From contig NZ_AP018207.1 of NCBI RefSeq assembly GCF_002367995.1, positions 6,460,646-6,524,645 on the forward strand: DNA of 64,000 bases, in the 5' to 3' direction. The stretch comes from Calothrix brevissima NIES-22. GTDB taxonomy: Bacteria; Cyanobacteriota; Cyanobacteriia; Cyanobacteriales; Nostocaceae. Shown piece by piece: positions 1 to 64,000 of this stretch (within the stretch, counting starts at the first letter, position 1; each line of letters opens with the position of its first letter). The notes beneath the pieces are model-generated. The model worked only from the letters and a program-made list of their open reading frames with translations, had not been told where the DNA came from and searched no databases. Both the position numbers and the translations under genes were made by a program.

Positions 1-1318
1 GTAAACTCAAGACTATTTCACGGATGCGTTGCGCACCCACTTTCATAGAGTTAATAACTTTTGGTAAATCATCATAAATGTAATCTAAATCTATATCTTC
101 AGTCAGGTCTAATATTTCTGGATCTGTGTAACCATAGCGTTTTTGATAAATCTCTACTAATGTCAGTAAATCAGTTGTATAGTTACTAATATGTGAAAGA
201 TTGCCATAAATAAAATTTACTGGATTATTAACCTCGTGGGCAACACCTGCTACCAATTGACCAAGTGCAGACATTTTTTCAGCTTGTATCAGTTGCGATT
301 GCATCTCCTTTAATGAGTCTAAAGCTTGACTAAGTTCTTGAGTTCTTTCATCTACCCGAGTTTCTAAATTTTGGCGGGCTAATTCTAATTCATGGGTATA
401 TTGTGATAAGCGTTGGATCAGACTATTGAGTGATGTAGCTAATACTCCCACTTCATCTCCTGTCATCACAGGAGCTAATCTATTAAACTTTAATTCTTCA
501 GTTGTGCGCCTTGCTACATCCGTCACAGCCAAAATTGGCTCTGTGAGAATACGGGTGGTGTAGCTAGCAACAACAGCAGCCAGCATCACTGATAATAAGA
601 TACTGGACACAACAATTCTAAAGCGAATTTTTTCAGCATTAATTAATGCTGCATTTGCTATCTTTTCGTCTTCATAAGAGGCAGAAATTACATGATTTAG
701 TTGATCGTCGATAACATCATATTTTAGCGCTAATTGACTGCTAGAAAATTTTACCCAAACTTCCTGTCTAATTTCGATTTGTTCATTGCTTAAATTCAAA
801 TTTACAGGATTTTTATTAATTAATTCTTCTACTTGAGAGATATATTTTTTAATTACACTTGAGTAAGTTTTCAGGAAAAATGGTATACCCTCAGTGTTTA
901 GCTGTTGTTGATAATTTTTGCTGGTTATATGTAAATTTAGTTCAGACCATAGCCTTTTAAGTTCTGCTGAATCTTGAAAGAAATCAGCATATTGTTGATG
1001 TAATAATTCCTGCTTGTGAGTGAGCAAGGGAATAATTTGTAATTGACTAGTTCTTGTTTGTAATAAAGCAATTTGTAACCGATGCAGTAGATTTATTTCG
1101 TAGTAAGCATCATCTCGTTGCTGCTGGGCAAATTTTTGGTAGTAATCTCCAATGACTATACCGCCAACTATACCCACAACAGCAATACTGAGGCTAATTA
1201 CATATCCATAACGAATTTTTTGTCCAATATTTAAGTTATAAATTTTCTTCCCCAAAAAACTTACCCTTGGCTGTAAAAAAGTTTTTTTTAAGTTATGAGG
1301 AATTCGTTTAACCTGCAT
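1..1318 (-). CDS. Membrane sensor histidine kinase, C-terminus missing (partial)
   Basis: This is the N-terminal part of a two-component sensor kinase read from an ATG at 1316-1318 on the minus strand; it runs off the left window edge. Order of parts: a short basic cytoplasmic tail, a first membrane segment near residues 40-60, a long helical extracytoplasmic sensor region, a second membrane segment (RIVVSSILLSVMLAAVVAS), a HAMP-like linker, a coiled coil, and a HisKA dimerisation domain with the H-box AGVAHEVNNPVNF, whose His is the phosphorylation site. The ATP-binding domain lies outside the window. The H-box style (HEVNNP) is common in large cyanobacterial kinases. The ligand is unknown. 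No partner response regulator is adjacent within the window. Confidence 0.85.
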   Translation of the reverse strand, partial: MQVKRIPHNLKKTFLQPRVSFLGKKIYNLNIGQKIRYGYVISLSIAVVGIVGGIVIGDYYQKFAQQQRDDAYYEINLLHRLQIALLQTRTSQLQIIPLLTHKQELLHQQYADFFQDSAELKRLWSELNLHITSKNYQQQLNTEGIPFFLKTYSSVIKKYISQVEELINKNPVNLNLSNEQIEIRQEVWVKFSSSQLALKYDVIDDQLNHVISASYEDEKIANAALINAEKIRFRIVVSSILLSVMLAAVVASYTTRILTEPILAVTDVARRTTEELKFNRLAPVMTGDEVGVLATSLNSLIQRLSQYTHELELARQNLETRVDERTQELSQALDSLKEMQSQLIQAEKMSALGQLVAGVAHEVNNPVNFIYGNLSHISNYTTDLLTLVEIYQKRYGYTDPEILDLTEDIDLDYIYDDLPKVINSMKVGAQRIREIVLSL

Positions 1319-1551
1319 ATATTTAAATTTTTATATAATAATTTAATTTTAGATGGTAAAAATTCTAAATATAGAATTTATATCGAACCTTTAAAATATC
1401 AGTGGCAAATAGTCAAAAACTTCAGATTATCTTCCTTTGCAGCAAGCTAGACGGAAGTTATATATCAGCCTATTCAGTTCTTACACCCACTATCTCCTCT
1501 AAATATTACAGCTTTCAGGCTAAGTATTGTATGTATTAATAATTTTGTATT

Positions 1552-1656
1552 TACAGCATATTACCAGTTGCTGAGGTACAGATTATCGTTGATTGTAGGG
1601 GCACTGGCACTGCCATGCCCCGAAGCGCGTACCTCATTTACTTGAAATATGCTGTA
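1552..1656. mobile_element. MITE-like foldback element with TA ends
   Basis: About 105 bases bounded by perfect 11-base inverted repeats (TACAGCATATT at 1552-1562 and AATATGCTGTA at 1646-1656). Just inside, GAGGTAC and GTACCTC also pair. A central hairpin is formed by GGGGCA and TGCCCC. Ends beginning and finishing in TA are what TA-targeting IS630/Tc1-type transposition would leave. It has no coding capacity. Confidence 0.6.
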
Positions 1657-1833
1657 TAAGTAATAACCTCAATTAAGGTTGGTGGTTGTTTGACTTAATT
1701 AATAGAAATATTACGGAGGAAAAATGAGAAAAAAATGAGGATGGCTAAATATTTAATTGAATCTTTGTTAATAAATGAAGATATCGGTGAACCCACCCCT
1801 ACGAACAACTGACATCTGACACGGGAAGCGCAA

Positions 1834-1859
1834 TAAAAAAAGCATCCTGTGTGGATGCT
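1834..1859 (-). terminator. Rho-independent terminator of chlB
   Basis: On the minus strand AGCATCC (1859-1853) pairs with GGATGCT (1847-1841) around a five-base loop, followed directly by a run of six T (1840-1835). It sits about 30 bases past the chlB stop codon, so it most likely ends the chlB transcript. Confidence 0.85.
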
Positions 1860-1886
1860 CTAATTTTTTGACAATTAAGTGTTAGC

Positions 1887-3413
1887 CTAAGCGCCAACAG
1901 CTTCTTTAGCTGCGTAAAGTACTTCAGAGTTGATGTCTTTAATACCGCGATCGCGTGCAAATTTTTCGGTGTTGCGTTTGACTTTACCGCGCACAAACCC
2001 AGGAATTTTGTTTAACTCTGCTAAACCATCTTTTGTCCAATTTAAGTCAGATTCGGCGGAAATTCCTTTGGTAATCACTTCTTTGGTGTCATGTCCCCCA
2101 AAGATTTCTAAGAGATGATCTTCCATTCCTAAAGTAAAGGAATTGTAGATTAAATCTGTGACTTGATTGGTACCCTCATAACCCAAGAATGGTTTGTAAC
2201 CAATGGGGAAGTTTTGCACGTGGATGGGTGCAGCTATGACACCGCAGGGAATATTCAAACGCTTACCAACGTGGCGTTCCATTTGCGTACCGAAGATTGC
2301 TGAGGGTTCCACACGCGCGATCGCATCTCCAATTGCACCATGATCGTCGGTGATTAATACTTCGTCGCAATATTCGCTGACTTGTTCGCGGAACCAGTCT
2401 GCATCATATTTGCAGTAAGTTCCCGCCCAAACTACGTGAATCCCCATCTCCCGCGATAAAATCTTTGTCATAGCGGCTGCATGGGTGTTATCGCCAAAGA
2501 CGACGGCTTTTTTCCCAGTCAAGTTTTGGCAGTCAATGGAACGGGAAAACCATGCAGCCTGGGATACATACAAAGTTTGCTCGTTGATGAAATCTTCGTA
2601 ATTTACATCAGCACCTTGAGCGTTAATTACCTGCTGAATTTTACGGATACAACGGGCAGTTTCTACCACACCCATCGGCGTAATATCTACGTAGGGAGTG
2701 CCAAATTGTTCTTCGAGAAAACGCGCTGTTGTTAAACCCAGTTCGCGGTAAGGTACTAGGTTAAACCAAGCTTGAGGCATTTTCTTTAATTCGTTGACAG
2801 AAGCGCCTTCAGGAATCACGGTGTTTACCTCAATTCCTAAATCAGCCATCAGTCTTTTCAATTCGGTGCAGTCATGCTGGTTGTGGAAACCCAGGGTAGA
2901 AATCCCGATAATGTTAACTGAGGGTTTAGCAGTTTTACCTTCTGGGAGTTCGCCTTTTTTCCGGGCTTTTTCAATGTAGAATTGGACAATTTGTTGCAAA
3001 GTGCGATCGGCGGCTTGCAGTTCGTTGTAGCGGTAGTGGTTAACATCCGCTAGCATGACATCGCCTTTAGTTTCTATTTGTGCCCGTTCGACAAAGTTGT
3101 GCAAATCTTCTTGCAAAATACTTGAGGTGCAGGTAGGAGTTAACACAATTAAATCTGGATGTTCCTCTGCATCTTTGCGGGTAATATTTTCTACTACCTT
3201 CTCCTGAGAACCGCGTGCCAAAACGTTGCGATCTACTACACTGGCTGTTACCGGAGTAAAGTTTCGTTCCCGCGATAGCATGGAGCGCATGACGTTAAAA
3301 TAGTCATCGCCTAGCGGGGCGTGCATAATGGCATGGACATTCTTAAAAGAACTAGCGACTCGTAGCGTACCAATGTGCGCTGGCCCTGCATACATCCAGT
3401 AAGCCAATTTCAT
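1887..3413 (-). CDS. chlB: Light-independent protochlorophyllide reductase subunit B
   Basis: ChlB pairs with ChlN to form the catalytic NB component of dark-operative protochlorophyllide oxidoreductase, which takes electrons from ChlL and reduces ring D of protochlorophyllide in chlorophyll synthesis without light. The 508-residue length and the N-terminus [20 protein letters not shown] are those of the cyanobacterial and chloroplast family. The nitrogenase-like fold is recognisable from the [13 protein letters not shown] segment, which carries a conserved Cys. The start is supported by an AGGGAG ribosome-binding site 9-14 bases upstream. chlL and chlN are not in this window, so the gene is transcribed alone, ending at the terminator just downstream. 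Confidence 0.97.
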
Positions 3414-3810
3414 CAGTTTTTCTCCCTTTTAAACTGAAACAATACGCAGTCCGTTAATAGATGGACTTTATGATTGCGGAATCTCTCATCGTTGTTTGAT
3501 TCTCTCAAAACTTGTAGCCTGAATAAAATGGGGTAATTATTAAGTTTCAATTCATGCGATCGCCCAAACCCTGTTACCATCTGCAATCTAGAGCTTAATT
3601 TAAACAACATTGTTGTTGTTTAAGTGACATAAATCTTTATTTTCTGCAAACTTTCATTAAACATTAATTGTTGACTGATGACTGTTAACTGTTAACTGTC
3701 AACTGTGAACAACAAAAATGCAATATTTGTTTACTTGAAAGTCCCTTTACTGAATTACCAAATATCTAAAGTTTATAATTAAAAAACTCAACGCCCGTGA
3801 GATAACGACT
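3414..3810. other. Intergenic region between divergent chlB and Uma2 gene
   Basis: AT-rich divergent spacer expected to hold the promoters of chlB and of the Uma2-type gene. The only visible structure is a HIP1-like gcgatcgc at about 3557 and a degenerate gttaactg/gtcaactg tract at about 3668-3708. No confident promoter was picked. Confidence 0.5.
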
Positions 3811-4515
3811 ATGCTGTCCAACAATCTCAAAAATGCGTTACCAAGCACAGATGAATTGCCTTGTAGTGACGATACGCCCGTGGATAACGAAGAGCAAAAT
3901 TTGTTGCCGAATATTCTCTTGTTCTTACTCAACTCAATTTGGGCTACAAGGATGGATTGGTACTTTGGGGTAGATATGGGGGTTTATCATACGACAGGTA
4001 TCAATCCCAGAGTACCAGTAGTGCCAGATGCGTTTTTGAGTGTGGGAGTAGAACGGAAAAAAGGCGGTAAATCACGCAAAAGTTACGCAGTTTGGGAAGA
4101 AAACGATGTAGTTCCTATCCTCACCTTAGAAATGGTATCCCAGACGCCAGGGGGTGAATATGACGAAAAGATGGAGATATACACCAAACTGGGCGTATTG
4201 TACTATGTGATTTACAATCCAGAATTTTGGCGACGCGACCAACATCAACCCTTTGAATTGTACAAGTTGGTAGATGGTGAGTATCAATTGCAGATAGGTG
4301 AACCCTACTGGATGAGCGAAATAGGCTTAGGAATTGGTAGATATCAGGGTATGGTTGCTGGTATTGGGCAAGAGATATTGTCATGGTATGACGAAAAGAG
4401 CGATCGCTATTTGACCCCAGAAGAACAAATACAGCAAGAACGACAACGTGCTGAACAGTTGGCGAAGTACTTGCGATCAATCGGTGTCGATCCTGATAAT
4501 CTACCTAATAAGTAA
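3811..4515 (+). CDS. Uma2 family (DUF820) putative endonuclease
   Basis: This belongs to the Uma2/DUF820 family, small PD-(D/E)XK-fold proteins hugely expanded in cyanobacteria; the nuclease activity is inferred from fold rather than shown for most members. The nuclease core is visible as VVPDAFLSVG (active-site Asp) around residue 70 and ILTLEMVSQTPGGEYDEKMEIY around residues 107-127 (Glu of the core, then the conserved K-x-x-x-Y helix). The C-terminus is a charged helix (PEEQIQQERQRAEQLAKYLRSIGVDPDNLP), common in this family. It lies alone between chlB and the amine oxidase. Its stop at 4513-4515 nearly meets the convergent oxidase gene. Confidence 0.85.
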   Translation: MLSNNLKNALPSTDELPCSDDTPVDNEEQNLLPNILLFLLNSIWATRMDWYFGVDMGVYHTTGINPRVPVVPDAFLSVGVERKKGGKSRKSYAVWEENDVVPILTLEMVSQTPGGEYDEKMEIYTKLGVLYYVIYNPEFWRRDQHQPFELYKLVDGEYQLQIGEPYWMSEIGLGIGRYQGMVAGIGQEILSWYDEKSDRYLTPEEQIQQERQRAEQLAKYLRSIGVDPDNLPNK

Positions 4516-4525
4516 TGGTAACTAA

Positions 4526-6505
4526 TTACTCAGGTAAATTAATTGCTGGATTGCGGCTAAAGAATCCTCTAGGAGCAAGTTTAAAACTAACTCGGTGTGT
4601 TGGCATCACAGGCCAATCTTCCGGACGGGGAATATGGGTAACGCCCATTGTGTACCAAAGTACGATATCTTCACTCTTTAAAGATTCATCATTGGCAATA
4701 TATTTAGGTAAACCTTGTCCTGATTGAGTTTGGTTTGGATAATCGCCGCCGGCATAAAGTTCATCTGGGTGATATTTTGTTACCCAGACATGATGTGTTG
4801 CAAAGCCAGCTTTTTCGCGAATTTTTGCACCTTCTACGGGGAAAAATACTGTATTACCTCCTGGCATCAGCATATATGCTGGGGGAGTTCCTATAGTATT
4901 TTGACGATTAGGGTTAACAATCATCCATTCCCGGCTGTGTTTCATATCTAAATCGCGCACAGCAGCTTTTTCTGTGTTTAAGGGTGTATCTGTAACTGCG
5001 ATCGCATTTCCCAGAGAATTTTTATTATCTAAAGGTAAGGCTTCCACATTCATTTCCATGACAGAATTAGCCTCGCCATCTACATCCATATCTAGGCGGT
5101 AGTTAAAGAAGTGTTGATGATTTACGCCAAAGATATTTTTTGCTAATAGTCTGCCATAGGAATTATCTGGAGATTGTGTTTCCGCATTTGTACCCTGTGC
5201 TAACACAATTCCTGTTAAGTCGTTTTGAACTTCTAAACTACCATCTTCATGAAAAATCCAATTTAAACTGTAATCATAATTATCAACTGCACCCGTCATC
5301 GTCATCACTAATTCTCGATTAGGACGAACATAATTTTTTCGGGTATTGTATTCGTAATGCTTCCACAATAGCCCGTTATCTCGCTCGTAAATACCAATTA
5401 CCTTGGGCATTTCATAAGGTTCCCCCTGTTCGTTAGCCATCACCGCATTTAATAACAAGCCATTCTCCGGAATATCTTTACCTAACTCCATTGAAGTGGC
5501 GAGGGAACCAAAATTATATTCGCCCACATCAAAGGCATTTCTAAACGCCCAGGTAAAGTCAGGATAACCATAAGGTACTACCATTTCTGATAGGCTAGCG
5601 CGGTATAAAACTGGGCGAATTTTTTCCCCATCGTCATAAGTGACTTGATAAAGAATTAACCCACTCCGGGGATGCATTAAATAGCGAAAATTCCAACCTT
5701 GCCAGCTAATTGTATTACCTTTTACTTGGAAACTAGTGCCTTGGGGTTGCAGAGTTTTTAATAATTTCGGGGGTGAGAGTAATTTACCCAAAGATTGCGG
5801 ATCGTAATTCCAATTTTGTTTGGAGAAATTTACGCTGCCATTGTCTACAAAACTGTCTATTTTACCTGTATTTAAATCTACTGTAGCCAATACACCTTCA
5901 ATCGGACTGCCGAAGTAGTTCCAATTATTACCTTTGTAGTAAGATAATGCTCGACAAAGACGCTTACCTGTAGCCGTTTCTTTTTCTGTTAAAATACCTG
6001 GTGCCCAGCAATTAATTTTAACTTGAGCAAAATCTTTAATTCCCCGTTTTCGCATAGCTGCTTGCCATTGGGGATCGGATTGGACAATCTGTCGCGCTAG
6101 ATCGTATTCGGGATTAATTATTGCTGGTTGAACCTTCGGTATTTGCTTCCAAGAACTGAGGGTTTGAGTTTTCAAGTCAACTACAGCTTGGTATGTTTGA
6201 TTTTGCGATCGCTCATACACTACTAAGAAAGCTTGGCGTTGAAAAGATTTACCCGGTGTAAAATTTAGAACTTCTTTTTTATCTGGTTCTTGCAGATTGA
6301 TCAATGGGAAAACCACATTTTCAGTGAGATTCTTTTCTTTTTTTACCACTGCAACTGCTGTCTTAATTTCTCCTGCTGTTAACGCTGTCAGTGGATGGGA
6401 AATAGAATTTTCTTGTTTAGATAAAATTCCCATTAACCCGGAATGGCTATAAATGACAATAATTAAGACAACAATTAAACCAAGAAAATATAGTCTCTTA
6501 ATCAT
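4526..6505 (-). CDS. Copper-containing primary amine oxidase, membrane-anchored or secreted
   Basis: Copper amine oxidases turn primary amines into aldehydes with release of ammonia and hydrogen peroxide. The cofactor motif NYDY lies at residues 409-412, so Tyr410 would become topaquinone. The catalytic-base Asp lies in NAFDVGEYNFG (about residue 326). Copper ligands are His463 and His465 (NHQHFF), with the third in the THHVWVTKYHP stretch. The first 25 residues form a hydrophobic signal/anchor, so the enzyme acts outside the cytoplasm. The length of 659 fits the family. The neighbours give no pathway; a role in scavenging nitrogen from amines is a guess. Confidence 0.92.
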   Translation of the reverse strand: MIKRLYFLGLIVVLIIVIYSHSGLMGILSKQENSISHPLTALTAGEIKTAVAVVKKEKNLTENVVFPLINLQEPDKKEVLNFTPGKSFQRQAFLVVYERSQNQTYQAVVDLKTQTLSSWKQIPKVQPAIINPEYDLARQIVQSDPQWQAAMRKRGIKDFAQVKINCWAPGILTEKETATGKRLCRALSYYKGNNWNYFGSPIEGVLATVDLNTGKIDSFVDNGSVNFSKQNWNYDPQSLGKLLSPPKLLKTLQPQGTSFQVKGNTISWQGWNFRYLMHPRSGLILYQVTYDDGEKIRPVLYRASLSEMVVPYGYPDFTWAFRNAFDVGEYNFGSLATSMELGKDIPENGLLLNAVMANEQGEPYEMPKVIGIYERDNGLLWKHYEYNTRKNYVRPNRELVMTMTGAVDNYDYSLNWIFHEDGSLEVQNDLTGIVLAQGTNAETQSPDNSYGRLLAKNIFGVNHQHFFNYRLDMDVDGEANSVMEMNVEALPLDNKNSLGNAIAVTDTPLNTEKAAVRDLDMKHSREWMIVNPNRQNTIGTPPAYMLMPGGNTVFFPVEGAKIREKAGFATHHVWVTKYHPDELYAGGDYPNQTQSGQGLPKYIANDESLKSEDIVLWYTMGVTHIPRPEDWPVMPTHRVSFKLAPRGFFSRNPAINLPE

Positions 6506-7091
6506 CCGTTAAATATTGGCAGTAATATTATAGTTATTTATTTCTTAGCTTATACTAGAAAACCGCATGAATTTATGAATTTTTTGTATTTTTTATTAGT
6601 AGTACTTATCTGACACCTTTTCCGCAATCATTAAGTATTTTAATCCTTAGAGACTATTGAGAAAGTAAATCATCCAGCACAAGTATAGGGTAAGATTATA
6701 TACAAAGATATGGTATAAATATTTACTATATTCAACAATAAAGATAAGTTTTTGAGCCTGATAAATAAATCTAGAATCAATCAGATTACATTAAAGTTTT
6801 TGCATAAATATCTTTTTGTTTCCTGCCAAGAAGAATAAATTTTGCGAGAAATCTATTATGTAATTTAGAATTAATTGTATAGCTTTAAAAAAGCTTATAT
6901 TCAATTTTATAGTGAGGATTTATTCCTATTTTTCAGGACTAAAAACCTCACTACAAAGCTGATATAGCCATCATGTTTCAGTTGTGAAAAATATCATTTT
7001 TGGCTGTTGAATATTGACTTTCAACAGTTAATAGTCAACATTCAACAACCTTTTTTGTCAGATTTCAGCAATGATCAATGAATTGCTCTCA
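6506..7091. other. AT-rich intergenic region without recognised gene
   Basis: About 590 bases, very AT-rich. Near 7005-7050 there are inverted copies of a gttgaatattgac / gtcaacattcaac type sequence that could fold. No ORF, RNA gene or convincing promoter was recognised. Confidence 0.5.
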
Positions 7092-7616
7092 TTAAGCAGA
7101 AACTAAACGCCGCAAAGATTCAGCACGACGTTTAGCAGTAGAGTTATTAGGCGCAAATTTCAAGGCTTCTTCGTAAGTTTGTAGCGCCTGCGCGTTTAAT
7201 TTTTTCCGCTCATAAGCATGAGCAAGATTATTCAGCGCTGTTACGTAGTCAGGTTTATTTTTCAGAGCTTCTTTGTACTGACGAATTGCTAAATCATATT
7301 GCTCTTGAGCAAAGTAAACGTAACCTAGTCCATTGTAGATCGGAGCAATATTTTCTTCCCCTTCTTCTTCCGCCGTTTTCAGAGCTTTTTGAAACAGCGT
7401 AATTGCTTGGGAATAGATTTTCTTTTGCGAATAAATACTGCCTAACTCGTAATATTCTTGAGTTGTACCCTTATCTTTAGTCAGCTTGTTTTTTAAGCGG
7501 GACAACGAACTTTCAATCCGACGAGTTTTGAAAATTTGGCGAAAAATAGCCACAACTGCAAAGGTGAGTATACCTACGAAAATCGAGAGATAAACAACCG
7601 CTAGACTGTTATCCAT
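7092..7616 (-). CDS. ycf37: TPR membrane protein, Ycf37-like photosystem I assembly factor
   Basis: The protein has one N-terminal membrane segment (residues about 7-27) and then at least three tetratricopeptide repeats (about 53-167: EYYELGSIYSQKKIYSQAI, PIYNGLGYVYFAQEQYDLAI, VTALNNLAHAYERKKLNAQAL). Length (174) and layout match Ycf37, a thylakoid protein implicated in photosystem I assembly or stability in Synechocystis. The assignment rests on recall of the sequence style, especially the basic linker KLTKDKGTTQEYYELG before the first repeat, and not on an alignment. A generic TPR protein is the alternative. Confidence 0.7.
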   Translation of the reverse strand: MDNSLAVVYLSIFVGILTFAVVAIFRQIFKTRRIESSLSRLKNKLTKDKGTTQEYYELGSIYSQKKIYSQAITLFQKALKTAEEEGEENIAPIYNGLGYVYFAQEQYDLAIRQYKEALKNKPDYVTALNNLAHAYERKKLNAQALQTYEEALKFAPNNSTAKRRAESLRRLVSA

Positions 7617-7669
7617 TGTCTTGAAAGAGAAAATTATAAAGAGTCTTCTTATTTATTATCAGCTGCAAG

Positions 7670-7783
7670 GGGGACGGGGGAGTAGGGCAGGGGGCAGGGG
7701 GCAGGGGGCAGGGAGCAGGGGGACAAAGAGGACAAGGGGGATAAGATATACAAATGACAAATGACAAATGACAAATGACTAAA
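7670..7783. repeat. Low-complexity G-rich tract and CAAATGA tandem repeat
   Basis: A G-rich array of cagggggcag units (about 7670-7735) is followed by gacaagggggat and then four tandem copies of the heptamer caaatga (about 7750-7780). It separates the TPR gene from the binding-protein gene. The same units recur in many other intergenic spaces of the window. Confidence 0.8.
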
Positions 7784-8656
7784 TTATGGTAACCCCCAGT
7801 ATTGAGCGCGCTGCCTGAGCCAACCTTCGGCGATGTAACGCGCGATCGCTTCATTTACCTGTAATCTTAAATCAGCGTACTGCAAGCCCTTGGGCATGGC
7901 TACAGATAAGGGTGCTGTGGAGAGTTTATCTGGAAGTAGGCGATACTGGGGATATTCTTGTATCCAACCGCTCAAAAGGCTAGCATCAGCAGCAAAGGCT
8001 TGTACTTCCCCAGTTTCCATTTGCGATCGCGCTTCTGCGTAAGAATTCACCCCGACTAACTCTGCATTGGGCACATAGTACCTCACATCAGCAACACTGC
8101 TAGAGTTATTCAGGACGGCGATTTTACGGTTTACTAAATCTTTTGTCTTCTGGATTCCTGTATCTTTGACTACTAAATATGTACCATCAAAGTAGTAAGG
8201 AACACTGAAACTTACTAAGCGAGAGCGTGACTCTGTGGCTGTAACTCTCGCAATAGCAAAGTCAACTTGATGGTTAAAGACTACAGATAAGCGATCGCGA
8301 TTTGCTATCGGTTGTAACTTCACAGCATTTGCTTTCCCTAACAAATCACTGGCTAAACGCTGTGCTAAGTCAATTTCCAAGCCTTGCAAATTCCCGCTAG
8401 CATCTCTAAATCCCAAGGGACGCAAGTTATCTTTAACCGCAATAGTTAAATAGCCTCGCCGCAGAATTTCTGGCATTTCGGCGGCAGATGCAATTGATCC
8501 TGTGGCTAAAAAGCAACAGCTAACAATTAATAATAAGGATAAGGAGTAAAGGATAAAGGATGAAAACCAAAATTGCTGTAAAACACCTATTTTCTGGATT
8601 AAGGTGTCTTTTTTCCAGCCCCCAGATTGATTTTTGGGGTATACTTCAGCCTTCAT
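7784..8656 (-). CDS. Extracellular solute-binding protein, family 3 (amino-acid type)
   Basis: This is a periplasmic binding protein of the family-3 (amino-acid ABC transporter) fold. After a cytoplasmic leader of about 30 residues comes a hydrophobic segment (residues about 33-58) ending near SIASAAE, probably a signal peptide or anchor. The mature part opens with the typical EILRRGYLTIAVKDNLRPLGF and carries GLEIDLAQRLA and DFAIARVTATESRSRLVSFS, the family-3 signature region. No permease or ATPase gene is adjacent, so its partners must be elsewhere or it may act as a free-standing sensor-like protein. The C-terminal end overlaps no neighbour. Confidence 0.85.
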   Translation of the reverse strand: MKAEVYPKNQSGGWKKDTLIQKIGVLQQFWFSSFILYSLSLLLIVSCCFLATGSIASAAEMPEILRRGYLTIAVKDNLRPLGFRDASGNLQGLEIDLAQRLASDLLGKANAVKLQPIANRDRLSVVFNHQVDFAIARVTATESRSRLVSFSVPYYFDGTYLVVKDTGIQKTKDLVNRKIAVLNNSSSVADVRYYVPNAELVGVNSYAEARSQMETGEVQAFAADASLLSGWIQEYPQYRLLPDKLSTAPLSVAMPKGLQYADLRLQVNEAIARYIAEGWLRQRAQYWGLP

Positions 8657-8680
8657 ACTTCATGCTTCATCCTTAATCCT

Positions 8681-9037
8681 TTATCCCTTAGCTTGAATGG
8701 CTAATGCAGCTACTTTGCCAAAGCTGGCTGGATCGACAACTGCCATTTGTGCCAACATTTTACGATTGAGTTGGACATTAGCTTTTTTGAGATTACCGAT
8801 TAGCTGGCTGTAGCTTAAACCATGTTCTCTGGCAGCAGCATTAATCCGAGCGATCCAGAGGCTACGGAAATCGCGCTTTTTCTTTTTGCGATCGCGGTAG
8901 GAACTCCGCAGCGCTTTCATTACCTGTTGGTTAGCGGTTCTAAACAGAGTTGAGTGGGAACCGCGAAAACCTTTAGCTATTTTGAGAATTTTATTGCGGC
9001 GTTTACGAGCTACATTACCGCGTTTTACCCGTGTCAT
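8681..9037 (-). CDS. rplT: 50S ribosomal protein L20
   Basis: L20 binds 23S rRNA early in assembly of the large subunit. The 118-residue sequence is typical: the basic [19 protein letters not shown] start, the helix-rich [20 protein letters not shown] stretch and the [21 protein letters not shown] block. It lies 32 bases downstream of rpmI, the usual rpmI-rplT pair. infC is not present next to them here. Confidence 0.98.
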
Positions 9038-9069
9038 AACTTATATTTTCCTGAAAATTCCTGAAAAAC

Positions 9070-9267
9070 TTACAAATAGGGGAGCATTAAACGTACATTC
9101 TCTTCATCGCGCTCATGTACAATCGCCATTTTGGAGAAGCTGCGCTTTTTCTTGGTAGTCTTGTGCTCTAAAAGGTGGTTTTTGAAGGCTTTGCGACGGA
9201 CGATTTTACCGGTACCGGTGGCACGGAATCGCTTCGCCGCAGCTTTACGAGTTTTGAGTTTAGGCAT
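9070..9267 (-). CDS. rpmI: 50S ribosomal protein L35
   Basis: L35 is a small basic protein of the large ribosomal subunit. The start is placed at the ATG at 9265-9267, giving [20 protein letters not shown], the universal family N-terminus, and 65 residues; an upstream in-frame ATG would add ten residues with no family support. It is followed by rplT in the same direction with a 32-base spacer, so the two are presumably co-transcribed. Confidence 0.97.
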
Positions 9268-9429
9268 GGTTTGGCTTTGATCGACACAATCCATCATTAT
9301 ATACTAAGCGCATCGAATTGCATGAGCCACAATAATATCAAGTGCGATCGCCATCAATATAAATTGATGGCGAATGGCGAATGGTGGGTCTGACCCCTCA
9401 ACAATTGAGATAAACTGTTCTCTCGCTTA

Positions 9430-9572
9430 CCCGACACACCGCCCGCAGGCTATAAGCCTGGGGCTAAATCTACAAAGCCTGCCTCCGCAGGCTAGAGAAA
9501 TAGAGGCTGCGGAGGCAGGCTTTTTTCAATTAGCCGCACCCTTGAGGGTGACGGCGGGATTGCGGGATAGGC
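9430..9572. mobile_element. Foldback repeat element, family A (copy 1)
   Basis: About 143 bases with imperfect terminal inverted repeats (cccga...cgcc and ggcgg...cgggat). Inside, aagcctgcctccgcaggct and its inverse gcggaggcaggctttttt form strong hairpins. The same arrangement, including the phrases agcctggggctaaa and tagccgcaccctt.agggtga, occurs at 18127-18267. No ORF is supported. Confidence 0.7.
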
Positions 9573-9662
9573 GAGGGGTCAGACCCCTAATTTGCCAGTA
9601 ATATCCTACGAGTTACGAACTTGGTAAGTTAACAATCGCGATGTTTTTTTATTTGCAAGTCC

Positions 9663-10622
9663 CTAAACCGCTTTCGGATCTAAAACGATCGCGGAACCAG
9701 ATTTATTGGCATGATAAGTCCAAGATTGCTCTTTTACCTTAACTAGGACTTCCCACCCCTCAACAGGTTGATAAATCTCTGCACAAACTTCGCCAAACCC
9801 AAAATGGCATTGGTTTCCAAAGGTTTTAGCTGTAGCTTGGGTAATTTGTAAATTGGCAACAGCTACTCCAGAACGTTTGGCAGCATCATTTAAGATATTA
9901 TTGGCGATCGCTCTTGGTAAAGTCACGTTTGCCGATGGATTAATTTTCGGATCTAAAATAATTTGCGAGCCTGTTCTATTGACATGGTAAGTCCAAGATT
10001 TATCTTTAACTTGGACAATTACTTCCCAACCAGGAACCGGATTGTATTCCTTAGTACAGATTTCACCAAAGCCGAACTCGCAAGGATTACCAAAATTTTT
10101 AGCTGTAGATTGGGTAATTTTTAAATCTCCAACCGCGATTCCAGAACGTTTAGCCGCATCGTTGAGAATTTTATTAGCGATCGCTTTGGGTAAAGGTACT
10201 GTTATTGATTGATTACTTTTCGGATCTAAATAGACTTCTGAACCCGATCTATTGGCATGGTAAGTCCAAGATTGGTCTTTTACTTGTACAATAACTTCCC
10301 AACCTCTGATAGGTCTATATTCTCTGGTACAAACTTCCCCAAATTGGAAAATACAAGGATTACTAAAGGTTTTGGCGGTGGCTTGGGTAATTTTTAAATC
10401 GCTGACTGGCAAATTAACACGTTTTACGGCGTCATTTAAAATGGCTTTAGCAACGTTTTTTGGCAGTTGATTTTGGTTATTTTGTCCGGTTTGTGCTAAT
10501 TGGATATGAGCTACATTAGGTGCAGCATTAGCATAATTATCAATCAAGCCAATGCCACATATAAAGCTAGTTAATGCTAAAGAAAATATGACATTTTGGG
10601 GATGATAACATATAGTTTTCAT
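9663..10622 (-). CDS. Secreted protein with three tandem ~80-residue repeats
   Basis: I do not recognise this family. The start is placed at the ATG at 10620-10622, which is followed by a signal peptide (MKTICYHPQNVIFSLALTSF...NANAA-like cleavage region); in-frame starts upstream would add 30-40 basic residues. The mature protein consists of three copies of a domain, each with the pattern A.A.ILNDA.KR......DL.ITQ.TAK.F.N.C.F.FGE.C...Y.P..GWEV.V.VK..SWTYH.N..GS...LDPK. Each copy has two Cys (about 8 apart) that may form a disulfide, and a W-E-V / SWTYH core. It lies alone between repeat-rich spacers. Function is unknown; extracytoplasmic location is inferred from the signal sequence. Confidence 0.85.
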   Translation of the reverse strand: MKTICYHPQNVIFSLALTSFICGIGLIDNYANAAPNVAHIQLAQTGQNNQNQLPKNVAKAILNDAVKRVNLPVSDLKITQATAKTFSNPCIFQFGEVCTREYRPIRGWEVIVQVKDQSWTYHANRSGSEVYLDPKSNQSITVPLPKAIANKILNDAAKRSGIAVGDLKITQSTAKNFGNPCEFGFGEICTKEYNPVPGWEVIVQVKDKSWTYHVNRTGSQIILDPKINPSANVTLPRAIANNILNDAAKRSGVAVANLQITQATAKTFGNQCHFGFGEVCAEIYQPVEGWEVLVKVKEQSWTYHANKSGSAIVLDPKAV

Positions 10623-10799
10623 TGAGTGAGATAGTTTAGAAATGCCGTTCATGCACTTTGACCTTAAGAGTTGATATTTCCTACATTTATTAATATTATT
10701 TTTCCGGAATTTACTTTTGATAATTACTGATGTTTTCTTCAAGGTTGCAGCATATACTCAGTAATAAACCACATCTACTTTGAGAACATAGTTTTAAAA

Positions 10800-10853
10800 G
10801 TAGTGGGAGCATCTTGCTCCCTGGGCTTCTTAGCGGGCAAGATGCCCGCACTA
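10800..10853. repeat. Short palindromic repeat (GTAGTGGGAGCATCTTGCTCCC type)
   Basis: A 54-base unit made of two hairpins: GGGAGCAtctTGCTCCC and GCGGGCAagaTGCCCGC. It begins with gtagtg and ends in cacta, so the ends are inverted copies of each other. It is related to the larger element at 11908-12017, which shares the gcatcttgct core. Confidence 0.65.
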
Positions 10854-11049
10854 ATCCTGGTTTCAAAATGGACGAGGTTTAGCTCTTTTTTAGCTACTAC
10901 ATATTCAACACAAATTCATGGTGAGTTGCTATCAGCTAGTAATTCCAAAAGAAGATATTTTATATGACGTTGCAGTTACAATTCAGTTTCCGAGAAATTC
11001 ACCAAAAAAGGCAGAAGGCAAATAGGAGGAGCCAGAAGGAATACTTTCT

Positions 11050-11097
11050 GCCCAATGCCCCATGCCCAATGCCCCATGCCCAATGCCCAATGCCCAA
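11050..11097. repeat. Tandem atgcccc/atgccca repeat
   Basis: Tandem seven-base units (gcccaat, gccccat) just upstream of the following gene. The repeat is open in the same frame as that gene and so creates a false N-terminal extension. Equivalent tracts, some inverted, occur at about 11860-11890, 34555-34595, 36062-36090 and 40562-40635. Confidence 0.8.
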
Positions 11098-11168
11098 ATG
11101 AGTGGGCTTTCCTACCCAGTTTATGTAATATGGGTTGCAGGTTCGATTTAGCCTTGGTGCAATGTTCT

Positions 11169-11858
11169 ATGGAACCTCAAATCGGCATTAATTTAGCTCA
11201 AGGAATTTGGCAAGGCTGGCAACAGGCGCAGTCTTTGGTGAATGATAGTGTAAAGTCTGTCGGTAATTCAGTACAGCAGGCAGGACAGTCTGTTCAGAAT
11301 ACTGCTAATCAAGCTACTATCAAAGCAGTTGATGCCATAACGACAACTTGGGAACAAGCGAAAGGTTCTGCTGAAAATATTAAGACTACAACATCTGTAG
11401 CCGTGCAAAATGCAATCGCTTCTTCAATGAATGATTGGTTAGTACAACACCCTTCTTTTTTCCGTCTGGTACAAATCCTTAGTTGGGGAGTTAATCACCC
11501 AATTATTAGTAGTATCCTACTAGTGTTTATTTTAGCTCTGCTGTGGAGCTTAGTTAAAGCAGCGATGCGCTTAATTGAAGTCACCAGTTGGACTATTCTC
11601 CGGGTTCCCATTCAATTGCTTCAGGCGTTGGTAAAAGTTGGTTTTATTTCCCTGAGTAAATTTGCTCGTTATAGTTTCCAAACAATTACAGGCGCTTCTA
11701 AGATAAAACCAGACTCAGCATTAATACCAGCTAATTCCGTAACAGAGTCTCAAAAAAGACAACAAAGATTAGCAGATATTTGCGATCGCCTAGAGACAAT
11801 TCAAAAAGAACAACAAGCCCTGCTGCAAGAAGCCGCCAGCTTGATGGATTCAGATTAA
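11169..11858 (+). CDS. Hypothetical membrane protein with amphipathic helical N-terminus
   Basis: I do not recognise a named family. The start is placed at the ATG at 11169 (MEPQIGINLAQGIWQGWQQA); an open frame continues upstream but runs through an intergenic tandem repeat and is not credible as protein. Residues about 15-90 form a Ser/Gln/Val-rich repetitive amphipathic region (SVKSVGNSVQQAGQSVQNT). Then come a hydrophobic segment around residues 115-132 (PIISSILLVFILALLWSLVKAA), further hydrophobic stretches, and a C-terminal coiled coil (RQQRLADICDRLETIQKEQQALLQEA). It is probably an inner- or thylakoid-membrane protein. It has no operon partner. Confidence 0.75.
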   Translation: MEPQIGINLAQGIWQGWQQAQSLVNDSVKSVGNSVQQAGQSVQNTANQATIKAVDAITTTWEQAKGSAENIKTTTSVAVQNAIASSMNDWLVQHPSFFRLVQILSWGVNHPIISSILLVFILALLWSLVKAAMRLIEVTSWTILRVPIQLLQALVKVGFISLSKFARYSFQTITGASKIKPDSALIPANSVTESQKRQQRLADICDRLETIQKEQQALLQEAASLMDSD

Positions 11859-11907
11859 GGGCATTGGGCATTGGGCATTGGGCATTGGGGACATCCAATT
11901 TTTTAAA

Positions 11908-12017
11908 TACCCAATAAATTTGTAGTGCGAGCATCTTGCTCGCTGGTGTGCAAAAGCGAGCAAGACTTCGGCGTGAGCGCTCAGTCGAACGCTGCTCGCA
12001 CTACGAAATATGGGTAA
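11908..12017. mobile_element. MITE-like foldback element with ~25-base inverted ends
   Basis: A perfect 12-base inverted repeat (GTAGTGCGAGCA at 11922-11933, TGCTCGCACTAC at 11993-12004) continues outward imperfectly (ataccca..aaattt versus aaat.tgggtaattt), giving about 25-base ends. The interior has gcgagcaagacttcggcgtgagcgctc-like stems. It is non-coding. It lies between two unrelated genes and resembles the palindrome at 10800. Confidence 0.6.
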
Positions 12018-12255
12018 TTTATTTTTTGTAAGTCCCTTGGGTAATAGTTTATCTCCCCCTGCCTCCTGCCCCCTGCCCCCTGCTTCCTCAAACCAGGAAA
12101 TTTCCTGATTTAATAGAATAAAGTTGCAAAATTTGCTATATTTCTAAAGCTAGCTGATGTGGCTATAAGAAAAATAATCTTTCACAAATTGACAGGCGAT
12201 CGCCAAAACGTTACTATACATAGTTCCAAATTTATCCTAAGCAAGTCTGGATATT

Positions 12256-12636
12256 ATGCCTAGTGTTGAACAAGATCAAACTCGAGAGCAGCGCATTAAG
12301 ACAGAAATCATTGCGGATGCTGAAGACAAAGAAGACAGGGCAATGGCTTGGTACTACTACCTAGAAGAGGCTCTCATCTTTCCTTTTAATGCCAAATGGA
12401 CAAAAAAGAGTCGGAAATCAACGACACCCCAAGAAAAGCAAGTTGAAGTTTTGGGAATGGCTCCAGATGATGAGTGTCTCAAAGATATGATTGTCGAGGT
12501 AGCTGTCATCAATGGCAAAGAAGATGATGTGTATTCAGCAAAGCTATCGGAAATCGAAGCCATTGATGCTGATGAAGACACTCTAGAAGCCCTTGCAGAC
12601 TGGCAATATTGGCTAGCTAGAGGATACAAGTTTTAA
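12256..12636 (+). CDS. CcbP-type calcium-binding protein
   Basis: The sequence matches the cyanobacterial CcbP family, small acidic proteins that bind calcium without an EF hand; in Anabaena CcbP sequesters Ca2+ and restrains heterocyst differentiation. Recognisable blocks are MAWYYYLEEALIFPFNAK (residues about 35-52), the VEVLGMAPDDEC block (about 69-80) and the C-terminal DWQYWLARGY. The protein is rich in Asp and Glu. It may be a paralogue rather than the functional equivalent of Anabaena CcbP, so no symbol is given. It converges on the acetyltransferase gene, with 7 bases between them. Confidence 0.8.
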   Translation: MPSVEQDQTREQRIKTEIIADAEDKEDRAMAWYYYLEEALIFPFNAKWTKKSRKSTTPQEKQVEVLGMAPDDECLKDMIVEVAVINGKEDDVYSAKLSEIEAIDADEDTLEALADWQYWLARGYKF

Positions 12637-12643
12637 GCAAATT

Positions 12644-13204
12644 TTAGGCTAGGTGCCGGATAATACGGCATGGGTTGCCAGCAGCTACAACATTTTCAGG
12701 TATATTTTTCACTACGACACTACCAGCACCAATAGTTGTATTATCTCCAATTGTGACTCCGGGGCAAATAATTGCACTGCCACCAATCCACACGTTATTA
12801 CCAATTTTGACTGGTGCGGCTAATTCTCTGTCGGCGAGCCGAATCTCTGGTTCTGTAGGATGGTAGGCAGTGTATATCTGCACATAAGGGGCGCACATAA
12901 CATTTTCACCAATATGAACTGTATTGCAGTCTAAAATTACACAGCCAAAGTTCATAAATAAGCGATCGCTTGCGTAAATGTTACTGCCATAATCACAGTA
13001 AAATGGTGGCACAATTGTAGCTTTTTTACCTATTTGCCCAAATAATTCTTGTAAAATCTGCCACTTTTGCTCGTCTTGTTCTTCGGTGGTAGCGTTGTAC
13101 ATTCGCAAAAGACGAGAGGCGCGTTTCCTCTCAGTGACTAGTTCTGTGTCTTCTGCCCAATATAATTCGCCAGCCAGCATTTTCTGCTTCTCTGTTTTCT
13201 CCAT
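12644..13204 (-). CDS. Maltose/galactoside O-acetyltransferase family protein
   Basis: This is a left-handed beta-helix acetyltransferase that moves acetyl from acetyl-CoA to a sugar hydroxyl (Maa/LacA/NodL family). An N-terminal Maa-type helix domain (KQKMLAGELYWAEDTEL) is followed by hexapeptide repeats. The family active-site His lies in YTAYHPTEPEIR, and VWIGGSAIICPGVTIGDNTTIGAGSVVVKNIP shows the regular hexapeptide pattern ending in the conserved AAGNPCRIIR. The ATG at 13202-13204 is preferred; a GTG one codon upstream is equally open. Neither has a clear ribosome-binding site. The true sugar acceptor is unknown. Confidence 0.9.
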   Translation of the reverse strand: MEKTEKQKMLAGELYWAEDTELVTERKRASRLLRMYNATTEEQDEQKWQILQELFGQIGKKATIVPPFYCDYGSNIYASDRLFMNFGCVILDCNTVHIGENVMCAPYVQIYTAYHPTEPEIRLADRELAAPVKIGNNVWIGGSAIICPGVTIGDNTTIGAGSVVVKNIPENVVAAGNPCRIIRHLA

Positions 13205-13280
13205 CACAGAATTTTCAGACTTTGAGATTTTGTTGCCAATTACATCATAACTGACAATCTATCGCTAAAGTTTGAAGAGT

Positions 13281-14570
13281 TTAAGCGTTTGAAAATACGC
13301 CATAGCGAGCTTTTCCTTGTCGTTTAGCATGGTACATTGCAATATCAGCATCTCTGAGTAGGTTGTGGGGTTCTTCATAATGACTACTACTCAAGGCAAT
13401 ACCAATGCTAGCTGTGGGAATTATCTGATGTCCGTTGAGGTTAAGTGGTACGCTTAAAGCTTCTTGAATGCGTTTAGCGACATTAGTAGCGTCTGTAACG
13501 TCTTTAATATCTTCTAAAAGGACAGCAAATTCATCCCCACCAAATCTAGCAACTGTATCGCCACTACGTAAACATAACTCTAAACGACGCGCGATCGCTA
13601 CTAAAAAATCATCGCCGATTGAGTGACCAAAGCGATCGTTAATCCCCTTAAAGCCATCTAAATCTAAAAATAAAACTGCAAAATTATAATCATTGCGTCG
13701 TCTGCTGCGTTCAATTGTTTGTCTGAGACGATCTAGAAATAATACTCGATTGGGAAGCGCAGTTAAGGCATCGTGACAAGCATTGCGCAGTAATCGTGCT
13801 TCTGTTTGTTTGCGTTGACTAATATCTTGAAAGACTAAAACCGCACCATCGATATTGCCATCAGCATCGCGAATCGGTGCTACAGAATCACCAATAGGTA
13901 TAATCTTGCCATCCTTAGTCAGCAGGTTGCAGTTATCGGGGAGATTTAAAACCTCTCCTGCTTGTATCGCTTTAGTAGCTAAATTATCAATTACTTCATC
14001 CATCTCTTTGTCAATTAAGTTTACAACTTCTTCTAAATCCTTGCCATAAGCTTCATTTTGTCTCCAACCTGTGAGGGCTTCGGCTACAGGATTCATCATT
14101 TGAATACTCCCATCAGCACAAGTAACAACTACGCCACAGCCCATACTATTAATAATTGCTGTGAGTCGCTGCTTTTCTGCTTCATATTTTTGGTTCAACC
14201 GATGCTTGTAAAGAGCCATTTCTACAGCAAAATGTAAGTCTTTTTCAGCACATGGTTTGTGAATATAACTAAATGGCTCGCTGAGTTGCTTTTGGTGTGT
14301 TTGCTTGTCTGCTGAATACTCAGTTAAATACACAACCGGTATCTGGAAATCATTCTGGATAATATCCCCAATTTCAGTACCATTAATTTTACCTGCCAAG
14401 CAGATATCAATTAATACTAAATGTGGATTATCCTCCGCTATTTTTTTGATGGCTTCTTCACCAGAAGCTGTCAATTCTAAAACAGAATACCCTAACTTCT
14501 GCAAACTATTTCTGATATCTGAAGCTAGGATTCTTTCATCCTCAACAACTAAGATTTTGTGGGAGAACAT
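13281..14570 (-). CDS. Response regulator-PAS-GGDEF diguanylate cyclase
   Basis: This is a two-component output protein predicted to make cyclic di-GMP. Domain order: receiver (about 1-120; acidic pocket VEDE, phospho-acceptor Asp in VLIDICLAG, conserved Lys in IHKPC), PAS (about 135-255; TGWRQNEAYGK... VFQDISQRKQ), and GGDEF (about 265-425). The active-site loop is intact (ARFGGDEFAVLLED). The product-inhibition I-site RSGD sits five residues before it, so the enzyme should be active and feedback-controlled. There is no EAL domain. No kinase gene is adjacent, so its partner is unknown. Confidence 0.95.
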   Translation of the reverse strand: MFSHKILVVEDERILASDIRNSLQKLGYSVLELTASGEEAIKKIAEDNPHLVLIDICLAGKINGTEIGDIIQNDFQIPVVYLTEYSADKQTHQKQLSEPFSYIHKPCAEKDLHFAVEMALYKHRLNQKYEAEKQRLTAIINSMGCGVVVTCADGSIQMMNPVAEALTGWRQNEAYGKDLEEVVNLIDKEMDEVIDNLATKAIQAGEVLNLPDNCNLLTKDGKIIPIGDSVAPIRDADGNIDGAVLVFQDISQRKQTEARLLRNACHDALTALPNRVLFLDRLRQTIERSRRRNDYNFAVLFLDLDGFKGINDRFGHSIGDDFLVAIARRLELCLRSGDTVARFGGDEFAVLLEDIKDVTDATNVAKRIQEALSVPLNLNGHQIIPTASIGIALSSSHYEEPHNLLRDADIAMYHAKRQGKARYGVFSNA

Positions 14571-15332
14571 GTTAGACTAATCTGTTGGCTAAAGTGCAGA
14601 TTTTGTTTTCAGTCTCGGCTCACTCTGAAAATCAATAATCCTATAATAATCAATCTCTAATCTACCTGTGTAGTACCTGGAGTAAAAGAATAAATAAGTT
14701 TTTATTTACATATTTTTGATTTTCCTCATACAGTTGATATCTGGTTAATACGCCAAGATACTCTTTAAAAATGTAAATTGCCATACAATTATCTGGAACT
14801 AAATAAATTTTTTGGCAATTTGGCAGTAATTAATCATAAAAAGCACAAATCTTTGCGGTTTCTACGGAAGGGTAATAAAGATTTGAACCTTGATAGACTG
14901 ACTAAATAACAGGTATTCTAGAAGTAATAAACTGTGAAGCATTTAATTTACACATTGAAACCGCAGGGTGTAAGGGAGACAATAGGCAGCTTTTAACACC
15001 ATGAAAATGTTGCAATTTCAGTGATAATTAGCTTATCAAATTCTTCTAGACTGTTGCAAGTATTCAGGATATTTAATGTGTAGTCCGGCTATTTTTTGCT
15101 ACAATTTTGACCGAGTAGATTAAAAATCCTAATGTATGTTTTGAACGAATAGTACAGGATTTTACTATAGAAAAAGTATAACAATATACTATTTATTTAA
15201 ATCCTCTATCAATTGGATGAGATAAGAATGATAGATTGCTTATATTTAAGCCAAGATAAAACAATTACTTACATGTATAAAAATATTGTCCAAAAAATTC
15301 TGATGGATAAATTTTAAGCAGGAAAATATTGA
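14571..15332. other. Long AT-rich intergenic region without recognised gene
   Basis: About 760 bases between the GGDEF gene and the folB-proximal repeat. AAATCTT (about 14847) and AAGATTT (about 14877) could form a loose stem. No ORF, RNA family or clear promoter was recognised. Confidence 0.45.
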
Positions 15333-15450
15333 AGTCAATAGTCTAGAGTCAATAGTCTAGAGTCAATAGTCCAGAGTCAATAGTCCACTGTTGAGAATTT
15401 ATTGACTATTGACCATTGACTATTGACTATTGACCATTGACCATTGACCA
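15333..15450. repeat. Inverted arrays of agtcaatagt / gactattgac
   Basis: Four tandem agtcaatagtc(t/c)ag units (15333-15390) are followed, after a 20-base spacer, by several inverse units (gactattgac, gaccattgac) to 15450. The two halves are complementary and could form a long cruciform or RNA hairpin just downstream of folB, where it may act as its 3' structure. Similar units are found at about 51465-51485 and 52305-52335. Confidence 0.85.
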
Positions 15451-15453
15451 ATC

Positions 15454-15822
15454 TTAAATATTGGGCTGAGTTCTAGTCAATTCAATCAGAATTTTGCCGC
15501 TAAAGTCGGGGATGGGTGCTGCGGGTTTGCAGAGAATGACTTTGACTTGGGTAATGCGATCGCTCTGTTGGAGAATAGAATCTGCAATTGTGCTGGCTAG
15601 CTTTTCCACTAAAGCAAACTTGGATGTTTTAATCAGGCTTTGGACTAAGCTAATCACACTGCGATAATCTACCGTTTGTGCGATCGCATCTGTCTGTCCC
15701 GCAGTCACCAAATCTAACCATAATGTCACATCAGCCTCAAACCATTGTCCTAGCACCTGTTCTTCTGCTAAAAACCCCGTGTAGCCATAACCGCGAATTC
15801 CCGTTAAATGAATGCAGTCCAT
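15454..15822 (-). CDS. folB: Dihydroneopterin aldolase
   Basis: FolB cleaves 7,8-dihydroneopterin to 6-hydroxymethyl-dihydropterin and glycolaldehyde in folate synthesis. The sequence is typical: MDCIHLTGIRGYGYTGFLAEEQVLGQ at the start (active-site Glu in the AEEQ segment), then DYRSVISLVQ and LVEKLASTIADSIL, and the C-terminal VKVILCKPAAPIPDFSGKILIELTR, which includes the catalytic Lys. The ATG at 15820-15822 is chosen; the frame stays open three codons upstream to a TTG. It is transcribed divergently from menD across a roughly 100-base spacer. Confidence 0.95.
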   Translation of the reverse strand: MDCIHLTGIRGYGYTGFLAEEQVLGQWFEADVTLWLDLVTAGQTDAIAQTVDYRSVISLVQSLIKTSKFALVEKLASTIADSILQQSDRITQVKVILCKPAAPIPDFSGKILIELTRTQPNI

Positions 15823-15926
15823 AACAGTCAAAGTACGAATTTTGCATTCTGGATTTTAGCTGGATTTGTCCCGTTGCAGTATAGGCTTGAGTAGTTGAGG
15901 ATTTAGTTATTGTTCTGTTTGCTGGA

Positions 15927-17720
15927 ATGTCGATCGCTTATAGCAATGTTAATCAACTTTGGGCTGATATCTTAACTCAGACCCTCAAGCGTTTAGGGTT
16001 GGCTTGTGCTGTGATTTGTCCGGGTTCCCGTTCTACACCGCTAGCAGTGGCGTTTGCGGCACAAAGGCCGGATATTGATGTTATCTCAATTCTCGATGAA
16101 CGTTCCGCCGCTTTTTTTGCTTTGGGACAAGCAAAAGCGAGTGGGAAACCTGCGGTACTGGTTTGTACTTCTGGGACAGCTGGCGCTAATTTTTATCCGG
16201 CGGTAATTGAAGCTAGAGAAAGTCGCGTACCTTTGTTAATCTTAACGGCAGATAGACCGCCAGAATTGCGCGATTGTCACTCCGGACAAACTATCGATCA
16301 ACTAAAGTTATACGGTGGATATCCCAACTGGCAGACAGAATTAACTTTACCCATAGCAGATATGGGGATGCTTGGCTATCTACGACAAACAATTATTCAT
16401 GCTTGGGAACGAACACAAACACCCTCACCGGGGCCAGTACATCTTAACATTCCTTTACGCGATCCCCTCGCGCCGGTTCCTGATGGTAGTGATTTGAGTC
16501 AGTTGCAATCTCAGTTAAATTTTGCAGAGTTTTTCGCGGGATTAACAAGTACTTTCCCTATACCCAATTCCCGATACCCGATTCCCGATGAATGGCTGCA
16601 ATGCGATCGCGGAATTATTATCGCTGGTGTTGCCCAACCACAGCAACCGCAAGATTATTGTAGAGCGATCGCCCGACTTTCTCAAACTCTCAAATGGCCT
16701 GTTCTGGCTGAAGGACTCTCACCCCTAAGAAATTACGCCCACCTCAACCCTAATTTAATTTCCACCTACGACTTGATTCTCCGCCATCCCCAATTAAGTA
16801 AAGAACTAGCACCCACAATGGTAATTCAAGTAGGAGAAATGCCTACTAGTAAAGAATTACGTAATTGGATCAATACTACACAACCGCGACGCTGGGTAAT
16901 AGATCCTAGCGAGCAAAATCTTGATCCTTTACATGGAAAGACGACTCATTTGAGAATTTCAATTGAGGAATTAGAGGAAAAGGGGACAAGGGAAGGGGGA
17001 CAAGGGGGACAAGGGGGACAAGGGGGACAGGGGGGACAAGGTAGGGAATCAATTCCGGAATACTTGCAATTGTGGTGTGATGTAGAAGCTCAAGTGAGGA
17101 CTGCTGTTGATAAAACTTTGGGGACAATGGCGGAGTTATTTGAAGGTAAAGCAGCTTGGTTACTTTCGCAAACTTTACCACCAGAAACGCCCTTATTTAT
17201 TGCTAATAGTATGCCAGTGCGGGATGTAGAATTTTTTTGGCAACCGAATAATTTAGGAGTGCGATCGCATTTTAACCGGGGTGCTAATGGTATTGATGGC
17301 ACATTATCCACAGCTTTAGGAATCGCCCATCACAATCAAAGTGCTGTAATGTTAACAGGAGATTTGGCTTTATTACACGATACTAATGGCTTTTTAATTC
17401 GCAATAAATTTATCGGACATCTCACAATTTTATTAATTAATAACAATGGTGGCGGTATTTTTGAAATGTTACCCATTGCCAAATTTAACCCACCTTTTGA
17501 GGAGTTTTTTGGCACTCCCCAAGATATTGATTTTGCTAAATTGTGCGCTACATATGGCGTAGAGCATGAATTAATTAATAATTGGGAACAGTTGCAACAA
17601 AAATTAAACCCACTACCAACCCAAGGAATTCGCGTTTTGGAACTGAGAACAAATCGCGCCCATGATGCCCAATGGCGAAGAGAAAATTTCCCACAATTTG
17701 CGAATAATATTAAATGTTGA
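15927..17720 (+). CDS. menD: 2-succinyl-5-enolpyruvyl-6-hydroxy-3-cyclohexene-1-carboxylate synthase
   Basis: MenD is the thiamine-diphosphate enzyme that joins isochorismate and 2-oxoglutarate, the first committed step towards phylloquinone (vitamin K1) in cyanobacteria. The N-terminal part has CPGSRSTPLA and the cofactor-activating Glu in ILDERSAAFFALG (about residue 58). The C-terminal cofactor motif runs from TGDLALLHDTNG to INNNGGGIFEMLP. Odd: residues about 351-373 hold a Gly-Gly-Gln tandem repeat encoded by a gggggacaa array, and residues 210-220 (PIPNSRYPIP) also come from a repeat. Both are insertions between domains of an otherwise intact enzyme. Confidence 0.96.
   Translation: MSIAYSNVNQLWADILTQTLKRLGLACAVICPGSRSTPLAVAFAAQRPDIDVISILDERSAAFFALGQAKASGKPAVLVCTSGTAGANFYPAVIEARESRVPLLILTADRPPELRDCHSGQTIDQLKLYGGYPNWQTELTLPIADMGMLGYLRQTIIHAWERTQTPSPGPVHLNIPLRDPLAPVPDGSDLSQLQSQLNFAEFFAGLTSTFPIPNSRYPIPDEWLQCDRGIIIAGVAQPQQPQDYCRAIARLSQTLKWPVLAEGLSPLRNYAHLNPNLISTYDLILRHPQLSKELAPTMVIQVGEMPTSKELRNWINTTQPRRWVIDPSEQNLDPLHGKTTHLRISIEELEEKGTREGGQGGQGGQGGQGGQGRESIPEYLQLWCDVEAQVRTAVDKTLGTMAELFEGKAAWLLSQTLPPETPLFIANSMPVRDVEFFWQPNNLGVRSHFNRGANGIDGTLSTALGIAHHNQSAVMLTGDLALLHDTNGFLIRNKFIGHLTILLINNNGGGIFEMLPIAKFNPPFEEFFGTPQDIDFAKLCATYGVEHELINNWEQLQQKLNPLPTQGIRVLELRTNRAHDAQWRRENFPQFANNIKC
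16990..17041 (+). repeat. gggggacaa tandem repeat inside menD
   Basis: Five to six direct copies of a nine-base unit gggggacaa, in frame within menD. The same unit appears in intergenic tracts (about 7718-7742) and, reversed, inside coaX and at the 3' end of trmD. Confidence 0.9.
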
Positions 17721-17744
17721 CGGTTGACTGATAAATTCTTAATT

Positions 17745-17776
17745 ACGAATTACGAATTACGAATTACGAATTACGA
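17745..17776. repeat. Heptamer tandem repeat (ttacgaa)
   Basis: Four to five direct copies of the heptamer attacga immediately after menD. This is a typical short tandem heptamer array of filamentous cyanobacteria. Confidence 0.85.
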
Positions 17777-17785
17777 AGTTTCTAG

Positions 17786-17983
17786 CTAATCCTGAATTAA
17801 CACTGTATTCGCTGCTGGTGAGTCTGTTTGTGACTCAGTTGAGGCTATGGGATATTGCTCTGCAGATGCGATCGCATTAGACGGGAAAGAAATACGATCT
17901 ACTGGTGGATTATCGGTACAACAGCCGTCTTTCCACTTTCCACCTAGTTTCTGCTGACATACTTTTTGAATCTGCTGTTCCAT
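17786..17983 (-). CDS. Small hypothetical protein (doubtful)
   Basis: A possible 65-residue protein starting MEQQIQKVCQQKLGGKWKDGCC at the ATG at 17981-17983. It has a Cys pair and a Ser/Ala-rich tail. I recognise no family, no clear ribosome-binding site is seen, and a HIP1 octamer falls inside it. It could equally be a chance open frame in a repeat-rich spacer. Confidence 0.3.
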   Translation of the reverse strand: MEQQIQKVCQQKLGGKWKDGCCTDNPPVDRISFPSNAIASAEQYPIASTESQTDSPAANTVLIQD

Positions 17984-18126
17984 AAAGAGTAACAATTGTT
18001 GCAACTGCTGTAATGTATCTGAATATCATAGTATTAAATGGTAAATTCCGGCAACTAACGGTAACGAACCTGCATAATTCGGTAGCACAAGCATTTGCAA
18101 ACAAATCCTATTTGTGAAGTTGCACA

Positions 18127-18267
18127 CCCGAAATAACGCCCACAGGCTCAAAGCCTGGGGCTAAAGTTACAAAGCCCACCTGCGTGGGCTAAATTTCTTC
18201 AGCCTACCTTTGTAGGCTTTGTACAATTAGCCGCACCCTTCAGGGTGAAGGCGGAATTTCGGGATCG
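18127..18267. mobile_element. Foldback repeat element, family A (copy 2)
   Basis: About 141 bases with near-perfect ends (cccgaaat..cgcc and ggcg.aatttcggg). It has the same internal order as the copy at 9430-9572: agcctggggctaaa, a gcccacctgcgtgggct hairpin, a second agcctacctttgtaggct hairpin, and tagccgcacccttcagggtga. The internal stems differ in sequence between copies yet remain paired. Confidence 0.7.
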
Positions 18268-18279
18268 GCTAGTATATCC

Positions 18280-20814
18280 TCAACCAACAGTCAACAAAGC
18301 CGCAGGAATACGTTGACTAGGCAACAACAAATGGTCAATAATTTGATTGCGTAAATCTTTAGTCAAATAACTATCACTCTGAATACATTTAAGCAGCAGA
18401 ATATTAGCGTAAAAATAATCTTTTAAAATCTTAATTTCATCTTCAGTAAATATCACATCATTCCAACCAATATCTAAATATAAACGCATAGCCGATCGCA
18501 ATCTATTCGCCCAGTCTAACCAATCTGATTCTGGTGCTTGCTCCTCTGGGCGACTTTCTTTTAAAAAAACGAGAAACTCTGCTAAATCTTCATTGATATA
18601 ATTACCCGGTTCCTCTGCATATTCGCTACAATGATGAACTTGCGCCAGCGAGTAATTTGGTTGTATTTGTTGCGATTCTGACTGAATATTTTCTTGTGCT
18701 GGTTTAGTAATACAAATTACGCCACTATTTTTATCAATTAAACTAACTTCTGTTCGCAGTTGAGGTTTGCTTACAATTTGCTCGCTAGCCGGAAGTTCTT
18801 GCTTTAACAAAGGACTTAAATTTTGCGATTCAAAGCCTTTTTCTTGAGTTTTCGTATCTACTATATGGGCATGGTAATCAACTAAATCAAAAGCAAAATC
18901 AGATAGTAAAGAACGAGGATGGATAGATTTTCTTTCTTTATTGATTTCTCTTAAACTAACAGCTAGTTCCTGCGCCAAATGGTAATCAATCTTTGACTGT
19001 AAATTACTATATAATTCAAATACCTGATCGACAAACAAATAAAAAGCTCGCCAAGAACTAGATTTGACACCATGTAAAGTAGTGACATTATCTAGCCAAA
19101 TTAACATATCTTGTAAAACCTTGTTTTCCACCACTAGCAGATTAATTTGGCGAAACATCAATTTAAAGAAATCATCAGTATTCGCCAATCTTCCCGCAAT
19201 CATCAAAAATACTTCTTGCCACTGACGCTTTGTTAAATGTTGTTGCATCACTTCATTTAACGTCGCTGTATTTCTGCTTTCTACTACATGATGCGCTACA
19301 AAATATTCTTGAAATGTCAAATGCGAAAAAGAGTAAACATCTTGGGATTGTTTAATCAATAAGCCATGATTAGTTTCAATCGCTTTTAAAATCTCCTGAC
19401 TTTCCTCCGCCAATGTTTCTGGCGGAATTTCCAGAAAATTATCTAAATAATCTTCAATTAATGTTTCTAACTCTCGTTTCCACCAAAAATACTGTTGTGG
19501 TTCTTGGTTAAAAGCTTGATAAGCTATTTGACTTAGTAAGTTGACTTTGCGCTGATATGGTAAATTAAATTTATTAACTGCATTTCTGTCTATGCGTCTG
19601 CTAGCATCCCATTTGCGTAACAGAATATTCACCGCATCTTCAGTCAATAAGTAGCGATTTCTCGGAAACTCATAGTTATCTTGAAATACCAAACACAACA
19701 TTGTCAGCAGCAAGGGACTTGTGGTTAGCTCTTTAATAGAACTATTCTTTTCTAACTCACTTAAAAATTTAGCTGCTAACTCCGGTTCTTGGTACAATTT
19801 AAACCATTGTTTGACAAATTCCTTAACTTGTGGTTCCTTAAAATCTGCGATTTCTACTTCAGTAAAATGCTCAAATATATAATCTACCGCACCAGAACGA
19901 CAAGTTAAAACAAAGATATTTTTGGGATATTGCTCGACAAAACTATGAATCTGGCGATAAATGCGATCGCTTTGTGTTTCTGCAACTTCATCCAAGCCAT
20001 CTAGCAAAATCAAACAGCGCCCTAATTTGAGTAACTGCTGCACAATTTCTGCTGGTTGAGTCACAAATTGAATCAAATCTTCTTCAATAAAATCAAGCAA
20101 ATTGGGTTGATTTTCTACATCCGCAAATGCTTTTAAAGAAATCCAAATTGGTAGGGGTTGATTTTCTAAATCCCTAGCCGATGTTGCTAGATGTTTTAAA
20201 AATGTCGTCTTCCCTGCACCTGGGCTACCCCAAACCAACAGCTTGCGATATTTTTTGACTGCATCAAAAGCTAAAATATTGTCATGACGCACCCGATAAT
20301 TCAGCCGACTAAATTTAAGATTTTCGTTGGATAAATTCAGGCGCAAATCTTCAATTGTTTTTTGGTGTTTAGCTGGAACCGTTTCCAGAACTTTGACATT
20401 GGTGTAAATGCTATTAAGTTGTACTGGCTGAGTCATTGTCAGCACTTTCATATTGTTGCATTTTACCTGAATATATTCTTGGTATTCTGCAATCCAATCT
20501 GTCTTCACCTCAACATCTACTATTTCGCGTTTCTCTACAGCAGCTTGTTGTCTTAACGCTTCTTGATAACTTTCGTAGCCTAATAATACACCACACAAGA
20601 AATTCAAGTTCTTCTCTTGCATCTTGATGGGTTCGCTACTATTAAAAAAATTGCGAATAGTTTTATCCGAGATGACATCTTTGGTGCTGTTGGTTTTATC
20701 TCGATAAACATTATTCAGTTCAGTAATCAGTAGTTTAGGCGAACCGCCAAACTTTTCTATATAAGCTTGCTTTAATTTTTCCCAAATTTCTTGCGTGATG
20801 ATGATTGCTGTCAT
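18280..20814 (-). CDS. NACHT-domain STAND NTPase
   Basis: A large signal-transducing ATPase of the NACHT class (the animal NLR-like module; several bacterial NACHT proteins are anti-phage). Residues 1-90 form a small helical domain (EIWEKLKQAYIEKFGG...DKTIRNFF...NLNFLCGVLLGYESY) seen in front of many cyanobacterial NACHTs, as I recall. Walker A is GSPGAGKTT at 196-204 and Walker B with the NACHT-type acidic run is LILLDGLDE at 268-276. The sensor-type TCRSGAVDY, SFSHLTFQEYFVAHHVV and QRQWQEV-like blocks follow. Residues about 600-844 are helical without a recognised effector. It stands alone, and no obvious toxin or nuclease gene neighbours it. A defence role is inference. Confidence 0.92.
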   Translation of the reverse strand: MTAIIITQEIWEKLKQAYIEKFGGSPKLLITELNNVYRDKTNSTKDVISDKTIRNFFNSSEPIKMQEKNLNFLCGVLLGYESYQEALRQQAAVEKREIVDVEVKTDWIAEYQEYIQVKCNNMKVLTMTQPVQLNSIYTNVKVLETVPAKHQKTIEDLRLNLSNENLKFSRLNYRVRHDNILAFDAVKKYRKLLVWGSPGAGKTTFLKHLATSARDLENQPLPIWISLKAFADVENQPNLLDFIEEDLIQFVTQPAEIVQQLLKLGRCLILLDGLDEVAETQSDRIYRQIHSFVEQYPKNIFVLTCRSGAVDYIFEHFTEVEIADFKEPQVKEFVKQWFKLYQEPELAAKFLSELEKNSSIKELTTSPLLLTMLCLVFQDNYEFPRNRYLLTEDAVNILLRKWDASRRIDRNAVNKFNLPYQRKVNLLSQIAYQAFNQEPQQYFWWKRELETLIEDYLDNFLEIPPETLAEESQEILKAIETNHGLLIKQSQDVYSFSHLTFQEYFVAHHVVESRNTATLNEVMQQHLTKRQWQEVFLMIAGRLANTDDFFKLMFRQINLLVVENKVLQDMLIWLDNVTTLHGVKSSSWRAFYLFVDQVFELYSNLQSKIDYHLAQELAVSLREINKERKSIHPRSLLSDFAFDLVDYHAHIVDTKTQEKGFESQNLSPLLKQELPASEQIVSKPQLRTEVSLIDKNSGVICITKPAQENIQSESQQIQPNYSLAQVHHCSEYAEEPGNYINEDLAEFLVFLKESRPEEQAPESDWLDWANRLRSAMRLYLDIGWNDVIFTEDEIKILKDYFYANILLLKCIQSDSYLTKDLRNQIIDHLLLPSQRIPAALLTVG

Positions 20815-21435
20815 TTCCTACCCTCTACTTCTGGATAATTTTTGCACCCTCTATAAACTAGAGCCAATGGAGCGGGCAAATATTAAAACAATCATCGCTA
20901 AAAGATTGGATAATTGATGACTCAAATTTTCTGTTTTGTCTATTTTTTCAGCTTTTATAGACATTTCCAGATATTTTCAAATGATTTTACCGTACAAATA
21001 CTTATCATACTAGCTATTCATCATTTTCCATCTGAGTTTTATTGTTACTTTACAAAGATGTACCTGATGGGGTGACGATACTTACCACCCTTGATTAACA
21101 TCTTCAAAGCTGGATAACTTCCTGTGTTTCTAGTTTTTACCCAAAGTCAATAATTTCGCTACATCAAATCAAATTGCTATTGATTGTGAGTAATACATAG
21201 CGTCAACAAAAAATCATGTATCTCTCATTACTTACAAAATCATTTCTCAGCAATAAATTTCCGTGTTTTGTTCGCTTTTATTTCTAGCTTCTCTTCCTCA
21301 AGATAGAAATTGTAATTTAAATTTTTTCCATCTCCAGATAGTAGCATTTCCCGATAAAAGGTTTGAAGATGGCAAATAACCGCTCATTACCGATATTTTC
21401 CTAACCTCACTACCGCTTATTCTCAAATTCATCTT
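20815..21435. other. Intergenic region between divergent NACHT gene and hypothetical gene
   Basis: About 620 bases, AT-rich, expected to hold promoters in both directions. I see no repeat, RNA or confident promoter in it. Confidence 0.45.
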
Positions 21436-21912
21436 ATGAGCAACAGCAAAATCACCCCTAAGGCGTACCTAGAACCGCCAAATGAGCGTTTAAATGAACT
21501 TAATTGTCTAATTTGTGACAAATTCAGAGTTACCCTGAATAACATCAACTCCGCTTTAATCCTTTTAAGTCGAGTGCGGCTAGATCAAAAAAAGAAACGT
21601 ATCGCCTTGGAATTTATTGAGGAGAATGCTCATATCCAAAGCCTACTTCTAGATGAATTACTTAACAGGCGTTTTGTTTCCGCAGCTGCTAGTCAGTCGC
21701 TTTTGAGTTTAGTGGGGGAGATGAGATTCGCAGTCAATACCATTAGTTCTTGGAGCAAATCCTTACATGGTAATCAGCTCGAGCAAAGTACCCTCATTCA
21801 AGGTATTGAAGTCATGGGATACCATGCAAAAACTGAAAATGAGCTAATTGATCGGCTACAAACCTGGATGCTGACACAAAATCAAGTTTATTCTGCTGCA
21901 AGCGATCGCTAA
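21436..21912 (+). CDS. Hypothetical helical protein
   Basis: A 158-residue soluble, mostly helical protein that I do not recognise. The segment NCLICDKFRVTLNNINSALILLSRVRLDQKKKRIALEF (about residues 23-60) and the later helices look like a four-helix bundle, superficially like a histidine-kinase dimerisation domain but without a phospho-acceptor H-box. The ATG at 21436 gives MSNSKITPKAYLEPP. Codon use looks normal. Its only relation to neighbours is divergence from the NACHT gene, which is worth keeping in mind but proves nothing. Confidence 0.7.
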   Translation: MSNSKITPKAYLEPPNERLNELNCLICDKFRVTLNNINSALILLSRVRLDQKKKRIALEFIEENAHIQSLLLDELLNRRFVSAAASQSLLSLVGEMRFAVNTISSWSKSLHGNQLEQSTLIQGIEVMGYHAKTENELIDRLQTWMLTQNQVYSAASDR

Positions 21913-22045
21913 TCTCAACCCTATGCATCTACTAAATTTACCATCAGGGTCATGTTGAAAATATGCACAAAATCTCTATTATGGGGAACATCTACACAAA
22001 AATTAACGTTTTTAGCGATTCGGGATAATTTCCCCATCGCTAATG

Positions 22046-22172
22046 AAAAAGCCCGAACCCAAGTTAAGAATCACAGGATTCGAGCCGACTAATTTTTTCT
22101 CTATCCATATTTTATCACTCAGCTATCGGCTTTGACTGTTTCACTGTTGGCTTTTTCCTCTCATAACTTGGG
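22046..22172 (+). ncRNA. Candidate structured leader RNA with possible pseudoknot
   Basis: Several exact complementarities lie in the 170 bases before the small membrane-protein gene: AAAAAGCC (22046-22053) with GGCTTTTT (22149-22156); GAATC (22068-22072) with GATTC (22077-22081); AGCCGA (22083-22088) with TCGGCT (22126-22131); and CCCAAGTTA (22058-22066) with TAACTTGGG (22164-22172). The last crosses the first, as in a pseudoknot. No known riboswitch class was recognised; chance pairing is possible. Confidence 0.3.
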
Positions 22173-22214
22173 CGTAGGGATTCACACACCTACTCAATCA
22201 AAAGGATAAACTCT

Positions 22215-22430
22215 GTGAATCGCCCACAAAATAATGTTTGGATTTTTCTTTATACTGCTTTACTCGCTAGTTTTTTAGCGATGCTACTGGGATTTGACGG
22301 GAAAGTTTCTCTACAGGTGACGCCTTTCAACTTCACAGTCATTATTGATGCTTCTCCTACTAGTCGTCGGATTGACTTACCGTTACCAAAGGTAAATAGT
22401 CAATTGCTGGCTCAACTACCAGAAGAATAA
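22215..22430 (+). CDS. Small single-span membrane protein
   Basis: A 71-residue protein of unknown function. A GTG start at 22215 is supported by an AAAGGA ribosome-binding site 9-14 bases upstream. Residues about 8-26 (VWIFLYTALLASFLAMLLGF) form one membrane span, followed by a short soluble tail rich in Val, Ser and Pro (TPFNFTVIIDASPTSRRIDLPLPK). It lies downstream of a region with unusual complementarity (22046-22172), which may be its leader. Confidence 0.65.
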   Translation: MNRPQNNVWIFLYTALLASFLAMLLGFDGKVSLQVTPFNFTVIIDASPTSRRIDLPLPKVNSQLLAQLPEE

Positions 22431-22577
22431 CATCTTGTAAATGTAGCGATCGCTCTCCAGATGATACAAGCTGTAATCTCTAGGATTAGCCCCGAAATGG
22501 CACAGCGATCGTTACATTAGAAAATATATAACCAAAAATCATTATCGAGTCAAAGCGATCGCCGCTTGCACACCATC

Positions 22578-24680
22578 ATGAATGCAAACGCTATTATTTC
22601 CCAAAATCCCCTACTTAAAGGTACTGGCTTACCTCCCTTTACAGAAATTAAACCAGAGCAAGTAGTACCAGCCTTTCAGCAGCTAATCGCAGAACTAGAT
22701 ACAGAACTTGCCAACTTAGAAACTAATCTACAACCAACTTGGAGCAGTTTAGTAGAACCCTTAGATAAACTCACAGAACGCTTATCTTGGACTTGGGGAA
22801 TAGTTAACCATTTAATGGGGGTAAAAAATAGCCCCGAACTCCGGGAAGCTTACGAAGCAGTACAGCCAGATGTCGTTCAATTCTTCACCAAGCTCGGACA
22901 AAGCAAACCTCTATACAATGCTTTCAAATCCCTCCGTAATAGTGCTGAATGGAACAGCTTAGAATCAGCACAGCAAAGAATTGTGGAAGCTGCAATTCGC
23001 GACGCCGAACTATCTGGTGTCGGCTTAGAAGGAGAAGCCAAAGAACGTTTCAACGCCATTCAACTAGAATTGGCAGAACTTTCCACCAAATTCTCTAACC
23101 ATGTCTTAGATGCTACCAAAGCTTTTAGCTTAACCCTCACCACCAAAGCAGAAATCGACGGTTTACCCCAAAGCTTACTCAGTCTAGCAGCCCAAGCCGC
23201 CCGTGCTGCCGGTGAAGAAAACGCCACACCAGAAAATGGCCCTTGGCGCATCACCTTAGACTTCCCCAGTTATGGCCCTTTTATCCAGCACAGCACCAGA
23301 CGCGATTTGCGCGAACAGCTATACAAAGCATTTATCAGTCGTGCTGCTTCTGGCGACTTAGATAACAATCCCCTCATCGAGCGCATTTTAGAATTACGTC
23401 AAGAATTAGCAACTTTACTCGGATTCCATAACTTTGCCGAATTAAGCCTAGCCAGTAAAATGGCTCCCAATGTCGAAGCCGTGGAAGCTTTACTAGAAGA
23501 ACTGCGTCAAGTGAGTTATGATGCAGCCGTCAAAGATTTAACCGCACTCAAAGAATTTGCTTTAGCCCAAGGCGCAAAAGAAGCCGAAGATTTAAAACAC
23601 TGGGATATTAGCTTTTGGGCGGAACGTCAGCGAGAAGCAAAATTTGACTTTACCGCCGAAGAATTACGTCCTTACTTTCCCCTTCCCCAAGTTCTCGACG
23701 GTTTATTTGGCTTAGTAAATCGCTTATTTGGCGTTACCGTCACCCCCGCCGATGGTCAAGCCCCAGTATGGCATGAAGATGTCCGTTACTTCCAAATCGC
23801 TGACGAAACCGGTGCGCCCATCGCTTACTTTTACCTCGATCCCTACAGTCGCCCCGCCGAAAAACGCGGTGGTGCTTGGATGGATGTTTGCATTAATCGC
23901 GGTAAAATCGTCGAAAATGGCGTGACTAGCATCCGCTTACCAGTCGCTTACTTAGTTTGTAATCAAACACCACCTATTGATGGTCAGCCCAGCTTAATGA
24001 CTTTCAATGAAGTAGAAACCTTATTCCATGAGTTTGGACATGGTTTACACCACATGCTCACCAGAGTGGATTATACAGGGGCAGCAGGTATAAATAACGT
24101 CGAATGGGATGCCGTCGAACTACCCAGCCAATTCATGGAAAACTGGTGTTATGAGCGTCCCACCTTATTTGGGATGGCGAAACATTACCAAACAGGCGAA
24201 CCTTTACCAGAACATTATTATCAAAAGCTGATAGCCGCACGCAATTACATGAGTGGTAGCGGGATGTTGCGTCAACTTCACTTTAGCAGTGTAGATTTAG
24301 AACTACATTCACGCTATCGTCCCGGTGGTAACGAAACCCCCAGCGATGTCCGCCACCGCATTGCCAAAACTACCACAGTTTTACCCCCACTCCCTGAAGA
24401 TGCTTTTTTATGTGCCTTCGGTCACATATTTGGCGGTGGTTATGCGGCAGGGTACTATAGTTACAAATGGGCTGAAGTCCTAAGTGCAGATGCTTTTGCT
24501 GCATTTGAAGAAGCGGGGCTAGAAAACGAAGCAGCAATTAAAAATACAGGTAAACGCTATCGCGATACAGTCCTGGCGCTAGGTGGTAGCAAACACCCAA
24601 TGGAAGTATTTACAACCTTCCGGGGACGGGAACCTAGTACTGCTCCCTTGTTGAGACACAATGGCTTAAGTAGGGGCTAG
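22578..24680 (+). CDS. prlC: Oligopeptidase A-like M3 metallopeptidase
   Basis: A zinc peptidase of the M3 family (oligopeptidase A/PrlC, thimet oligopeptidase group) that cleaves short cytoplasmic peptides. The zinc site is HEFGHGLHHML (HExxH) with the downstream third ligand Glu in NNVEWDAVELPSQFMENW. Supporting blocks are GGAWMDVC and SLMTFNEVETLFHEFGH. Length about 700 is typical. The ATG at 22578 is chosen (MNANAIISQNPLLKGTGLPPF), matching family N-termini; the frame extends to a TTG four codons earlier. A bidirectional terminator lies about 110 bases downstream. Confidence 0.95.
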   Translation: MNANAIISQNPLLKGTGLPPFTEIKPEQVVPAFQQLIAELDTELANLETNLQPTWSSLVEPLDKLTERLSWTWGIVNHLMGVKNSPELREAYEAVQPDVVQFFTKLGQSKPLYNAFKSLRNSAEWNSLESAQQRIVEAAIRDAELSGVGLEGEAKERFNAIQLELAELSTKFSNHVLDATKAFSLTLTTKAEIDGLPQSLLSLAAQAARAAGEENATPENGPWRITLDFPSYGPFIQHSTRRDLREQLYKAFISRAASGDLDNNPLIERILELRQELATLLGFHNFAELSLASKMAPNVEAVEALLEELRQVSYDAAVKDLTALKEFALAQGAKEAEDLKHWDISFWAERQREAKFDFTAEELRPYFPLPQVLDGLFGLVNRLFGVTVTPADGQAPVWHEDVRYFQIADETGAPIAYFYLDPYSRPAEKRGGAWMDVCINRGKIVENGVTSIRLPVAYLVCNQTPPIDGQPSLMTFNEVETLFHEFGHGLHHMLTRVDYTGAAGINNVEWDAVELPSQFMENWCYERPTLFGMAKHYQTGEPLPEHYYQKLIAARNYMSGSGMLRQLHFSSVDLELHSRYRPGGNETPSDVRHRIAKTTTVLPPLPEDAFLCAFGHIFGGGYAAGYYSYKWAEVLSADAFAAFEEAGLENEAAIKNTGKRYRDTVLALGGSKHPMEVFTTFRGREPSTAPLLRHNGLSRG

Positions 24681-24684
24681 GGAC

Positions 24685-24762
24685 TAGGAATTTTAGATTT
24701 TAGATTTTGGATTTTAGATTCAAATGCAATCTAAAATCCAAAATCCAAAATCCAAAATTGTT
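24685..24762. repeat. Inverted heptamer arrays (ttttaga / atccaaa)
   Basis: Tandem ttttaga/ttttgga units (24690-24720) face inverse tctaaaa/tccaaaa units (24727-24760), so the two halves can pair. Nearly the same structure follows glyA at about 36100-36162, and related ttttgaa units occur at 46861-46895 and 49560-49600. Confidence 0.85.
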
Positions 24763-24784
24763 CCAATGCCCCATTCCCAATATT

Positions 24785-24816
24785 AAAAAAGCTCAAACAT
24801 TGCTGTTTGAGCTTTA
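24785..24816. terminator. Bidirectional terminator between prlC and RRM gene
   Basis: A perfect nine-base stem GCTCAAACA (24791-24799) / TGTTTGAGC (24804-24812) with a four-base loop, preceded by AAAAAA and followed by TTT. With A and T runs on opposite sides it can end both the rightward peptidase transcript and the leftward RNA-binding protein transcript. Confidence 0.85.
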
Positions 24817-24887
24817 ACAAAATTTAATAAAGTTAGTGGGTCTGATGAAATTACAGTCCCTAAACTTTTTTTAATAAACCCTGTAAT

Positions 24888-25205
24888 TTAGTAGCGACCG
24901 CCACGGTTTCCACCGCCACCGCCATAGCCACCGCGATTACCACCACCAAAGGAACCTTTGCTTTCCTTGGGCTTGGCTTTATTAACTTTGAGATCCCGTC
25001 CCATCCATTCAGCACCATCGAGCGCTTCAATAGCAGCGGTCTCTTCGGCTTCTGAACTCATCTCCACAAAAGCAAAGCCGCGTACACGGCCTGATTCACG
25101 GTCGGTAGGTATTTGAACTCGCTTGACAGAACCATATTCTGCAAAAACTGCAGTTAGCGCATCTTCTGTAACTTGGTAAGAAAGGTTACCTACATAAACT
25201 GACAT
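24888..25205 (-). CDS. Glycine-rich RRM RNA-binding protein
   Basis: A cyanobacterial Rbp protein: one RNA-recognition motif (residues 1-80) followed by a short Gly-rich tail (residues about 83-105, GGGNRGGYGGGGGNRGGRY). RNP2 is VYVGNL and RNP1 is RGFAFVEM, both complete. Rbp proteins of this kind in Anabaena are often induced by cold, and some influence mRNA localisation; a long 5' leader before such genes is usual. Here the ATG is preceded by GGAGA. Which Rbp paralogue it is cannot be told from the sequence alone. Confidence 0.95.
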   Translation of the reverse strand: MSVYVGNLSYQVTEDALTAVFAEYGSVKRVQIPTDRESGRVRGFAFVEMSSEAEETAAIEALDGAEWMGRDLKVNKAKPKESKGSFGGGNRGGYGGGGGNRGGRY

Positions 25206-25420
25206 AGAATGTCTCCAAAATCGTCAACTTGTAGAGATTTAGATTTCGGAGAGAGTCTGAAAATACCAAAAGGAAAAAGCCAATCAATACTAACAAAAAA
25301 CACTATCACCGAATTAATTCTCATCTTTACTTATGATACCGCAACTCTTCTTAGCAAGTGGAGACTTTAAAAAATTTTTTAACTAATTATTCTTAACTTA
25401 TTGTATTGAGCGGAAAGTTG

Positions 25421-25605
25421 AAGAAGGCAGAAGTACGAAGGCAGAGGGCAGAAGGTTTCGTTCAGATGGGGATTCAACCCCACCTGAACGAGAGCCACTG
25501 AACCTCCGTTCAGTGGGGGTCTTAAACCCTTGTTCCCTTCGGTCACGGACAGAGGACAGGAGCCAGAATTCCCTTCTGCCTTCTGCCTCCTGCCCTCTGC
25601 CTTTC
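25421..25605. repeat. Structured foldback element, copy A
   Basis: Purine-rich end (aagaaggcag...gcagaagg) and pyrimidine-rich end (ccttctgccttctgcctcc) are inverted copies. Between them lie hairpin 1 (CGTTCAG 25459-25465 with CTGAACG 25484-25490, continued by GGGG/CCCC), hairpin 2 (CCACTGAAC 25495-25503 with GTTCAGTGG 25508-25516) and hairpin 3 (gggt..accc). A second copy lies at 34343-34532, with compensatory changes in hairpins 1 and 2. The open frames across it are not credible genes. Confidence 0.7.
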
Positions 25606-25735
25606 CCCGATAAAAATTATTTGTCAATATTCAATAGTCATATAGTCATTGGTTATTTGTCACTGATTTTACCGAAGTGTCGAAGTTATGCTGGGTTTAG
25701 GTATGATAAATACTGGTGCAAGAAAAGGCCGGCTG

Positions 25736-26344
25736 ATGAGCAACAAGATACCTAATACCCAATATCCAGTTGAAGAGTTACTGCGGCGGCGTTGGAGTCC
25801 TGTGGCTTTCTCGGAACAACCAGTAGAAACAGAAAAATTATGCACTGTTTTAGAAGCAGCTTCTTGGGCTGCATCTTCTTTTAATGAGCAACCTTGGAGC
25901 TTTATAATTGCGACTCAAGATAATCTGGCGGAATTTGAACGGTTATTAAGTTGTCTAGTACCAGGAAATCAAGATTGGGCCAAGAATGCTCCGGTACTGA
26001 TGCTGTCTGTAGCCAAGCTTTTCTTTCAGCATAACGGTACGGAAAACAAACACGCTTTTCATGATGTAGGAGCTGCTGTTGCGACTCTAGCGATCCAAGC
26101 TACTGCATTAGGACTATATATTCACCAAATGGCGGGATTTGATGCTGCTAAAGCCAAACAAGTTTATGGCATAGCTGAAGGTTATGAACCTGTAGCGGCG
26201 ATCGCTCTCGGTTATTTAGGAGATGTCAATACCTTATCCGAAAAGTTGCAACAACGACAATTAGCGCCCCGCCAGCGCAAAAACCTGGAAACCTTTGTTT
26301 TCTCTGGCAGTTGGAACCAAGTTTCTCCCCTAGTGACTAAGTAA
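25736..26344 (+). CDS. Nitroreductase family protein
   Basis: An FMN-dependent oxidoreductase of the nitroreductase fold. FMN/NAD(P)H-site features are RRRWSPVAFSEQPV near the start, ASWAASSFNEQPWSFIIA (about residues 40-57), the HDVGAAVATLAIQATALGLYIHQMAGF block (about 109-135) and AAIALGYLGD. The ATG at 25736 (MSNKIPNTQYPVEELL) is chosen because AAAGG lies just upstream; the frame stays open to an ATG at 25688. The physiological substrate is not known. It is flanked on the left by the structured repeat. Confidence 0.9.
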   Translation: MSNKIPNTQYPVEELLRRRWSPVAFSEQPVETEKLCTVLEAASWAASSFNEQPWSFIIATQDNLAEFERLLSCLVPGNQDWAKNAPVLMLSVAKLFFQHNGTENKHAFHDVGAAVATLAIQATALGLYIHQMAGFDAAKAKQVYGIAEGYEPVAAIALGYLGDVNTLSEKLQQRQLAPRQRKNLETFVFSGSWNQVSPLVTK

Positions 26345-26528
26345 AATTCAACCGCAAAAAAAGAGACTGGCGATCCAAAAATTAAAGGCAGCAGCTTTGT
26401 ACTGACAATTTCTCATGCTGCCTTTGATTCAATCATCGTTGATATAGATAAAATATTTGCTGATGTAGGAATTACTATTTCGCTTCCAGAGTTCGATCGC
26501 TCATGCAAATATACGTGTAGTAGTTAGA

Positions 26529-26534
26529 TATAAT
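26529..26534 (+). promoter_or_regulatory. Possible -10 box of argG
   Basis: A TATAAT hexamer about 38 bases before the argG start codon. No matching TTGACA is present at the expected distance, so this is a -10-only candidate. Confidence 0.35.
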
Positions 26535-26571
26535 AATGACTCATTCTTTGTTTTCCTAAGTGGAGAAACTA

Positions 26572-27771
26572 ATGGGTCGCGCCAAAAAGGTTGTCTTAGC
26601 ATATTCTGGGGGAGTTGATACCTCGGTTTGCATTCCCTACCTCAAACAAGAGTGGGGTGTGGAAGAAGTAATTACGCTAGCCGCAGATTTAGGTCAAGGT
26701 GATGAATTAGAACCAGTTCGCGAAAAAGCCCTAAAATCGGGTGCAAGTGAATCTCTGGTAGCGGATGTTAAAGACAGCTTTGTGAAAGATTACGCTTTTG
26801 CAGCGATTCAAGCTAACGCTTTATATGAAAATCGTTATCCGCTAGGAACTGCACTTGCTCGCCCGCTAATTGCCAAAATATTAGTAGAAACAGCAGAAAA
26901 ATATGGAGCCGATGCGATCGCTCACGGTTGTACCGGTAAGGGTAACGATCAGGTGCGGTTTGATGTCTCCTGTGCAGCGCTAAATCCCAATCTAAAAATC
27001 CTCGCACCAGCTAGAGAATGGGGAATGAGCCGTGAGGAAACCATCGCCTATGGCGAACGCTATGGTATCCCCGCACCTGTGAAAAAGTCTTCTCCTTATA
27101 GTATTGATAAAAATTTACTCGGTCGTAGCATTGAAGCTGGTGTCCTCGAAGATCCCGCTAATGAGCCACCAGAAGAAATTTATCAGATGACAAAAGCGAT
27201 CGCTGATACCCCAAATCAGCCGGAGTACATCGAAATTGGTTTCCAACAAGGTATTCCTACTACCCTCAACGGTGTAGCTAAAACTCCAGTAGCCTTAATT
27301 GACGAACTCAATCAGCTAGCGGGAAATCATGGGATCGGTCGCATTGACATGATCGAAAACCGCTTGGTGGGAATTAAATCGCGGGAAATCTACGAATCAC
27401 CCGCAATGATTGTGTTAATTCAAGCACACAGAGATTTGGAAAGCTTAACTTTAACCGCAGATGTTAGTCACTATAAGCGCGGTATTGAAGAGACTTATAC
27501 CCAATTAGTTTACAACGGTCTCTGGTACAGTCCGCTTAAAGCTGCTTTGGATGGGTTTATTCAAAAAACTCAAGAACGAGTTGCGGGAACTGTGCGACTC
27601 AAATTATTTAAAGGTAATGCTACCCTTGTCGGGCGTTGGAGCGATAATTCCCTTTACAGTCCAGATTTAGCCACCTACGGCGCTGAAGATCAATTCGATC
27701 ATAAAGCGGCTGAAGGCTTTATTTATGTTTGGGGTTTACCAACCAGGATTTGGGCACAACAAAATAAATAA
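26572..27771 (+). CDS. argG: Argininosuccinate synthase
   Basis: ArgG condenses citrulline and aspartate with ATP to argininosuccinate in arginine synthesis. The ATP pyrophosphatase loop is [10 protein letters not shown] near the N-terminus; [12 protein letters not shown] and [17 protein letters not shown] are further family signatures. Length about 399 is standard. The ATG at 26572 is preferred because GGAG lies 6-10 bases before it; a GTG four codons earlier overlaps that site. argH is also in this window (49.6 kb) but far away; together they feed arginine to cyanophycin (cphA at 57.9 kb). Confidence 0.97.
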
Positions 27772-27774
27772 AAT

Positions 27775-27825
27775 AAAAGTCAAAAGGCAAAGGTAATCAG
27801 TTGTTTCTTTTGCCTTTTGACTTTT
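27775..27825. terminator. Convergent terminator between argG and dedA
   Basis: A perfect 17-base inverted repeat (27775-27791 and 27809-27825, AAAAGTCAAAAGGCAAA and its complement) with a 17-base loop. The arms resemble the dispersed aaaagtc repeats, so a repeat seems to have been used as the shared 3' structure of the two converging genes. Confidence 0.7.
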
Positions 27826-27832
27826 GACTTGA

Positions 27833-28462
27833 TTATTCTCCCGCCGCGCGCTTAACTTGGCGAGATTCTAACCAAATAGGCACAACAATTAAAGCCACTA
27901 AAATGAGTAAGGCAGCGATCGCAAAATGGCTCACCCAGGAAACCAATTGTTCTAACGAAACAACTTTTCCGGCAAAGAAAGCCAATGTTACCATCACGGT
28001 TGCCCAAGCACTTGCCCCTGCTAAGTTATATACAAAGAATTTTCCGAAGGACATATCAGCTATCCCCGCTAGGGGCGCAGCAAATATGCGCAATAACGCA
28101 AAGAAGCGTCCAAAAAATACAGCCTTAACAGCATTTTCACTAAATTGGGCTTTAATATTTAGTAACTTTTCTTCAGAGATCCGGAATAACTTCCCAATCT
28201 GTAGCAAGACATTCCAGCCACCAAGTCTACCAATCCAGTAACCAACAGTGCCACCAATTGCAGCACCAGCAACGGCGTCCCCCAGCACCAGCCAGTAATT
28301 TAGTTCATTACTACCTGCAAGAAACCCACCTACAAGGGTTACGGTCTCACCAGGAAGGGGAATGCCTAAATTTTCTAGTAAAATTCCCAAAAAAATTGCC
28401 CAATAACCATAATGGTGGGCGAATTCCTGGATGTTTTCTAGTGAAATCAACTCAAGAGACAT
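27833..28462 (-). CDS. DedA/VTT-domain membrane protein
   Basis: A 209-residue integral membrane protein of the DedA superfamily, whose members are undecaprenyl-phosphate or lipid flippases/scramblases. Family marks are ENLGIPLPGETVTLVGGFLAG (conserved E-x-PxPxE motif, residues about 29-49), GYWIGRLGG and the amphipathic FFGRFFALLRIFAAPLAGIADMSFGKFFVYN with the conserved Arg residues. Four to five hydrophobic helices are visible. It converges on argG. Confidence 0.93.
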   Translation of the reverse strand: MSLELISLENIQEFAHHYGYWAIFLGILLENLGIPLPGETVTLVGGFLAGSNELNYWLVLGDAVAGAAIGGTVGYWIGRLGGWNVLLQIGKLFRISEEKLLNIKAQFSENAVKAVFFGRFFALLRIFAAPLAGIADMSFGKFFVYNLAGASAWATVMVTLAFFAGKVVSLEQLVSWVSHFAIAALLILVALIVVPIWLESRQVKRAAGE

Positions 28463-28925
28463 TCCGCACCGCCGCCTTTACAAATTTTTACTTGTACTAT
28501 AATCTTTGCTCCTTTTTGGCTGGGGTGTCAATCAAGCCACTGACAAGATTTAATAGCTTCTATCCTCATACTAACTATTATCTCTAGAGTCTTGACGACA
28601 GATCCGTTTTCAGGTAGTAACATACCAGTATAGTTACTGAGACTAACTATAATCTTTTTATAAAAAATTTATCTGCAAGCTCATTAATGTAAAAATCTTG
28701 TAAAAGGATATACACGCTACTGTAATTATTAGTAGCTTATGCCTAATATTGTGAAAGTTAAAACAAATTATACGGCATAAGTACTGAAAAATGTTGTCGA
28801 AGATGCACTTTTGTCATACCTAATTTATCGAGGTAATTACAGAATTTGCATATCCGTCAGACACTCAGTATCAGTGCCGATTTTCTGTTTTCTGTTATAG
28901 TGTTGCAATTAATACCGTGAAATTC
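28463..28925. other. Intergenic region upstream of divergent dedA and STAS genes
   Basis: About 460 bases, AT-rich. An eight-base perfect inverted repeat (CTTATGCC at 28736-28743, GGCATAAG at 28774-28781) could be an operator or hairpin. TATAGT at about 28896 could be the -10 box of the STAS gene. No RNA gene was recognised. Confidence 0.4.
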
Positions 28926-29279
28926 ATGAATCAGACACAACAAACTCAAGTGGTTTTGTTTAAACCCCAAGGTAGTATCGATTTACAAGGTGGAATCGCC
29001 TTAAGTGAGGAAATGTCTGAGGTAGTACCACAACCTCATCAACTCTGGGTTATCGACCTAGCAACCGTAGATTTTATGGACAGTTCTGGCCTCGTATCCC
29101 TGGTGACAGGATTAAAAGCCGCACATCAAAGTGGCTGTCGCTTGGTGCTGTGCAATGTCAAAGCACCTGTACGCTTAATTTTAGAATTGACTCAGTTGGA
29201 TTCAGTATTTGAAATCTTTCATACCTATGAAGATGTCATGAATATCACTGAGGACAGTAGGCTGTTAGTAGCAGGGTAA
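28926..29279 (+). CDS. STAS-domain anti-sigma factor antagonist
   Basis: A single STAS domain as in SpoIIAA/RsbV proteins, which bind and are phosphorylated by an anti-sigma kinase. The phospho-acceptor Ser lies in the classic DFMDSSGLVSLV segment (about residues 55-66); QLWVIDLATV and LVLCNVKAPVRLILELTQLD complete the fold. The ATG at 28926 (MNQTQQTQVV) is chosen over a GTG three codons upstream. No anti-sigma kinase or phosphatase is adjacent, so the partner is unknown. Confidence 0.92.
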   Translation: MNQTQQTQVVLFKPQGSIDLQGGIALSEEMSEVVPQPHQLWVIDLATVDFMDSSGLVSLVTGLKAAHQSGCRLVLCNVKAPVRLILELTQLDSVFEIFHTYEDVMNITEDSRLLVAG

Positions 29280-29505
29280 GCCTTTATTCATAACAAATTA
29301 TGATGGTGAGTCAAAGCTGTTTTAGTAATTCTTAATAAATTTTTTATAATTATAGCCTCACCATCATTAACATTAACAGACTTGTGCTGCCACAATAGCA
29401 GTAAATCTACATACCTTCAGGGCGATTGCTCTTGAGGCTTACATATGGCAGCTGATTGCAGTTAGTAGGCGATGGCAATTGGTTGAATTCAACCCATAAA
29501 GCAAG

Positions 29506-29533
29506 ACTCCCCGCACCTCAAAGCTAGGGGAGT
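29506..29533 (-). terminator. Possible terminator hairpin after coiled-coil gene
   Basis: ACTCCCC (29506-29512) pairs with GGGGAGT (29527-29533), about 30 bases beyond the stop of the leftward coiled-coil gene. The T-rich tail is weak, so the call is tentative. Confidence 0.45.
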
Positions 29534-29563
29534 AAATTATCAGTCAATGTTAATTAATATTAA

Positions 29564-30115
29564 CTATATAGCAGAAATATTAGTTTGGTCGGCAGAGGGA
29601 CGGGGAAAAGATGGCAGATCGATGCCACTATGGTTGACATTACGGCTTTTGACTGCCAAACGATAACTGACGCTTTGCAGTTCTGCTTGGAGTTGGCGAT
29701 TTTCTTTTTGTAATATTGCCACTTTTTCTCGGATTGGAGCCATACGCTCCTCGAATTTGCGCCGATAAATTTGCGGTAACTCTTGAACTACTTGCTCTAA
29801 CATCCGACTGCGATCGGTGAGTTCTTGGACTGACTGACGCAGTTGGTAGATTTCGGCGTCTCGCGCTGTAATTTGCTCTTGGTAGAAAGTCACCTGTTGT
29901 TCGACTGCTTGCAATTGTTCTTGCAAAGCTTGCAACTGCTGCATATCTCTTTCCGGTTCCGGTTTTGGGGGAATAAAGGTAGTATTACCCTTTACCAGCC
30001 GGAAAAGTTCTTGAGATAGTTGTTGCACTAATTGATCGCGAAGTTGCAACTCTTGGCGGAGTTGCGATACTTCATTAGAGAGAGCTTGGATGTCGGATGT
30101 ATCAAATTGGCTCAC
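29564..30115 (-). CDS. Hypothetical coiled-coil protein
   Basis: A 183-residue protein that is almost entirely coiled coil: residues about 5-45 (IQALSNEVSQLRQELQLRDQLVQQLSQELFRL) and about 55-150, separated by a Pro-rich hinge (TFIPPKPEPERD). The C-terminal 25 residues (LPSFPRPSADQT) are disordered. There is no signal or membrane segment. I believe it is conserved among filamentous cyanobacteria but know no function; a scaffolding or cytoskeletal-like role is only a suggestion. It is upstream-adjacent to rpsF on the same strand but about 200 bases apart. Confidence 0.8.
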   Translation of the reverse strand: MSQFDTSDIQALSNEVSQLRQELQLRDQLVQQLSQELFRLVKGNTTFIPPKPEPERDMQQLQALQEQLQAVEQQVTFYQEQITARDAEIYQLRQSVQELTDRSRMLEQVVQELPQIYRRKFEERMAPIREKVAILQKENRQLQAELQSVSYRLAVKSRNVNHSGIDLPSFPRPSADQTNISAI

Positions 30116-30271
30116 AGTGGCTTACAGCTCCCATTCAGAATCTTGTCCACTTTTAGTTAGAATTACGGTCAACTTACTCGTGGTAAGTTGTTGTTAATTT
30201 AGCATTACTAACCAAGCCAAGGAGCAAAAAAGGCAGATTTTTTTATAAGTTTTATGTTAATTATTTTCTCA

Positions 30272-30296
30272 GTGCTGAGTTGCAAGACCTCAGCAC
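30272..30296. terminator. Hairpin at the 3' end of rpsF
   Basis: GTGCTGAG (30272-30279) pairs perfectly with CTCAGCAC (30289-30296), just past the rpsF stop codon. No T run follows on the gene's strand, so it may be an mRNA 3' stabiliser rather than a full terminator. Confidence 0.45.
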
Positions 30297-30315
30297 CGAT
30301 TTACTGCTACATTGC

Positions 30316-30642
30316 CTAAGCAGGTACAGCCGCTTTAGCAGCTTTCTCTTCTTTGACTTCCTGTTTAATTGTCAGGTAGCGAATGACTTCTTCACTTAAG
30401 CGCATTGCTCTTTCAACAGGAGCGATCGCAGTTGGTGGCGCACTGTAGTTAAATTGAATGTAAATGCCATCGCGCTGCTTTTTAATTTCATAAGCCAGAC
30501 GACGCTTACCGCGATTTTGGATTTGGATTTCACCGGCACCTTGTTCTTTAAGCAAGTTCTGATACTTGTTAATCGCTTGCTCTACCTGTTCGTCTCCTAA
30601 ATCGGGACGTAAGATGTACATTGTTTCGTAAACTATCGACAT
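30316..30642 (-). CDS. rpsF: 30S ribosomal protein S6
   Basis: S6 binds S18 and the central domain of 16S rRNA in the small subunit. The 108-residue sequence begins [21 protein letters not shown] and has the conserved [21 protein letters not shown] region; the C-terminus is Lys/Ala-rich. The usual companions ssb, rpsR and rplI are not adjacent here, so it is a single gene, as commonly seen in cyanobacteria. Confidence 0.97.
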
Positions 30643-31100
30643 GGCTTTGGAGTCTCCTTATGGACAGATTGGCTGCTGATATTAATTTATACACATAATT
30701 CAAAAAAGAATCTCAGTATAAATCAACATCTGAAGCAACAAGGAACTATAATCTTACCAGTTTTTAAATTGAATCTTGAGCCAAATCAGTCCAAGTTTCA
30801 ATTTCTTACCAGAAGCTACCCCTTGACTTCTGAAGTTTAACAGCCCAAGGAGCAACTTCAGCAATACCCTTATGGTAAGTTGCTGAGTCACAGCAGAGGC
30901 AGTTAATTTAAGCCTAAGACTACTTTTCATCAGGGGAATTCAGTTAGTGGTTGTCAGCCGCTCAATGTCAATATAAATCGATGGGAGAATCCAGGCTCTA
31001 CTGTTGAATATTGACTGTTTGTAATTTCCCCAACAGCTAACTTATGGTGGCTACCAACTAACAGCTTTTAATTGCATCCAAAAGGATATTAATCAAGGTT
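30643..31100. other. Divergent intergenic region upstream of rpsF
   Basis: About 460 bases between rpsF and the FAH-family gene, which point away from each other. It is expected to carry both promoters; TATAGT on the minus strand near 30750 is a possible -10 for rpsF. Nothing else was recognised. Confidence 0.4.
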
Positions 31101-31874
31101 ATGGCGCAGCGCTATGTGCGAGTTCAAAATCCAGAAGGACAGATTTACTATGGGCTATTACAACTATCCTTGAAAGTCCAAGTACTAGATGCTCCACCTT
31201 GGCTACAAGGACAGCCAACAGATTTAATTCTGGAACCAGAAAATTATCACATTCTGGCTCCTTGTGCGCCTTCAAAAATTGTGGCGGTAGGTAAAAATTA
31301 TGCCGATCATGCAGCAGAAATGGGGACGCCTGTACCGAGCGAACCTTTGCTATTTCTCAAGCCGTCAACATGTATTATTGCCTCAGAGACAGAAATTAAA
31401 TATCCGTCGCTGTCTCAACGGGTAGATTATGAAGGCGAGTTAGCGCTGATCATTGGCGATCGCACTAGTGATTGTACTCCCGAAGAAGCCCAAACTAAAA
31501 TTTGGGGTTACACTATCGCTAATGATGTTACCGCCAGGGATTTACAAAAAAAGGACGGTCAATGGTCACGCGCCAAGGGTTTTGACACCTTTTGTCCGTT
31601 AGGCCCGTGGATTGTTCGCGAATTAAATCCGGGAGCGAGATTACAAACGTTTTTAAATGACGATGTTAATCCCGTACAATCCAGCTGTATAGATCAGATG
31701 GTATTTCCACCAGATGTTTTAGTATCCTACATCAGTCAGGTAATGACCTTGCTACCAGGGGATGTGGTGCTGACAGGGACACCAGAGGGTGTAGGCGCGT
31801 TACAGCTAGGCGATCGCGTCCGTGTAGAAATTGAAGGCATTGGTCGCCTAGAAAACACTGTGATTGCTCGTTAA
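31101..31874 (+). CDS. Fumarylacetoacetate hydrolase family protein
   Basis: A metal-dependent hydrolase/decarboxylase of the FAH family, which acts on C-C bonds of beta-dicarbonyl acids (for example acylpyruvates or oxaloacetate). The conserved blocks are KIVAVGKNYADHAAEMG (residues about 60-76), RVDYEGELALIIG with two metal-binding Glu (about 110-122), GYTIANDVTARDLQ with the metal-binding Asp, and TGTPEGVGALQLGD near the C-terminus. An extra N-terminal domain of about 55 residues is normal for the larger members. The exact substrate cannot be read from sequence. Confidence 0.93.
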   Translation: MAQRYVRVQNPEGQIYYGLLQLSLKVQVLDAPPWLQGQPTDLILEPENYHILAPCAPSKIVAVGKNYADHAAEMGTPVPSEPLLFLKPSTCIIASETEIKYPSLSQRVDYEGELALIIGDRTSDCTPEEAQTKIWGYTIANDVTARDLQKKDGQWSRAKGFDTFCPLGPWIVRELNPGARLQTFLNDDVNPVQSSCIDQMVFPPDVLVSYISQVMTLLPGDVVLTGTPEGVGALQLGDRVRVEIEGIGRLENTVIAR

Positions 31875-31877
31875 TCG

Positions 31878-32357
31878 CTAACGCACTTGCATATAAACAG
31901 CATCAGAAATTGCGGGAATTTCTGCGTAACGTCCCATGAGTGACTGAGCTACAGAATATCCAACTGCTGCAACTAGACCGAGAAAGATAGTGCTGGCTAC
32001 TGTTTGCACAGCAAAATCTATCCCAGGGAGTGCAACAACCCGCAAAACTATGCTGCACAGAAACACAATAATATCTAACAGAATTGCCTGCATAGTGTTA
32101 TAGCGAATGAAATGCAGAATTTTTTCATTTCTCACCACTAAAAAGAATAAGGCAAAGAAAACAATTAGTTGTCCTATTTGTCCTAAACTAGCGTAAATGG
32201 CAATAATCGGTTGCAGAGGCAAAAATACAACCTGTAGTGCGGGAAATTGCCTTAATAAGGAAATATAACCGAACATCAACCCATCAATTAAGGGCAATAA
32301 ATAAGGTAGGCAAGCAAAAATGCGATCGGACACCGTTGTAGACCCGCGCCAAGCCAT
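31878..32357 (-). CDS. Tic20 family membrane protein
   Basis: A 159-residue protein with four predicted membrane spans, of the Tic20/Ycf60 family. In chloroplasts Tic20 is a component of the inner-envelope protein import channel; the cyanobacterial relatives' role is not settled. Family marks are DRIFACLPYLLPLIDGLMFG near the N-terminus and IRYNTMQAILLDI in the middle (residues about 94-106). It ends 3 bases from the convergent FAH-family gene, and the tnpB element lies just upstream. Confidence 0.88.
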   Translation of the reverse strand: MAWRGSTTVSDRIFACLPYLLPLIDGLMFGYISLLRQFPALQVVFLPLQPIIAIYASLGQIGQLIVFFALFFLVVRNEKILHFIRYNTMQAILLDIIVFLCSIVLRVVALPGIDFAVQTVASTIFLGLVAAVGYSVAQSLMGRYAEIPAISDAVYMQVR

Positions 32358-32402
32358 TGTGCGTTCTCCTGTGGCTAAAATTCAACAGTTACTTGAGCCT
32401 AG

Positions 32403-32445
32403 GTTGACACTCCACGCCCTATAAGGGCGGGGATTCTACATTCAC
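32403..32445 (-). ncRNA. Probable 3' structure of the tnpB guide (omega) RNA
   Basis: In known TnpB systems the guide RNA scaffold overlaps the 3' part of tnpB and the element's right end, and the guide is the flanking sequence. Here the stop-proximal region and the hairpin near 32413-32433 occupy that place; the flank past about 32402 would be the guide. This is inferred by position and hairpin only. Confidence 0.4.
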
Positions 32446-33651
32446 AGACTTGCCGTTAGACAGCAGGGTTACCCCAACAGCCCAAGAGGGCAAATCTCCT
32501 GTAGCGTAAGTTCCCGTGTGCCCCACGGTAGCTAGACCCCTTCTCAAAATGTTGATGGCTGCATTGATATCCCTGTCTTGATGGAACCCACAGTGAGGAC
32601 AAACATGAGTTCTTGTTGATAGGGATTTCTGTACTTTCTCACCGCAATTAGCACAATTTTGGCTTGTATTTTGGGGAGGAACTGCAATAGTTACCTTTCC
32701 ATATTTATGTCCAAAATACTCTAACCAACTGCGGAAAGTGTACCAACCAGCATCAGAGATTCCCACCGCTAGATGCCGATTACGTACCAGCCCTTTGACA
32801 TTTAAATCTTCATAGGCTACCAAATCGTTAGATTGGATCACGGAGTACGCTAATCTCTTGCAATACTCTTTTCGTTGCCTACTTACCCTTAAATGCTTAC
32901 GGGCATATCTTATTCTAGCTTTGTGGTAATTGTTAGATTGTTGAAGCTTGGCTTTGTGTTTCTCAGGGCTGAACTTCTGAGATTTTTGGCGATTTGCGCG
33001 GTTTAACTGTCTTTCTGACTTGCGGTAAAACTGGGGTGAGGGTTCAACATTGCCTTTATTGTCGGCAATGAAGTACTTTAATCCCAAATCAATACCCACT
33101 ACTTGATTTGTGGGTTGAGTTTCTATTCGCCCATCAACATCGATTGCAAACTGAGCATAGTACCCGTCAGCACGACGCACTAACCGCACACGCTTAATTT
33201 GTTTGAGACAAAAGTAGTTCAGGTCATAGGTTCCCTTTAACTTGAGAGTTCCAATACCTTTCTTATCTGAGAAAGTTATTGCCTTTCTAGTTTCTGAAAG
33301 CTTCCACCCAGTTGATTTATACTCAACGGAACGGCAGTTTTTCTTAAACTTTGGGAAACCCTTTTTACCCTTCACCTTTTTCTTACAGTTATCGTAAAAC
33401 CGAGCTATCGCACTCCAACAACGTTCAGCAGCAGATTGTCTAGCCATTGAGTTTAATTCATCAGCAAAGGGAAATTCAGCAGCTAATACCGCACAGTATT
33501 TATTTAATGCGTACTTATCTACCTTTGAATCTTTGTTATCCATCCAATAGCGTAAGCACTTATTTTGAATGAATTGGCTAGTACGAATTGCTTCGTCTAT
33601 CGCCCGATATTGTTGATCCTTCCCTTTGACCTTAAACTCGTAAACAATCAT
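32419..33651 (-). CDS. tnpB: TnpB RNA-guided endonuclease (IS605 OrfB)
   Basis: TnpB is the RNA-guided nuclease of IS200/IS605 elements and an ancestor of Cas12. The start is placed at the ATG at 33649-33651 (MIVYEFKVKGKDQQ). The RuvC catalytic residues all appear present: Asp in VVGIDLGLKYF, Glu in LVAYEDLNVKGL and Asp in HQDRDINAAINI. The zinc ribbon CANCGEK...CPHCG is complete. Length about 410 is full, so the protein should be active. No tnpA is adjacent. Confidence 0.95.
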   Translation of the reverse strand: MIVYEFKVKGKDQQYRAIDEAIRTSQFIQNKCLRYWMDNKDSKVDKYALNKYCAVLAAEFPFADELNSMARQSAAERCWSAIARFYDNCKKKVKGKKGFPKFKKNCRSVEYKSTGWKLSETRKAITFSDKKGIGTLKLKGTYDLNYFCLKQIKRVRLVRRADGYYAQFAIDVDGRIETQPTNQVVGIDLGLKYFIADNKGNVEPSPQFYRKSERQLNRANRQKSQKFSPEKHKAKLQQSNNYHKARIRYARKHLRVSRQRKEYCKRLAYSVIQSNDLVAYEDLNVKGLVRNRHLAVGISDAGWYTFRSWLEYFGHKYGKVTIAVPPQNTSQNCANCGEKVQKSLSTRTHVCPHCGFHQDRDINAAINILRRGLATVGHTGTYATGDLPSWAVGVTLLSNGKSVNVESPPL

Positions 33652-33784
33652 GGGTATCGACCAATTCACCACATACTTATGCTAACACAAAAAGCATAAA
33701 GCCGTCTGAGAACGACGGGGTTTTAGACCCAAATTTTTGATAACGCAGTTGCTTGTGGTTGCTAGTAAATCTCAATATTCCTAG

Positions 33785-33982
33785 TTATTCTATATTCGCA
33801 ATCCGGAAACCCATCATACATTCATATTGCTCTGGTTGCTGGGCGTTGATGGTGGGTAGTTGATGACCACAACGCAGTTGACCGTGACTCCAACGTGGTT
33901 GTCCGCTACGATCGGCTAGTAAACAAGATTGGCAAACCTTAAGGGGTGTGAGGATTTGATCTTCCATTAAAATTACTAGCAT
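33785..33982 (-). CDS. Small zinc-ribbon-like hypothetical protein
   Basis: A 65-residue protein of unknown function. The ATG at 33980-33982 is supported by a near-perfect ribosome-binding site (AGGAGGA) 7 bases upstream, so this small frame is very likely real. It has CQSC (residues 18-21), CGH (about 38-40) and another Cys near the C-terminus, suggesting a metal-binding ribbon. It lies next to the tnpB element and upstream of a repeat-rich spacer. Confidence 0.75.
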   Translation of the reverse strand: MLVILMEDQILTPLKVCQSCLLADRSGQPRWSHGQLRCGHQLPTINAQQPEQYECMMGFRIANIE

Positions 33983-34342
33983 TCTCTTTCCTCCTGTAAA
34001 TTCACACTACGATCCACATTCGATTTAGGGAGGATCGGCTTTTTAGACGCCCCAGCCGGAGAATTACCAGTAAAAAAGTGGATTTTGATTCAATTGGGCA
34101 GTGAACGCCTAAAAGTAACCTCTAATGTCTCTTGAGCAATGATGTGCGCGATCGCATGAGCTAAAAGCGATCGCCAAGCAATCAAAATTGCTTAGTAGAC
34201 TCTATATTTATTCTATGTTGTGTATAGTTAAGCGGCGTTTTTTTAGTAAAAAGTAATACATATAGTAATACATATATTTTTATCTTCAAGGTCTAGCTGA
34301 GAGATAGGGGTTAGGGGCTAGGGACTAGGGACTAGAAAATAA
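33983..34342. other. Spacer between zinc-ribbon gene and structured repeat
   Basis: Non-coding, with two HIP1-type octamers near 34150-34175 and a tract of ggggctagggactaggg units at 34308-34336. No gene is supported. Confidence 0.5.
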
Positions 34343-34532
34343 GAAGTTGAAGAAGGCAGAAGGCAGAGGGCAGAGGGCAGAAGGTTTTGTTTAGAAGGGG
34401 ATTCTGACCCCTCCTAAACAAGAGCCACCAAATTTTCAATTTGGTGGGGGTCTTAAACCCTTACTCCCTTCGGTCGTGGCAGAGGGCAGGAATCAGAATT
34501 CCCTTCTGCCTTCTGCCTCCTGCCCTCTGCCT
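34343..34532. repeat. Structured foldback element, copy B
   Basis: Same organisation as 25421-25605: purine-rich arm (agaaggcagaaggcagaggg), hairpin 1 (TGTTTAG 34388-34394 with CTAAACA 34414-34420), hairpin 2 (CCACCAAATT 34425-34434 with AATTTGGTGG 34438-34447), the conserved gggtcttaaaccctt, then cccttcggtc and the pyrimidine-rich arm. Both hairpins differ in sequence from copy A but remain fully paired. Confidence 0.7.
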
Positions 34533-34777
34533 TTCTTGATAAATTATCATACACAATGCCCCATGCCCAATGCCCCATGCCCAATGCCCCATGCAATTTC
34601 CTTGGTAAAGTTTGGGACTGACATCTCATAATAAATAAGTCAGCAGAAATTAACATCTATTAGCGAAAGTCATTGAACTATAGACGTTTAACTATGTAAT
34701 CTTGACCGTGGATTGTTGCTACGATGTAACACGCAGCCAAAAATAACCCTTGTGCAATTTCCCTAAGGATAGCTGAA

Positions 34778-36061
34778 GTGAGTAAGACTAATTCGGACTT
34801 TTTGAATGCTAGCGATCCAGCGATCGCGGATTTGTTGAATCAAGAACTTAAGCGTCAACGCGATCATTTAGAGTTGATTGCTAGTGAAAATTTTACCTCT
34901 CCTGCCGTATTGGCGGCTCAAGGTTCTGTACTAACCAATAAATATGCTGAGGGACTTCCTGGTAAACGCTACTATGGCGGTTGTGAATTTATCGATAAAG
35001 TTGAGCAAATAGCCATCGATCGCGCTAAACAGCTATTTGGTGCGGCTCATGCCAACGTCCAACCCCATTCTGGCGCACAAGCGAATTTTGCTGTGTTCTT
35101 GACACTCCTAGAACCAGGCGACAAAATTATGGGGATGGATTTGTCTCATGGCGGACATTTAACTCACGGTTCCCCGGTGAATGTGTCGGGTAAATGGTTC
35201 CAAGTGCGTCATTATGGCGTTAGCCAAGAAACCGAACAACTAGACTACAAGCAAATTCGCGAATTAGCCCTCAAAGAGCGTCCTAAGCTCTTAATTTGCG
35301 GTTATTCGGCTTATCCCCGAATTATTGACTTTGAAAAGTTCCGCAGTATTGCTGATGAAGTAGGTGCTTACTTGCTAGCAGATATTGCCCATATTGCTGG
35401 CTTAGTCGCTACTGGTCTTCATCCTAACCCGATTCCTTACTGTCATGTAGTCACTACTACCACCCATAAAACCCTCCGGGGCCCTCGTGGTGGTTTAATT
35501 TTGACTGGGGACGCAGAATTGGGTAAAAAGCTGGATAAATCGGTTTTTCCCGGAACTCAAGGCGGGCCTTTAGAGCATGTAATTGCGGCTAAAGCAGTAG
35601 CTTTTGGTGAAGCGTTAAAGCCTGAGTTTAAAACCTATTCTGCTCAAGTAATTGATAATGCCCGTGCTTTAGCGTCTCAATTACAAAATCGGGGATTAAA
35701 GCTAGTATCAAATGGGACAGATAACCATTTAATGCTAGTAGATTTACGGTCTATTGGCATGACTGGGAAACAAGCTGATCAGTTAGTTAGTGGCGTAAAT
35801 ATCACCGCCAACAAAAATACCGTTCCCTTTGATCCACAATCACCATTTGTTACCAGTGGTTTGCGATTAGGTTCGCCAGCAATGACTAGTAGAGGATTAG
35901 GAGAAGCAGAATTTACCGAGATTGGTAATATTATTGCCGATCGCCTGCTCTCACCAGATTCTGACGAAGTTGCGGCTGATTGTCGGCGAAGAGTTGCAGC
36001 ATTATGCGATCGCTTCCCCCTGTACTCTCATCTAGAAATTCCTGTACCAGCATTGGTATAG
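34778..36061 (+). CDS. glyA: Serine hydroxymethyltransferase
   Basis: GlyA interconverts serine and glycine with tetrahydrofolate and supplies one-carbon units. The PLP-binding Lys lies in [14 protein letters not shown] (about residues 226-239); [11 protein letters not shown] and [12 protein letters not shown] are further active-site blocks. Length 427 is standard. The start is a GTG at 34778 with TAAGGA about 8-14 bases upstream and the family N-terminus (…[19 protein letters not shown]). It is followed by an inverted heptamer repeat. Confidence 0.97.
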
Positions 36062-36165
36062 GGTATGGGGCATTGGGCATTGGGCATTGGAACAATTTTG
36101 GGTTTTGGATTTTGGATTTTAGATTGTATTTGAATCTAAAATCTAAAATCTAAAATCTAAAATTC
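36062..36165. repeat. gggcattgg repeats and inverted ttttaga / tctaaaa arrays
   Basis: Directly after glyA come three ggcattggg units, then tandem ttttgga/ttttaga units facing inverse tctaaaa units. The array mirrors the one after prlC and may act as a 3' hairpin for glyA. Confidence 0.85.
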
Positions 36166-36216
36166 CTAGTTCCCAGCCCCCAATCCTGTCTAAAAACTTA
36201 CCTTTTGAAAATACAG

Positions 36217-37257
36217 ATGCCTCCTCAGATTTATCATCTGATTTCCTTCCTCGTGGCTGCTGTAGTCGTTCTTTGGACTACACCAGATGTCAGGAACATT
36301 GGTATAAAAAGTGGAAATGTAGACCAGCCTGGTGGACGTAAAGTCCATCAACGCCCAATGGTACGCCTGGGAGGAGTTTCGATTTTCGCAGGGACAGTTA
36401 CCTCTTTACTCATTGTTTGGTGGTTAGGTGGCTTTGGCAGCCTACCACCAGACAAGGAATGGCAAATTTGGGGTGTCACTTTAGGCGGTCTCGGCTTCTT
36501 TCTCATTGGTTTAGCCGACGACTTGCTGAACTTGTCACCCTTGTCGCGTCTGTTGATGCAAATTATTATCGCAGCTGGCGCATGGAAAGCGGGCGTAAGT
36601 ATAGATTTTGTTACCATTCCCTATGTAGGCATTGTGAATCTATACTGGCTGAGTTTACCGATTACAGTGATTTGGCTAGTGGGGATGGTGAATGCTATTA
36701 ACTGGATTGACGGTTTAGATGGATTAGCGGCTGGGGTATCGGGAATTGCAGCTTTAGTCATGTTGGTTGTCGCCCTGTTTATGAATCAACCAGCCGCCGC
36801 CCTCATAGCCGCCGCATTGGCTGGTGCAGCACTAGGATTTCTCCGCTACAACTTCAACCCCGCACAAATCTTTATGGGAGATGGCGGGGCTTATTTTATG
36901 GGCTTTACCCTAGCCTCTGTCGGTGTAATTGGTTTGGTGAAAATTCCCGCTTTTACAGCAGTATTATTGCCTTACTTAATTCTCGCAGTTCCCATTGTCG
37001 ATATGTCAGCTGTGATTTTAACTAGATTGCGTAGCGGTAAATCTCCCTTTACAGCAGATAAAAGTCACCTGCATCATCGCTTACTCAAGGCTGGTTTATC
37101 CCATCGCTGGACAGTATTATTTATTTATTCTTTAACCCTCTGGGTTGGCAGTTTAGCATTAGCTATAGCTGGTATACCTAGCGGTATGACATACGCTTTT
37201 GCAGCTACTTCAGTTATTAGTTTTGCTATTTGGCGAGTTTGGAAACTTTCGCGGTAA
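36217..37257 (+). CDS. WecA/MraY-type polyprenyl-phosphate sugar-1-phosphate transferase
   Basis: An integral membrane enzyme that loads a sugar-1-phosphate onto undecaprenyl phosphate to start polysaccharide synthesis. Ten or so hydrophobic helices are visible, with the superfamily motifs DQPGGRKVHQRP near the N-terminus, LADDLLNLS (Asp pair), MVNAINWIDGLDGLAAG (catalytic loop), IFMGDGG and the C-terminal KSHLHHRLLKAG. The HLHHRL motif is typical of the WecA/TagO side rather than MraY. The ATG at 36217 is chosen over a TTG four codons upstream. Confidence 0.92.
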   Translation: MPPQIYHLISFLVAAVVVLWTTPDVRNIGIKSGNVDQPGGRKVHQRPMVRLGGVSIFAGTVTSLLIVWWLGGFGSLPPDKEWQIWGVTLGGLGFFLIGLADDLLNLSPLSRLLMQIIIAAGAWKAGVSIDFVTIPYVGIVNLYWLSLPITVIWLVGMVNAINWIDGLDGLAAGVSGIAALVMLVVALFMNQPAAALIAAALAGAALGFLRYNFNPAQIFMGDGGAYFMGFTLASVGVIGLVKIPAFTAVLLPYLILAVPIVDMSAVILTRLRSGKSPFTADKSHLHHRLLKAGLSHRWTVLFIYSLTLWVGSLALAIAGIPSGMTYAFAATSVISFAIWRVWKLSR

Positions 37258-37371
37258 AATAATAAATCTTTTTTGTTAAAATTTGAGTCCTGAATTTCCA
37301 GGTTTTCTCAACCTCTCCCGATTGCGGAAGCAGGTTTAAACAGGGATTCATATAATTTAAAATCAAAATCT

Positions 37372-38625
37372 ATGAGTGCAGAAATTATTTGTGTGGGTAC
37401 AGAAATGCTGTTAGGGGATATTCTCAACAGCAATGCTCAATATTTAGCTAAACAATTAGCCCAATTAGGTATTCCCCATCACTATCAAACCGTAGTTGGA
37501 GATAATGTTGACCGACTCAAGCAAGTTATCGATATTGCAACTTCTAGGGCACAAATTTTAATTTTTACAGGTGGACTTGGCCCCACCCCAGATGATCTTA
37601 CCTGCGAAACCATCGCTGATTTTTTTGGCGCACCTTTGGTAGAAAAACCGGAAATTATTGAAGATATGACGGCGAAATTTGCCCAACGGGGTCGGGTAAT
37701 GAGCGCAAATAACCGCAAACAAGCTTTGATTCCCCAAGGTGCAGATATTTTACCTAATCCCACAGGCACCGCGCCAGGAATTATTTGGCAACCTCGTCCA
37801 GGAGTAACAATTTTAACTTTTCCTGGCGTACCCTCGGAAATGTATCGGATGTGGGAAGAAACCGCAGTACCTTTTCTCAAAAGCCAAGGCTGGGGTCAAG
37901 AAATTATTTACAGCCGCAGTTTAAGATTTTGGGGAATTGGTGAATCGGCTTTGGCGGAAAAAGTCGCTTCTTACTTTGATTTGACTAATCCCACAGTTGC
38001 GCCTTATGCAGGTAATGGGGAAGTGAGATTGCGAGTTTCTGCTAAGGCGGCTTCGGAAGCAGTAGCAGCAGATTTAATTGCACCGATTGAAAAAGAAATC
38101 AGAGAAATTGCTGGGTTGGATTATTATGGTGTAGATAATGATACCTTAGCTGTGGTAGTGGGTAAGTTATTGCAGGCATCGGGAGAAACTCTATCAGTGG
38201 CGGAATCCTGCACTGGTGGAGGATTGGGGCAAATGTTAACTGATATTTCTGGTAGTTCGGAATACTTTTGGGGCGGTGTAATTTCTTATGACAACTCCGT
38301 AAAAGTGGGTATGTTAGGCGTTAACCCAGAGGATTTAGATAAATTTGGCGCTGTGAGTGCTACTGTTGCGGAACAAATGGCGCTGGGAGTTAAAACCCGT
38401 CTGTCTACAACTTGGGGATTGGGTGTCACTGGTATTGCAGGCCCAACAGGGGGGAGTGAGACAAAGCCTGTGGGTTTGGTTTATGTGGGTTTAGCTGGGC
38501 CGAAAGATGAAGTTACAAGTATAGAGTATCGCTTTGGCTCAACGCGCACTCGCGCTTATATTCGCTATGTTAGTGCCTGTGGTGCGTTGGATTTCCTGCG
38601 GCGGAAGTTAGTGACAAGGGTGTAA
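37372..38625 (+). CDS. cinA: CinA-family protein (nicotinamide-nucleotide amidase)
   Basis: CinA has an N-terminal molybdopterin-binding-like (COG1058, ADP-ribose pyrophosphatase) domain and a C-terminal PncC-type domain that deamidates nicotinamide mononucleotide, salvaging pyridine nucleotides. Visible marks are MSAEIICVGTEMLLGDILNSN and TGGLGPTPDDLT in the first half, and LSVAESCTGGGLGQMLTDISGSS (catalytic Ser) plus GVTGIAGPTGGSETKPVGLVY in the second. Length 417 is typical. It is separated by about 115 bases from the preceding transferase. Confidence 0.96.
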   Translation: MSAEIICVGTEMLLGDILNSNAQYLAKQLAQLGIPHHYQTVVGDNVDRLKQVIDIATSRAQILIFTGGLGPTPDDLTCETIADFFGAPLVEKPEIIEDMTAKFAQRGRVMSANNRKQALIPQGADILPNPTGTAPGIIWQPRPGVTILTFPGVPSEMYRMWEETAVPFLKSQGWGQEIIYSRSLRFWGIGESALAEKVASYFDLTNPTVAPYAGNGEVRLRVSAKAASEAVAADLIAPIEKEIREIAGLDYYGVDNDTLAVVVGKLLQASGETLSVAESCTGGGLGQMLTDISGSSEYFWGGVISYDNSVKVGMLGVNPEDLDKFGAVSATVAEQMALGVKTRLSTTWGLGVTGIAGPTGGSETKPVGLVYVGLAGPKDEVTSIEYRFGSTRTRAYIRYVSACGALDFLRRKLVTRV

Positions 38626-38636
38626 CAGGATTTAAT

Positions 38637-38746
38637 CTAGTGGTCTGTCCCATTAATTCTGATGAGTCACGGATGTTCAGATCCCCGACTTCTTCAAGAA
38701 GTCGGGGATCTTGCAACACCGCAAAATTAATGAGACAAAGCACTAG
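38637..38746. mobile_element. MITE with 22-base inverted ends and TA flanks
   Basis: Ends CTAGTGGTCTGTCCCATTAATT and the inverse of CTAGTGCTTTGTCTCATTAATT match in 19 of 22 positions and contain TA at each edge, as expected for an IS630/Tc1-type MITE. A strong central hairpin (agatccccgacttct / agaagtcggggatct) lies at about 38680-38711. It is placed right after cinA and could also serve as a terminator. Confidence 0.7.
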
Positions 38747-38761
38747 TACGGTTCATTAAGT

Positions 38762-38830
38762 TTGATTTTTTTTAATGAACCGCCAAGACGCCTTAGACGC
38801 GGAGCGGCTTCCCGAAGGGTAGGACGCAGA
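38762..38830. repeat. Dispersed repeat (accgccaagacgcc...gcggcttcccg)
   Basis: A repeat starting tttttttaatgaaccgccaagacgcc and ending gcggagcggcttcccgaagggtaggacgcagag. An inverted relative is at 42555-42612 and the first half recurs at 54294-54350. It is non-coding. Confidence 0.75.
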
Positions 38831-38852
38831 GAGAAGAAGAAATAGAAGAGTG

Positions 38853-40562
38853 TTAATAATGAGTCGCGGATTTGCGATGGTGTACGGCTGTGACACCGTC
38901 TTGGTTTAGCACTTTGCCATTCTCGACAGTTGCATAAACTAGCCAATGATCGCCGGATTCCATACGATTCTTGACAGAACATTCTAAATATGCTAGAGCA
39001 TCATTGAGAATGGGAGAACCGTTTTCAGCTTCTTGAGTGGCGACACTAGCAAATCTATCTTGTCCGGGGCCGAAGGGTTTGAGGAAGTGTTTCATCAAGC
39101 CTAAATGATTTCCTTCTTGGAGGATATTTAGGACAAATTGATTTCCTGTGTGTGTTAGCGATTCGACGGCGCGGTCTTTAGCTACGGCTATGGTTAAGCC
39201 AGGGGGACTAAAGCTAGCTTGTGCTACCCAAGAGGCTAGCATGGCGCTGGATATATCGTCTTGCTTGGCTGTGAGAACGCACAGAGAACCAACAATTCGC
39301 CCTACGGCTTGTTCTACAGTGGTGGCGGGTACGCTTTGCGATCGCACTTTTTTCGCTTTCTTCAATGTTTGCGCAAAGTCGGTTCCGGCTTGTTCGCACA
39401 GTTGCAAGGTGACATCGTTGGGTTTGAATTTGACGCGGATGGTGTCAAAACCAAAGCGATAACCTGCGTCTTTGAGTTTACCTTCAATTAAATCGACGGC
39501 TTCACCACTCCAACCAAAGGAACCGAATACACCCGCAAGTTTATTATTAGTGGCGGTGGCGAGGACAATCCCTAAAGCTGTTTGTACTGGTGTGGGTGCA
39601 TGGCCTCCCAATGTAGGCGAACCCATAACAAAGCCAGCAGATTTCTCTACAGCCGCGCGGATATCTTCTGGATCTGTGAATTCACAGTTAATTGATTCTA
39701 CCGCCACACCTGCTTTGGTGATGCCGCGAGCGATCGCCTGAGCTAATGTAGCTGTATTTCCATAGGCTGACGCATAAATTAGCGCAACTGTCAAGTCGGC
39801 GGAAGTTTGTTGCTGACTCCATTCCCGGTAAGCTTTGGTGAGTTCAATTAGGGCGTAACGTACCAAAGGCCCGTGTCCAGTGGCGTAAATTCTCGCGGGG
39901 AAATCGGCTAGTTTATCTAGGGCTGTTTCCACTTGACGAGCATGGGGAGCCATCAAACAATCAAAATAATAGCGGCGGTCTTCGTTAATTGATTCCCAGC
40001 CTTCATCAAACACCTGATCGCCACAAATATGCGCCCCAAAGAACTTATCTGTATAGAGAATTTCTGTTTGCGGGTCATAGGTGCAGAGGAGGTCTGCATA
40101 GCGGGGATTGGGGGTAGGAATGAATTGTAAATCGTGACCCTTACCTAAATTTAGGGTTTCATCGCCCCGCATCACCAAAATTGGGACATCTGGATTTTCT
40201 AGCGCCCCCCGTAAAGCGATCGCCCCAGGATTAGAACAAACAAAGGTAATTTGCGGTGCGACTTCTAGCAACGCCTTTAAAGTCGCGGCACGGTTGGGGT
40301 TGACATGACCCAAAATTACATACTCAATGGCTTTGACATCATATCTTTGCTGCAAAGCATTTAAGTAGATTTGCGTAAAAGTTTCGCCAGGGGGGTCAAT
40401 CAGGGCGAGTTTATCACCTTGAATTATGTATGAATTAGCTGTTGTACCCTTAGCTAAAGCATATTCAATTTCAAACCTTAACCTTGACCAACTGCGCGAT
40501 CGCAGTACGGTTGTATCTGTAGCTATTGGGAAAACTTGAACGTCACGAGGTTTAGTAGACAT
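38853..40562 (-). CDS. flv1: Flavodiiron protein Flv1 (non-canonical diiron site)
   Basis: Cyanobacterial A-type flavodiiron proteins work as Flv1/Flv3 pairs, using NADPH or ferredoxin to reduce O2 to water. Three modules are present: beta-lactamase-like diiron domain (about 1-260), flavodoxin-like domain (from ALIYASAYGNTATLAQA) and C-terminal flavin-reductase domain. The iron ligands are degenerate: the HxExD motif reads HVNPN, the His of the next ligand is Arg (NPRYAD) and the Asp is Lys (YTDKFFG). That pattern marks Flv1/Flv2. The ATG at 40560-40562 (MSTKPRDVQVF) is chosen; the frame extends upstream only through a tandem repeat. It follows flv3 by 97 bases. Confidence 0.9.
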   Translation of the reverse strand: MSTKPRDVQVFPIATDTTVLRSRSWSRLRFEIEYALAKGTTANSYIIQGDKLALIDPPGETFTQIYLNALQQRYDVKAIEYVILGHVNPNRAATLKALLEVAPQITFVCSNPGAIALRGALENPDVPILVMRGDETLNLGKGHDLQFIPTPNPRYADLLCTYDPQTEILYTDKFFGAHICGDQVFDEGWESINEDRRYYFDCLMAPHARQVETALDKLADFPARIYATGHGPLVRYALIELTKAYREWSQQQTSADLTVALIYASAYGNTATLAQAIARGITKAGVAVESINCEFTDPEDIRAAVEKSAGFVMGSPTLGGHAPTPVQTALGIVLATATNNKLAGVFGSFGWSGEAVDLIEGKLKDAGYRFGFDTIRVKFKPNDVTLQLCEQAGTDFAQTLKKAKKVRSQSVPATTVEQAVGRIVGSLCVLTAKQDDISSAMLASWVAQASFSPPGLTIAVAKDRAVESLTHTGNQFVLNILQEGNHLGLMKHFLKPFGPGQDRFASVATQEAENGSPILNDALAYLECSVKNRMESGDHWLVYATVENGKVLNQDGVTAVHHRKSATHY

Positions 40563-40640
40563 AGGGTATGGGGAATAGGGCATTGGGCATTGGGCATTGG
40601 GCATTGGGTATGGGGCATGGGGCATGGGGCATATTTCCCC
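40563..40640. repeat. gggcattggg / ggggcatg tandem repeats between flv3 and flv1
   Basis: Eight or more seven-base units (gcattgg, ggcatgg) fill the flv3-flv1 spacer, followed by cttgtcccccttc. They are open in frame with flv1 and produce a spurious extension MPHAPYPMPNAQCPMP. Confidence 0.85.
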
Positions 40641-40659
40641 CTTGTCCCCCTTCTAGCCC

Positions 40660-42384
40660 CTAGTAATGGTTACCAACTTTACGATGATGCACAGCAGTCA
40701 AGGCTTCTGGCTTAGATACTCGTCCGGCGGAGACGGTGCTGTATACTGCCCAGTGATCGCCACAATCCATCCGGCTTTGGACTTCGCACTCGATATAAGC
40801 TAAGGCATCGGTGAGGATGGGTGCGCCGTTTTCGGCTGGCTGGGTTTTTACGCCTTCAAAGCGATCTGCACCAGGGGCGAATCGCTTTAAGAAGTGCTTC
40901 ATTAATGTTTGATAATTGCCTTCTTCTAAGATGTTGAGGACAAAGCGATCGCCTACTTGCATCAGTGATTCAATCGCCCGATCCTTAGCGACTGCAATGG
41001 AAAATCCTAGAGGTTTAAAGCTGGCTTGGGCTACCCAAGAAGCTAACATGGCGCTCTTCACATCGCCTTTTTTGGCGGTGATGATATATAAACCGCCGCT
41101 AAGTCTCCCCAGGGCTTTATCTAAGTCAGCACTCAGAGATTTCATCGCTTTAATACTGCGATCGCGTGTTACCCACTGAGCTAAGTCTGTACCAGCTTCT
41201 TCACACTGTTTATAAGTGTTTTCGCTGAGGGTTTGTTTAATGCGAATGGCGGGGAAAACTGTTGTTAGTCCCAAATTACGGAACTTAGTTAATAAAGGAT
41301 CTATCGGTTCGTCATCGCCGCCGCCAGTCTCAAATATACCAATGCCTTGCTTTTCCTTCACAGAGCCTAAAACGGTGCTGAGGGCGGCTTGGATATTCGC
41401 AGAACTAGAAACCGGCGGTACACCCACCACTAACCCAGCACAACGACCTACTAATTCTCGCAGTTCTTGTAAATCAATGCCAGAACCTAAATCTACCCAT
41501 TCTATAGCTACCCCAGCTTTGTTGATACCATTAGCAATGGCTTGGGCGAGGCGATCGCTATGACCGTATTCAGAAACATAAAATATGCCAATGACTGTTT
41601 CTGGTTTGGGTTGGGTTTGACTCCAACTGCGGTAAAGTCCGGTAAGTTTGGTAACGTTGTGATAAAGTAAAGGCCCGTGACCAGTACCAATCATTTTCAC
41701 TTCGGGAAGTTCGCCCATGCGCTTTAAAGCTGACAGTACTGACCGCGCATTCGGCCCCATTAAGCATTCGTAGTAATATTTAAAATCAGGTTCAATCGCT
41801 TTTAAATCGTCATCAAAAGTACTCTCGGTGCAATAATGCATCCCAAAAGCGTCGCAGGTGTAGAGAATTTGTGTTTTATGGTCGAAACTAAAGATAGTAT
41901 CCGGCCAGTGCAGGTTGGGGGCAATCACGAATTCAAATTCATGACCGTTACCAATATCCAAGCGATCGCCATTTTTAACAATCCGGCGTTTAAACGGTTG
42001 ATGTACCAAATCTTCCAAAAACTGAATTGCTACTTTTGAAGCAACTACAGTAATATCTGGAGCTATTTGTAATAAATCTTTCACTAAGCCGCTATGATCT
42101 GGCTCAGTGTGGCTGACAATTAAATAATCAATTTCTTGAGGATTAATCAGCCCTGTCAGCGTATCAAAATATAGCTGGCGAAACTTTTCATGGGAGGTAT
42201 CAACAAGCACGGTCTGCTCACCGCGAATCAAAAATGAATTGTAAGTTGTACCGTTTTGCAGACCAAATTCAATATCAAAGCGATCGCGATCCCAGTCCAA
42301 AGAGCGAATAGCTGTAGTATCTTCAGCAATATCCACAGTCTGAATGGTTAGCCTTTTTTCAATTCTTTCGGTGAGTGCTACCAT
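40660..42384 (-). CDS. flv3: Flavodiiron protein Flv3 (canonical diiron site)
   Basis: Partner of the Flv1-like protein encoded 97 bases downstream; the pair forms an operon for light- or nitrogenase-linked O2 photoreduction. The diiron site is complete: HTEPDHSG (HxExDH), LHWPD, YTCDAFG and GTGHGPL. The flavodoxin module starts at IGIFYVSEYGHSDRLAQA and a flavin-reductase module ends the protein. The ATG at 42382-42384 has an excellent ribosome-binding site (AAGGAGGGGAGTT) and gives MVALTERIEKR. Flv4 is the alternative, but the intervening membrane-protein gene of flv4-flv2 operons is absent. In Anabaena the directly adjacent pair, as I recall, is the heterocyst B-type set. Confidence 0.9.
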   Translation of the reverse strand: MVALTERIEKRLTIQTVDIAEDTTAIRSLDWDRDRFDIEFGLQNGTTYNSFLIRGEQTVLVDTSHEKFRQLYFDTLTGLINPQEIDYLIVSHTEPDHSGLVKDLLQIAPDITVVASKVAIQFLEDLVHQPFKRRIVKNGDRLDIGNGHEFEFVIAPNLHWPDTIFSFDHKTQILYTCDAFGMHYCTESTFDDDLKAIEPDFKYYYECLMGPNARSVLSALKRMGELPEVKMIGTGHGPLLYHNVTKLTGLYRSWSQTQPKPETVIGIFYVSEYGHSDRLAQAIANGINKAGVAIEWVDLGSGIDLQELRELVGRCAGLVVGVPPVSSSANIQAALSTVLGSVKEKQGIGIFETGGGDDEPIDPLLTKFRNLGLTTVFPAIRIKQTLSENTYKQCEEAGTDLAQWVTRDRSIKAMKSLSADLDKALGRLSGGLYIITAKKGDVKSAMLASWVAQASFKPLGFSIAVAKDRAIESLMQVGDRFVLNILEEGNYQTLMKHFLKRFAPGADRFEGVKTQPAENGAPILTDALAYIECEVQSRMDCGDHWAVYSTVSAGRVSKPEALTAVHHRKVGNHY

Positions 42385-42554
42385 AACTCCCCTCCTTGAC
42401 AAAATGAGTATATTTTCCTCTAACTTTATTTTGACATGGCTTGATTGTAAATTTTTATTAAAAAATCTATAGGGAACTTAAGAAAATTAAATTGGGGCAT
42501 GGGGCATGGGGCTTTGGGCATTAAGAAAATAGATTAGGACTTATGCAGACTCTA

Positions 42555-42612
42555 CGAACTCTTGGCGTTCTTGGCGTCTACCCTGCGGGAAGCCGCTTCG
42601 CGTCTAATGCGG
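42555..42612. repeat. Dispersed repeat, inverted relative of 38762-38830
   Basis: Reads cttggcgttcttggcgtctaccctgcgggaagccgcttcgcgtct, the reverse complement of the unit downstream of cinA with few changes. It lies between the divergent flv3 and coaX genes. Confidence 0.75.
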
Positions 42613-42657
42613 TTCCAAAAATTAAGGATTGGGAAAATTTTTGCGTAAGTCCTGTAG

Positions 42658-43563
42658 ATGTTGATGGGTAATAGGGAAGTGGGTAAAACAGACAATATTT
42701 GGCTAGCTTTGGAAATTGGTAATTCTCGGCTACATTGGGCGTTATTTATCGGCGCAAAGCTTGACTGTACGTGGGATACCGACTATTTACCAGAATCAGT
42801 CATCCAGCAACTAGCACAATCTCACACACTGGCTGATTTACCCCCAGAAATTTCATTCCCCCCTATTTACAGAAATAAGATATTCACAAAACAAGAAAAC
42901 ACAGAAAACAGCGAAGAAAAAGAAGAATATGCTTCCCCCTTGTCCTCCTTGTCTTCCTTGTCCCCCTCATCCCCCCTCCCCCTCACCATCGCCTCTGTAG
43001 TTCCCAGTCAAACAGCACTGTGGCAAACTTATCCTCATGTGCGGGTAATCACCCTAGAGCAAATACCCCTCAAAAATATCTATCCCACATTAGGAATCGA
43101 TCGCGCTTTGGCTTTATGGGGTGCGGGTAAAACTTGGGGATTTCCCATGCTGGTAATTGATGCGGGAACAGCACTGACTTTTACATCTGCGGATGCTAAC
43201 CATTGTTTAGTGGGAGGAGCAATTTTACCGGGTTTAGGCTTGCAATTTGCAACTTTAGGGCAAAAAACCGGACAATTACCCCAAATAGACACAGAATCTA
43301 TTGCTTCTCTTCCGCCACGCTTCGCTTTAAATACTCCCGAAGCGATTCAAAGCGGTGTGATTTATACCCTGTTAGCTGGAATCAAAGATTTTATTGAGGC
43401 GTGGTGGCAATTATATCCAGAAGGGAAGATTACGATTAAAGGAGGCGATCGCACTTTACTATTCAACTATCTGCAAGTTTTGTATCCCGCGATCGCATCC
43501 TGTTTAACAGTAGAACCCAATTTAACCTTTTGGGGTATAGCTGAAATATTAGCAGCCCCTTAA
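42658..43563 (+). CDS. coaX: Type III pantothenate kinase
   Basis: CoaX phosphorylates pantothenate, the first step of coenzyme A synthesis, and belongs to the ASKHA fold. Motifs: [15 protein letters not shown] (phosphate-1 region), the [15 protein letters not shown] block, [14 protein letters not shown] (phosphate-2) and [17 protein letters not shown]. Odd: residues about 68-108 are a low-complexity insert ([28 protein letters not shown]) encoded by a cttgtcctccttgtcttcc array, the complement of the menD repeat. Start is uncertain among ATG 42658, ATG 42664 and GTG 42679. Confidence 0.92.
42936..42985 (+). repeat. Intragenic cttgtcctc / cttgtcccc array in coaX
   Basis: Degenerate nine-base units complementary to the gggggacaa repeat, in frame within coaX and read as Leu-Ser-Ser repeats. 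Confidence 0.8.
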
Positions 43564-43610
43564 AAGCCACGTTTGATAAAGTAAGAGTCGAACATTATCA
43601 AACAACAGCT

Positions 43611-44288
43611 ATGTACGTGCTAATTGGTGGATCTGGTTTAGTAGGACTCAGTCTAGCGCAGAAATTGATCGAACTAGGACATACTGTAGCAGTCATTGAT
43701 ATCGATCCTAATGCTTGTCGCTACGCTCGCGAGCAAGTAGGCGCGATGGCTTTTGAAGGTAGCGCCGTCAGTACACAAGTTTTATTAGAAGCAGGAATTC
43801 GCAAAGCCGATGCTTTAGCAGCTGTGTTGCGGAGTGATGCATTGAACTTAGCAATGGTAACCCTAGCCAAACATTACGGCGTTCCCCATATTGTGACGCG
43901 GATGCGCCATTCCGATTTTGCTGAACCTTTTAAATTAGCTGGCGCTAATCATATTATCGGCGCAGTTGAACTAGCAGTTTCCACAATGGTGAATGCAATT
44001 GAATATCCGCAAGTAGAATCAATGATGCATTTTGAGCAAGGACAAATTGAAGTTTTAAAAATTTCAATTCCTAACAATTGTTATGTCGTGAATCGCAGCA
44101 TTGTCGAAATAGCTCAGGATTCACGCTTTCCTACAGGTTCTCTAATTATCGGCTATCAAGCCCATCCCCATGAAGATTTAACTATTCCTAACGGTAGTAC
44201 AGTCTTAGAACCTGAATCAACTATACTAGTTGTCACTAAACCAGGTTCACTGCATCAAATGATAGATTTTATTGAAGGCTGTAAATAA
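43611..44288 (+). CDS. TrkA/RCK-type NAD-binding potassium regulator
   Basis: A 225-residue RCK protein: an N-terminal Rossmann domain with the dinucleotide loop GGSGLVGLSLAQKL and the acidic VIDIDPNACRYA end of strand 2 (residues about 6-37), then a C-terminal TrkA-C domain (about 140-225). Such proteins gate Trk/Ktr potassium transporters by binding NAD(H) or nucleotides. The ATG at 43611 is in context with family starts. No transporter subunit is adjacent. The following lipoprotein gene starts 5 bases after its stop, so the two probably form an operon. Confidence 0.92.
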   Translation: MYVLIGGSGLVGLSLAQKLIELGHTVAVIDIDPNACRYAREQVGAMAFEGSAVSTQVLLEAGIRKADALAAVLRSDALNLAMVTLAKHYGVPHIVTRMRHSDFAEPFKLAGANHIIGAVELAVSTMVNAIEYPQVESMMHFEQGQIEVLKISIPNNCYVVNRSIVEIAQDSRFPTGSLIIGYQAHPHEDLTIPNGSTVLEPESTILVVTKPGSLHQMIDFIEGCK

Positions 44289-44293
44289 AATTA

Positions 44294-44860
44294 ATGAAGC
44301 TATATATACGTTTTTATTTAATAGCTGCCGTTTTGATTTTTCTAGTAGCTTGTACATCACCCAATAAGCAGCAAAATTCACAATCTCCAAATAATAAGAC
44401 TACATCATCTCAACAAGTCGTAACTCTAGACAAAAATTTTCCTGTAGCAATGGGTCAAACTATTTATGTACCCATATATTCCCATATTTATCATGGCGAT
44501 GAGCCGCAACTTTTAAACTTAGCCGCTACCTTAAGTATTCGCAATACAGATTTAACTAATCCCTTAATTATTACGGCTGTGCGTTATTATGATTCTGATG
44601 GTGCATTAATTAGGCAATATTTAGACCAACCGATTCAATTAAAAGCTTTAGGTTCTACAGAATTTTTCATTAATAAAAGAGATACCAGTGGCGGTATAGG
44701 CGCAAATTTTATTGTCGAATGGGTATCTGCAAAAGTCATTTCTGAGCCGATAGTCGAAGCCGTAATGATAGCCACGGAATTTCAACAAGGTGTGTCTTTT
44801 GTGAGTACTGGTAAAGTTATTAAAAATGTCAAAAACTCTCAAAGCACATCTGTTAAGTGA
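44294..44860 (+). CDS. DUF3124 lipoprotein
   Basis: A 188-residue lipoprotein: residues 1-20 form a signal peptide ending in the lipobox FLVAC, with Cys20 the lipidation site. After a Gln/Ser/Asn-rich linker comes the DUF3124 domain (about 55-185), with the marks IYVPIYSHIYHGDEPQLLNLAATLSIRNTD and VRYYDSDGALIRQYLDQP. Function is unknown. It starts 5 bases after the RCK gene, hinting at a link to ion homeostasis, but no more can be said. Confidence 0.88.
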   Translation: MKLYIRFYLIAAVLIFLVACTSPNKQQNSQSPNNKTTSSQQVVTLDKNFPVAMGQTIYVPIYSHIYHGDEPQLLNLAATLSIRNTDLTNPLIITAVRYYDSDGALIRQYLDQPIQLKALGSTEFFINKRDTSGGIGANFIVEWVSAKVISEPIVEAVMIATEFQQGVSFVSTGKVIKNVKNSQSTSVK

Positions 44861-44983
44861 TCAATTAAATGATATGCCTGGGATTGTTGTAACATATTTG
44901 GTTTTATTCCGGGCGACTTACTTATCCCAAAATGCAATTTAAAACTTAACATTGAAACCCTCACAAGGGCGGGGAAACCCATT

Positions 44984-45170
44984 GGTGTCAACTTAACGCG
45001 AAACCCGCTTTGTAGCAAGGTTTTTCCCCTCACCCCCAACCCCTCTCCCGGTGGGAGAGGGGAGCAAGAGATTTAATTCCCCTTCTCCTGGGGGAGAAGG
45101 GGTTAGGGGATGAGGGCGAAAGTTTTTGTACAACGCCCGCCCTATATAGCTATTAGCTTAAGTTGACACC
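44984..45170. mobile_element. Foldback element with perfect 13-base inverted ends
   Basis: GGTGTCAACTTAA at 44984-44996 and TTAAGTTGACACC at 45158-45170 are exact inverse copies. Inside is the familiar cyanobacterial cctcacccccaacccctctccc...gggagaggggagc hairpin, followed by a second hairpin ccccttctcc / ggagaagggg. There is no coding capacity. It is 187 bases long and a probable non-autonomous element. Confidence 0.7.
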
Positions 45171-45239
45171 TATGAAACCCCACCCCTACGAAAAAAAATC
45201 TGAATTACGTATGAATGCGGATGGTATTATTTTCTAATA

Positions 45240-45265
45240 ACAAATGACAAATGACAAATGACAAA
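45240..45265. repeat. aaatgac heptamer tandem repeat
   Basis: Three to four direct copies of aaatgac directly before the stop of the antiporter gene. The same unit occurs at about 7750 and 51441. Confidence 0.8.
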
Positions 45266-46819
45266 TTAATCATCATCTAATTTCAACAATTGCTCATCAA
45301 TTTTTTTCAGCCTTTCATAAACTATTTCTTCTGACAAAATTCGCTGACGTATCGCCTCATTTAATGCACCTTTTTCTGCTAGCAATAATCGCCGGCGAAT
45401 AGCATCAAGCTTACTTGGTTCATCAGTTTTAGGTTCTAAATCATCGACACGACGATTATATAATTCTCGTAATGCTTTTTCTGCACCTGCAACTTGTACT
45501 TGATAGCCAGAACGCATCTCTTCATATACAGCTTTTGGTAATACTCCTGTTTTTAAAAGAGTATCTAATTCATCCTGTGCGGCTTTGGCTGTAATTAATT
45601 GGGCTTGTAATTCTTCTACCTGTTGGCGCGTTGCTGACACTTGAGATAATTGCAATCGCTTCACTAACCAAGGTAAACTTACTCCTTGCCCAACTACAGA
45701 TAATAATACTGTCCCAAAAACGATCGCAATTAGTTGTTCTCTTCCTGGAATGCTGGCGGGTATACTCAACGCTAACGCCATCGAGAGAGAACCTTTAATA
45801 TTGCCAAAAAACAGCACATGTTGCCAGCGCCAAGGAATCGGACGGTCAAACCAACGTACAATAGCTAAGAGTGGGTAAACTGAAACTATCCTTGCTATTT
45901 GATAAGCTGCGATCGCTAACAGCACAGCCGGTAGAGTTTGCCATAAAGTTATTAAGTTAATTTCTATACCAATCAGCAGAAAGATAAAGCTATTAACTCC
46001 AAAGGCAATAGATTCCCAAAAGCTGAGTAATGTCAACCTTGTAGAAGCTGATACTTTGCCTGAAATACCTACTGAACCAACAATTAAGCCAGCAACTACT
46101 ACAGCCACTACACCAGAGACGCTAAAAGATTGTCCCAGTTGAAAAGCGCCTAAAGCTACAGCTACTGTGAGTAATATACTACTCAATGGCTCATCAGCAC
46201 GGACAAATAAACCCGTACTTAAATACCCGACAGCTAACCCGACTAAAGTTCCGCCAATAATTACTACAAATAATTCTTGCATTCCGGCGAGAAATGAAAT
46301 TGAGCCAGCTGTATTAACTTTGACAATTAAACTAAATAAAACTAGCGCGACACCATCATTAAATAAACTTTCTCCCTCAACAATTGTTGATAGACGAGAA
46401 GGGACTTGTACCTCCTTAAATACAGCAATTACAGACACAGTATCAGTAATTGCTAAAATTACTCCCGCCAGTAGTGCAGCTATCCAATTTAGTCCCAATT
46501 CCCATTTTAAAATTGCAGCTGTCACGCCAGAAGAAATAATAATTCCCGGCCCGGCTAATAAAGCAATTGGTTTAACTGTAGTGCGCAAGCGGCTAATATC
46601 TGTATTAATAGCAGCTTCAAATACCAAAATCGGCAGAAATAAATTTAAAATCAGCGAATCATTCAAACCAATCCGTTGTGGTAACAGTTCTGTGATTGCT
46701 AAACCTGCTAAAACTAAACCCGCAACATAAGAAACTCGTAACCAGCGCGACAGTAAAGCAACAACGGTGGCTACGAGTAAAAGAATAATGGAAACCGTGA
46801 CTAATTCAGCTACATTCAC
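45266..46819 (-). CDS. CPA1-type sodium/proton antiporter
   Basis: A Na+(K+)/H+ exchanger of the NhaP/CPA1 family. Residues about 1-405 hold 11-12 membrane helices, including LPILVFEAAINTD (helix 3 region), AITDTVSVIAVFKEV and ESLFNDGVALVLF, the last with the ion-binding Asp pair (ND). The C-terminal 110 residues are a hydrophilic coiled-coil tail (VEELQAQLITAKAAQDELDTLLK). The start is a GTG at 46817-46819; no better ATG is in frame. It faces the repeat-filled spacer after the DUF3124 gene. Confidence 0.93.
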   Translation of the reverse strand: MNVAELVTVSIILLLVATVVALLSRWLRVSYVAGLVLAGLAITELLPQRIGLNDSLILNLFLPILVFEAAINTDISRLRTTVKPIALLAGPGIIISSGVTAAILKWELGLNWIAALLAGVILAITDTVSVIAVFKEVQVPSRLSTIVEGESLFNDGVALVLFSLIVKVNTAGSISFLAGMQELFVVIIGGTLVGLAVGYLSTGLFVRADEPLSSILLTVAVALGAFQLGQSFSVSGVVAVVVAGLIVGSVGISGKVSASTRLTLLSFWESIAFGVNSFIFLLIGIEINLITLWQTLPAVLLAIAAYQIARIVSVYPLLAIVRWFDRPIPWRWQHVLFFGNIKGSLSMALALSIPASIPGREQLIAIVFGTVLLSVVGQGVSLPWLVKRLQLSQVSATRQQVEELQAQLITAKAAQDELDTLLKTGVLPKAVYEEMRSGYQVQVAGAEKALRELYNRRVDDLEPKTDEPSKLDAIRRRLLLAEKGALNEAIRQRILSEEIVYERLKKIDEQLLKLDDD

Positions 46820-46859
46820 TGGTAAATCTTATTAAAAAACCTACAAAAATCTAAATTCC

Positions 46860-47699
46860 TTAATTTTGAATTCTGGATTTTGAATTTTGAATTGCTTTGA
46901 CATATTCCTGAATATCTTCAGCCAGCAGCCCTATACAAGATTCTGGTAAATTATCGCCAGCATGAGGAATAATTTTTAATTCAGCTTGATGTAAACGTTG
47001 CTGGTAAGTTTGACTCCTAGCTAAAGCATCAGGGGTATCTTTACCACCTTGTAAAATTAACACAGGATTGGCTAGTAGGTGCAATTTGTCTTGAAGATAT
47101 TCTGCTGCAATTTCTGGCTTTGGTCGGTTGAAGAGTAATTGACAGGCTGTAGATTGTTGTATGAGAGTTTTATGCTTTTGTAAATACTTTTCAATTTTGC
47201 TATGCAAACCGAAAATTTTCATGATTGGTAGGAGCGATCGCAAAATTTGAAATAATAATTTTGGCGCATCCATTAACCACTGCATCTTTTTCCATCTTTT
47301 CTCTTGTCCTTCTACAGCCACACCCTCTGGTGATAGCAGTATTAAACCCTCTACTTGTTCTGGATATTTTAAAGCATAGCTGGCAGCAATCCACCCGCCT
47401 AAAGAATGTCCGATTAAATACACATTCTCCAGCTTTAACGCTGCTAAAAACTCAGCTAAACACTCTACTTGTAACTCAACACTGTAGTGAACATTAGGAT
47501 TATCTGACTCGCCACAGCCTAATAAATCTGGGGCGAAGCAATGAAAATTATCTGCAAGAGATTCCATTACTGATACCCATTGGCTGCTATCATTCCAAGC
47601 ACCATGTAAAAAAATAATTGGCGTTCCCTGACCGACTTCGCGCCAAAATAATAGCCCTTGAGACAGTTTTCTCCGGGAGTTACGAAATAGCGTATCCAT
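46860..47699 (-). CDS. Alpha/beta hydrolase
   Basis: An alpha/beta-fold hydrolase of unknown substrate. The oxyanion HG is in IIFLHGAWNDSSQW (residues about 28-41), the nucleophile Ser in IGHSLGGWIA (about 95-104), the acid Asp in GGKDTPD and the His in IIPHAGDNLPES. A helical cap lies between. Odd: the last 11 residues (AIQNSKSRIQN) are encoded by an attttgaa-type heptamer array, so an intergenic repeat has replaced or extended the original C-terminus. It is 40 bases upstream of the antiporter gene on the same strand. Confidence 0.9.
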   Translation of the reverse strand: MDTLFRNSRRKLSQGLLFWREVGQGTPIIFLHGAWNDSSQWVSVMESLADNFHCFAPDLLGCGESDNPNVHYSVELQVECLAEFLAALKLENVYLIGHSLGGWIAASYALKYPEQVEGLILLSPEGVAVEGQEKRWKKMQWLMDAPKLLFQILRSLLPIMKIFGLHSKIEKYLQKHKTLIQQSTACQLLFNRPKPEIAAEYLQDKLHLLANPVLILQGGKDTPDALARSQTYQQRLHQAELKIIPHAGDNLPESCIGLLAEDIQEYVKAIQNSKSRIQN

Positions 47700-47947
47700 C
47701 TGAATTTTAACGATTAAGTTTTAGCATAATAATCAATAATCATTGCACAGTAAATATAGACCAATGACTATATGACCAAAAAGATGAAGTCTAAAGAATG
47801 TAGATACAAAGCGACTTGTAAAGATGCCAATTCAAAGTAATCTTTACATACCCCAAGAGTAGATGCTGCCAAAATTCGAGGTTTGTCCCTTCATACTTTA
47901 TACTTCACTTGACTACCGAATAAGTAAATATTGTTATGCCACTATTG

Positions 47948-48529
47948 TCAAGCCACTATTGTCAAGCCATTTAAATAGTCTTGTAATTGCTGATAGTGGT
48001 CATGAGACATTGGTTCTAGAGGTAGGGAATTACGAGAGAATGCTTGGATCTCTGTAACTTCCAATTTATCCTGAATTTCCATCACGCCTTGAACTTCGGC
48101 TTCCACTGCAACACAAATCGAATGAATTCGCGGATCTCGGCTTGGCGAAGAATAAACCCCAACTAAACGCCGGATTTTTACTAACTCCAAGCCAGTTTCC
48201 TCCAACAATTCTCGGCGGACTGTACTAGGAATATCTTCTCCCCAATCGACCATACCCCCAGGTAACGACCAGAGGCCATTGTCACTGCGCCTAATTAGCA
48301 CAATCCGACCATCAGGTAGGATGGGAATAATGCTGGTACCGGTAATGGGATGACGGAAAATTATCCCCAATACCGTTTGCCCAAAGCGCCATAAGCTACG
48401 TGTAGACTGTAAAGCTATAGTAAACAAAGCAAGAATGTTCAATCTGCAAATTTGTGTATTGTATTCTAAAGTTCCTGACCAATTAACATAACTGCTTAAA
48501 TACCAAAAAAGTAGTTGTGTACTATACAA
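47948..48529 (-). CDS. Nudix hydrolase
   Basis: A pyrophosphohydrolase with a complete Nudix box, GGMVDWGEDIP..RRELLEETG (matching G-x5-E-x7-REUXEEXGU; about residues 90-113). The preceding strands TGTSIIPILPDGRIVLIRR and WSLPGG fit the fold. The N-terminal 55 residues (MYSTQLLFWYLSSYVNW…LALFTIALQSTRSLWRF) are unusual, hydrophobic and may be partly an over-extended start or a membrane-associating segment; a start around residue 50 is possible. The substrate is unknown. Confidence 0.88.
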   Translation of the reverse strand: MYSTQLLFWYLSSYVNWSGTLEYNTQICRLNILALFTIALQSTRSLWRFGQTVLGIIFRHPITGTSIIPILPDGRIVLIRRSDNGLWSLPGGMVDWGEDIPSTVRRELLEETGLELVKIRRLVGVYSSPSRDPRIHSICVAVEAEVQGVMEIQDKLEVTEIQAFSRNSLPLEPMSHDHYQQLQDYLNGLTIVA

Positions 48530-49108
48530 AATGTTAATGGTTTGGAGTTTTCATTCTAGCATTTTCTTAGAAGAAGTTCCTGGAAATATGCAGTTTTGAT
48601 AAATCAGCTTGTATTTACAATCAGTTTTACTGATTTATTAGCTGAAATTTTATCAATCTCAACTAATAAGTCCAGTAATTTGTCCGACAATTCATAATTA
48701 ATGAGTGAAATATACACCAGCTAGGTTTACATATAAAATCAACAGTATCATCATGCTTTTTTACTTGATTTCAGCTAGATTTATCAGGCAACAAATTCCA
48801 TAAATACATGAATTTTTTATCAAGATTAATCTGTCAATCTAGTAATGAAGCAAATCATTTATATGAAAAAATAAATTCCTGAAAAATATTTGTTTAAAAA
48901 TAATTATGACTTACACAACTGGCATCTAGTATTCCTATTTCAGTTGTGCAAAATATCGGTTTTTGCTGTTAACTGTCAACAGTTAACTGTCAACAAACCT
49001 CAATAGATTGCTAGATTCAATAGTTGATTGTGTTAATTCCCCCCTTGTGATAGACAAAAATTCACGAATGTGTATGCTATGCAACCAGAAATAGAAGCTG
49101 AATAAATG
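48530..49108. other. AT-rich intergenic region without recognised gene
   Basis: About 580 bases. gttaactgtcaacagttaactgtcaac near 48976-49005 is a short self-complementary repeat like the one at 3670. Otherwise nothing recognised until the promoter at 49109. Confidence 0.45.
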
Positions 49109-49138
49109 TTGACATTACCCAATTATATACGTTATAAT
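49109..49138 (+). promoter_or_regulatory. Consensus sigma-70 promoter
   Basis: A perfect TTGACA (49109-49114) and a perfect TATAAT (49133-49138) are separated by 18 bases, directly upstream of the small basic-protein gene, giving a leader of about 100 bases. Confidence 0.75.
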
Positions 49139-49249
49139 TGTATGCTGTTCAAACTATCTGATAGCTACGCTAGGCTAAATATATATCAATAACAACGGTA
49201 GCTGATATTGCCTAGTAGCTTTTTTTGTTGTTTATTTAATGAGGTGAAC

Positions 49250-49414
49250 ATGGCTAAGCGCCGTAACCCGAAAAAAGAAAAGGCGCTACGGAACCAGGCA
49301 TACGCCAGAAAGTTTCGTAAACGAACTACTACAGGAAGAATGCAGAGAAGGTTCCAACAAAGACCTCCTAAGAGTGATGAAGATGAGGGTGTATCAGCAA
49401 TTGATGCTGAGTAA
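49250..49414 (+). CDS. Small basic conserved protein
   Basis: A 54-residue, strongly basic protein with an acidic tail (MAKRRNPKKEKALRNQAYARKF... DEDEGVSAIDAE). The start is the ATG at 49250, preceded by GAGGTG, a good ribosome-binding site; the frame is open 14 codons further upstream but those residues are not credible. A strong consensus promoter lies at 49109-49138. I do not know a function; its charge suggests RNA or ribosome binding, which is only inference. Confidence 0.8.
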   Translation: MAKRRNPKKEKALRNQAYARKFRKRTTTGRMQRRFQQRPPKSDEDEGVSAIDAE

Positions 49415-49499
49415 GCCATCTATTAAAATTCTTACTCTTTAATTGCTCTTTAAATGTTTGATTTTTCAGGGCGTACAGATAATGTACGTCCTGAATTAT

Positions 49500-49615
49500 T
49501 TTATGGGCATGGGGCATTGGGCATAAAAAGTCAAAAGTCAAAAGTCAAAAGTCAAAAATATTTCTGAATTTTGAATTTTGAATTTTGAATTTTGAATTGA
49601 TTTTGTCCCCCTAGC
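49500..49615. repeat. Mixed tandem repeats (aaaagtc, ttttgaa, tagcccc)
   Basis: Consecutive tandem arrays: ggggcattgg, four copies of aaaagtc, four copies of ttttgaa and tagcccc units. The last array touches the argH stop codon. Confidence 0.85.
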
Positions 49616-49617
49616 CC

Positions 49618-51009
49618 CTAGCCCCTAGCCTCTAGCTGAGTACGGGCAGTATTAATTGCGTTGCGAACTTGGGCAAAGCCTGTACCACCATAACTATTAC
49701 GGGCGGCAACGACTTGACGGGGCGAGATGGCTTCATAAATATCGGCTGCAAATGCTGGATGTATTTCTTGCCACTCTGCCAATGTCAAATCTTTGAGAAG
49801 TTTACCTGCGGCGATACTGGTTTTAACTACCTTACCTACGAGGTTATAAGCTTCTCGGAAGGGGACGCCTTTTGCTGCGAGGTAATCTGCTACATCGGTG
49901 GCGTTAGAAAAGTCTTCGGCTACGGCTGCTGCTAGGCGTTGAGGACGAAATTCTAAACCTTCACGCAGCAAAATTGTCATTGCTTCTAAGCAGGCTTTGA
50001 CTGTGTTAACGCTGTCAAATAAACCTTCTTTGTCTTCTTGCAAATCTTTGTTATATGCCAACGGTAGCCCCTTCATAATTACCAGCATGGCTTGCAAATG
50101 CCCAAAGACACGCCCAGTTTTTCCTCTGACTAGTTCGGGAACGTCGGGGTTTTTCTTTTGGGGCATGATGCTGGAACCTGTAGCACAGGTATCTTTGAGG
50201 ATAATAAAGCGAAATTCTTCTGATGCCCAAAGAATCACCTCTTCACTCAGGCGGCTGAGGTGAACCATAATCAAACTAGCTGCACAGAGAAATTCGATCG
50301 CAAAATCGCGATCGCTCACTCCATCCAGGCTGTTAGCATAAATGTTGTCAAAATTCAAGAGTTCGGCTGTATAATGCCGATCGATAGGGAAAGTCGTTCC
50401 CGCTAAAGCACCACAACCCAAAGGCGAGATATTCACTCGGCGATATACATCTGCTAGGCGTTCCCAGTCGCGTTGCGCCATATTAAAGTAAGCCAATAGA
50501 TGATGGGCTAAACTGAGCGGTTGGGCGCGTTGTAGGTGAGTATAGCCAGGAATCAGAGTCTCTACATTTTTTTCCGCTATTTCTAGTAAAACAGTTTGAA
50601 ATTCCCGTAATTGCTGCTGAATTTGTTGGATTTGATCGCGCAGATAAAGTCTTGTATCAGTGCCAACTTGGTCATTACGCGATCGCGCCGTATGCAGCTT
50701 TTTACCCACATCACCCACAAGTTCTGTCAATCGCCGTTCTACAGCAAAGTGAACATCTTCCGCATCAACACCAGGCTGAAATTTTCCTTGGCGATATTCT
50801 TGACGAATTTGTTCTAAGCCTGTAACTAATGTTTCTCCTTCTTCTGGGGAAATGATGCCAGTATGAGCCAGCATTTTTGCATGGGCTTGGGAACCAGTTA
50901 GGTCATATTCAATGAGTTCAATGTCAAAATTAATACTAGCATTAAAAAGAGCGATCGCTGGATGCAACGCTGATTCAAACCTCTGGCTCCAAGTTTTTTG
51001 TTCGGTCAT
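49618..51009 (-). CDS. argH: Argininosuccinate lyase
   Basis: ArgH splits argininosuccinate into arginine and fumarate, the last step of arginine synthesis. The superfamily signature [12 protein letters not shown] (about residues 279-290) carries the catalytic Ser loop; [11 protein letters not shown] and [12 protein letters not shown] are further active-site regions. The ATG at 51007-51009 ([15 protein letters not shown]) is chosen; an upstream in-frame start would add 34 residues foreign to the family. The last codons abut a tagcccc repeat. Confidence 0.97.
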
Positions 51010-51132
51010 AAACGTTAAAGGTGGGGCAATATAAGTTAAGATTTTGGATTGATTAACAATCCATCCAGAAAAATTCAGATCGCCGACAGTCAGCGATCCG
51101 ATTTTTTGCAAAATCTTAAATCTTAAATTACT

Positions 51133-51336
51133 TTAACCGTAGCTAGTTAAATTCCGAATCAGATAGCCAATAACCAAACCAATCAACAGTGCCCAAACTT
51201 GCCCTGTTTTGATAAAGTGTTGCCAAGCGCTTTGCATTTGCCCCAAAACATTCGGATCGGTAATATTTTGAGCCAGCCATGAAGTTACAGGCGAATGCCA
51301 AAATAACTCAGCTAGCACATTGCTGAAATAGTTCAT
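51133..51336 (-). CDS. Small hypothetical membrane protein
   Basis: A 67-residue protein of unknown function with one C-terminal membrane span (residues about 45-62, TGQVWALLIGLVIGYLIRNL) and an N-terminal amphipathic part (MNYFSNVLAELFWHSPVTSWLAQ). The ribosome-binding site is weak. It lies 123 bases upstream of argH on the same strand and might share its transcript. Confidence 0.6.
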   Translation of the reverse strand: MNYFSNVLAELFWHSPVTSWLAQNITDPNVLGQMQSAWQHFIKTGQVWALLIGLVIGYLIRNLTSYG

Positions 51337-51404
51337 ACTTAGTACCCTGAAGTATGGTTATGTCATAACCTCTACTTGTAGGTGATGTCCAGCGTTGAGG
51401 GAAG

Positions 51405-51482
51405 GGAAGGGGGCAGGGAGCAGGGAGCAGGGGGATATAAATGACAAATGACAAATGACCAATGACTATTGACTATTGACTA
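51405..51482. repeat. gggagca and aaatgac / ctattga tandem repeats
   Basis: Intergenic arrays between the small membrane protein and larB: gcagggagcaggg units, then aaatgac and ctattga heptamers, the last running to the larB stop. Confidence 0.8.
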
Positions 51483-52252
51483 TTATTTAATTTCACTGCT
51501 GTTCGTAAAATTTGCCCAGCTAACACTGCTGCGCCAAAGCCGTTATCAATATTGACTACGCCGATTCCCGGCGCACAAGAGTTAAGCATTGTTAAAAGGG
51601 GTGCTAATCCGCCAAAACTCGCACCATAACCAATGCTGGTAGGTACTGCAATTACAGGACAATCCGCCAACCCTGCAACTACGCTAGGTAATGCGCCTTC
51701 CATCCCCGCTACAACTATCAAAACCGATGCTGACTCAATTAAGTGGCGATTACTCAATAAACGGTGGATACCAGCAACGCCGACATCCCACAGGCGTAAC
51801 ACGCGAAAACCAGAAAGTTCTGCTGTCACGGCTGCTTCTTCCGCTACAGGTAAATCAGCCGTACCCGCCGACAGAATACCAATTACACCGTCAAACTGCG
51901 GTTCAATTTCACTGGGAGTAATAGCACAAATTTTTGCTAACTCATAGTAGCGTAAGCCTCTCACCCTAGATTGTAGAGTGGCGTAGATTGCAGGTTCAAT
52001 TCGGGTAGCCATAACTACCGGATTGCGCTGACGCATCACTTCCATAATTTGCGCAATCTGATCGGGAGTTTTCCCCAAACCCCAAATTACCTCTGGAAAA
52101 CCAGTCCTCAGCGCCCGATGATGGTCAATTTTGGCAAAATCACCCACTTTTTCATAAGCTAGGTCTTTAAGAGAGTCTAAAGCTTGATTTGGCGTCACAT
52201 TACCATCTGCAACCGCTTTTAAGAGCGATCGCAAAGCATTTTCATTGGTCAT
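51473..52252 (-). CDS. larB: Nickel-pincer cofactor biosynthesis protein LarB
   Basis: LarB carboxylates and hydrolyses nicotinic acid adenine dinucleotide to start synthesis of the nickel-pincer nucleotide used by lactate racemase. The protein has a short N-terminal helical part and a PurE-like C-terminal domain (GVIGILSAGTADLPVAEEAAVTAELSG, VLIVVAGMEGALPSVVAGL, VPTSIGYGASFGGLAPLL). Length 259 is typical. larC, larE and larA are not adjacent; in many bacteria larB occurs apart from a racemase. Confidence 0.93.
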   Translation of the reverse strand: MTNENALRSLLKAVADGNVTPNQALDSLKDLAYEKVGDFAKIDHHRALRTGFPEVIWGLGKTPDQIAQIMEVMRQRNPVVMATRIEPAIYATLQSRVRGLRYYELAKICAITPSEIEPQFDGVIGILSAGTADLPVAEEAAVTAELSGFRVLRLWDVGVAGIHRLLSNRHLIESASVLIVVAGMEGALPSVVAGLADCPVIAVPTSIGYGASFGGLAPLLTMLNSCAPGIGVVNIDNGFGAAVLAGQILRTAVKLNNSQ

Positions 52253-52261
52253 GTATTATTT

Positions 52262-52338
52262 GTCCTTTGTTACTTGTCATTCGTCATTTGTCATTTGTCT
52301 AAAACTCATCACTATTGACTATTGACTCTTGACCCTTG
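52262..52338. repeat. Short tandem repeats upstream of larB
   Basis: ttgtcatttgtc and ttgactattgac units between larB and the binding-protein gene. They are inverse relatives of aaatgac and gtcaatag. Confidence 0.8.
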
Positions 52339-52339
52339 A

Positions 52340-54124
52340 CTAATCAACTATTTTGATTTCATGAATATTCCAGAATGCACCAGCAAGTCCAGAGAATTTA
52401 ATACCTTCAAAGCGATTACGCAACGCTGACATTGCATAGGCATTTACTAAGTAAATAAATGGTAAATTCTCTTGAGTAATTTGTTGTGTTTCTGCATAAA
52501 GTGCTTTGCGCTTGGCTTCATCTAATTCTCTGGCAGCTTTGATATAAAGTTCACCAATTTGTTTTTCCCAAGGCGCAACTTGCCAACCTTGAATTGGTTT
52601 TTGTCCTGCTTGTGGCTTTTGATTAAACATATGTAATCCCCCTTCCGGAGACCAAACATTAGCCCCATCATTAGGTTCTAAACCACCAGTTAAACCTAAT
52701 AAAGCAGCTTCCCAATCAAGAGAGTTAGAAAGTTTGTCTGTATAGGTATTCCAAGCAATAGGATTAAAATCAACTTGAATGCCAATCTTGCTTAAATCCC
52801 GTTTAATTTGTGAACCCATTGCTTCACGAATTTTATTACCAGCATTCGTCAGCAAGGTAAAGCGGACGTTGTTACCTTCAGCATCAATTAGCTGATTTTT
52901 TTCGTTATATTTAAAGCCAGCTTTCAGGAGTAATTGTTTGGCTTTCTCTATATTATAGTCATAAACTTTTAGCCCTTCTTTTGGTGAGAGATAATAGGGA
53001 CTTTGAACAGAAATTGGCGAATCTTGCGGTTGACCTAAGCCACGGAAGGTATTATTAATCATTGTTTGTCTATCTATGGCGTAGGCTACTGCTTGACGAA
53101 ATTCCACAGTGTTAAACCAGCGAGATTTTTTCGGTTCAATTAATGGTTTTCCATCTCTTATACCTTGATTTAAATTAAAAATTAAAAAGGTAGTACCAGA
53201 GCCAGGCCCGCCATTATATATTTTAAAATTGCCCTGCTTTTCTTGCACCTTTAATAAAGAAAAGTATTCTGGTGAGACGCCTACAGTATCTAAACCACCG
53301 GAACGAAATTGCAGTAAAGATGTATCTGTAGATTCAACAATCTGCCAAACTATTCTTTCAATATAAGGCTGGGCTTTTCCTTGCGCATCTTTACGCCAAT
53401 AATAGGGATTGCGGCGGAAAACTATGCGTTGGCTAGTGTCATAGCGCTCTAATTTAAACGGCCCGTTCACAATTAATTGATCTGGTGGTGTATCTACGCC
53501 CCATTTTGATAGAAATTTTGGTTTACCTTCTTGGTCTTTTGTAGTTACCGATTCGCGTAATGCATGGGCTGGTAAAATTGGATATCCTGTCGTGCTGCGT
53601 AAAAAAGGTGCAAATGGTTCGGGAATAGAAAATTCAACTCTCCGATTATCAATTTTTTTGACAATTGGTAGCTTGCGACTTTCTCCAATTCTCATCCCAT
53701 CTCTAGCATCTGTAGGGATAGCTTCATTAAGATAAATATCATTGTAGGTAAATACTACATCATCTACTGTCAATGGTTGTCCGTCAGACCATTTAAGATT
53801 TTCACGTAGGGTAAAAACAATTTTTAATTTATCTTCAGAAATTTGCCATGATTCTGCTAAAGCTGGTTCAACTTTACCATTTTCATAATTTTCTGTAATT
53901 AGACCTTCATAAGTCCAACCAAAAATGTTTGGTGATTCCGAACTAAGCGCAAAATTAAATGTTTTCGGATCGCTGAGAATACTAGTTACTAACTGGGGAA
54001 CTTGAGCGGCTGTGGTTTTAAAATTAGATGGGTTACAAGCTGCAACTGTAAGTCCTGTGACTATACAGATAATTATGAGTAACCAAAACCGTTTAACTGT
54101 AGCCAAAATAGTAGAAAATTTCAT
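52340..54124 (-). CDS. Peptide/nickel-type ABC transporter substrate-binding lipoprotein
   Basis: A family-5 solute-binding protein for oligopeptides, nickel or similar ligands. The ATG at 54122-54124 gives MKFSTILATVKRFWLL, a signal peptide and a lipobox ending VAAC. Family-5 marks are ESWQISEDKLKIVFTLRENLKWSDGQPLTVDDVVFTY (residues about 78-114) and FRQAVAYAIDRQTMI. Length about 594 fits. No permease or ATPase genes are next to it, so they lie elsewhere. The ligand is not readable from sequence. Confidence 0.92.
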   Translation of the reverse strand: MKFSTILATVKRFWLLIIICIVTGLTVAACNPSNFKTTAAQVPQLVTSILSDPKTFNFALSSESPNIFGWTYEGLITENYENGKVEPALAESWQISEDKLKIVFTLRENLKWSDGQPLTVDDVVFTYNDIYLNEAIPTDARDGMRIGESRKLPIVKKIDNRRVEFSIPEPFAPFLRSTTGYPILPAHALRESVTTKDQEGKPKFLSKWGVDTPPDQLIVNGPFKLERYDTSQRIVFRRNPYYWRKDAQGKAQPYIERIVWQIVESTDTSLLQFRSGGLDTVGVSPEYFSLLKVQEKQGNFKIYNGGPGSGTTFLIFNLNQGIRDGKPLIEPKKSRWFNTVEFRQAVAYAIDRQTMINNTFRGLGQPQDSPISVQSPYYLSPKEGLKVYDYNIEKAKQLLLKAGFKYNEKNQLIDAEGNNVRFTLLTNAGNKIREAMGSQIKRDLSKIGIQVDFNPIAWNTYTDKLSNSLDWEAALLGLTGGLEPNDGANVWSPEGGLHMFNQKPQAGQKPIQGWQVAPWEKQIGELYIKAARELDEAKRKALYAETQQITQENLPFIYLVNAYAMSALRNRFEGIKFSGLAGAFWNIHEIKIVD

Positions 54125-54293
54125 AAGTTTAATAATCAAATATCAATTTTTAACTGGACTGAGAGTTTAACCAACTTAGAAAAGTTTTAATATTAGTAAA
54201 ATCCTTTTCAATTCTAGAATTATCAAAAACTTTTATAACTTATTCTTTAACAAAATTGTGCCTATAGCAATCCTATCTGAGTTGTGAAAATAT

Positions 54294-54350
54294 TTTTTTA
54301 ATGAACCGCCAAGTACGCCAAGTACGCCAAGGATAAGAGAAAGAACAGAG
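54294..54350. repeat. Dispersed repeat (aatgaaccgccaag)
   Basis: Shares ttttttaatgaaccgccaag with 38764-38783 and contains three tandem cgccaagta-like units. Non-coding. Confidence 0.7.
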
Positions 54351-54387
54351 AGTTTGTAAATTTAAAAAATGATTTAGAATTGGTATA

Positions 54388-54915
54388 TTACCACTTAACA
54401 ATACTTTTTTGTAGTAAAGTATCACCATCAAGATTTACCTGTGAATAAGTAGTTCCCCCTTCCAATTTTTGCAGCAACCCTATTTCTGCCAACTTTTCTG
54501 ATGCTGGCGGTGTTTCTGATTTCCAGTGATAAGCTAAGTCTCGCAGCCAAGCCTCTACCAGCGTTTTTAAGTAGAATCCCAAGATTGTTTTACTGCTAAA
54601 ATCTGGATCGTAATGACTAAGGATATTAGCAGTTTCTAGTGAAATCTGAAAATTTGAAAATTTCTTACCATCCCATTTAAAAATATCAATTTTGGCTAGA
54701 TCTGCGAACATCGCAAATGTCTCATTAGCTAAATAAAACCGAGTATTTTTAGCATTTTGCAAATATGACTTTAATTGTGAAATAACTTCCTCTTTGGCAT
54801 CTCTCCCTTCTAATTTTGTTGCTTTAACTTCCACTAATAAAACAATTTGCTCATCCTTATCCAAGGCAACAATATCAGCAACATAATTAGGAATCTGAAA
54901 TTTTGCAGCTTCCAT
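54388..54915 (-). CDS. PD-(D/E)XK nuclease-like hypothetical protein
   Basis: A 175-residue protein with a restriction-endonuclease-type core at residues 12-32: Asp in YVADIVALDKDE and the Glu-Val-Lys of VLLVEVKAT, the arrangement of PD-(D/E)XK active sites and of type I restriction R-subunit-like N-termini. The remainder (SQLKSYLQNAKNTRFYLANE…) is consistent with that fold. No partner methylase is near. The start may be further upstream, as the visible N-terminus lacks the first strand of the fold. Confidence 0.7.
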   Translation of the reverse strand: MEAAKFQIPNYVADIVALDKDEQIVLLVEVKATKLEGRDAKEEVISQLKSYLQNAKNTRFYLANETFAMFADLAKIDIFKWDGKKFSNFQISLETANILSHYDPDFSSKTILGFYLKTLVEAWLRDLAYHWKSETPPASEKLAEIGLLQKLEGGTTYSQVNLDGDTLLQKSIVKW

Positions 54916-55012
54916 TGTCCTATTTCTCCCAAATAATTTAATAATTCTTGAGAAATTTCTTGCTCATGTATACCTATGCTATCCATTAACCAAGCTGTTA
55001 CCAAAATTTAAG

Positions 55013-55498
55013 TTAATTAGCAGCTACTAGTAAAACTACAGCATAGGCACATATCCCTTCTTCTCGTCCTACAGGGCCTAATTTTTCGTTAGTAGTAGCT
55101 TTGATACCAATTTGATTTGGTTCTAACTGTAAAACAGCCGCTAGCTTATCCCGCATTATCTCAATATGGGGTTTCAATTTTGGTCGTTCTGCGACTACCA
55201 CCGAATCAATATTGCCGATTCGCCAACCGCGATCGCAAATTAGCTGGTTTACTTGATTTAATAGCACCAAACTATCTGCACCCGCCCATTTAGGATCTGT
55301 CGGCGGAAAATAATGTCCAATATCCCCTAAAGATAATGCCCCTAGCATGGCATCCATAATCGCATGGGTTAGCACATCAGCATCACTGTGCCCCAGCAAA
55401 CCCAATTCATGGGGAATGTTCACACCGCCTAAAATTAAAGCGCGATCGCTTACTAAGCGGTGAATATCGTAGCCGTTACCTATACGAATGTTTGTCAT
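55013..55498 (-). CDS. ispF: 2-C-methyl-D-erythritol 2,4-cyclodiphosphate synthase
   Basis: IspF makes the cyclic diphosphate intermediate of the MEP isoprenoid pathway, which feeds carotenoids, phytol and quinones. The zinc-site residues are in [11 protein letters not shown] (Asp, His) and the [19 protein letters not shown] block; [17 protein letters not shown] is the C-terminal signature. Length 161 is standard. It is 54 bases downstream of trmD, with a gtcagtt repeat between. Confidence 0.97.
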
Positions 55499-55502
55499 TT
55501 GT

Positions 55503-55541
55503 CAATAGTCAGTTGTCAGTTGTCAGTTGTCAGTTGTCAAG
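55503..55541. repeat. gtcagtt heptamer tandem repeat
   Basis: Four to five direct copies of gtcagtt in the trmD-ispF spacer. Confidence 0.85.
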
Positions 55542-55552
55542 AAGGTAGATAG

Positions 55553-56278
55553 TTATTTGTCCCCCTTGTCTCCCTTGTCCCCCTTGTCTCCCTTCTCCCT
55601 TTGCCATTTTTCCAGTAAATCCGGACGGCGATCGCTAGTTCTTTGGATTTGTTGTTCGTAACGCCACTGGGCGATGGCGGCGTGATTTCCAGACAATAAG
55701 ACATCGGGTACTTTCCAGCCGCGAAAATTGGCTGGACGGGTGTATTGGGGATAATCTAACAAGCCTTCTTCAAAACTCTCTGCTGTCAATGATTCCACCT
55801 TCGCTACAGTGCCCGGTAATAGTCTTACCACACCATTAAGCAAAGCCATTGCGGGGATTTCGCCACCAGTGAGAATAAAGTCGCCTAGAGAGACTTCACG
55901 GGTAACTAAATGCAGTACTCGCTCATCTACTCCTTCATAATGGCCACAAATGACAACTAATTGGTTATAATTTGTTGCCAGCTCGCGCAAAAGTGGTTGA
56001 TTAATAGTTTGTCCTTGAGGACTCATCAAAATCACCTCTCTTTGCGGTAGAATCGGCAGCGACTCTACAGCAGCGAAAATGGGTTCCGGCTTCATCAGCA
56101 TCCCCACACCGCCGCCATAGGGTTCATCATCTACTTTCCGGTGCTTGTCATTGGTAAAGTCTCTAGGATTCACAAGATTGACTTGCGCAATCTGTTTGGC
56201 TAAGGCTTTAGCCAGCAATCCAGAACTCAAAACTGAGGTAAAACAGTCAGGAAAAAGCGTAACTATATCAAAGCGCAC
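55553..56278 (-). CDS. trmD: tRNA (guanine-N1)-methyltransferase
   Basis: TrmD methylates G37 of tRNAs, preventing frameshifting. The GTG start at 56276-56278 gives MRFDIVTLFPDCFTSVLSSGL. The trefoil-knot AdoMet site is visible as VVICGHYEGVDERV and LGDFILTGGEIPAMAL. Odd: the last 15 residues are KGD repeats (EKGDKGDKGDKGDK) encoded by a cttgtcccccttgtctcc array, so the C-terminus has been extended by an intergenic-type repeat. The enzyme core is complete. Confidence 0.96.
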   Translation of the reverse strand: MRFDIVTLFPDCFTSVLSSGLLAKALAKQIAQVNLVNPRDFTNDKHRKVDDEPYGGGVGMLMKPEPIFAAVESLPILPQREVILMSPQGQTINQPLLRELATNYNQLVVICGHYEGVDERVLHLVTREVSLGDFILTGGEIPAMALLNGVVRLLPGTVAKVESLTAESFEEGLLDYPQYTRPANFRGWKVPDVLLSGNHAAIAQWRYEQQIQRTSDRRPDLLEKWQREKGDKGDKGDKGDK

Positions 56279-56835
56279 AGTTATTCGTATTCAAGAACAC
56301 TAATCTTAAATTTGAATGTCTAGGAAACACAAGAAGCTAATGAGTGGTAGGGCTACAGATAAAGTTTGTCAATAGTAACTAAAAGTACCAGAAAACTTAG
56401 ATCTTGCGGGAGACAAAAAGTTTTTCTATTTACTTACTTTATGTTTAAATATTGTCAAAACTACATTTAAATTAATATTCTGAACTCAGTTAACAACTTT
56501 CAGGATGCATCGAGCCAGCCTCAGAACACAGCTTGTCAAAACCTACTCGCCCCCATCGCGGGCGTAGCCTAGCCCCCACTTAGCCCTACTCGCACTATTT
56601 TGCCAAACTGGCAAAAGTGGACAGGTGAACAAACAAGGCGCTGGCTTTGAGGAAAATGGACATATCAAGACTGAGGCGTCTTGTGGATCGAGCAAACACT
56701 CGCAACTGCAAAAAAGTGTCCTCTAGTACAAGCAAAGCGCAAAAATCGCCAGGCTACTGAACTTTGTTATATTCACACGCCATTCGCCACAAGCCGGGAA
56801 ACCCGTACTAGGCGATGGCTCCTGAAGTTGTTGAC
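56279..56835. other. Upstream region of cphB with possible regulatory sites
   Basis: About 560 bases between divergent trmD and cphB. It holds a perfect dyad TTTTGCCA (56598-56605) / TGGCAAAA (56609-56616) with a 3-base loop and a candidate NtcA site at 56375-56388. No gene is supported. Confidence 0.5.
56375..56388 (+). promoter_or_regulatory. Candidate NtcA-binding site
   Basis: GTA-N8-TAC, the NtcA (nitrogen control) consensus, about 460 bases before cphB. No TAN3T box sits at the usual 22-23 bases downstream, and the pattern is expected by chance about once in 4 kb, so support comes mainly from the nitrogen-storage genes it precedes. Confidence 0.35.
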
Positions 56836-56847
56836 AGGAGAAACACA

Positions 56848-57711
56848 ATGCCGCAATTAAAAGCTAAATCGCTGGAAATGAGGACACCCCAAGCAACTAA
56901 AACCGCCGTTCTGGTTATCGGAGGCGCAGAAGATAAAGTTCACGGACGCGATATCCTAAGAACTTTTTTTGGCCGTGCTGGTGCTAGCAAGGCTTATATT
57001 ACAATTATTCCATCTGCCTCTCGCGAGCCAGCCATTATTGGCGGTAGGTATATTCGGATTTTTGAAGAAATGGGTGCGGAGAAGGTTGAGATTTTAGATA
57101 TTCGCGAACGGGAACAGTGCGAAGCCTCTCAAATTAAAGCATCTCTAGAAGCCTGTAGCGGAGTCTTTTTGACAGGAGGGGATCAATTACGTCTTTGTGG
57201 CGTGTTGGCAGATACGCCAGTGATGGACATTGTCCGACAGCGAGTTAGGGCAGGGGAACTTACCTTAGCTGGCACTAGTGCGGGAGCGGCGGTAATGGGG
57301 CATCATATGATTGCTGGTGGTGGTAGTGGGGAAACGCCCAACCGCTCTCTGGTAGATATGGCGACAGGCTTAGGCTTTATTCCCGAAGTAATTGTAGACC
57401 AACACTTTCACAACCGTAATCGCATGGGTCGATTAATTAGCGCGATCGCAGCTCACCCCGATCGCTTAGGTATCGGTATTGACGAAGATACCTGTGCTGT
57501 ATTCGAGCGCGATGGCTGGCTACAGGTTATGGGTAAAGGTAGCGTCACGATTGTCGATCCCACGGAGTTAACCCACACAAATGAACCCCATGTAGGAGCA
57601 AATGAACCCTTAACTGTGCATAATTTACGCCTCCATATCCTCAGCTATGGCGATCGCTTCCACCTGTACCAGCGCACTGTATTGCCTGCGGTACACCGGA
57701 TCTCCAGCTGA
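56848..57711 (+). CDS. cphB: Cyanophycinase
   Basis: CphB is a serine-type exopeptidase that releases beta-Asp-Arg dipeptides from cyanophycin, mobilising stored nitrogen. The catalytic Ser is in LAGTSAGAAVMGHHM, with the nearby His in VDQHFHNRNRMGR. Length 287 is typical. The ATG at 56848 (MPQLKAKSLEMRTPQ) has AGGAG 8-12 bases upstream, which decides it over an ATG at 56815. cphA follows about 170 bases later on the same strand. Confidence 0.96.
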   Translation: MPQLKAKSLEMRTPQATKTAVLVIGGAEDKVHGRDILRTFFGRAGASKAYITIIPSASREPAIIGGRYIRIFEEMGAEKVEILDIREREQCEASQIKASLEACSGVFLTGGDQLRLCGVLADTPVMDIVRQRVRAGELTLAGTSAGAAVMGHHMIAGGGSGETPNRSLVDMATGLGFIPEVIVDQHFHNRNRMGRLISAIAAHPDRLGIGIDEDTCAVFERDGWLQVMGKGSVTIVDPTELTHTNEPHVGANEPLTVHNLRLHILSYGDRFHLYQRTVLPAVHRISS

Positions 57712-57880
57712 CGGAATAGAGTATCTGAGGTTACACTGAGTTGATCGTTAATTTATTTCTAACCGTAGAAAAATCAAAGATACAGTATTTAAAAAGAAAA
57801 ACTGTTCATGATAAACAGTTTACGGTCAATCCCAGTAAGAAACTAGAATATTGGTTCCGAATCTCCATCTACCTATTCCC

Positions 57881-60583
57881 ATGAGAATCCTCAAGATCCA
57901 GACCTTACGCGGCCCAAACTACTGGAGCATTCGACGCCACAAGCTGATCGTCATGCGCCTCGATTTAGAAAACCTTGCCGATAAGCCCTCAAATGAAATC
58001 CCTGGTTTTTACGAAGGATTAGTAGAGGCCTTGCCAAGTCTGGAGGGCCATTATTGCTCACCGGGCTGTCGGGGTGGTTTTTTAATGCGCGTGCGCGAAG
58101 GCACAATGATGGGCCATATTGTTGAGCATGTAGCCCTCGAACTGCAAGAACTAGCCGGAATGCATGTCGGCTTTGGTCGCACCCGCGAAACAGCTACACC
58201 TGGAATTTACCAGGTAGTGCTTGAGTACCTCAATGAAGAGGCGGGACGCTACGCCGGACGAGCCGCAGTGCGGTTGTGCCAAAGTATTGTCGATCGCGGT
58301 CGTTATCCCAAAGCCGAGCTAGAGCAAGATATCCAAGACTTAAAAGACTTCTGCCGTGATGCATCTTTGGGACCGTCTACAGAAGCGATCGTCAAAGAAG
58401 CAGAAAAACGGGGTATACCCTGGATGTCTTTGGAAGCACGCTTTTTGATTCAGCTAGGCTATGGCGTGAACCAAAAGCGGATGCAAGCAACCATGACCGA
58501 TAACACCAGCATTTTGGGTGTAGAACTAGCTTGCGACAAAGAAGCCACCAAACGTATCCTGGCATCTGCTGGCGTACCAGTGCCTAAAGGTACAGTTATT
58601 AGTTTCTTGGATGATTTGGAAGAAGCAATTGAATATGTTGGTGGTTATCCCATAGTCATCAAGCCATTAGATGGCAATCACGGACGGGGAATTACCATTG
58701 ATATTAGAACCTGGGAAGAAGCCGAAGCCGCTTATGAAGCAGCTAGACAGGTATCTCGGTCAGTAATTGTGGAACGGTATTATGTAGGGCGAGATCATCG
58801 GGTATTGGTGGTAGATGGTAAAGTCGTAGCAGTCGCTGAACGCGTACCCGCCCATGTGGTAGGTAATGGCAGATCTACTGTTGCGGAACTAATTGAGGAA
58901 ACAAACCAAGACCCAAATCGCGGTGAAGGACATGATAATGTACTCACCAAAATTGAACTCGACCGGACAAGCTACCAGCTGCTAGAAAGGCAAGGCTTTA
59001 CCCTAAATAGCGTTCTTCCTAAAGGTACAGTTTGTTATTTACGCGCTACAGCTAACCTAAGTACAGGCGGCTGTGCTTTAGACCGTACCGATGAAATCCA
59101 CCCAGAAAATATTTGGCTAGCACAACGGGTAGTCAAAATTATTGGCTTGGATATTGCCGGCTTGGATATCGTCACCACAGATATTAGCCGCCCTTTAAGG
59201 GAAGTAGATGGCGTAATTGTTGAAGTTAACGCCGCTCCTGGCTTTAGAATGCATGTTGCGCCCAGTCAAGGCATTCCCCGCAATGTTGCAGGCGCAGTTA
59301 TGGATATGCTCTTCCCCAACGAGCAATCTAGCCGCATTCCTATTCTCAGCGTCACCGGTACTAATGGTAAAACCACTACTACCAGATTACTAGCACATAT
59401 TTATAAACAGACAGGTAAAGTAGTAGGTTATACAACTACAGACGGAACTTATATCGGTGATTATTTAGTAGAAGCTGGAGATAATACGGGGCCGCAAAGT
59501 GCCCATTTAATCTTGCAAGACCCGACTGTAGAGGTCGCAGTTTTAGAAAGCGCTCGTGGTGGAATTCTCCGTTCCGGGCTAGGTTTTGAAGCTGCTAATG
59601 TGGGTGTAATATTAAATGTTGCCGCCGACCATTTAGGTATAGGCGATATCGATACCATTGATCAATTAGCTAACCTCAAGAGCGTGGTAGCCGAAGCTGT
59701 ATTCCCGGATGGCTATGCTGTACTCAATGCCGACGATCATCGGGTGGCAGCGATGGCGGAGAAGACAAAAGCGAATATTGCTTACTTCACCATGAACCCC
59801 GACTCAGAATTGGTGCGCAAGCACATTCAAAAAGGCGGAGTCGCAGCAGTTTATGAAAATGGATATCTGTCAATTGTCAAAGGCGATTGGACGCACCGCA
59901 TCGAAAGGGCAGAAGCGATTCCTTTAACAATGGGGGGACGCGCGCCATTTATGATTGCTAACGCCTTAGCCGCAAGCTTGGCAGCTTTTGTCCAAAATGT
60001 CACCATTGAGCAGATTCGCGCCGGCTTAAAGACCTTCCGTGCTTCTGTGAGTCAAACTCCAGGACGGATGAATTTGTTTAATTTAGGCAACTACCATGCC
60101 TTAGTAGACTATGCTCATAATCCAGCTAGTTACGAAGCTGTAGGTGCTTTCGTTCGCAACTGGACTACAGGACAGCGAATTGGCGTAGTGGGCGGCCCTG
60201 GCGATCGCCGTGACGAAGATTTTGTCACCTTGGGCAAATTAGCAGCTAATATTTTTGATTACATCATCATCAAAGAAGACGATGATACCAGAGGTCGTCC
60301 TCGAGGTTCAGCCGCAGCGTTGATTACTCAAGGCATTACCCAAGTTAAACCCAATGCTCGGTTTGAGGCAATTTTAGACGAAACCCAAGCAATTAACAAA
60401 GGCTTGGATATGGCTCCGGAGAACAGCTTGGTCGTGATTTTACCAGAAAGTGTTAGCCGTGCCATTCGCCTAATTAGAACACGCGGCGTAGTTAAAGAAG
60501 AAACACATCAACAAAATTCAACTACAGCGATCGTAGATTCCCAAAATGGTGCCGTATCTCCGATCATCAATACGCTGCTTTAG
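57881..60583 (+). CDS. cphA: Cyanophycin synthetase
   Basis: CphA polymerises aspartate and arginine into the storage polymer cyanophycin. The N-terminal region (about 1-160) is followed by an ATP-grasp domain (about 220-480; GYPIVIKPLDGNHGRGITI) that adds Asp, and a Mur-ligase-like domain (about 490-875; P-loop SVTGTNGKTTTTRLLAHI) that adds Arg. The ATG at 57881 gives MRILKIQTLRGPNYWSIRRHKL, the family N-terminus; the frame extends ten codons upstream without support. Arginine comes from ArgG and ArgH, also in this window. Confidence 0.97.
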   Translation: MRILKIQTLRGPNYWSIRRHKLIVMRLDLENLADKPSNEIPGFYEGLVEALPSLEGHYCSPGCRGGFLMRVREGTMMGHIVEHVALELQELAGMHVGFGRTRETATPGIYQVVLEYLNEEAGRYAGRAAVRLCQSIVDRGRYPKAELEQDIQDLKDFCRDASLGPSTEAIVKEAEKRGIPWMSLEARFLIQLGYGVNQKRMQATMTDNTSILGVELACDKEATKRILASAGVPVPKGTVISFLDDLEEAIEYVGGYPIVIKPLDGNHGRGITIDIRTWEEAEAAYEAARQVSRSVIVERYYVGRDHRVLVVDGKVVAVAERVPAHVVGNGRSTVAELIEETNQDPNRGEGHDNVLTKIELDRTSYQLLERQGFTLNSVLPKGTVCYLRATANLSTGGCALDRTDEIHPENIWLAQRVVKIIGLDIAGLDIVTTDISRPLREVDGVIVEVNAAPGFRMHVAPSQGIPRNVAGAVMDMLFPNEQSSRIPILSVTGTNGKTTTTRLLAHIYKQTGKVVGYTTTDGTYIGDYLVEAGDNTGPQSAHLILQDPTVEVAVLESARGGILRSGLGFEAANVGVILNVAADHLGIGDIDTIDQLANLKSVVAEAVFPDGYAVLNADDHRVAAMAEKTKANIAYFTMNPDSELVRKHIQKGGVAAVYENGYLSIVKGDWTHRIERAEAIPLTMGGRAPFMIANALAASLAAFVQNVTIEQIRAGLKTFRASVSQTPGRMNLFNLGNYHALVDYAHNPASYEAVGAFVRNWTTGQRIGVVGGPGDRRDEDFVTLGKLAANIFDYIIIKEDDDTRGRPRGSAAALITQGITQVKPNARFEAILDETQAINKGLDMAPENSLVVILPESVSRAIRLIRTRGVVKEETHQQNSTTAIVDSQNGAVSPIINTLL

Positions 60584-60585
60584 TC

Positions 60586-60621
60586 AATAGTAGAGATGCG
60601 ATCGCGCGTATCTCTACTATT
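60586..60621. terminator. Terminator-like hairpin after cphA
   Basis: AATAGTAGAGAT (60586-60597) pairs perfectly with ATCTCTACTATT (60610-60621) around a GC-rich loop holding a HIP1-like octamer. It lies just past the cphA stop and before the convergent tatA. A T run is weak. Confidence 0.65.
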
Positions 60622-60650
60622 AACCTTTGCTTTGCTGCCAATTAACAATA

Positions 60651-60824
60651 TTACTGGTCTTGCTCGGAATTATTCTCTGAATTAGAACCTTTAACTTCTT
60701 CCTTAAAACCCCGGAGAGTTTTACCCAGTGCATTCCCCAGTTCGGGAATTCTTTTCGGGCCGAAAATTACAATAGCCACTATCAGAATAATGGCAATTTC
60801 TGGCCATCCTAATCCAAATAACAT
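60651..60824 (-). CDS. tatA: Twin-arginine translocase subunit TatA
   Basis: A 57-residue protein too short for routine ORF lists. It reads MLFGLGWPEIAIILIVAIVIFG then PKRIPELGNALGKTLRGFKEEVKG, the classic TatA/E layout: one membrane span, a hinge at F-G-P, an amphipathic helix and a polar tail. TatA forms the pore-like part of the pathway that exports folded proteins. GAGGAAG lies before the ATG at 60822-60824. It converges on cphA. Confidence 0.95.
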   Translation of the reverse strand: MLFGLGWPEIAIILIVAIVIFGPKRIPELGNALGKTLRGFKEEVKGSNSENNSEQDQ

Positions 60825-60907
60825 ATATACTTCCTCTCAAGCATCTTTAATTAACTATAAAGTGCAGTTGCTATAGTGACTAACTTAAAACTTAAATAGA
60901 CCAAGGA

Positions 60908-61153
60908 TTAATAATTACAACCCCTGTTCTTTGCAAAATCGTTGTAGTTATAGTTTAGGCTGCGATCGCGGCTCAGATCGAGTTCTTCAGCAACTTCAGT
61001 CAGAGGGGAATGACGGAAGAATTCTGAGAGTTTGCTAGGTTGCTCTGAGTGGGTGTTGTGTATAGTCAGACTTTGGGCAAGAAGTTGGATAATATAAAGT
61101 TTTTTGTTGGGGGAAAGTTGAAGCAGTTGTTGTTCGAGTTCTGGGATAACCAT
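60908..61153 (-). CDS. Antitoxin-like small protein, probably orphan
   Basis: An 81-residue protein resembling the short antitoxins that precede PIN-domain toxins in cyanobacteria (helical N-terminus MVIPELEQQLLQLSPNKKLYIIQLLAQSL, then LSEFFRHSPLTEVAEELDLSRDRS). No toxin gene follows: the next gene downstream on this strand is tatA. The last 15 residues (NYNYNDFAKNRGCNY) look unlike the usual ending, suggesting a frameshift or loss of the toxin half. The assignment is from recalled sequence style and is moderate. Confidence 0.55.
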   Translation of the reverse strand: MVIPELEQQLLQLSPNKKLYIIQLLAQSLTIHNTHSEQPSKLSEFFRHSPLTEVAEELDLSRDRSLNYNYNDFAKNRGCNY

Positions 61154-61585
61154 AATGGGGTTTAAGTGGAGGATAATTTTATTTTACTTTCGCGCTCGCT
61201 CCTGGGAAAACTTTGCTATTTACTGAAAGCTGCTTTTTTTATACTTTATTTTATAAATCTTAAAGAAGAATACAAAAATCAAAATTAAATTAATTATTGA
61301 ATTGATGGAGAATGAGTTTATTTAGTTATTTAGTTGAGACAAACTCCATGAGTATTTCTTTTTAGGTAAATCTAAAAAGAACCAGAGAAAGCTTATATGC
61401 TAGCTAAAATAGAAGCTGGTATTAAATATGACATATTTTAAATTAAACCATAGCAATTTTTTGCATACATATGGTATCCATTTAGTAATCTGGAAACCAA
61501 AGCTTATAATATTGCCAATTCTGGAAAATAACTATGGGAATAAAAGGCATTTTTGAACGCAACCTCACACAATTATTAAAACTTT
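61154..61585. other. AT-rich region upstream of the MACPF-like gene
   Basis: About 430 bases of AT-rich spacer between the divergent antitoxin-like gene and the MACPF-collar gene; presumed promoter region. No clear -35/-10 pair, RNA or repeat was recognised. Confidence 0.45.
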
Positions 61586-61598
61586 AGGAGTAGATGAC

Positions 61599-63098
61599 AT
61601 GGCTGAAATTCCAATGCAGGCTCAACTGTATATGGGTAGAGGGGTAAATAGTATTACTGGAAAACCATTCGGAACGGCGATTGAATTTGATACTCCTCCA
61701 GATGATACTGAAGGACAAGAAGTATCGCTTCATTTACTTGCAATTTCAAGCAGTCGAGAACTAACAGAAACACTGAACATTAGTGCATCCGCTTCTTTTA
61801 AGAAAGGGTTTGGAGGGGTATCGGCTGAGTTTAGTTTGGTTCAGTCTCGGCAGTTCAATAACTACTACACATATGCTATGGTTCGATGTTTTGTCAAAAA
61901 TCCACCTAAGTTGCTTCGCAATCCCCGCTTGAAATCCGAAGCAGAAGATTTGTTAAAGCAAAAGGGATGGGATGAATTTGCTAAAGCATATGGTTGGGAA
62001 TACGTTGCAGGACATATCACTGGCGGCAGCTATTATGGACTCATTGAGATACAGACAATAAATGAGACAGAGCAACAGGATATAAAACGTAAATTAAGTG
62101 GCTTCTATGGTGCATTCGACGCTTCCGTAGAAGTACAAAATTCTCTCAAGGAGATTGTAAAAAATACAACTACCAATGTTTTTGTAACCCACAGTGGAGG
62201 ATATGGACAGCCTGTGGCAGTATCTTTAGAAGCAATGATTGAAGATGCACGAAACTTTCCAGCAGTTGTTAGTAAAAACCCGATAAAAATTGTAGTTCTT
62301 ACGTCTGATTATCAAAGTACGGTACCTCTCCCTCAGCTTCCAAACCAAAACTTTATAGTAAGAATTCAACAAAAAAATACTCTAGAAGACTTAGGTCGTG
62401 AATACCTCAAATTACGAGACTACAAAGCTAATCTGGAGTTTGTTCTCGAACACTTGATTGAGTTTGATGATTTCCGTGAGCTAGATACACAACAATTACA
62501 GAGTAAAAGACAAGAGTATCAAGATTCACTGGATGGAACTGCAAATGAGATTGATGAGATTGTAAAACGTGCTAGTAACTGTATGGATGACTTCGGTCAG
62601 TGTCAAACTTATGCGCCTAGTATTCAACGTTTACCATTACCGAAGATTGGAGGTAATTTGATGAACCTTAAGCAAATAGAAGAGCATCTCAGTAAGTTGC
62701 GTCAAGAAGTAGAGAACCTGAGAGCAAGACCTGAACTTCCTCAAGGAAGCATAATACCTTGGTATACAAAAGATGGTAGCATTCCTGCGGGCTGGGCAGT
62801 TTGCGACGGAGCTAATGGAACACCAGATCTTAGAGGAAAGTTCCTTATGGGCACTACAAATACGTCAAAAGTTGGTGAGACTGGAGACGGTAACACAGTT
62901 ATCGGTGAGGTAGATGTTACAGCTTATGCTGCTGGTTGGGATCAACATATAACACCAAGCCCCAATGGCGGTCCACAGGCAAATCAGGGTTGGGGTAATC
63001 AACAATGGCATCGATTAGTTAGCAACGTGAAAATACCCCAAAGACAGTTTAAGTCCGTCCCTGCATATTGCAAGGTTATTTATATAATGAAGCTTTAG
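61599..63098 (+). CDS. MACPF-like protein fused to a phage-tail collar domain
   Basis: A 499-residue protein that appears to join three parts. Residues about 1-240 resemble a membrane-attack-complex/perforin (MACPF) domain: MGRGVNSITGKPFG near the start, and the signature region YGWEYVAGHITGGSYYGLIEIQT (131-153), matching the Y-G-x-[HE]-[YF]...GG pattern. Residues about 255-375 are helical and coiled-coil-like (LEDLGREYLKLRDYKANLEF; LKQIEEHLSKLRQEVENL). Residues 380-499 are a tail-collar domain: PQGSIIPWYTKDGSIPAGWAVCDG, TPDLRGKFLMGT, and the C-terminal PAYCKVIYIMKL. There is no signal peptide. The start has AGGAG 8-12 bases upstream. Pore formation is inferred; the collar call is strong. Confidence 0.75.
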   Translation: MAEIPMQAQLYMGRGVNSITGKPFGTAIEFDTPPDDTEGQEVSLHLLAISSSRELTETLNISASASFKKGFGGVSAEFSLVQSRQFNNYYTYAMVRCFVKNPPKLLRNPRLKSEAEDLLKQKGWDEFAKAYGWEYVAGHITGGSYYGLIEIQTINETEQQDIKRKLSGFYGAFDASVEVQNSLKEIVKNTTTNVFVTHSGGYGQPVAVSLEAMIEDARNFPAVVSKNPIKIVVLTSDYQSTVPLPQLPNQNFIVRIQQKNTLEDLGREYLKLRDYKANLEFVLEHLIEFDDFRELDTQQLQSKRQEYQDSLDGTANEIDEIVKRASNCMDDFGQCQTYAPSIQRLPLPKIGGNLMNLKQIEEHLSKLRQEVENLRARPELPQGSIIPWYTKDGSIPAGWAVCDGANGTPDLRGKFLMGTTNTSKVGETGDGNTVIGEVDVTAYAAGWDQHITPSPNGGPQANQGWGNQQWHRLVSNVKIPQRQFKSVPAYCKVIYIMKL

Positions 63099-63111
63099 AT
63101 TTTTGCAATTT

Positions 63112-64000
63112 CTACTGAGTCTGAATCTCTATCCCTAACCAAGCGCTTAATTCCTGGGCTAACCATTCCATTTCCGCTTCAGATTTGAGAGGAAAATGAC
63201 TATTAGCAAGCTGATATTTTTGTACTCCAGCCCAAAGTTCTAATTGTGCAGGTATATTAATTCTATTGCCATCAGAATCTTTAGTAAAATGTGGTGGAAT
63301 ATACACTAGTTTAGTAATATTATTCCGGGGAGATGGTCGGGGACGATGAAATTTAAATCCAAATAACTCATAGGTTGAAGATACTTGTTGACTATCCAGG
63401 CGTAATTTCATACTTCCCCAGATATTAAATAAAAAACTATACATCATAAAGCCGCCAGCGCCCCAAAAAGGCAGGGAGAACAAGGCAAAGGGGATATTAA
63501 CCGGAAAAGGTGCAGCAAGCGCCCCAATCGTCCAAAATAGGATGAATGAATTCCAAGCGATCGCAAAGGTACCTAAGAATAACATCGATGCTTGCCAGCC
63601 ATGAGGCGGAATGAGAATTTCTAGCACATCCTGATTTTTCGTCAGTTGAATTTTGCTCCCTGGTGGTTGACTAATCGTTAAATCAGTTAAATCAGTCGCC
63701 TGGTAAACTAGGGGTTTATCTAAGGCTTGGATGGCTTTGAGGGCAGAACTGGCACGCTTTTCTAGGCTAGGTTCGATCAGCCAGCCTAACCAATGACTCA
63801 AATCAGGACTGATATTAGCTGCTTGCTCAAACTGAATGCGAAAATCCTTTTGGGGTAAATCGGCGGGATGAGTCCCCGTTAACAAGTAAATTAGCGTTGC
63901 ACCCAAGCTGTAGAGATCCGATGCAGGAACGGTGCGCCCACCAAATTGTTCTAGTGGCATATAACCGTAGGTTCCTACCACCGTCCGCGTTGAACCTTCA
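63112..64000 (-). CDS. Ser/Thr protein kinase with membrane domain, N-terminus missing (partial)
   Basis: The C-terminal part of a Hanks-type kinase that continues past the right window edge; the frame is open to the last base (EGSTRTVVGTYGYMPLEQFGGR). Visible are the activation-segment GTYGYMPLEQ (APE equivalent), SDLYSLGATLIYLLTG and the Arg in LIEPSLEKRASSA of the last kinase helix. After the kinase come two to three hydrophobic segments (about 135-200 from the first Val: GWQASMLFLGTFAIAWNSFILFW and IPFALFSLPFWGAGGFMMYSF), then a cytoplasmic beta-rich tail. It converges with the MACPF-collar gene across 13 bases. Confidence 0.9.
   Translation of the reverse strand, partial: EGSTRTVVGTYGYMPLEQFGGRTVPASDLYSLGATLIYLLTGTHPADLPQKDFRIQFEQAANISPDLSHWLGWLIEPSLEKRASSALKAIQALDKPLVYQATDLTDLTISQPPGSKIQLTKNQDVLEILIPPHGWQASMLFLGTFAIAWNSFILFWTIGALAAPFPVNIPFALFSLPFWGAGGFMMYSFLFNIWGSMKLRLDSQQVSSTYELFGFKFHRPRPSPRNNITKLVYIPPHFTKDSDGNRINIPAQLELWAGVQKYQLANSHFPLKSEAEMEWLAQELSAWLGIEIQTQ

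Follow-up and report, generated by a model that had tools for sequence, protein, structure and literature searches.

A cyanobacterial fusion of a predicted MACPF/CDC domain to a phage tail-fibre collar suggests a pore-forming weapon directed by a captured phage module

Introduction

Several pore-forming proteins join a pore domain to a C-terminal part of another kind. In stonustoxin (SNTX), the MACPF domain is followed by a FAT-like helical bundle, and the C-terminus comprises thioredoxin-like and PRYSPRY domains. CDCs carry domain 4 at the corresponding place, and the Bacteroides BSAPs, Mpf2Ba1 and GNIP1Aa combine a pore domain with a C-terminal recognition domain. To our knowledge, no collar occurs in BSAPs, Mpf2Ba1 or GNIP1Aa. 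The strict MACPF pattern is Y-x6-[FY]-G-T-H-[FY]. For CDC and CDC-like (CDCL) proteins, a published study describes a conserved F/Y-F/Y-Xn-YGR motif plus a glycine pair (PMC7527733).

The collar domain belongs to a different setting and is located at the tips of fibres, not at their mounting end. Known fibre or collar proteins include T4 gp12 (1ocy), the gp37 tip (2xgf), the phage Pa223 fibre (9nxk), the Photorhabdus contractile injection fibre (8on5) and Bizionia C24 (6ov6), and their descriptions mention no MACPF domain.

Here we describe a gene of Calothrix brevissima NIES-22 that joins these two kinds of domain. The window, the whole stretch of DNA analyzed, comprises 64,000 nucleotides (contig NZ_AP018207.1, 6,460,646 to 6,524,645). 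The preliminary description of the locus knew of no described system with this order of domains; our literature search, with subscription papers and preprints mostly outside its reach, agrees, having found no MACPF protein paired with a tail collar or fibre, and likewise nothing since 2022 linking SNTX with perforin, phage or immunity.

Results

The fusion gene and its surroundings

The features of the locus are collected in Table 1. The gene, carried in a 9.26-Mb genome, forms the 499-codon frame first described, and both of its halves belong to that one frame without interruption. Since the frame holds no stop, a misread gene boundary is ruled out.

Table 1. Features of the fusion gene and its insertion, in window coordinates
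Feature	Position	Strand	Basis
Fusion gene encoding, in order, MACPF/CDC, helical hairpin, coiled coil and collar	61599..63098	+	ATG start, 499 aa, single frame
MACPF/CDC domain (predicted), about residues 1-247	61599..62339	+	AF2, fold comparison, profile, motif
Helical hairpin (predicted), residues 249-330	62343..62588	+	AF2 model; stonustoxin alignment spans it with MACPF domain (model 1-349)
Internal Shine-Dalgarno GGAGG	62649..62653	+	7 nt before in-frame ATG 62661-62663 (M355), where coiled coil starts
Possible internal ORF from M355 (145 aa), either giving a separate coiled coil and collar or left over from the fused fibre gene	62661..63098	+	Shine-Dalgarno duplex
Heptad coiled coil (predicted), about residues 356-375	62664..62723	+	Heptad spacing 3-4-3-4-3; both models helical over 357-375
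Phage tail-fibre collar domain, residues 376-499	62724..63095	+	PHROG, leave-one-out profile, PDB tail fibres, viral relatives
Insertion of ~1.93 kb: fusion gene + ~418 bp A+T-rich upstream DNA	61181..63108	.	Bounds relative to G395

To the left lie a cyanophycin-synthetase-like ORF (57851-60583, named by eye) and a small minus-strand ORF (60908-61153). To the right, the kinase noted earlier as facing the gene across 13 bases is seen as a convergent ORF ending at 63112 (Pkinase E 0.0023, under the Pfam cut-off). The kinase-like ORF is found at this flank even where the fusion gene is absent from the site in other genomes, so this neighbor is probably unrelated, as had been suspected, and is unlikely to be a functional partner.

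Inspection of the window ORFs by eye revealed no tail, lysis or defense genes beside the fusion gene, and no tail, head or eCIS genes anywhere in the window; the nearest sheath match is ~155 kb off. The window protein matched 0 PADLOC families at E<=1, and promoter and terminator scans gave results near chance. A prophage gene was considered and rejected, there being no tail or head genes among the window ORFs by eye, no PHROG match to the N-terminal 379 residues at E<=0.01, and matches on the collar side only among the phage records listed (20 of 47). Elsewhere in the window, a large minus-strand ORF ~41 kb from the fusion gene (18280-20814) holds a P-loop stretch like that of NACHT-type signaling ATPases (by eye). 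Two otherwise ordinary genes, named by eye, carry simple repeats: a trmD-like ORF (55553-56278, minus strand) ends in GDK repeats, and a menD-like ORF (15927-17720, plus strand) contains GGQ repeats.

The N-terminal domain

Structure prediction with AF2, from an alignment of only seven sequences, and fold comparison place the N-terminal part among MACPF/CDC folds. In the predicted fold, two helical clusters lie between the strands of a bent central sheet, at the positions of the membrane-inserting hairpins; the clusters, residues 50-89 and 153-190, span 40 and 38 residues. The best fold match is SNTX (4wvm), aligned over 272 residues of the MACPF domain and the following helical hairpin at 8% identity, and the second-best is 9uj0, superposed with an rmsd of 11.8. 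TM-scores are low, at 0.25-0.42 in the top three matches and lower further down. Mpf2Ba1, GNIP1Aa and a Bacteroides MACPF protein are also among the fold matches. Unlike SNTX, the window protein ends in a collar, with no thioredoxin-like or PRYSPRY Pfam row at E<=10. Among viral proteins, fold comparison gave 6 of 273 at E<=0.001, all of them named MACPF proteins of giant viruses.

The MACPF-like signature reported for the N-terminal half was recovered as YGWEYVAGHITGG at residues 131-143, together with the fold and a family match of 204 bits. The latter was obtained on residues 1-340 (model positions 2-342) with a profile of 12 relatives from which the window row was left out; neither the reversed protein nor any of 200 shuffles was listed. 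While the core [YF]G..[FYVI]......GG is present at 131-143, the strict perforin-like pattern is absent. Compared with CDC and CDC-like proteins (PFO, 8g33, EaCDCL), Y89-Y90, Y131-G132 and G200-G201, the glycine pair following strand 191-199, are kept, whereas the arginine of YGR is replaced by W133. In the 13-row alignment F127, G132 and G142 are invariant, G138 is found in 12 rows, G200 in 10 and G201 in 6. The amphipathic beta pattern reaches 1.39 and 1.34 in the two hairpin regions against a protein mean of 1.12, with higher peaks elsewhere in the protein. A length condition on hairpin clusters is stated in a paper on astrotactin-2 (PMC4892435). The near-equal cluster lengths of the model and the kept glycines fit what may be a working pore.

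The relation to 9uj0, called ‘Aegerolysin-L’ by its depositors, extends to sequence: the family profile matches it over positions 3-253 with E 2e-14, although the N-terminal part of the window protein alone gives only 20.6 bits. This entry has 36 chains and is titled a pore, and is not among the PDB matches of the collar profile. No publication on it was found by title among the matches listed. LEVLFQGP, which resembles a protease site, occurs within the stretch that was matched, and on this ground the deposited construct is probably an engineered one.

Pfam, NCBIfam and PHROGs yielded no convincing row for the N-terminal part, and the N-terminal 379 residues had no PHROG match at E<=0.01. In the Pfam search for both domains in one protein, proposed at the outset, a Collar row (PF07484) appears under the cut-off and MACPF (PF01823) gives no row. 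Among 20 relatives scanned, 16 likewise lack a PF01823 row, L029 reaches the cut-off at 21.5 bits, and L010, L003 and L031 fall under it. The reported lack of a signal peptide was borne out by crude hydropathy, which found no hydrophobic N-terminal stretch.

The coiled coil and collar domain

The coiled coil said to join the two halves is recognizable as a heptad run (L357, I360, L364, L367, V371, L374), helical in both models. Several viral rows likewise have a coiled-coil-like stretch ahead of the collar. The collar itself, first noted from AGWAVCDG, TPDLRGKF and the C-terminal YIMKL, stands beyond chance: with the window protein left out, a profile built from 18 viral rows gives 88.9 bits on residues 376-499 (model positions 4-132), and the 201 controls, shuffled or reversed, were all unlisted at E<=100. 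PHROG matches the collar at 2.7e-12. Pfam Collar scores 19.3 of the required 24 bits on the C-terminal 139 residues and 15.6 on the whole protein, covering 22 of 57 profile positions, and a genome search with this model did not list the fusion gene. The core GxIxxW..IPxGWxxCDGxNGTPDLRxxF and the C-terminal YIMK strand are present and are common to 1ocy, 2xgf, 9nxk, 8on5 and 6ov6. The SHxH-type motif of many phage rows is absent, so the binding surface may differ from that of phage collars.

The earlier proposal that the protein is trimeric receives only indirect support, from the heptad coiled coil and from the matched tail-fibre tips, which are trimers. In the phage collection, only the collar side was matched among the matches listed (20 of 47 records), and one scan of viral contigs returned collar relatives while five others returned none. 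Comparison of a collar-bearing protein of another cyanobacterium (L004) with phages had no useful outcome.

Taken together, profiles and models support a MACPF/CDC fold, predicted in the N-terminal part, and its fusion to a collar. Neither of the outcomes named beforehand as refuting, a fold other than MACPF/CDC at the N-terminus or halves split by a misread boundary, was observed. A fusion of this kind may be the receptor-binding pore toxin, or defense or predation effector, first proposed.

The seam and a candidate internal start

The GGAGG at the seam forms a duplex of -10.6 kcal/mol with the anti-Shine-Dalgarno sequence. In 46 window ORFs, 3 of 253 internal in-frame ATGs have a site as strong (that of M355 included, and another at codon 7 of its ORF, which may be a true start), as do 0 of 29 ATG starts. 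When the eight preceding codons were redrawn from the gene's own codons, 814 of 5000 draws were equal or stronger, and the site is thus not rare given the amino acids. It may be a remnant of the fibre gene's former start or an internal start that is in use.

No strong in-frame site was found at the seam, as placed, in any of 10 relatives with a C-terminal extension. An internal start as a habit of the family is not supported by these seams, with the reservation that Kribbella L029 has a strong site (GTG, -10.0) at codon 413, the start of its best crystallin stretch.

The insertion site

All seven further genomes searched within the genus lack the insertion at this site; both flanks are present, without the fusion gene between them. 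Sites were compared in sequence for five of the seven. In G395, window positions 61180 and 63109 are contiguous (subject 783/781), while in G401 and G396 positions 61180 and 61179, respectively, are separated from 63124 by 12 and 13 bp. The left flank ends earlier in G398 and G400 (60925 and 60859), with the right flank following after 48 and 27 bp. The matches of G397-G400 leave no room for the fusion gene. G395 carries another member of the family elsewhere, with a different C-terminus.

The DNA upstream of the fusion gene has a GC content of 0.28, against 0.41 in the whole window. These comparisons suggest either that ~1.93 kb with one gene was gained by this strain or that it was lost in the others, insertion being the simpler account; the fusion gene was apparently acquired horizontally. 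No clear terminal repeats were seen at the edges. Two short edge stretches match elsewhere and are possibly repeats involved in insertion: 61196-61226 matches G000:C5:38975-39005 of the same genome (94% of 31 bp) and 63098-63133 matches G000:C1:1829036-1829071, also of the same genome (89% of 36 bp), with a further edge match in G400:C156.

A sparse family with exchanged C-terminal modules

A tblastn search of plasmids with the whole protein returned 16 records, 10 matching the collar and six the N-terminal part. The latter are from Streptomyces (E 4e-29, residues 4-383), Paracoccus (7e-24) and Indioceanicola (6e-15) and, more weakly, Deinococcus (1e-5), Methylorubrum (3e-3) and Nostoc TCL26-01 (7e-3). 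Genome searches add cyanobacterial relatives. Of two contig scans, the first found none and the second found six loci, those of Kribbella, Protofrankia, Oleisolibacter and Limnothrix being new and those of Rivularia and Nostoc carneum being the members already found in G541 and G395.

Searches with pore-part profiles covered 217, 386, 3, 394 and 289 genomes, in sets that overlap and are samples. The family proved sparse. Within the host's own family it was detected in 9 of the 217 genomes, a count that takes in the host and a broken copy. It was further detected in 5 of 386 genomes from the host's phylum (again with the host), 3 of 394 from an actinobacterial class (two previously found) and 4 of 289 from an alphaproteobacterial class, one of them the genome at the sample's center. 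With the full-length protein, 7 of 386 genomes matched, G289 and G297 by collar only and the others by the pore part. One decayed member (L024, G464:C55) matches 101 profile positions and has one internal stop.

Behind the pore part, Pfam identifies beta/gamma-crystallin in L010, L029 and L031, GON in L014, and GUN4 in the cyanobacterial L003 (1.2e-40) and L015 (8.9e-33); PASTA in L149 and ricin lectin in L150 are under the cut-offs. The other members scanned with Pfam have no recognized C-terminal module. On these matches, this is a family that keeps a predicted pore domain and swaps its C-terminal module. The GUN4 region of L003 and L015 also matches PD-T4-6, a PADLOC model, over its C-terminal part (1.3e-40 and 7.7e-39), perhaps because PD-T4-6 itself ends in a GUN4-like domain. 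A second MACPF-collar gene was not found in the genome samples or in 4588 stop-to-stop frames of 150 sequences; the five frames there that match both models are all the window gene, represented more than once.

Three of the 18 members tested look secreted by crude hydropathy, namely those of Paracoccus (its start placed upstream of the annotated one for this test), Methylorubrum and Deinococcus. Outside the 18, L150-L152 have hydrophobic starts by eye. As some members look exported and others do not, either release by lysis or an intracellular role may apply to the window protein.

The surroundings of several other members were read by eye. L134 (G245:C1:4333000-4346000), which has no C-terminal module, is surrounded by small ORFs and one resembling a DNA methyltransferase; nifU/nifS-like genes flank it on one side, and it is possibly inside an element that interrupts the nif cluster. 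Type I restriction genes (HsdM/HsdS-like ORFs) occur close to L133 and L033. The MACPF-crystallin gene of Kribbella is followed, after 28 bases, by a peptidoglycan-binding-like ORF (L029:8643-9662), possibly in one operon. A membrane-protein-like ORF is directly upstream of the Rivularia member on the same strand (L030:5318-6859, the L019/L136 locus).

Discussion

The reading that we place slightly on the probable side of even is that of a horizontally acquired, modular pore-forming protein, with the collar as its binding head, released to attack other cells. By analogy with its family, which includes a solved pore, the MACPF/CDC domain would assemble as a ring on the target membrane, and the two helical clusters would unfurl into beta-hairpins lining the pore. 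Coiled coil and collar would trimerize and act as the head that chooses the target surface, the collar taking the place of the beta/gamma-crystallin, GUN4, GON, PASTA-like or ricin-lectin-like modules of other members. With no signal peptide visible, release would probably be by lysis or a non-classical route, and the targets may be competing, parasitic or grazing cells. A trimerizing tail must, in this scheme, be reconciled with a many-membered ring. Such a protein may be a weapon that forms pores and takes its aim from a module of phage origin.

An intracellular anti-phage executioner is an unlikely but serious alternative. The protein would be cytosolic, its collar co-assembling with, or sensing, new tail fibres or their chaperone, upon which the freed MACPF part would pierce the cell's own membrane in abortive infection. 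A collar of phage kind in a strain-specific insertion, with no signal-peptide-like start, would fit such a role, and secreted-looking members are just the three of 18, L150-L152 aside. The GUN4 region of two cyanobacterial relatives matches part of a defense model, and two relatives were seen near restriction genes. The window protein itself, however, has no PADLOC row and no adjoining defense genes by eye, some of the other modules (PASTA, ricin lectin) look like surface binders, and at least some members look exported.

It is improbable that the protein has lost pore formation and acts as an adhesin or matrix protein, its collar binding a surface and its MACPF part serving as a scaffold. Non-pore MACPF proteins do exist, astrotactin-2 being an example (PMC4892435), and the strict pattern and the CDC arginine are both missing. 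Against this, the predicted hairpin clusters are near-equal, the glycine motif is conserved, and 9uj0, the nearest solved relative, is titled a pore.

Improbable to nearly the same degree as the adhesin is a scheme in which the M355 start adds free collar chains. A collar trimer would then bear one or a few MACPF arms and act either as an aimed pore or as a decoy or sensor that co-trimerizes with the fibres of an invading phage and pierces the membrane from inside.

We regard as very unlikely a chance recombination of a pore-former with a fibre gene, functionless as a fusion, from which the collar may be translated alone at M355. The fusion is a single example among the sequences examined and has GGAGG-ATG exactly at its seam, but all 499 codons form one unbroken frame, the two modules cover their models almost completely, and other members carry modules at the same place. 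Least probable of all is a part or cargo of a phage-tail-like particle, mounted by its collar on a tail whose genes lie at another place in the genome. Two sheath matches do occur in this genome, the first at 2631642 and the second beside a contractile-tail-like cluster (by eye, G000:C1 about 6366520-6385000) with its own collar protein, yet that cluster is about 137-156 kb away, its collar is of another subtype with an insertion that the window collar lacks, and collars sit at fibre tips.

Returning to the preferred reading of a released pore-former, the protein would join a MACPF/CDC pore domain to a phage tail-fibre recognition tip, a pairing of which we found no report in the literature searched. 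The fusion fits a wider pattern, that of a sparse bacterial pore-former family in which the predicted pore domain is kept and the C-terminal module traded. If the fusion works, the succession of events behind the seam, the empty site and the swapped modules could be put to a direct test, and phage fibre tips would be ready-made aiming devices for single-chain pores, beyond injection machines. If instead the protein acts inside the cell, it would represent a new way of sensing phage.
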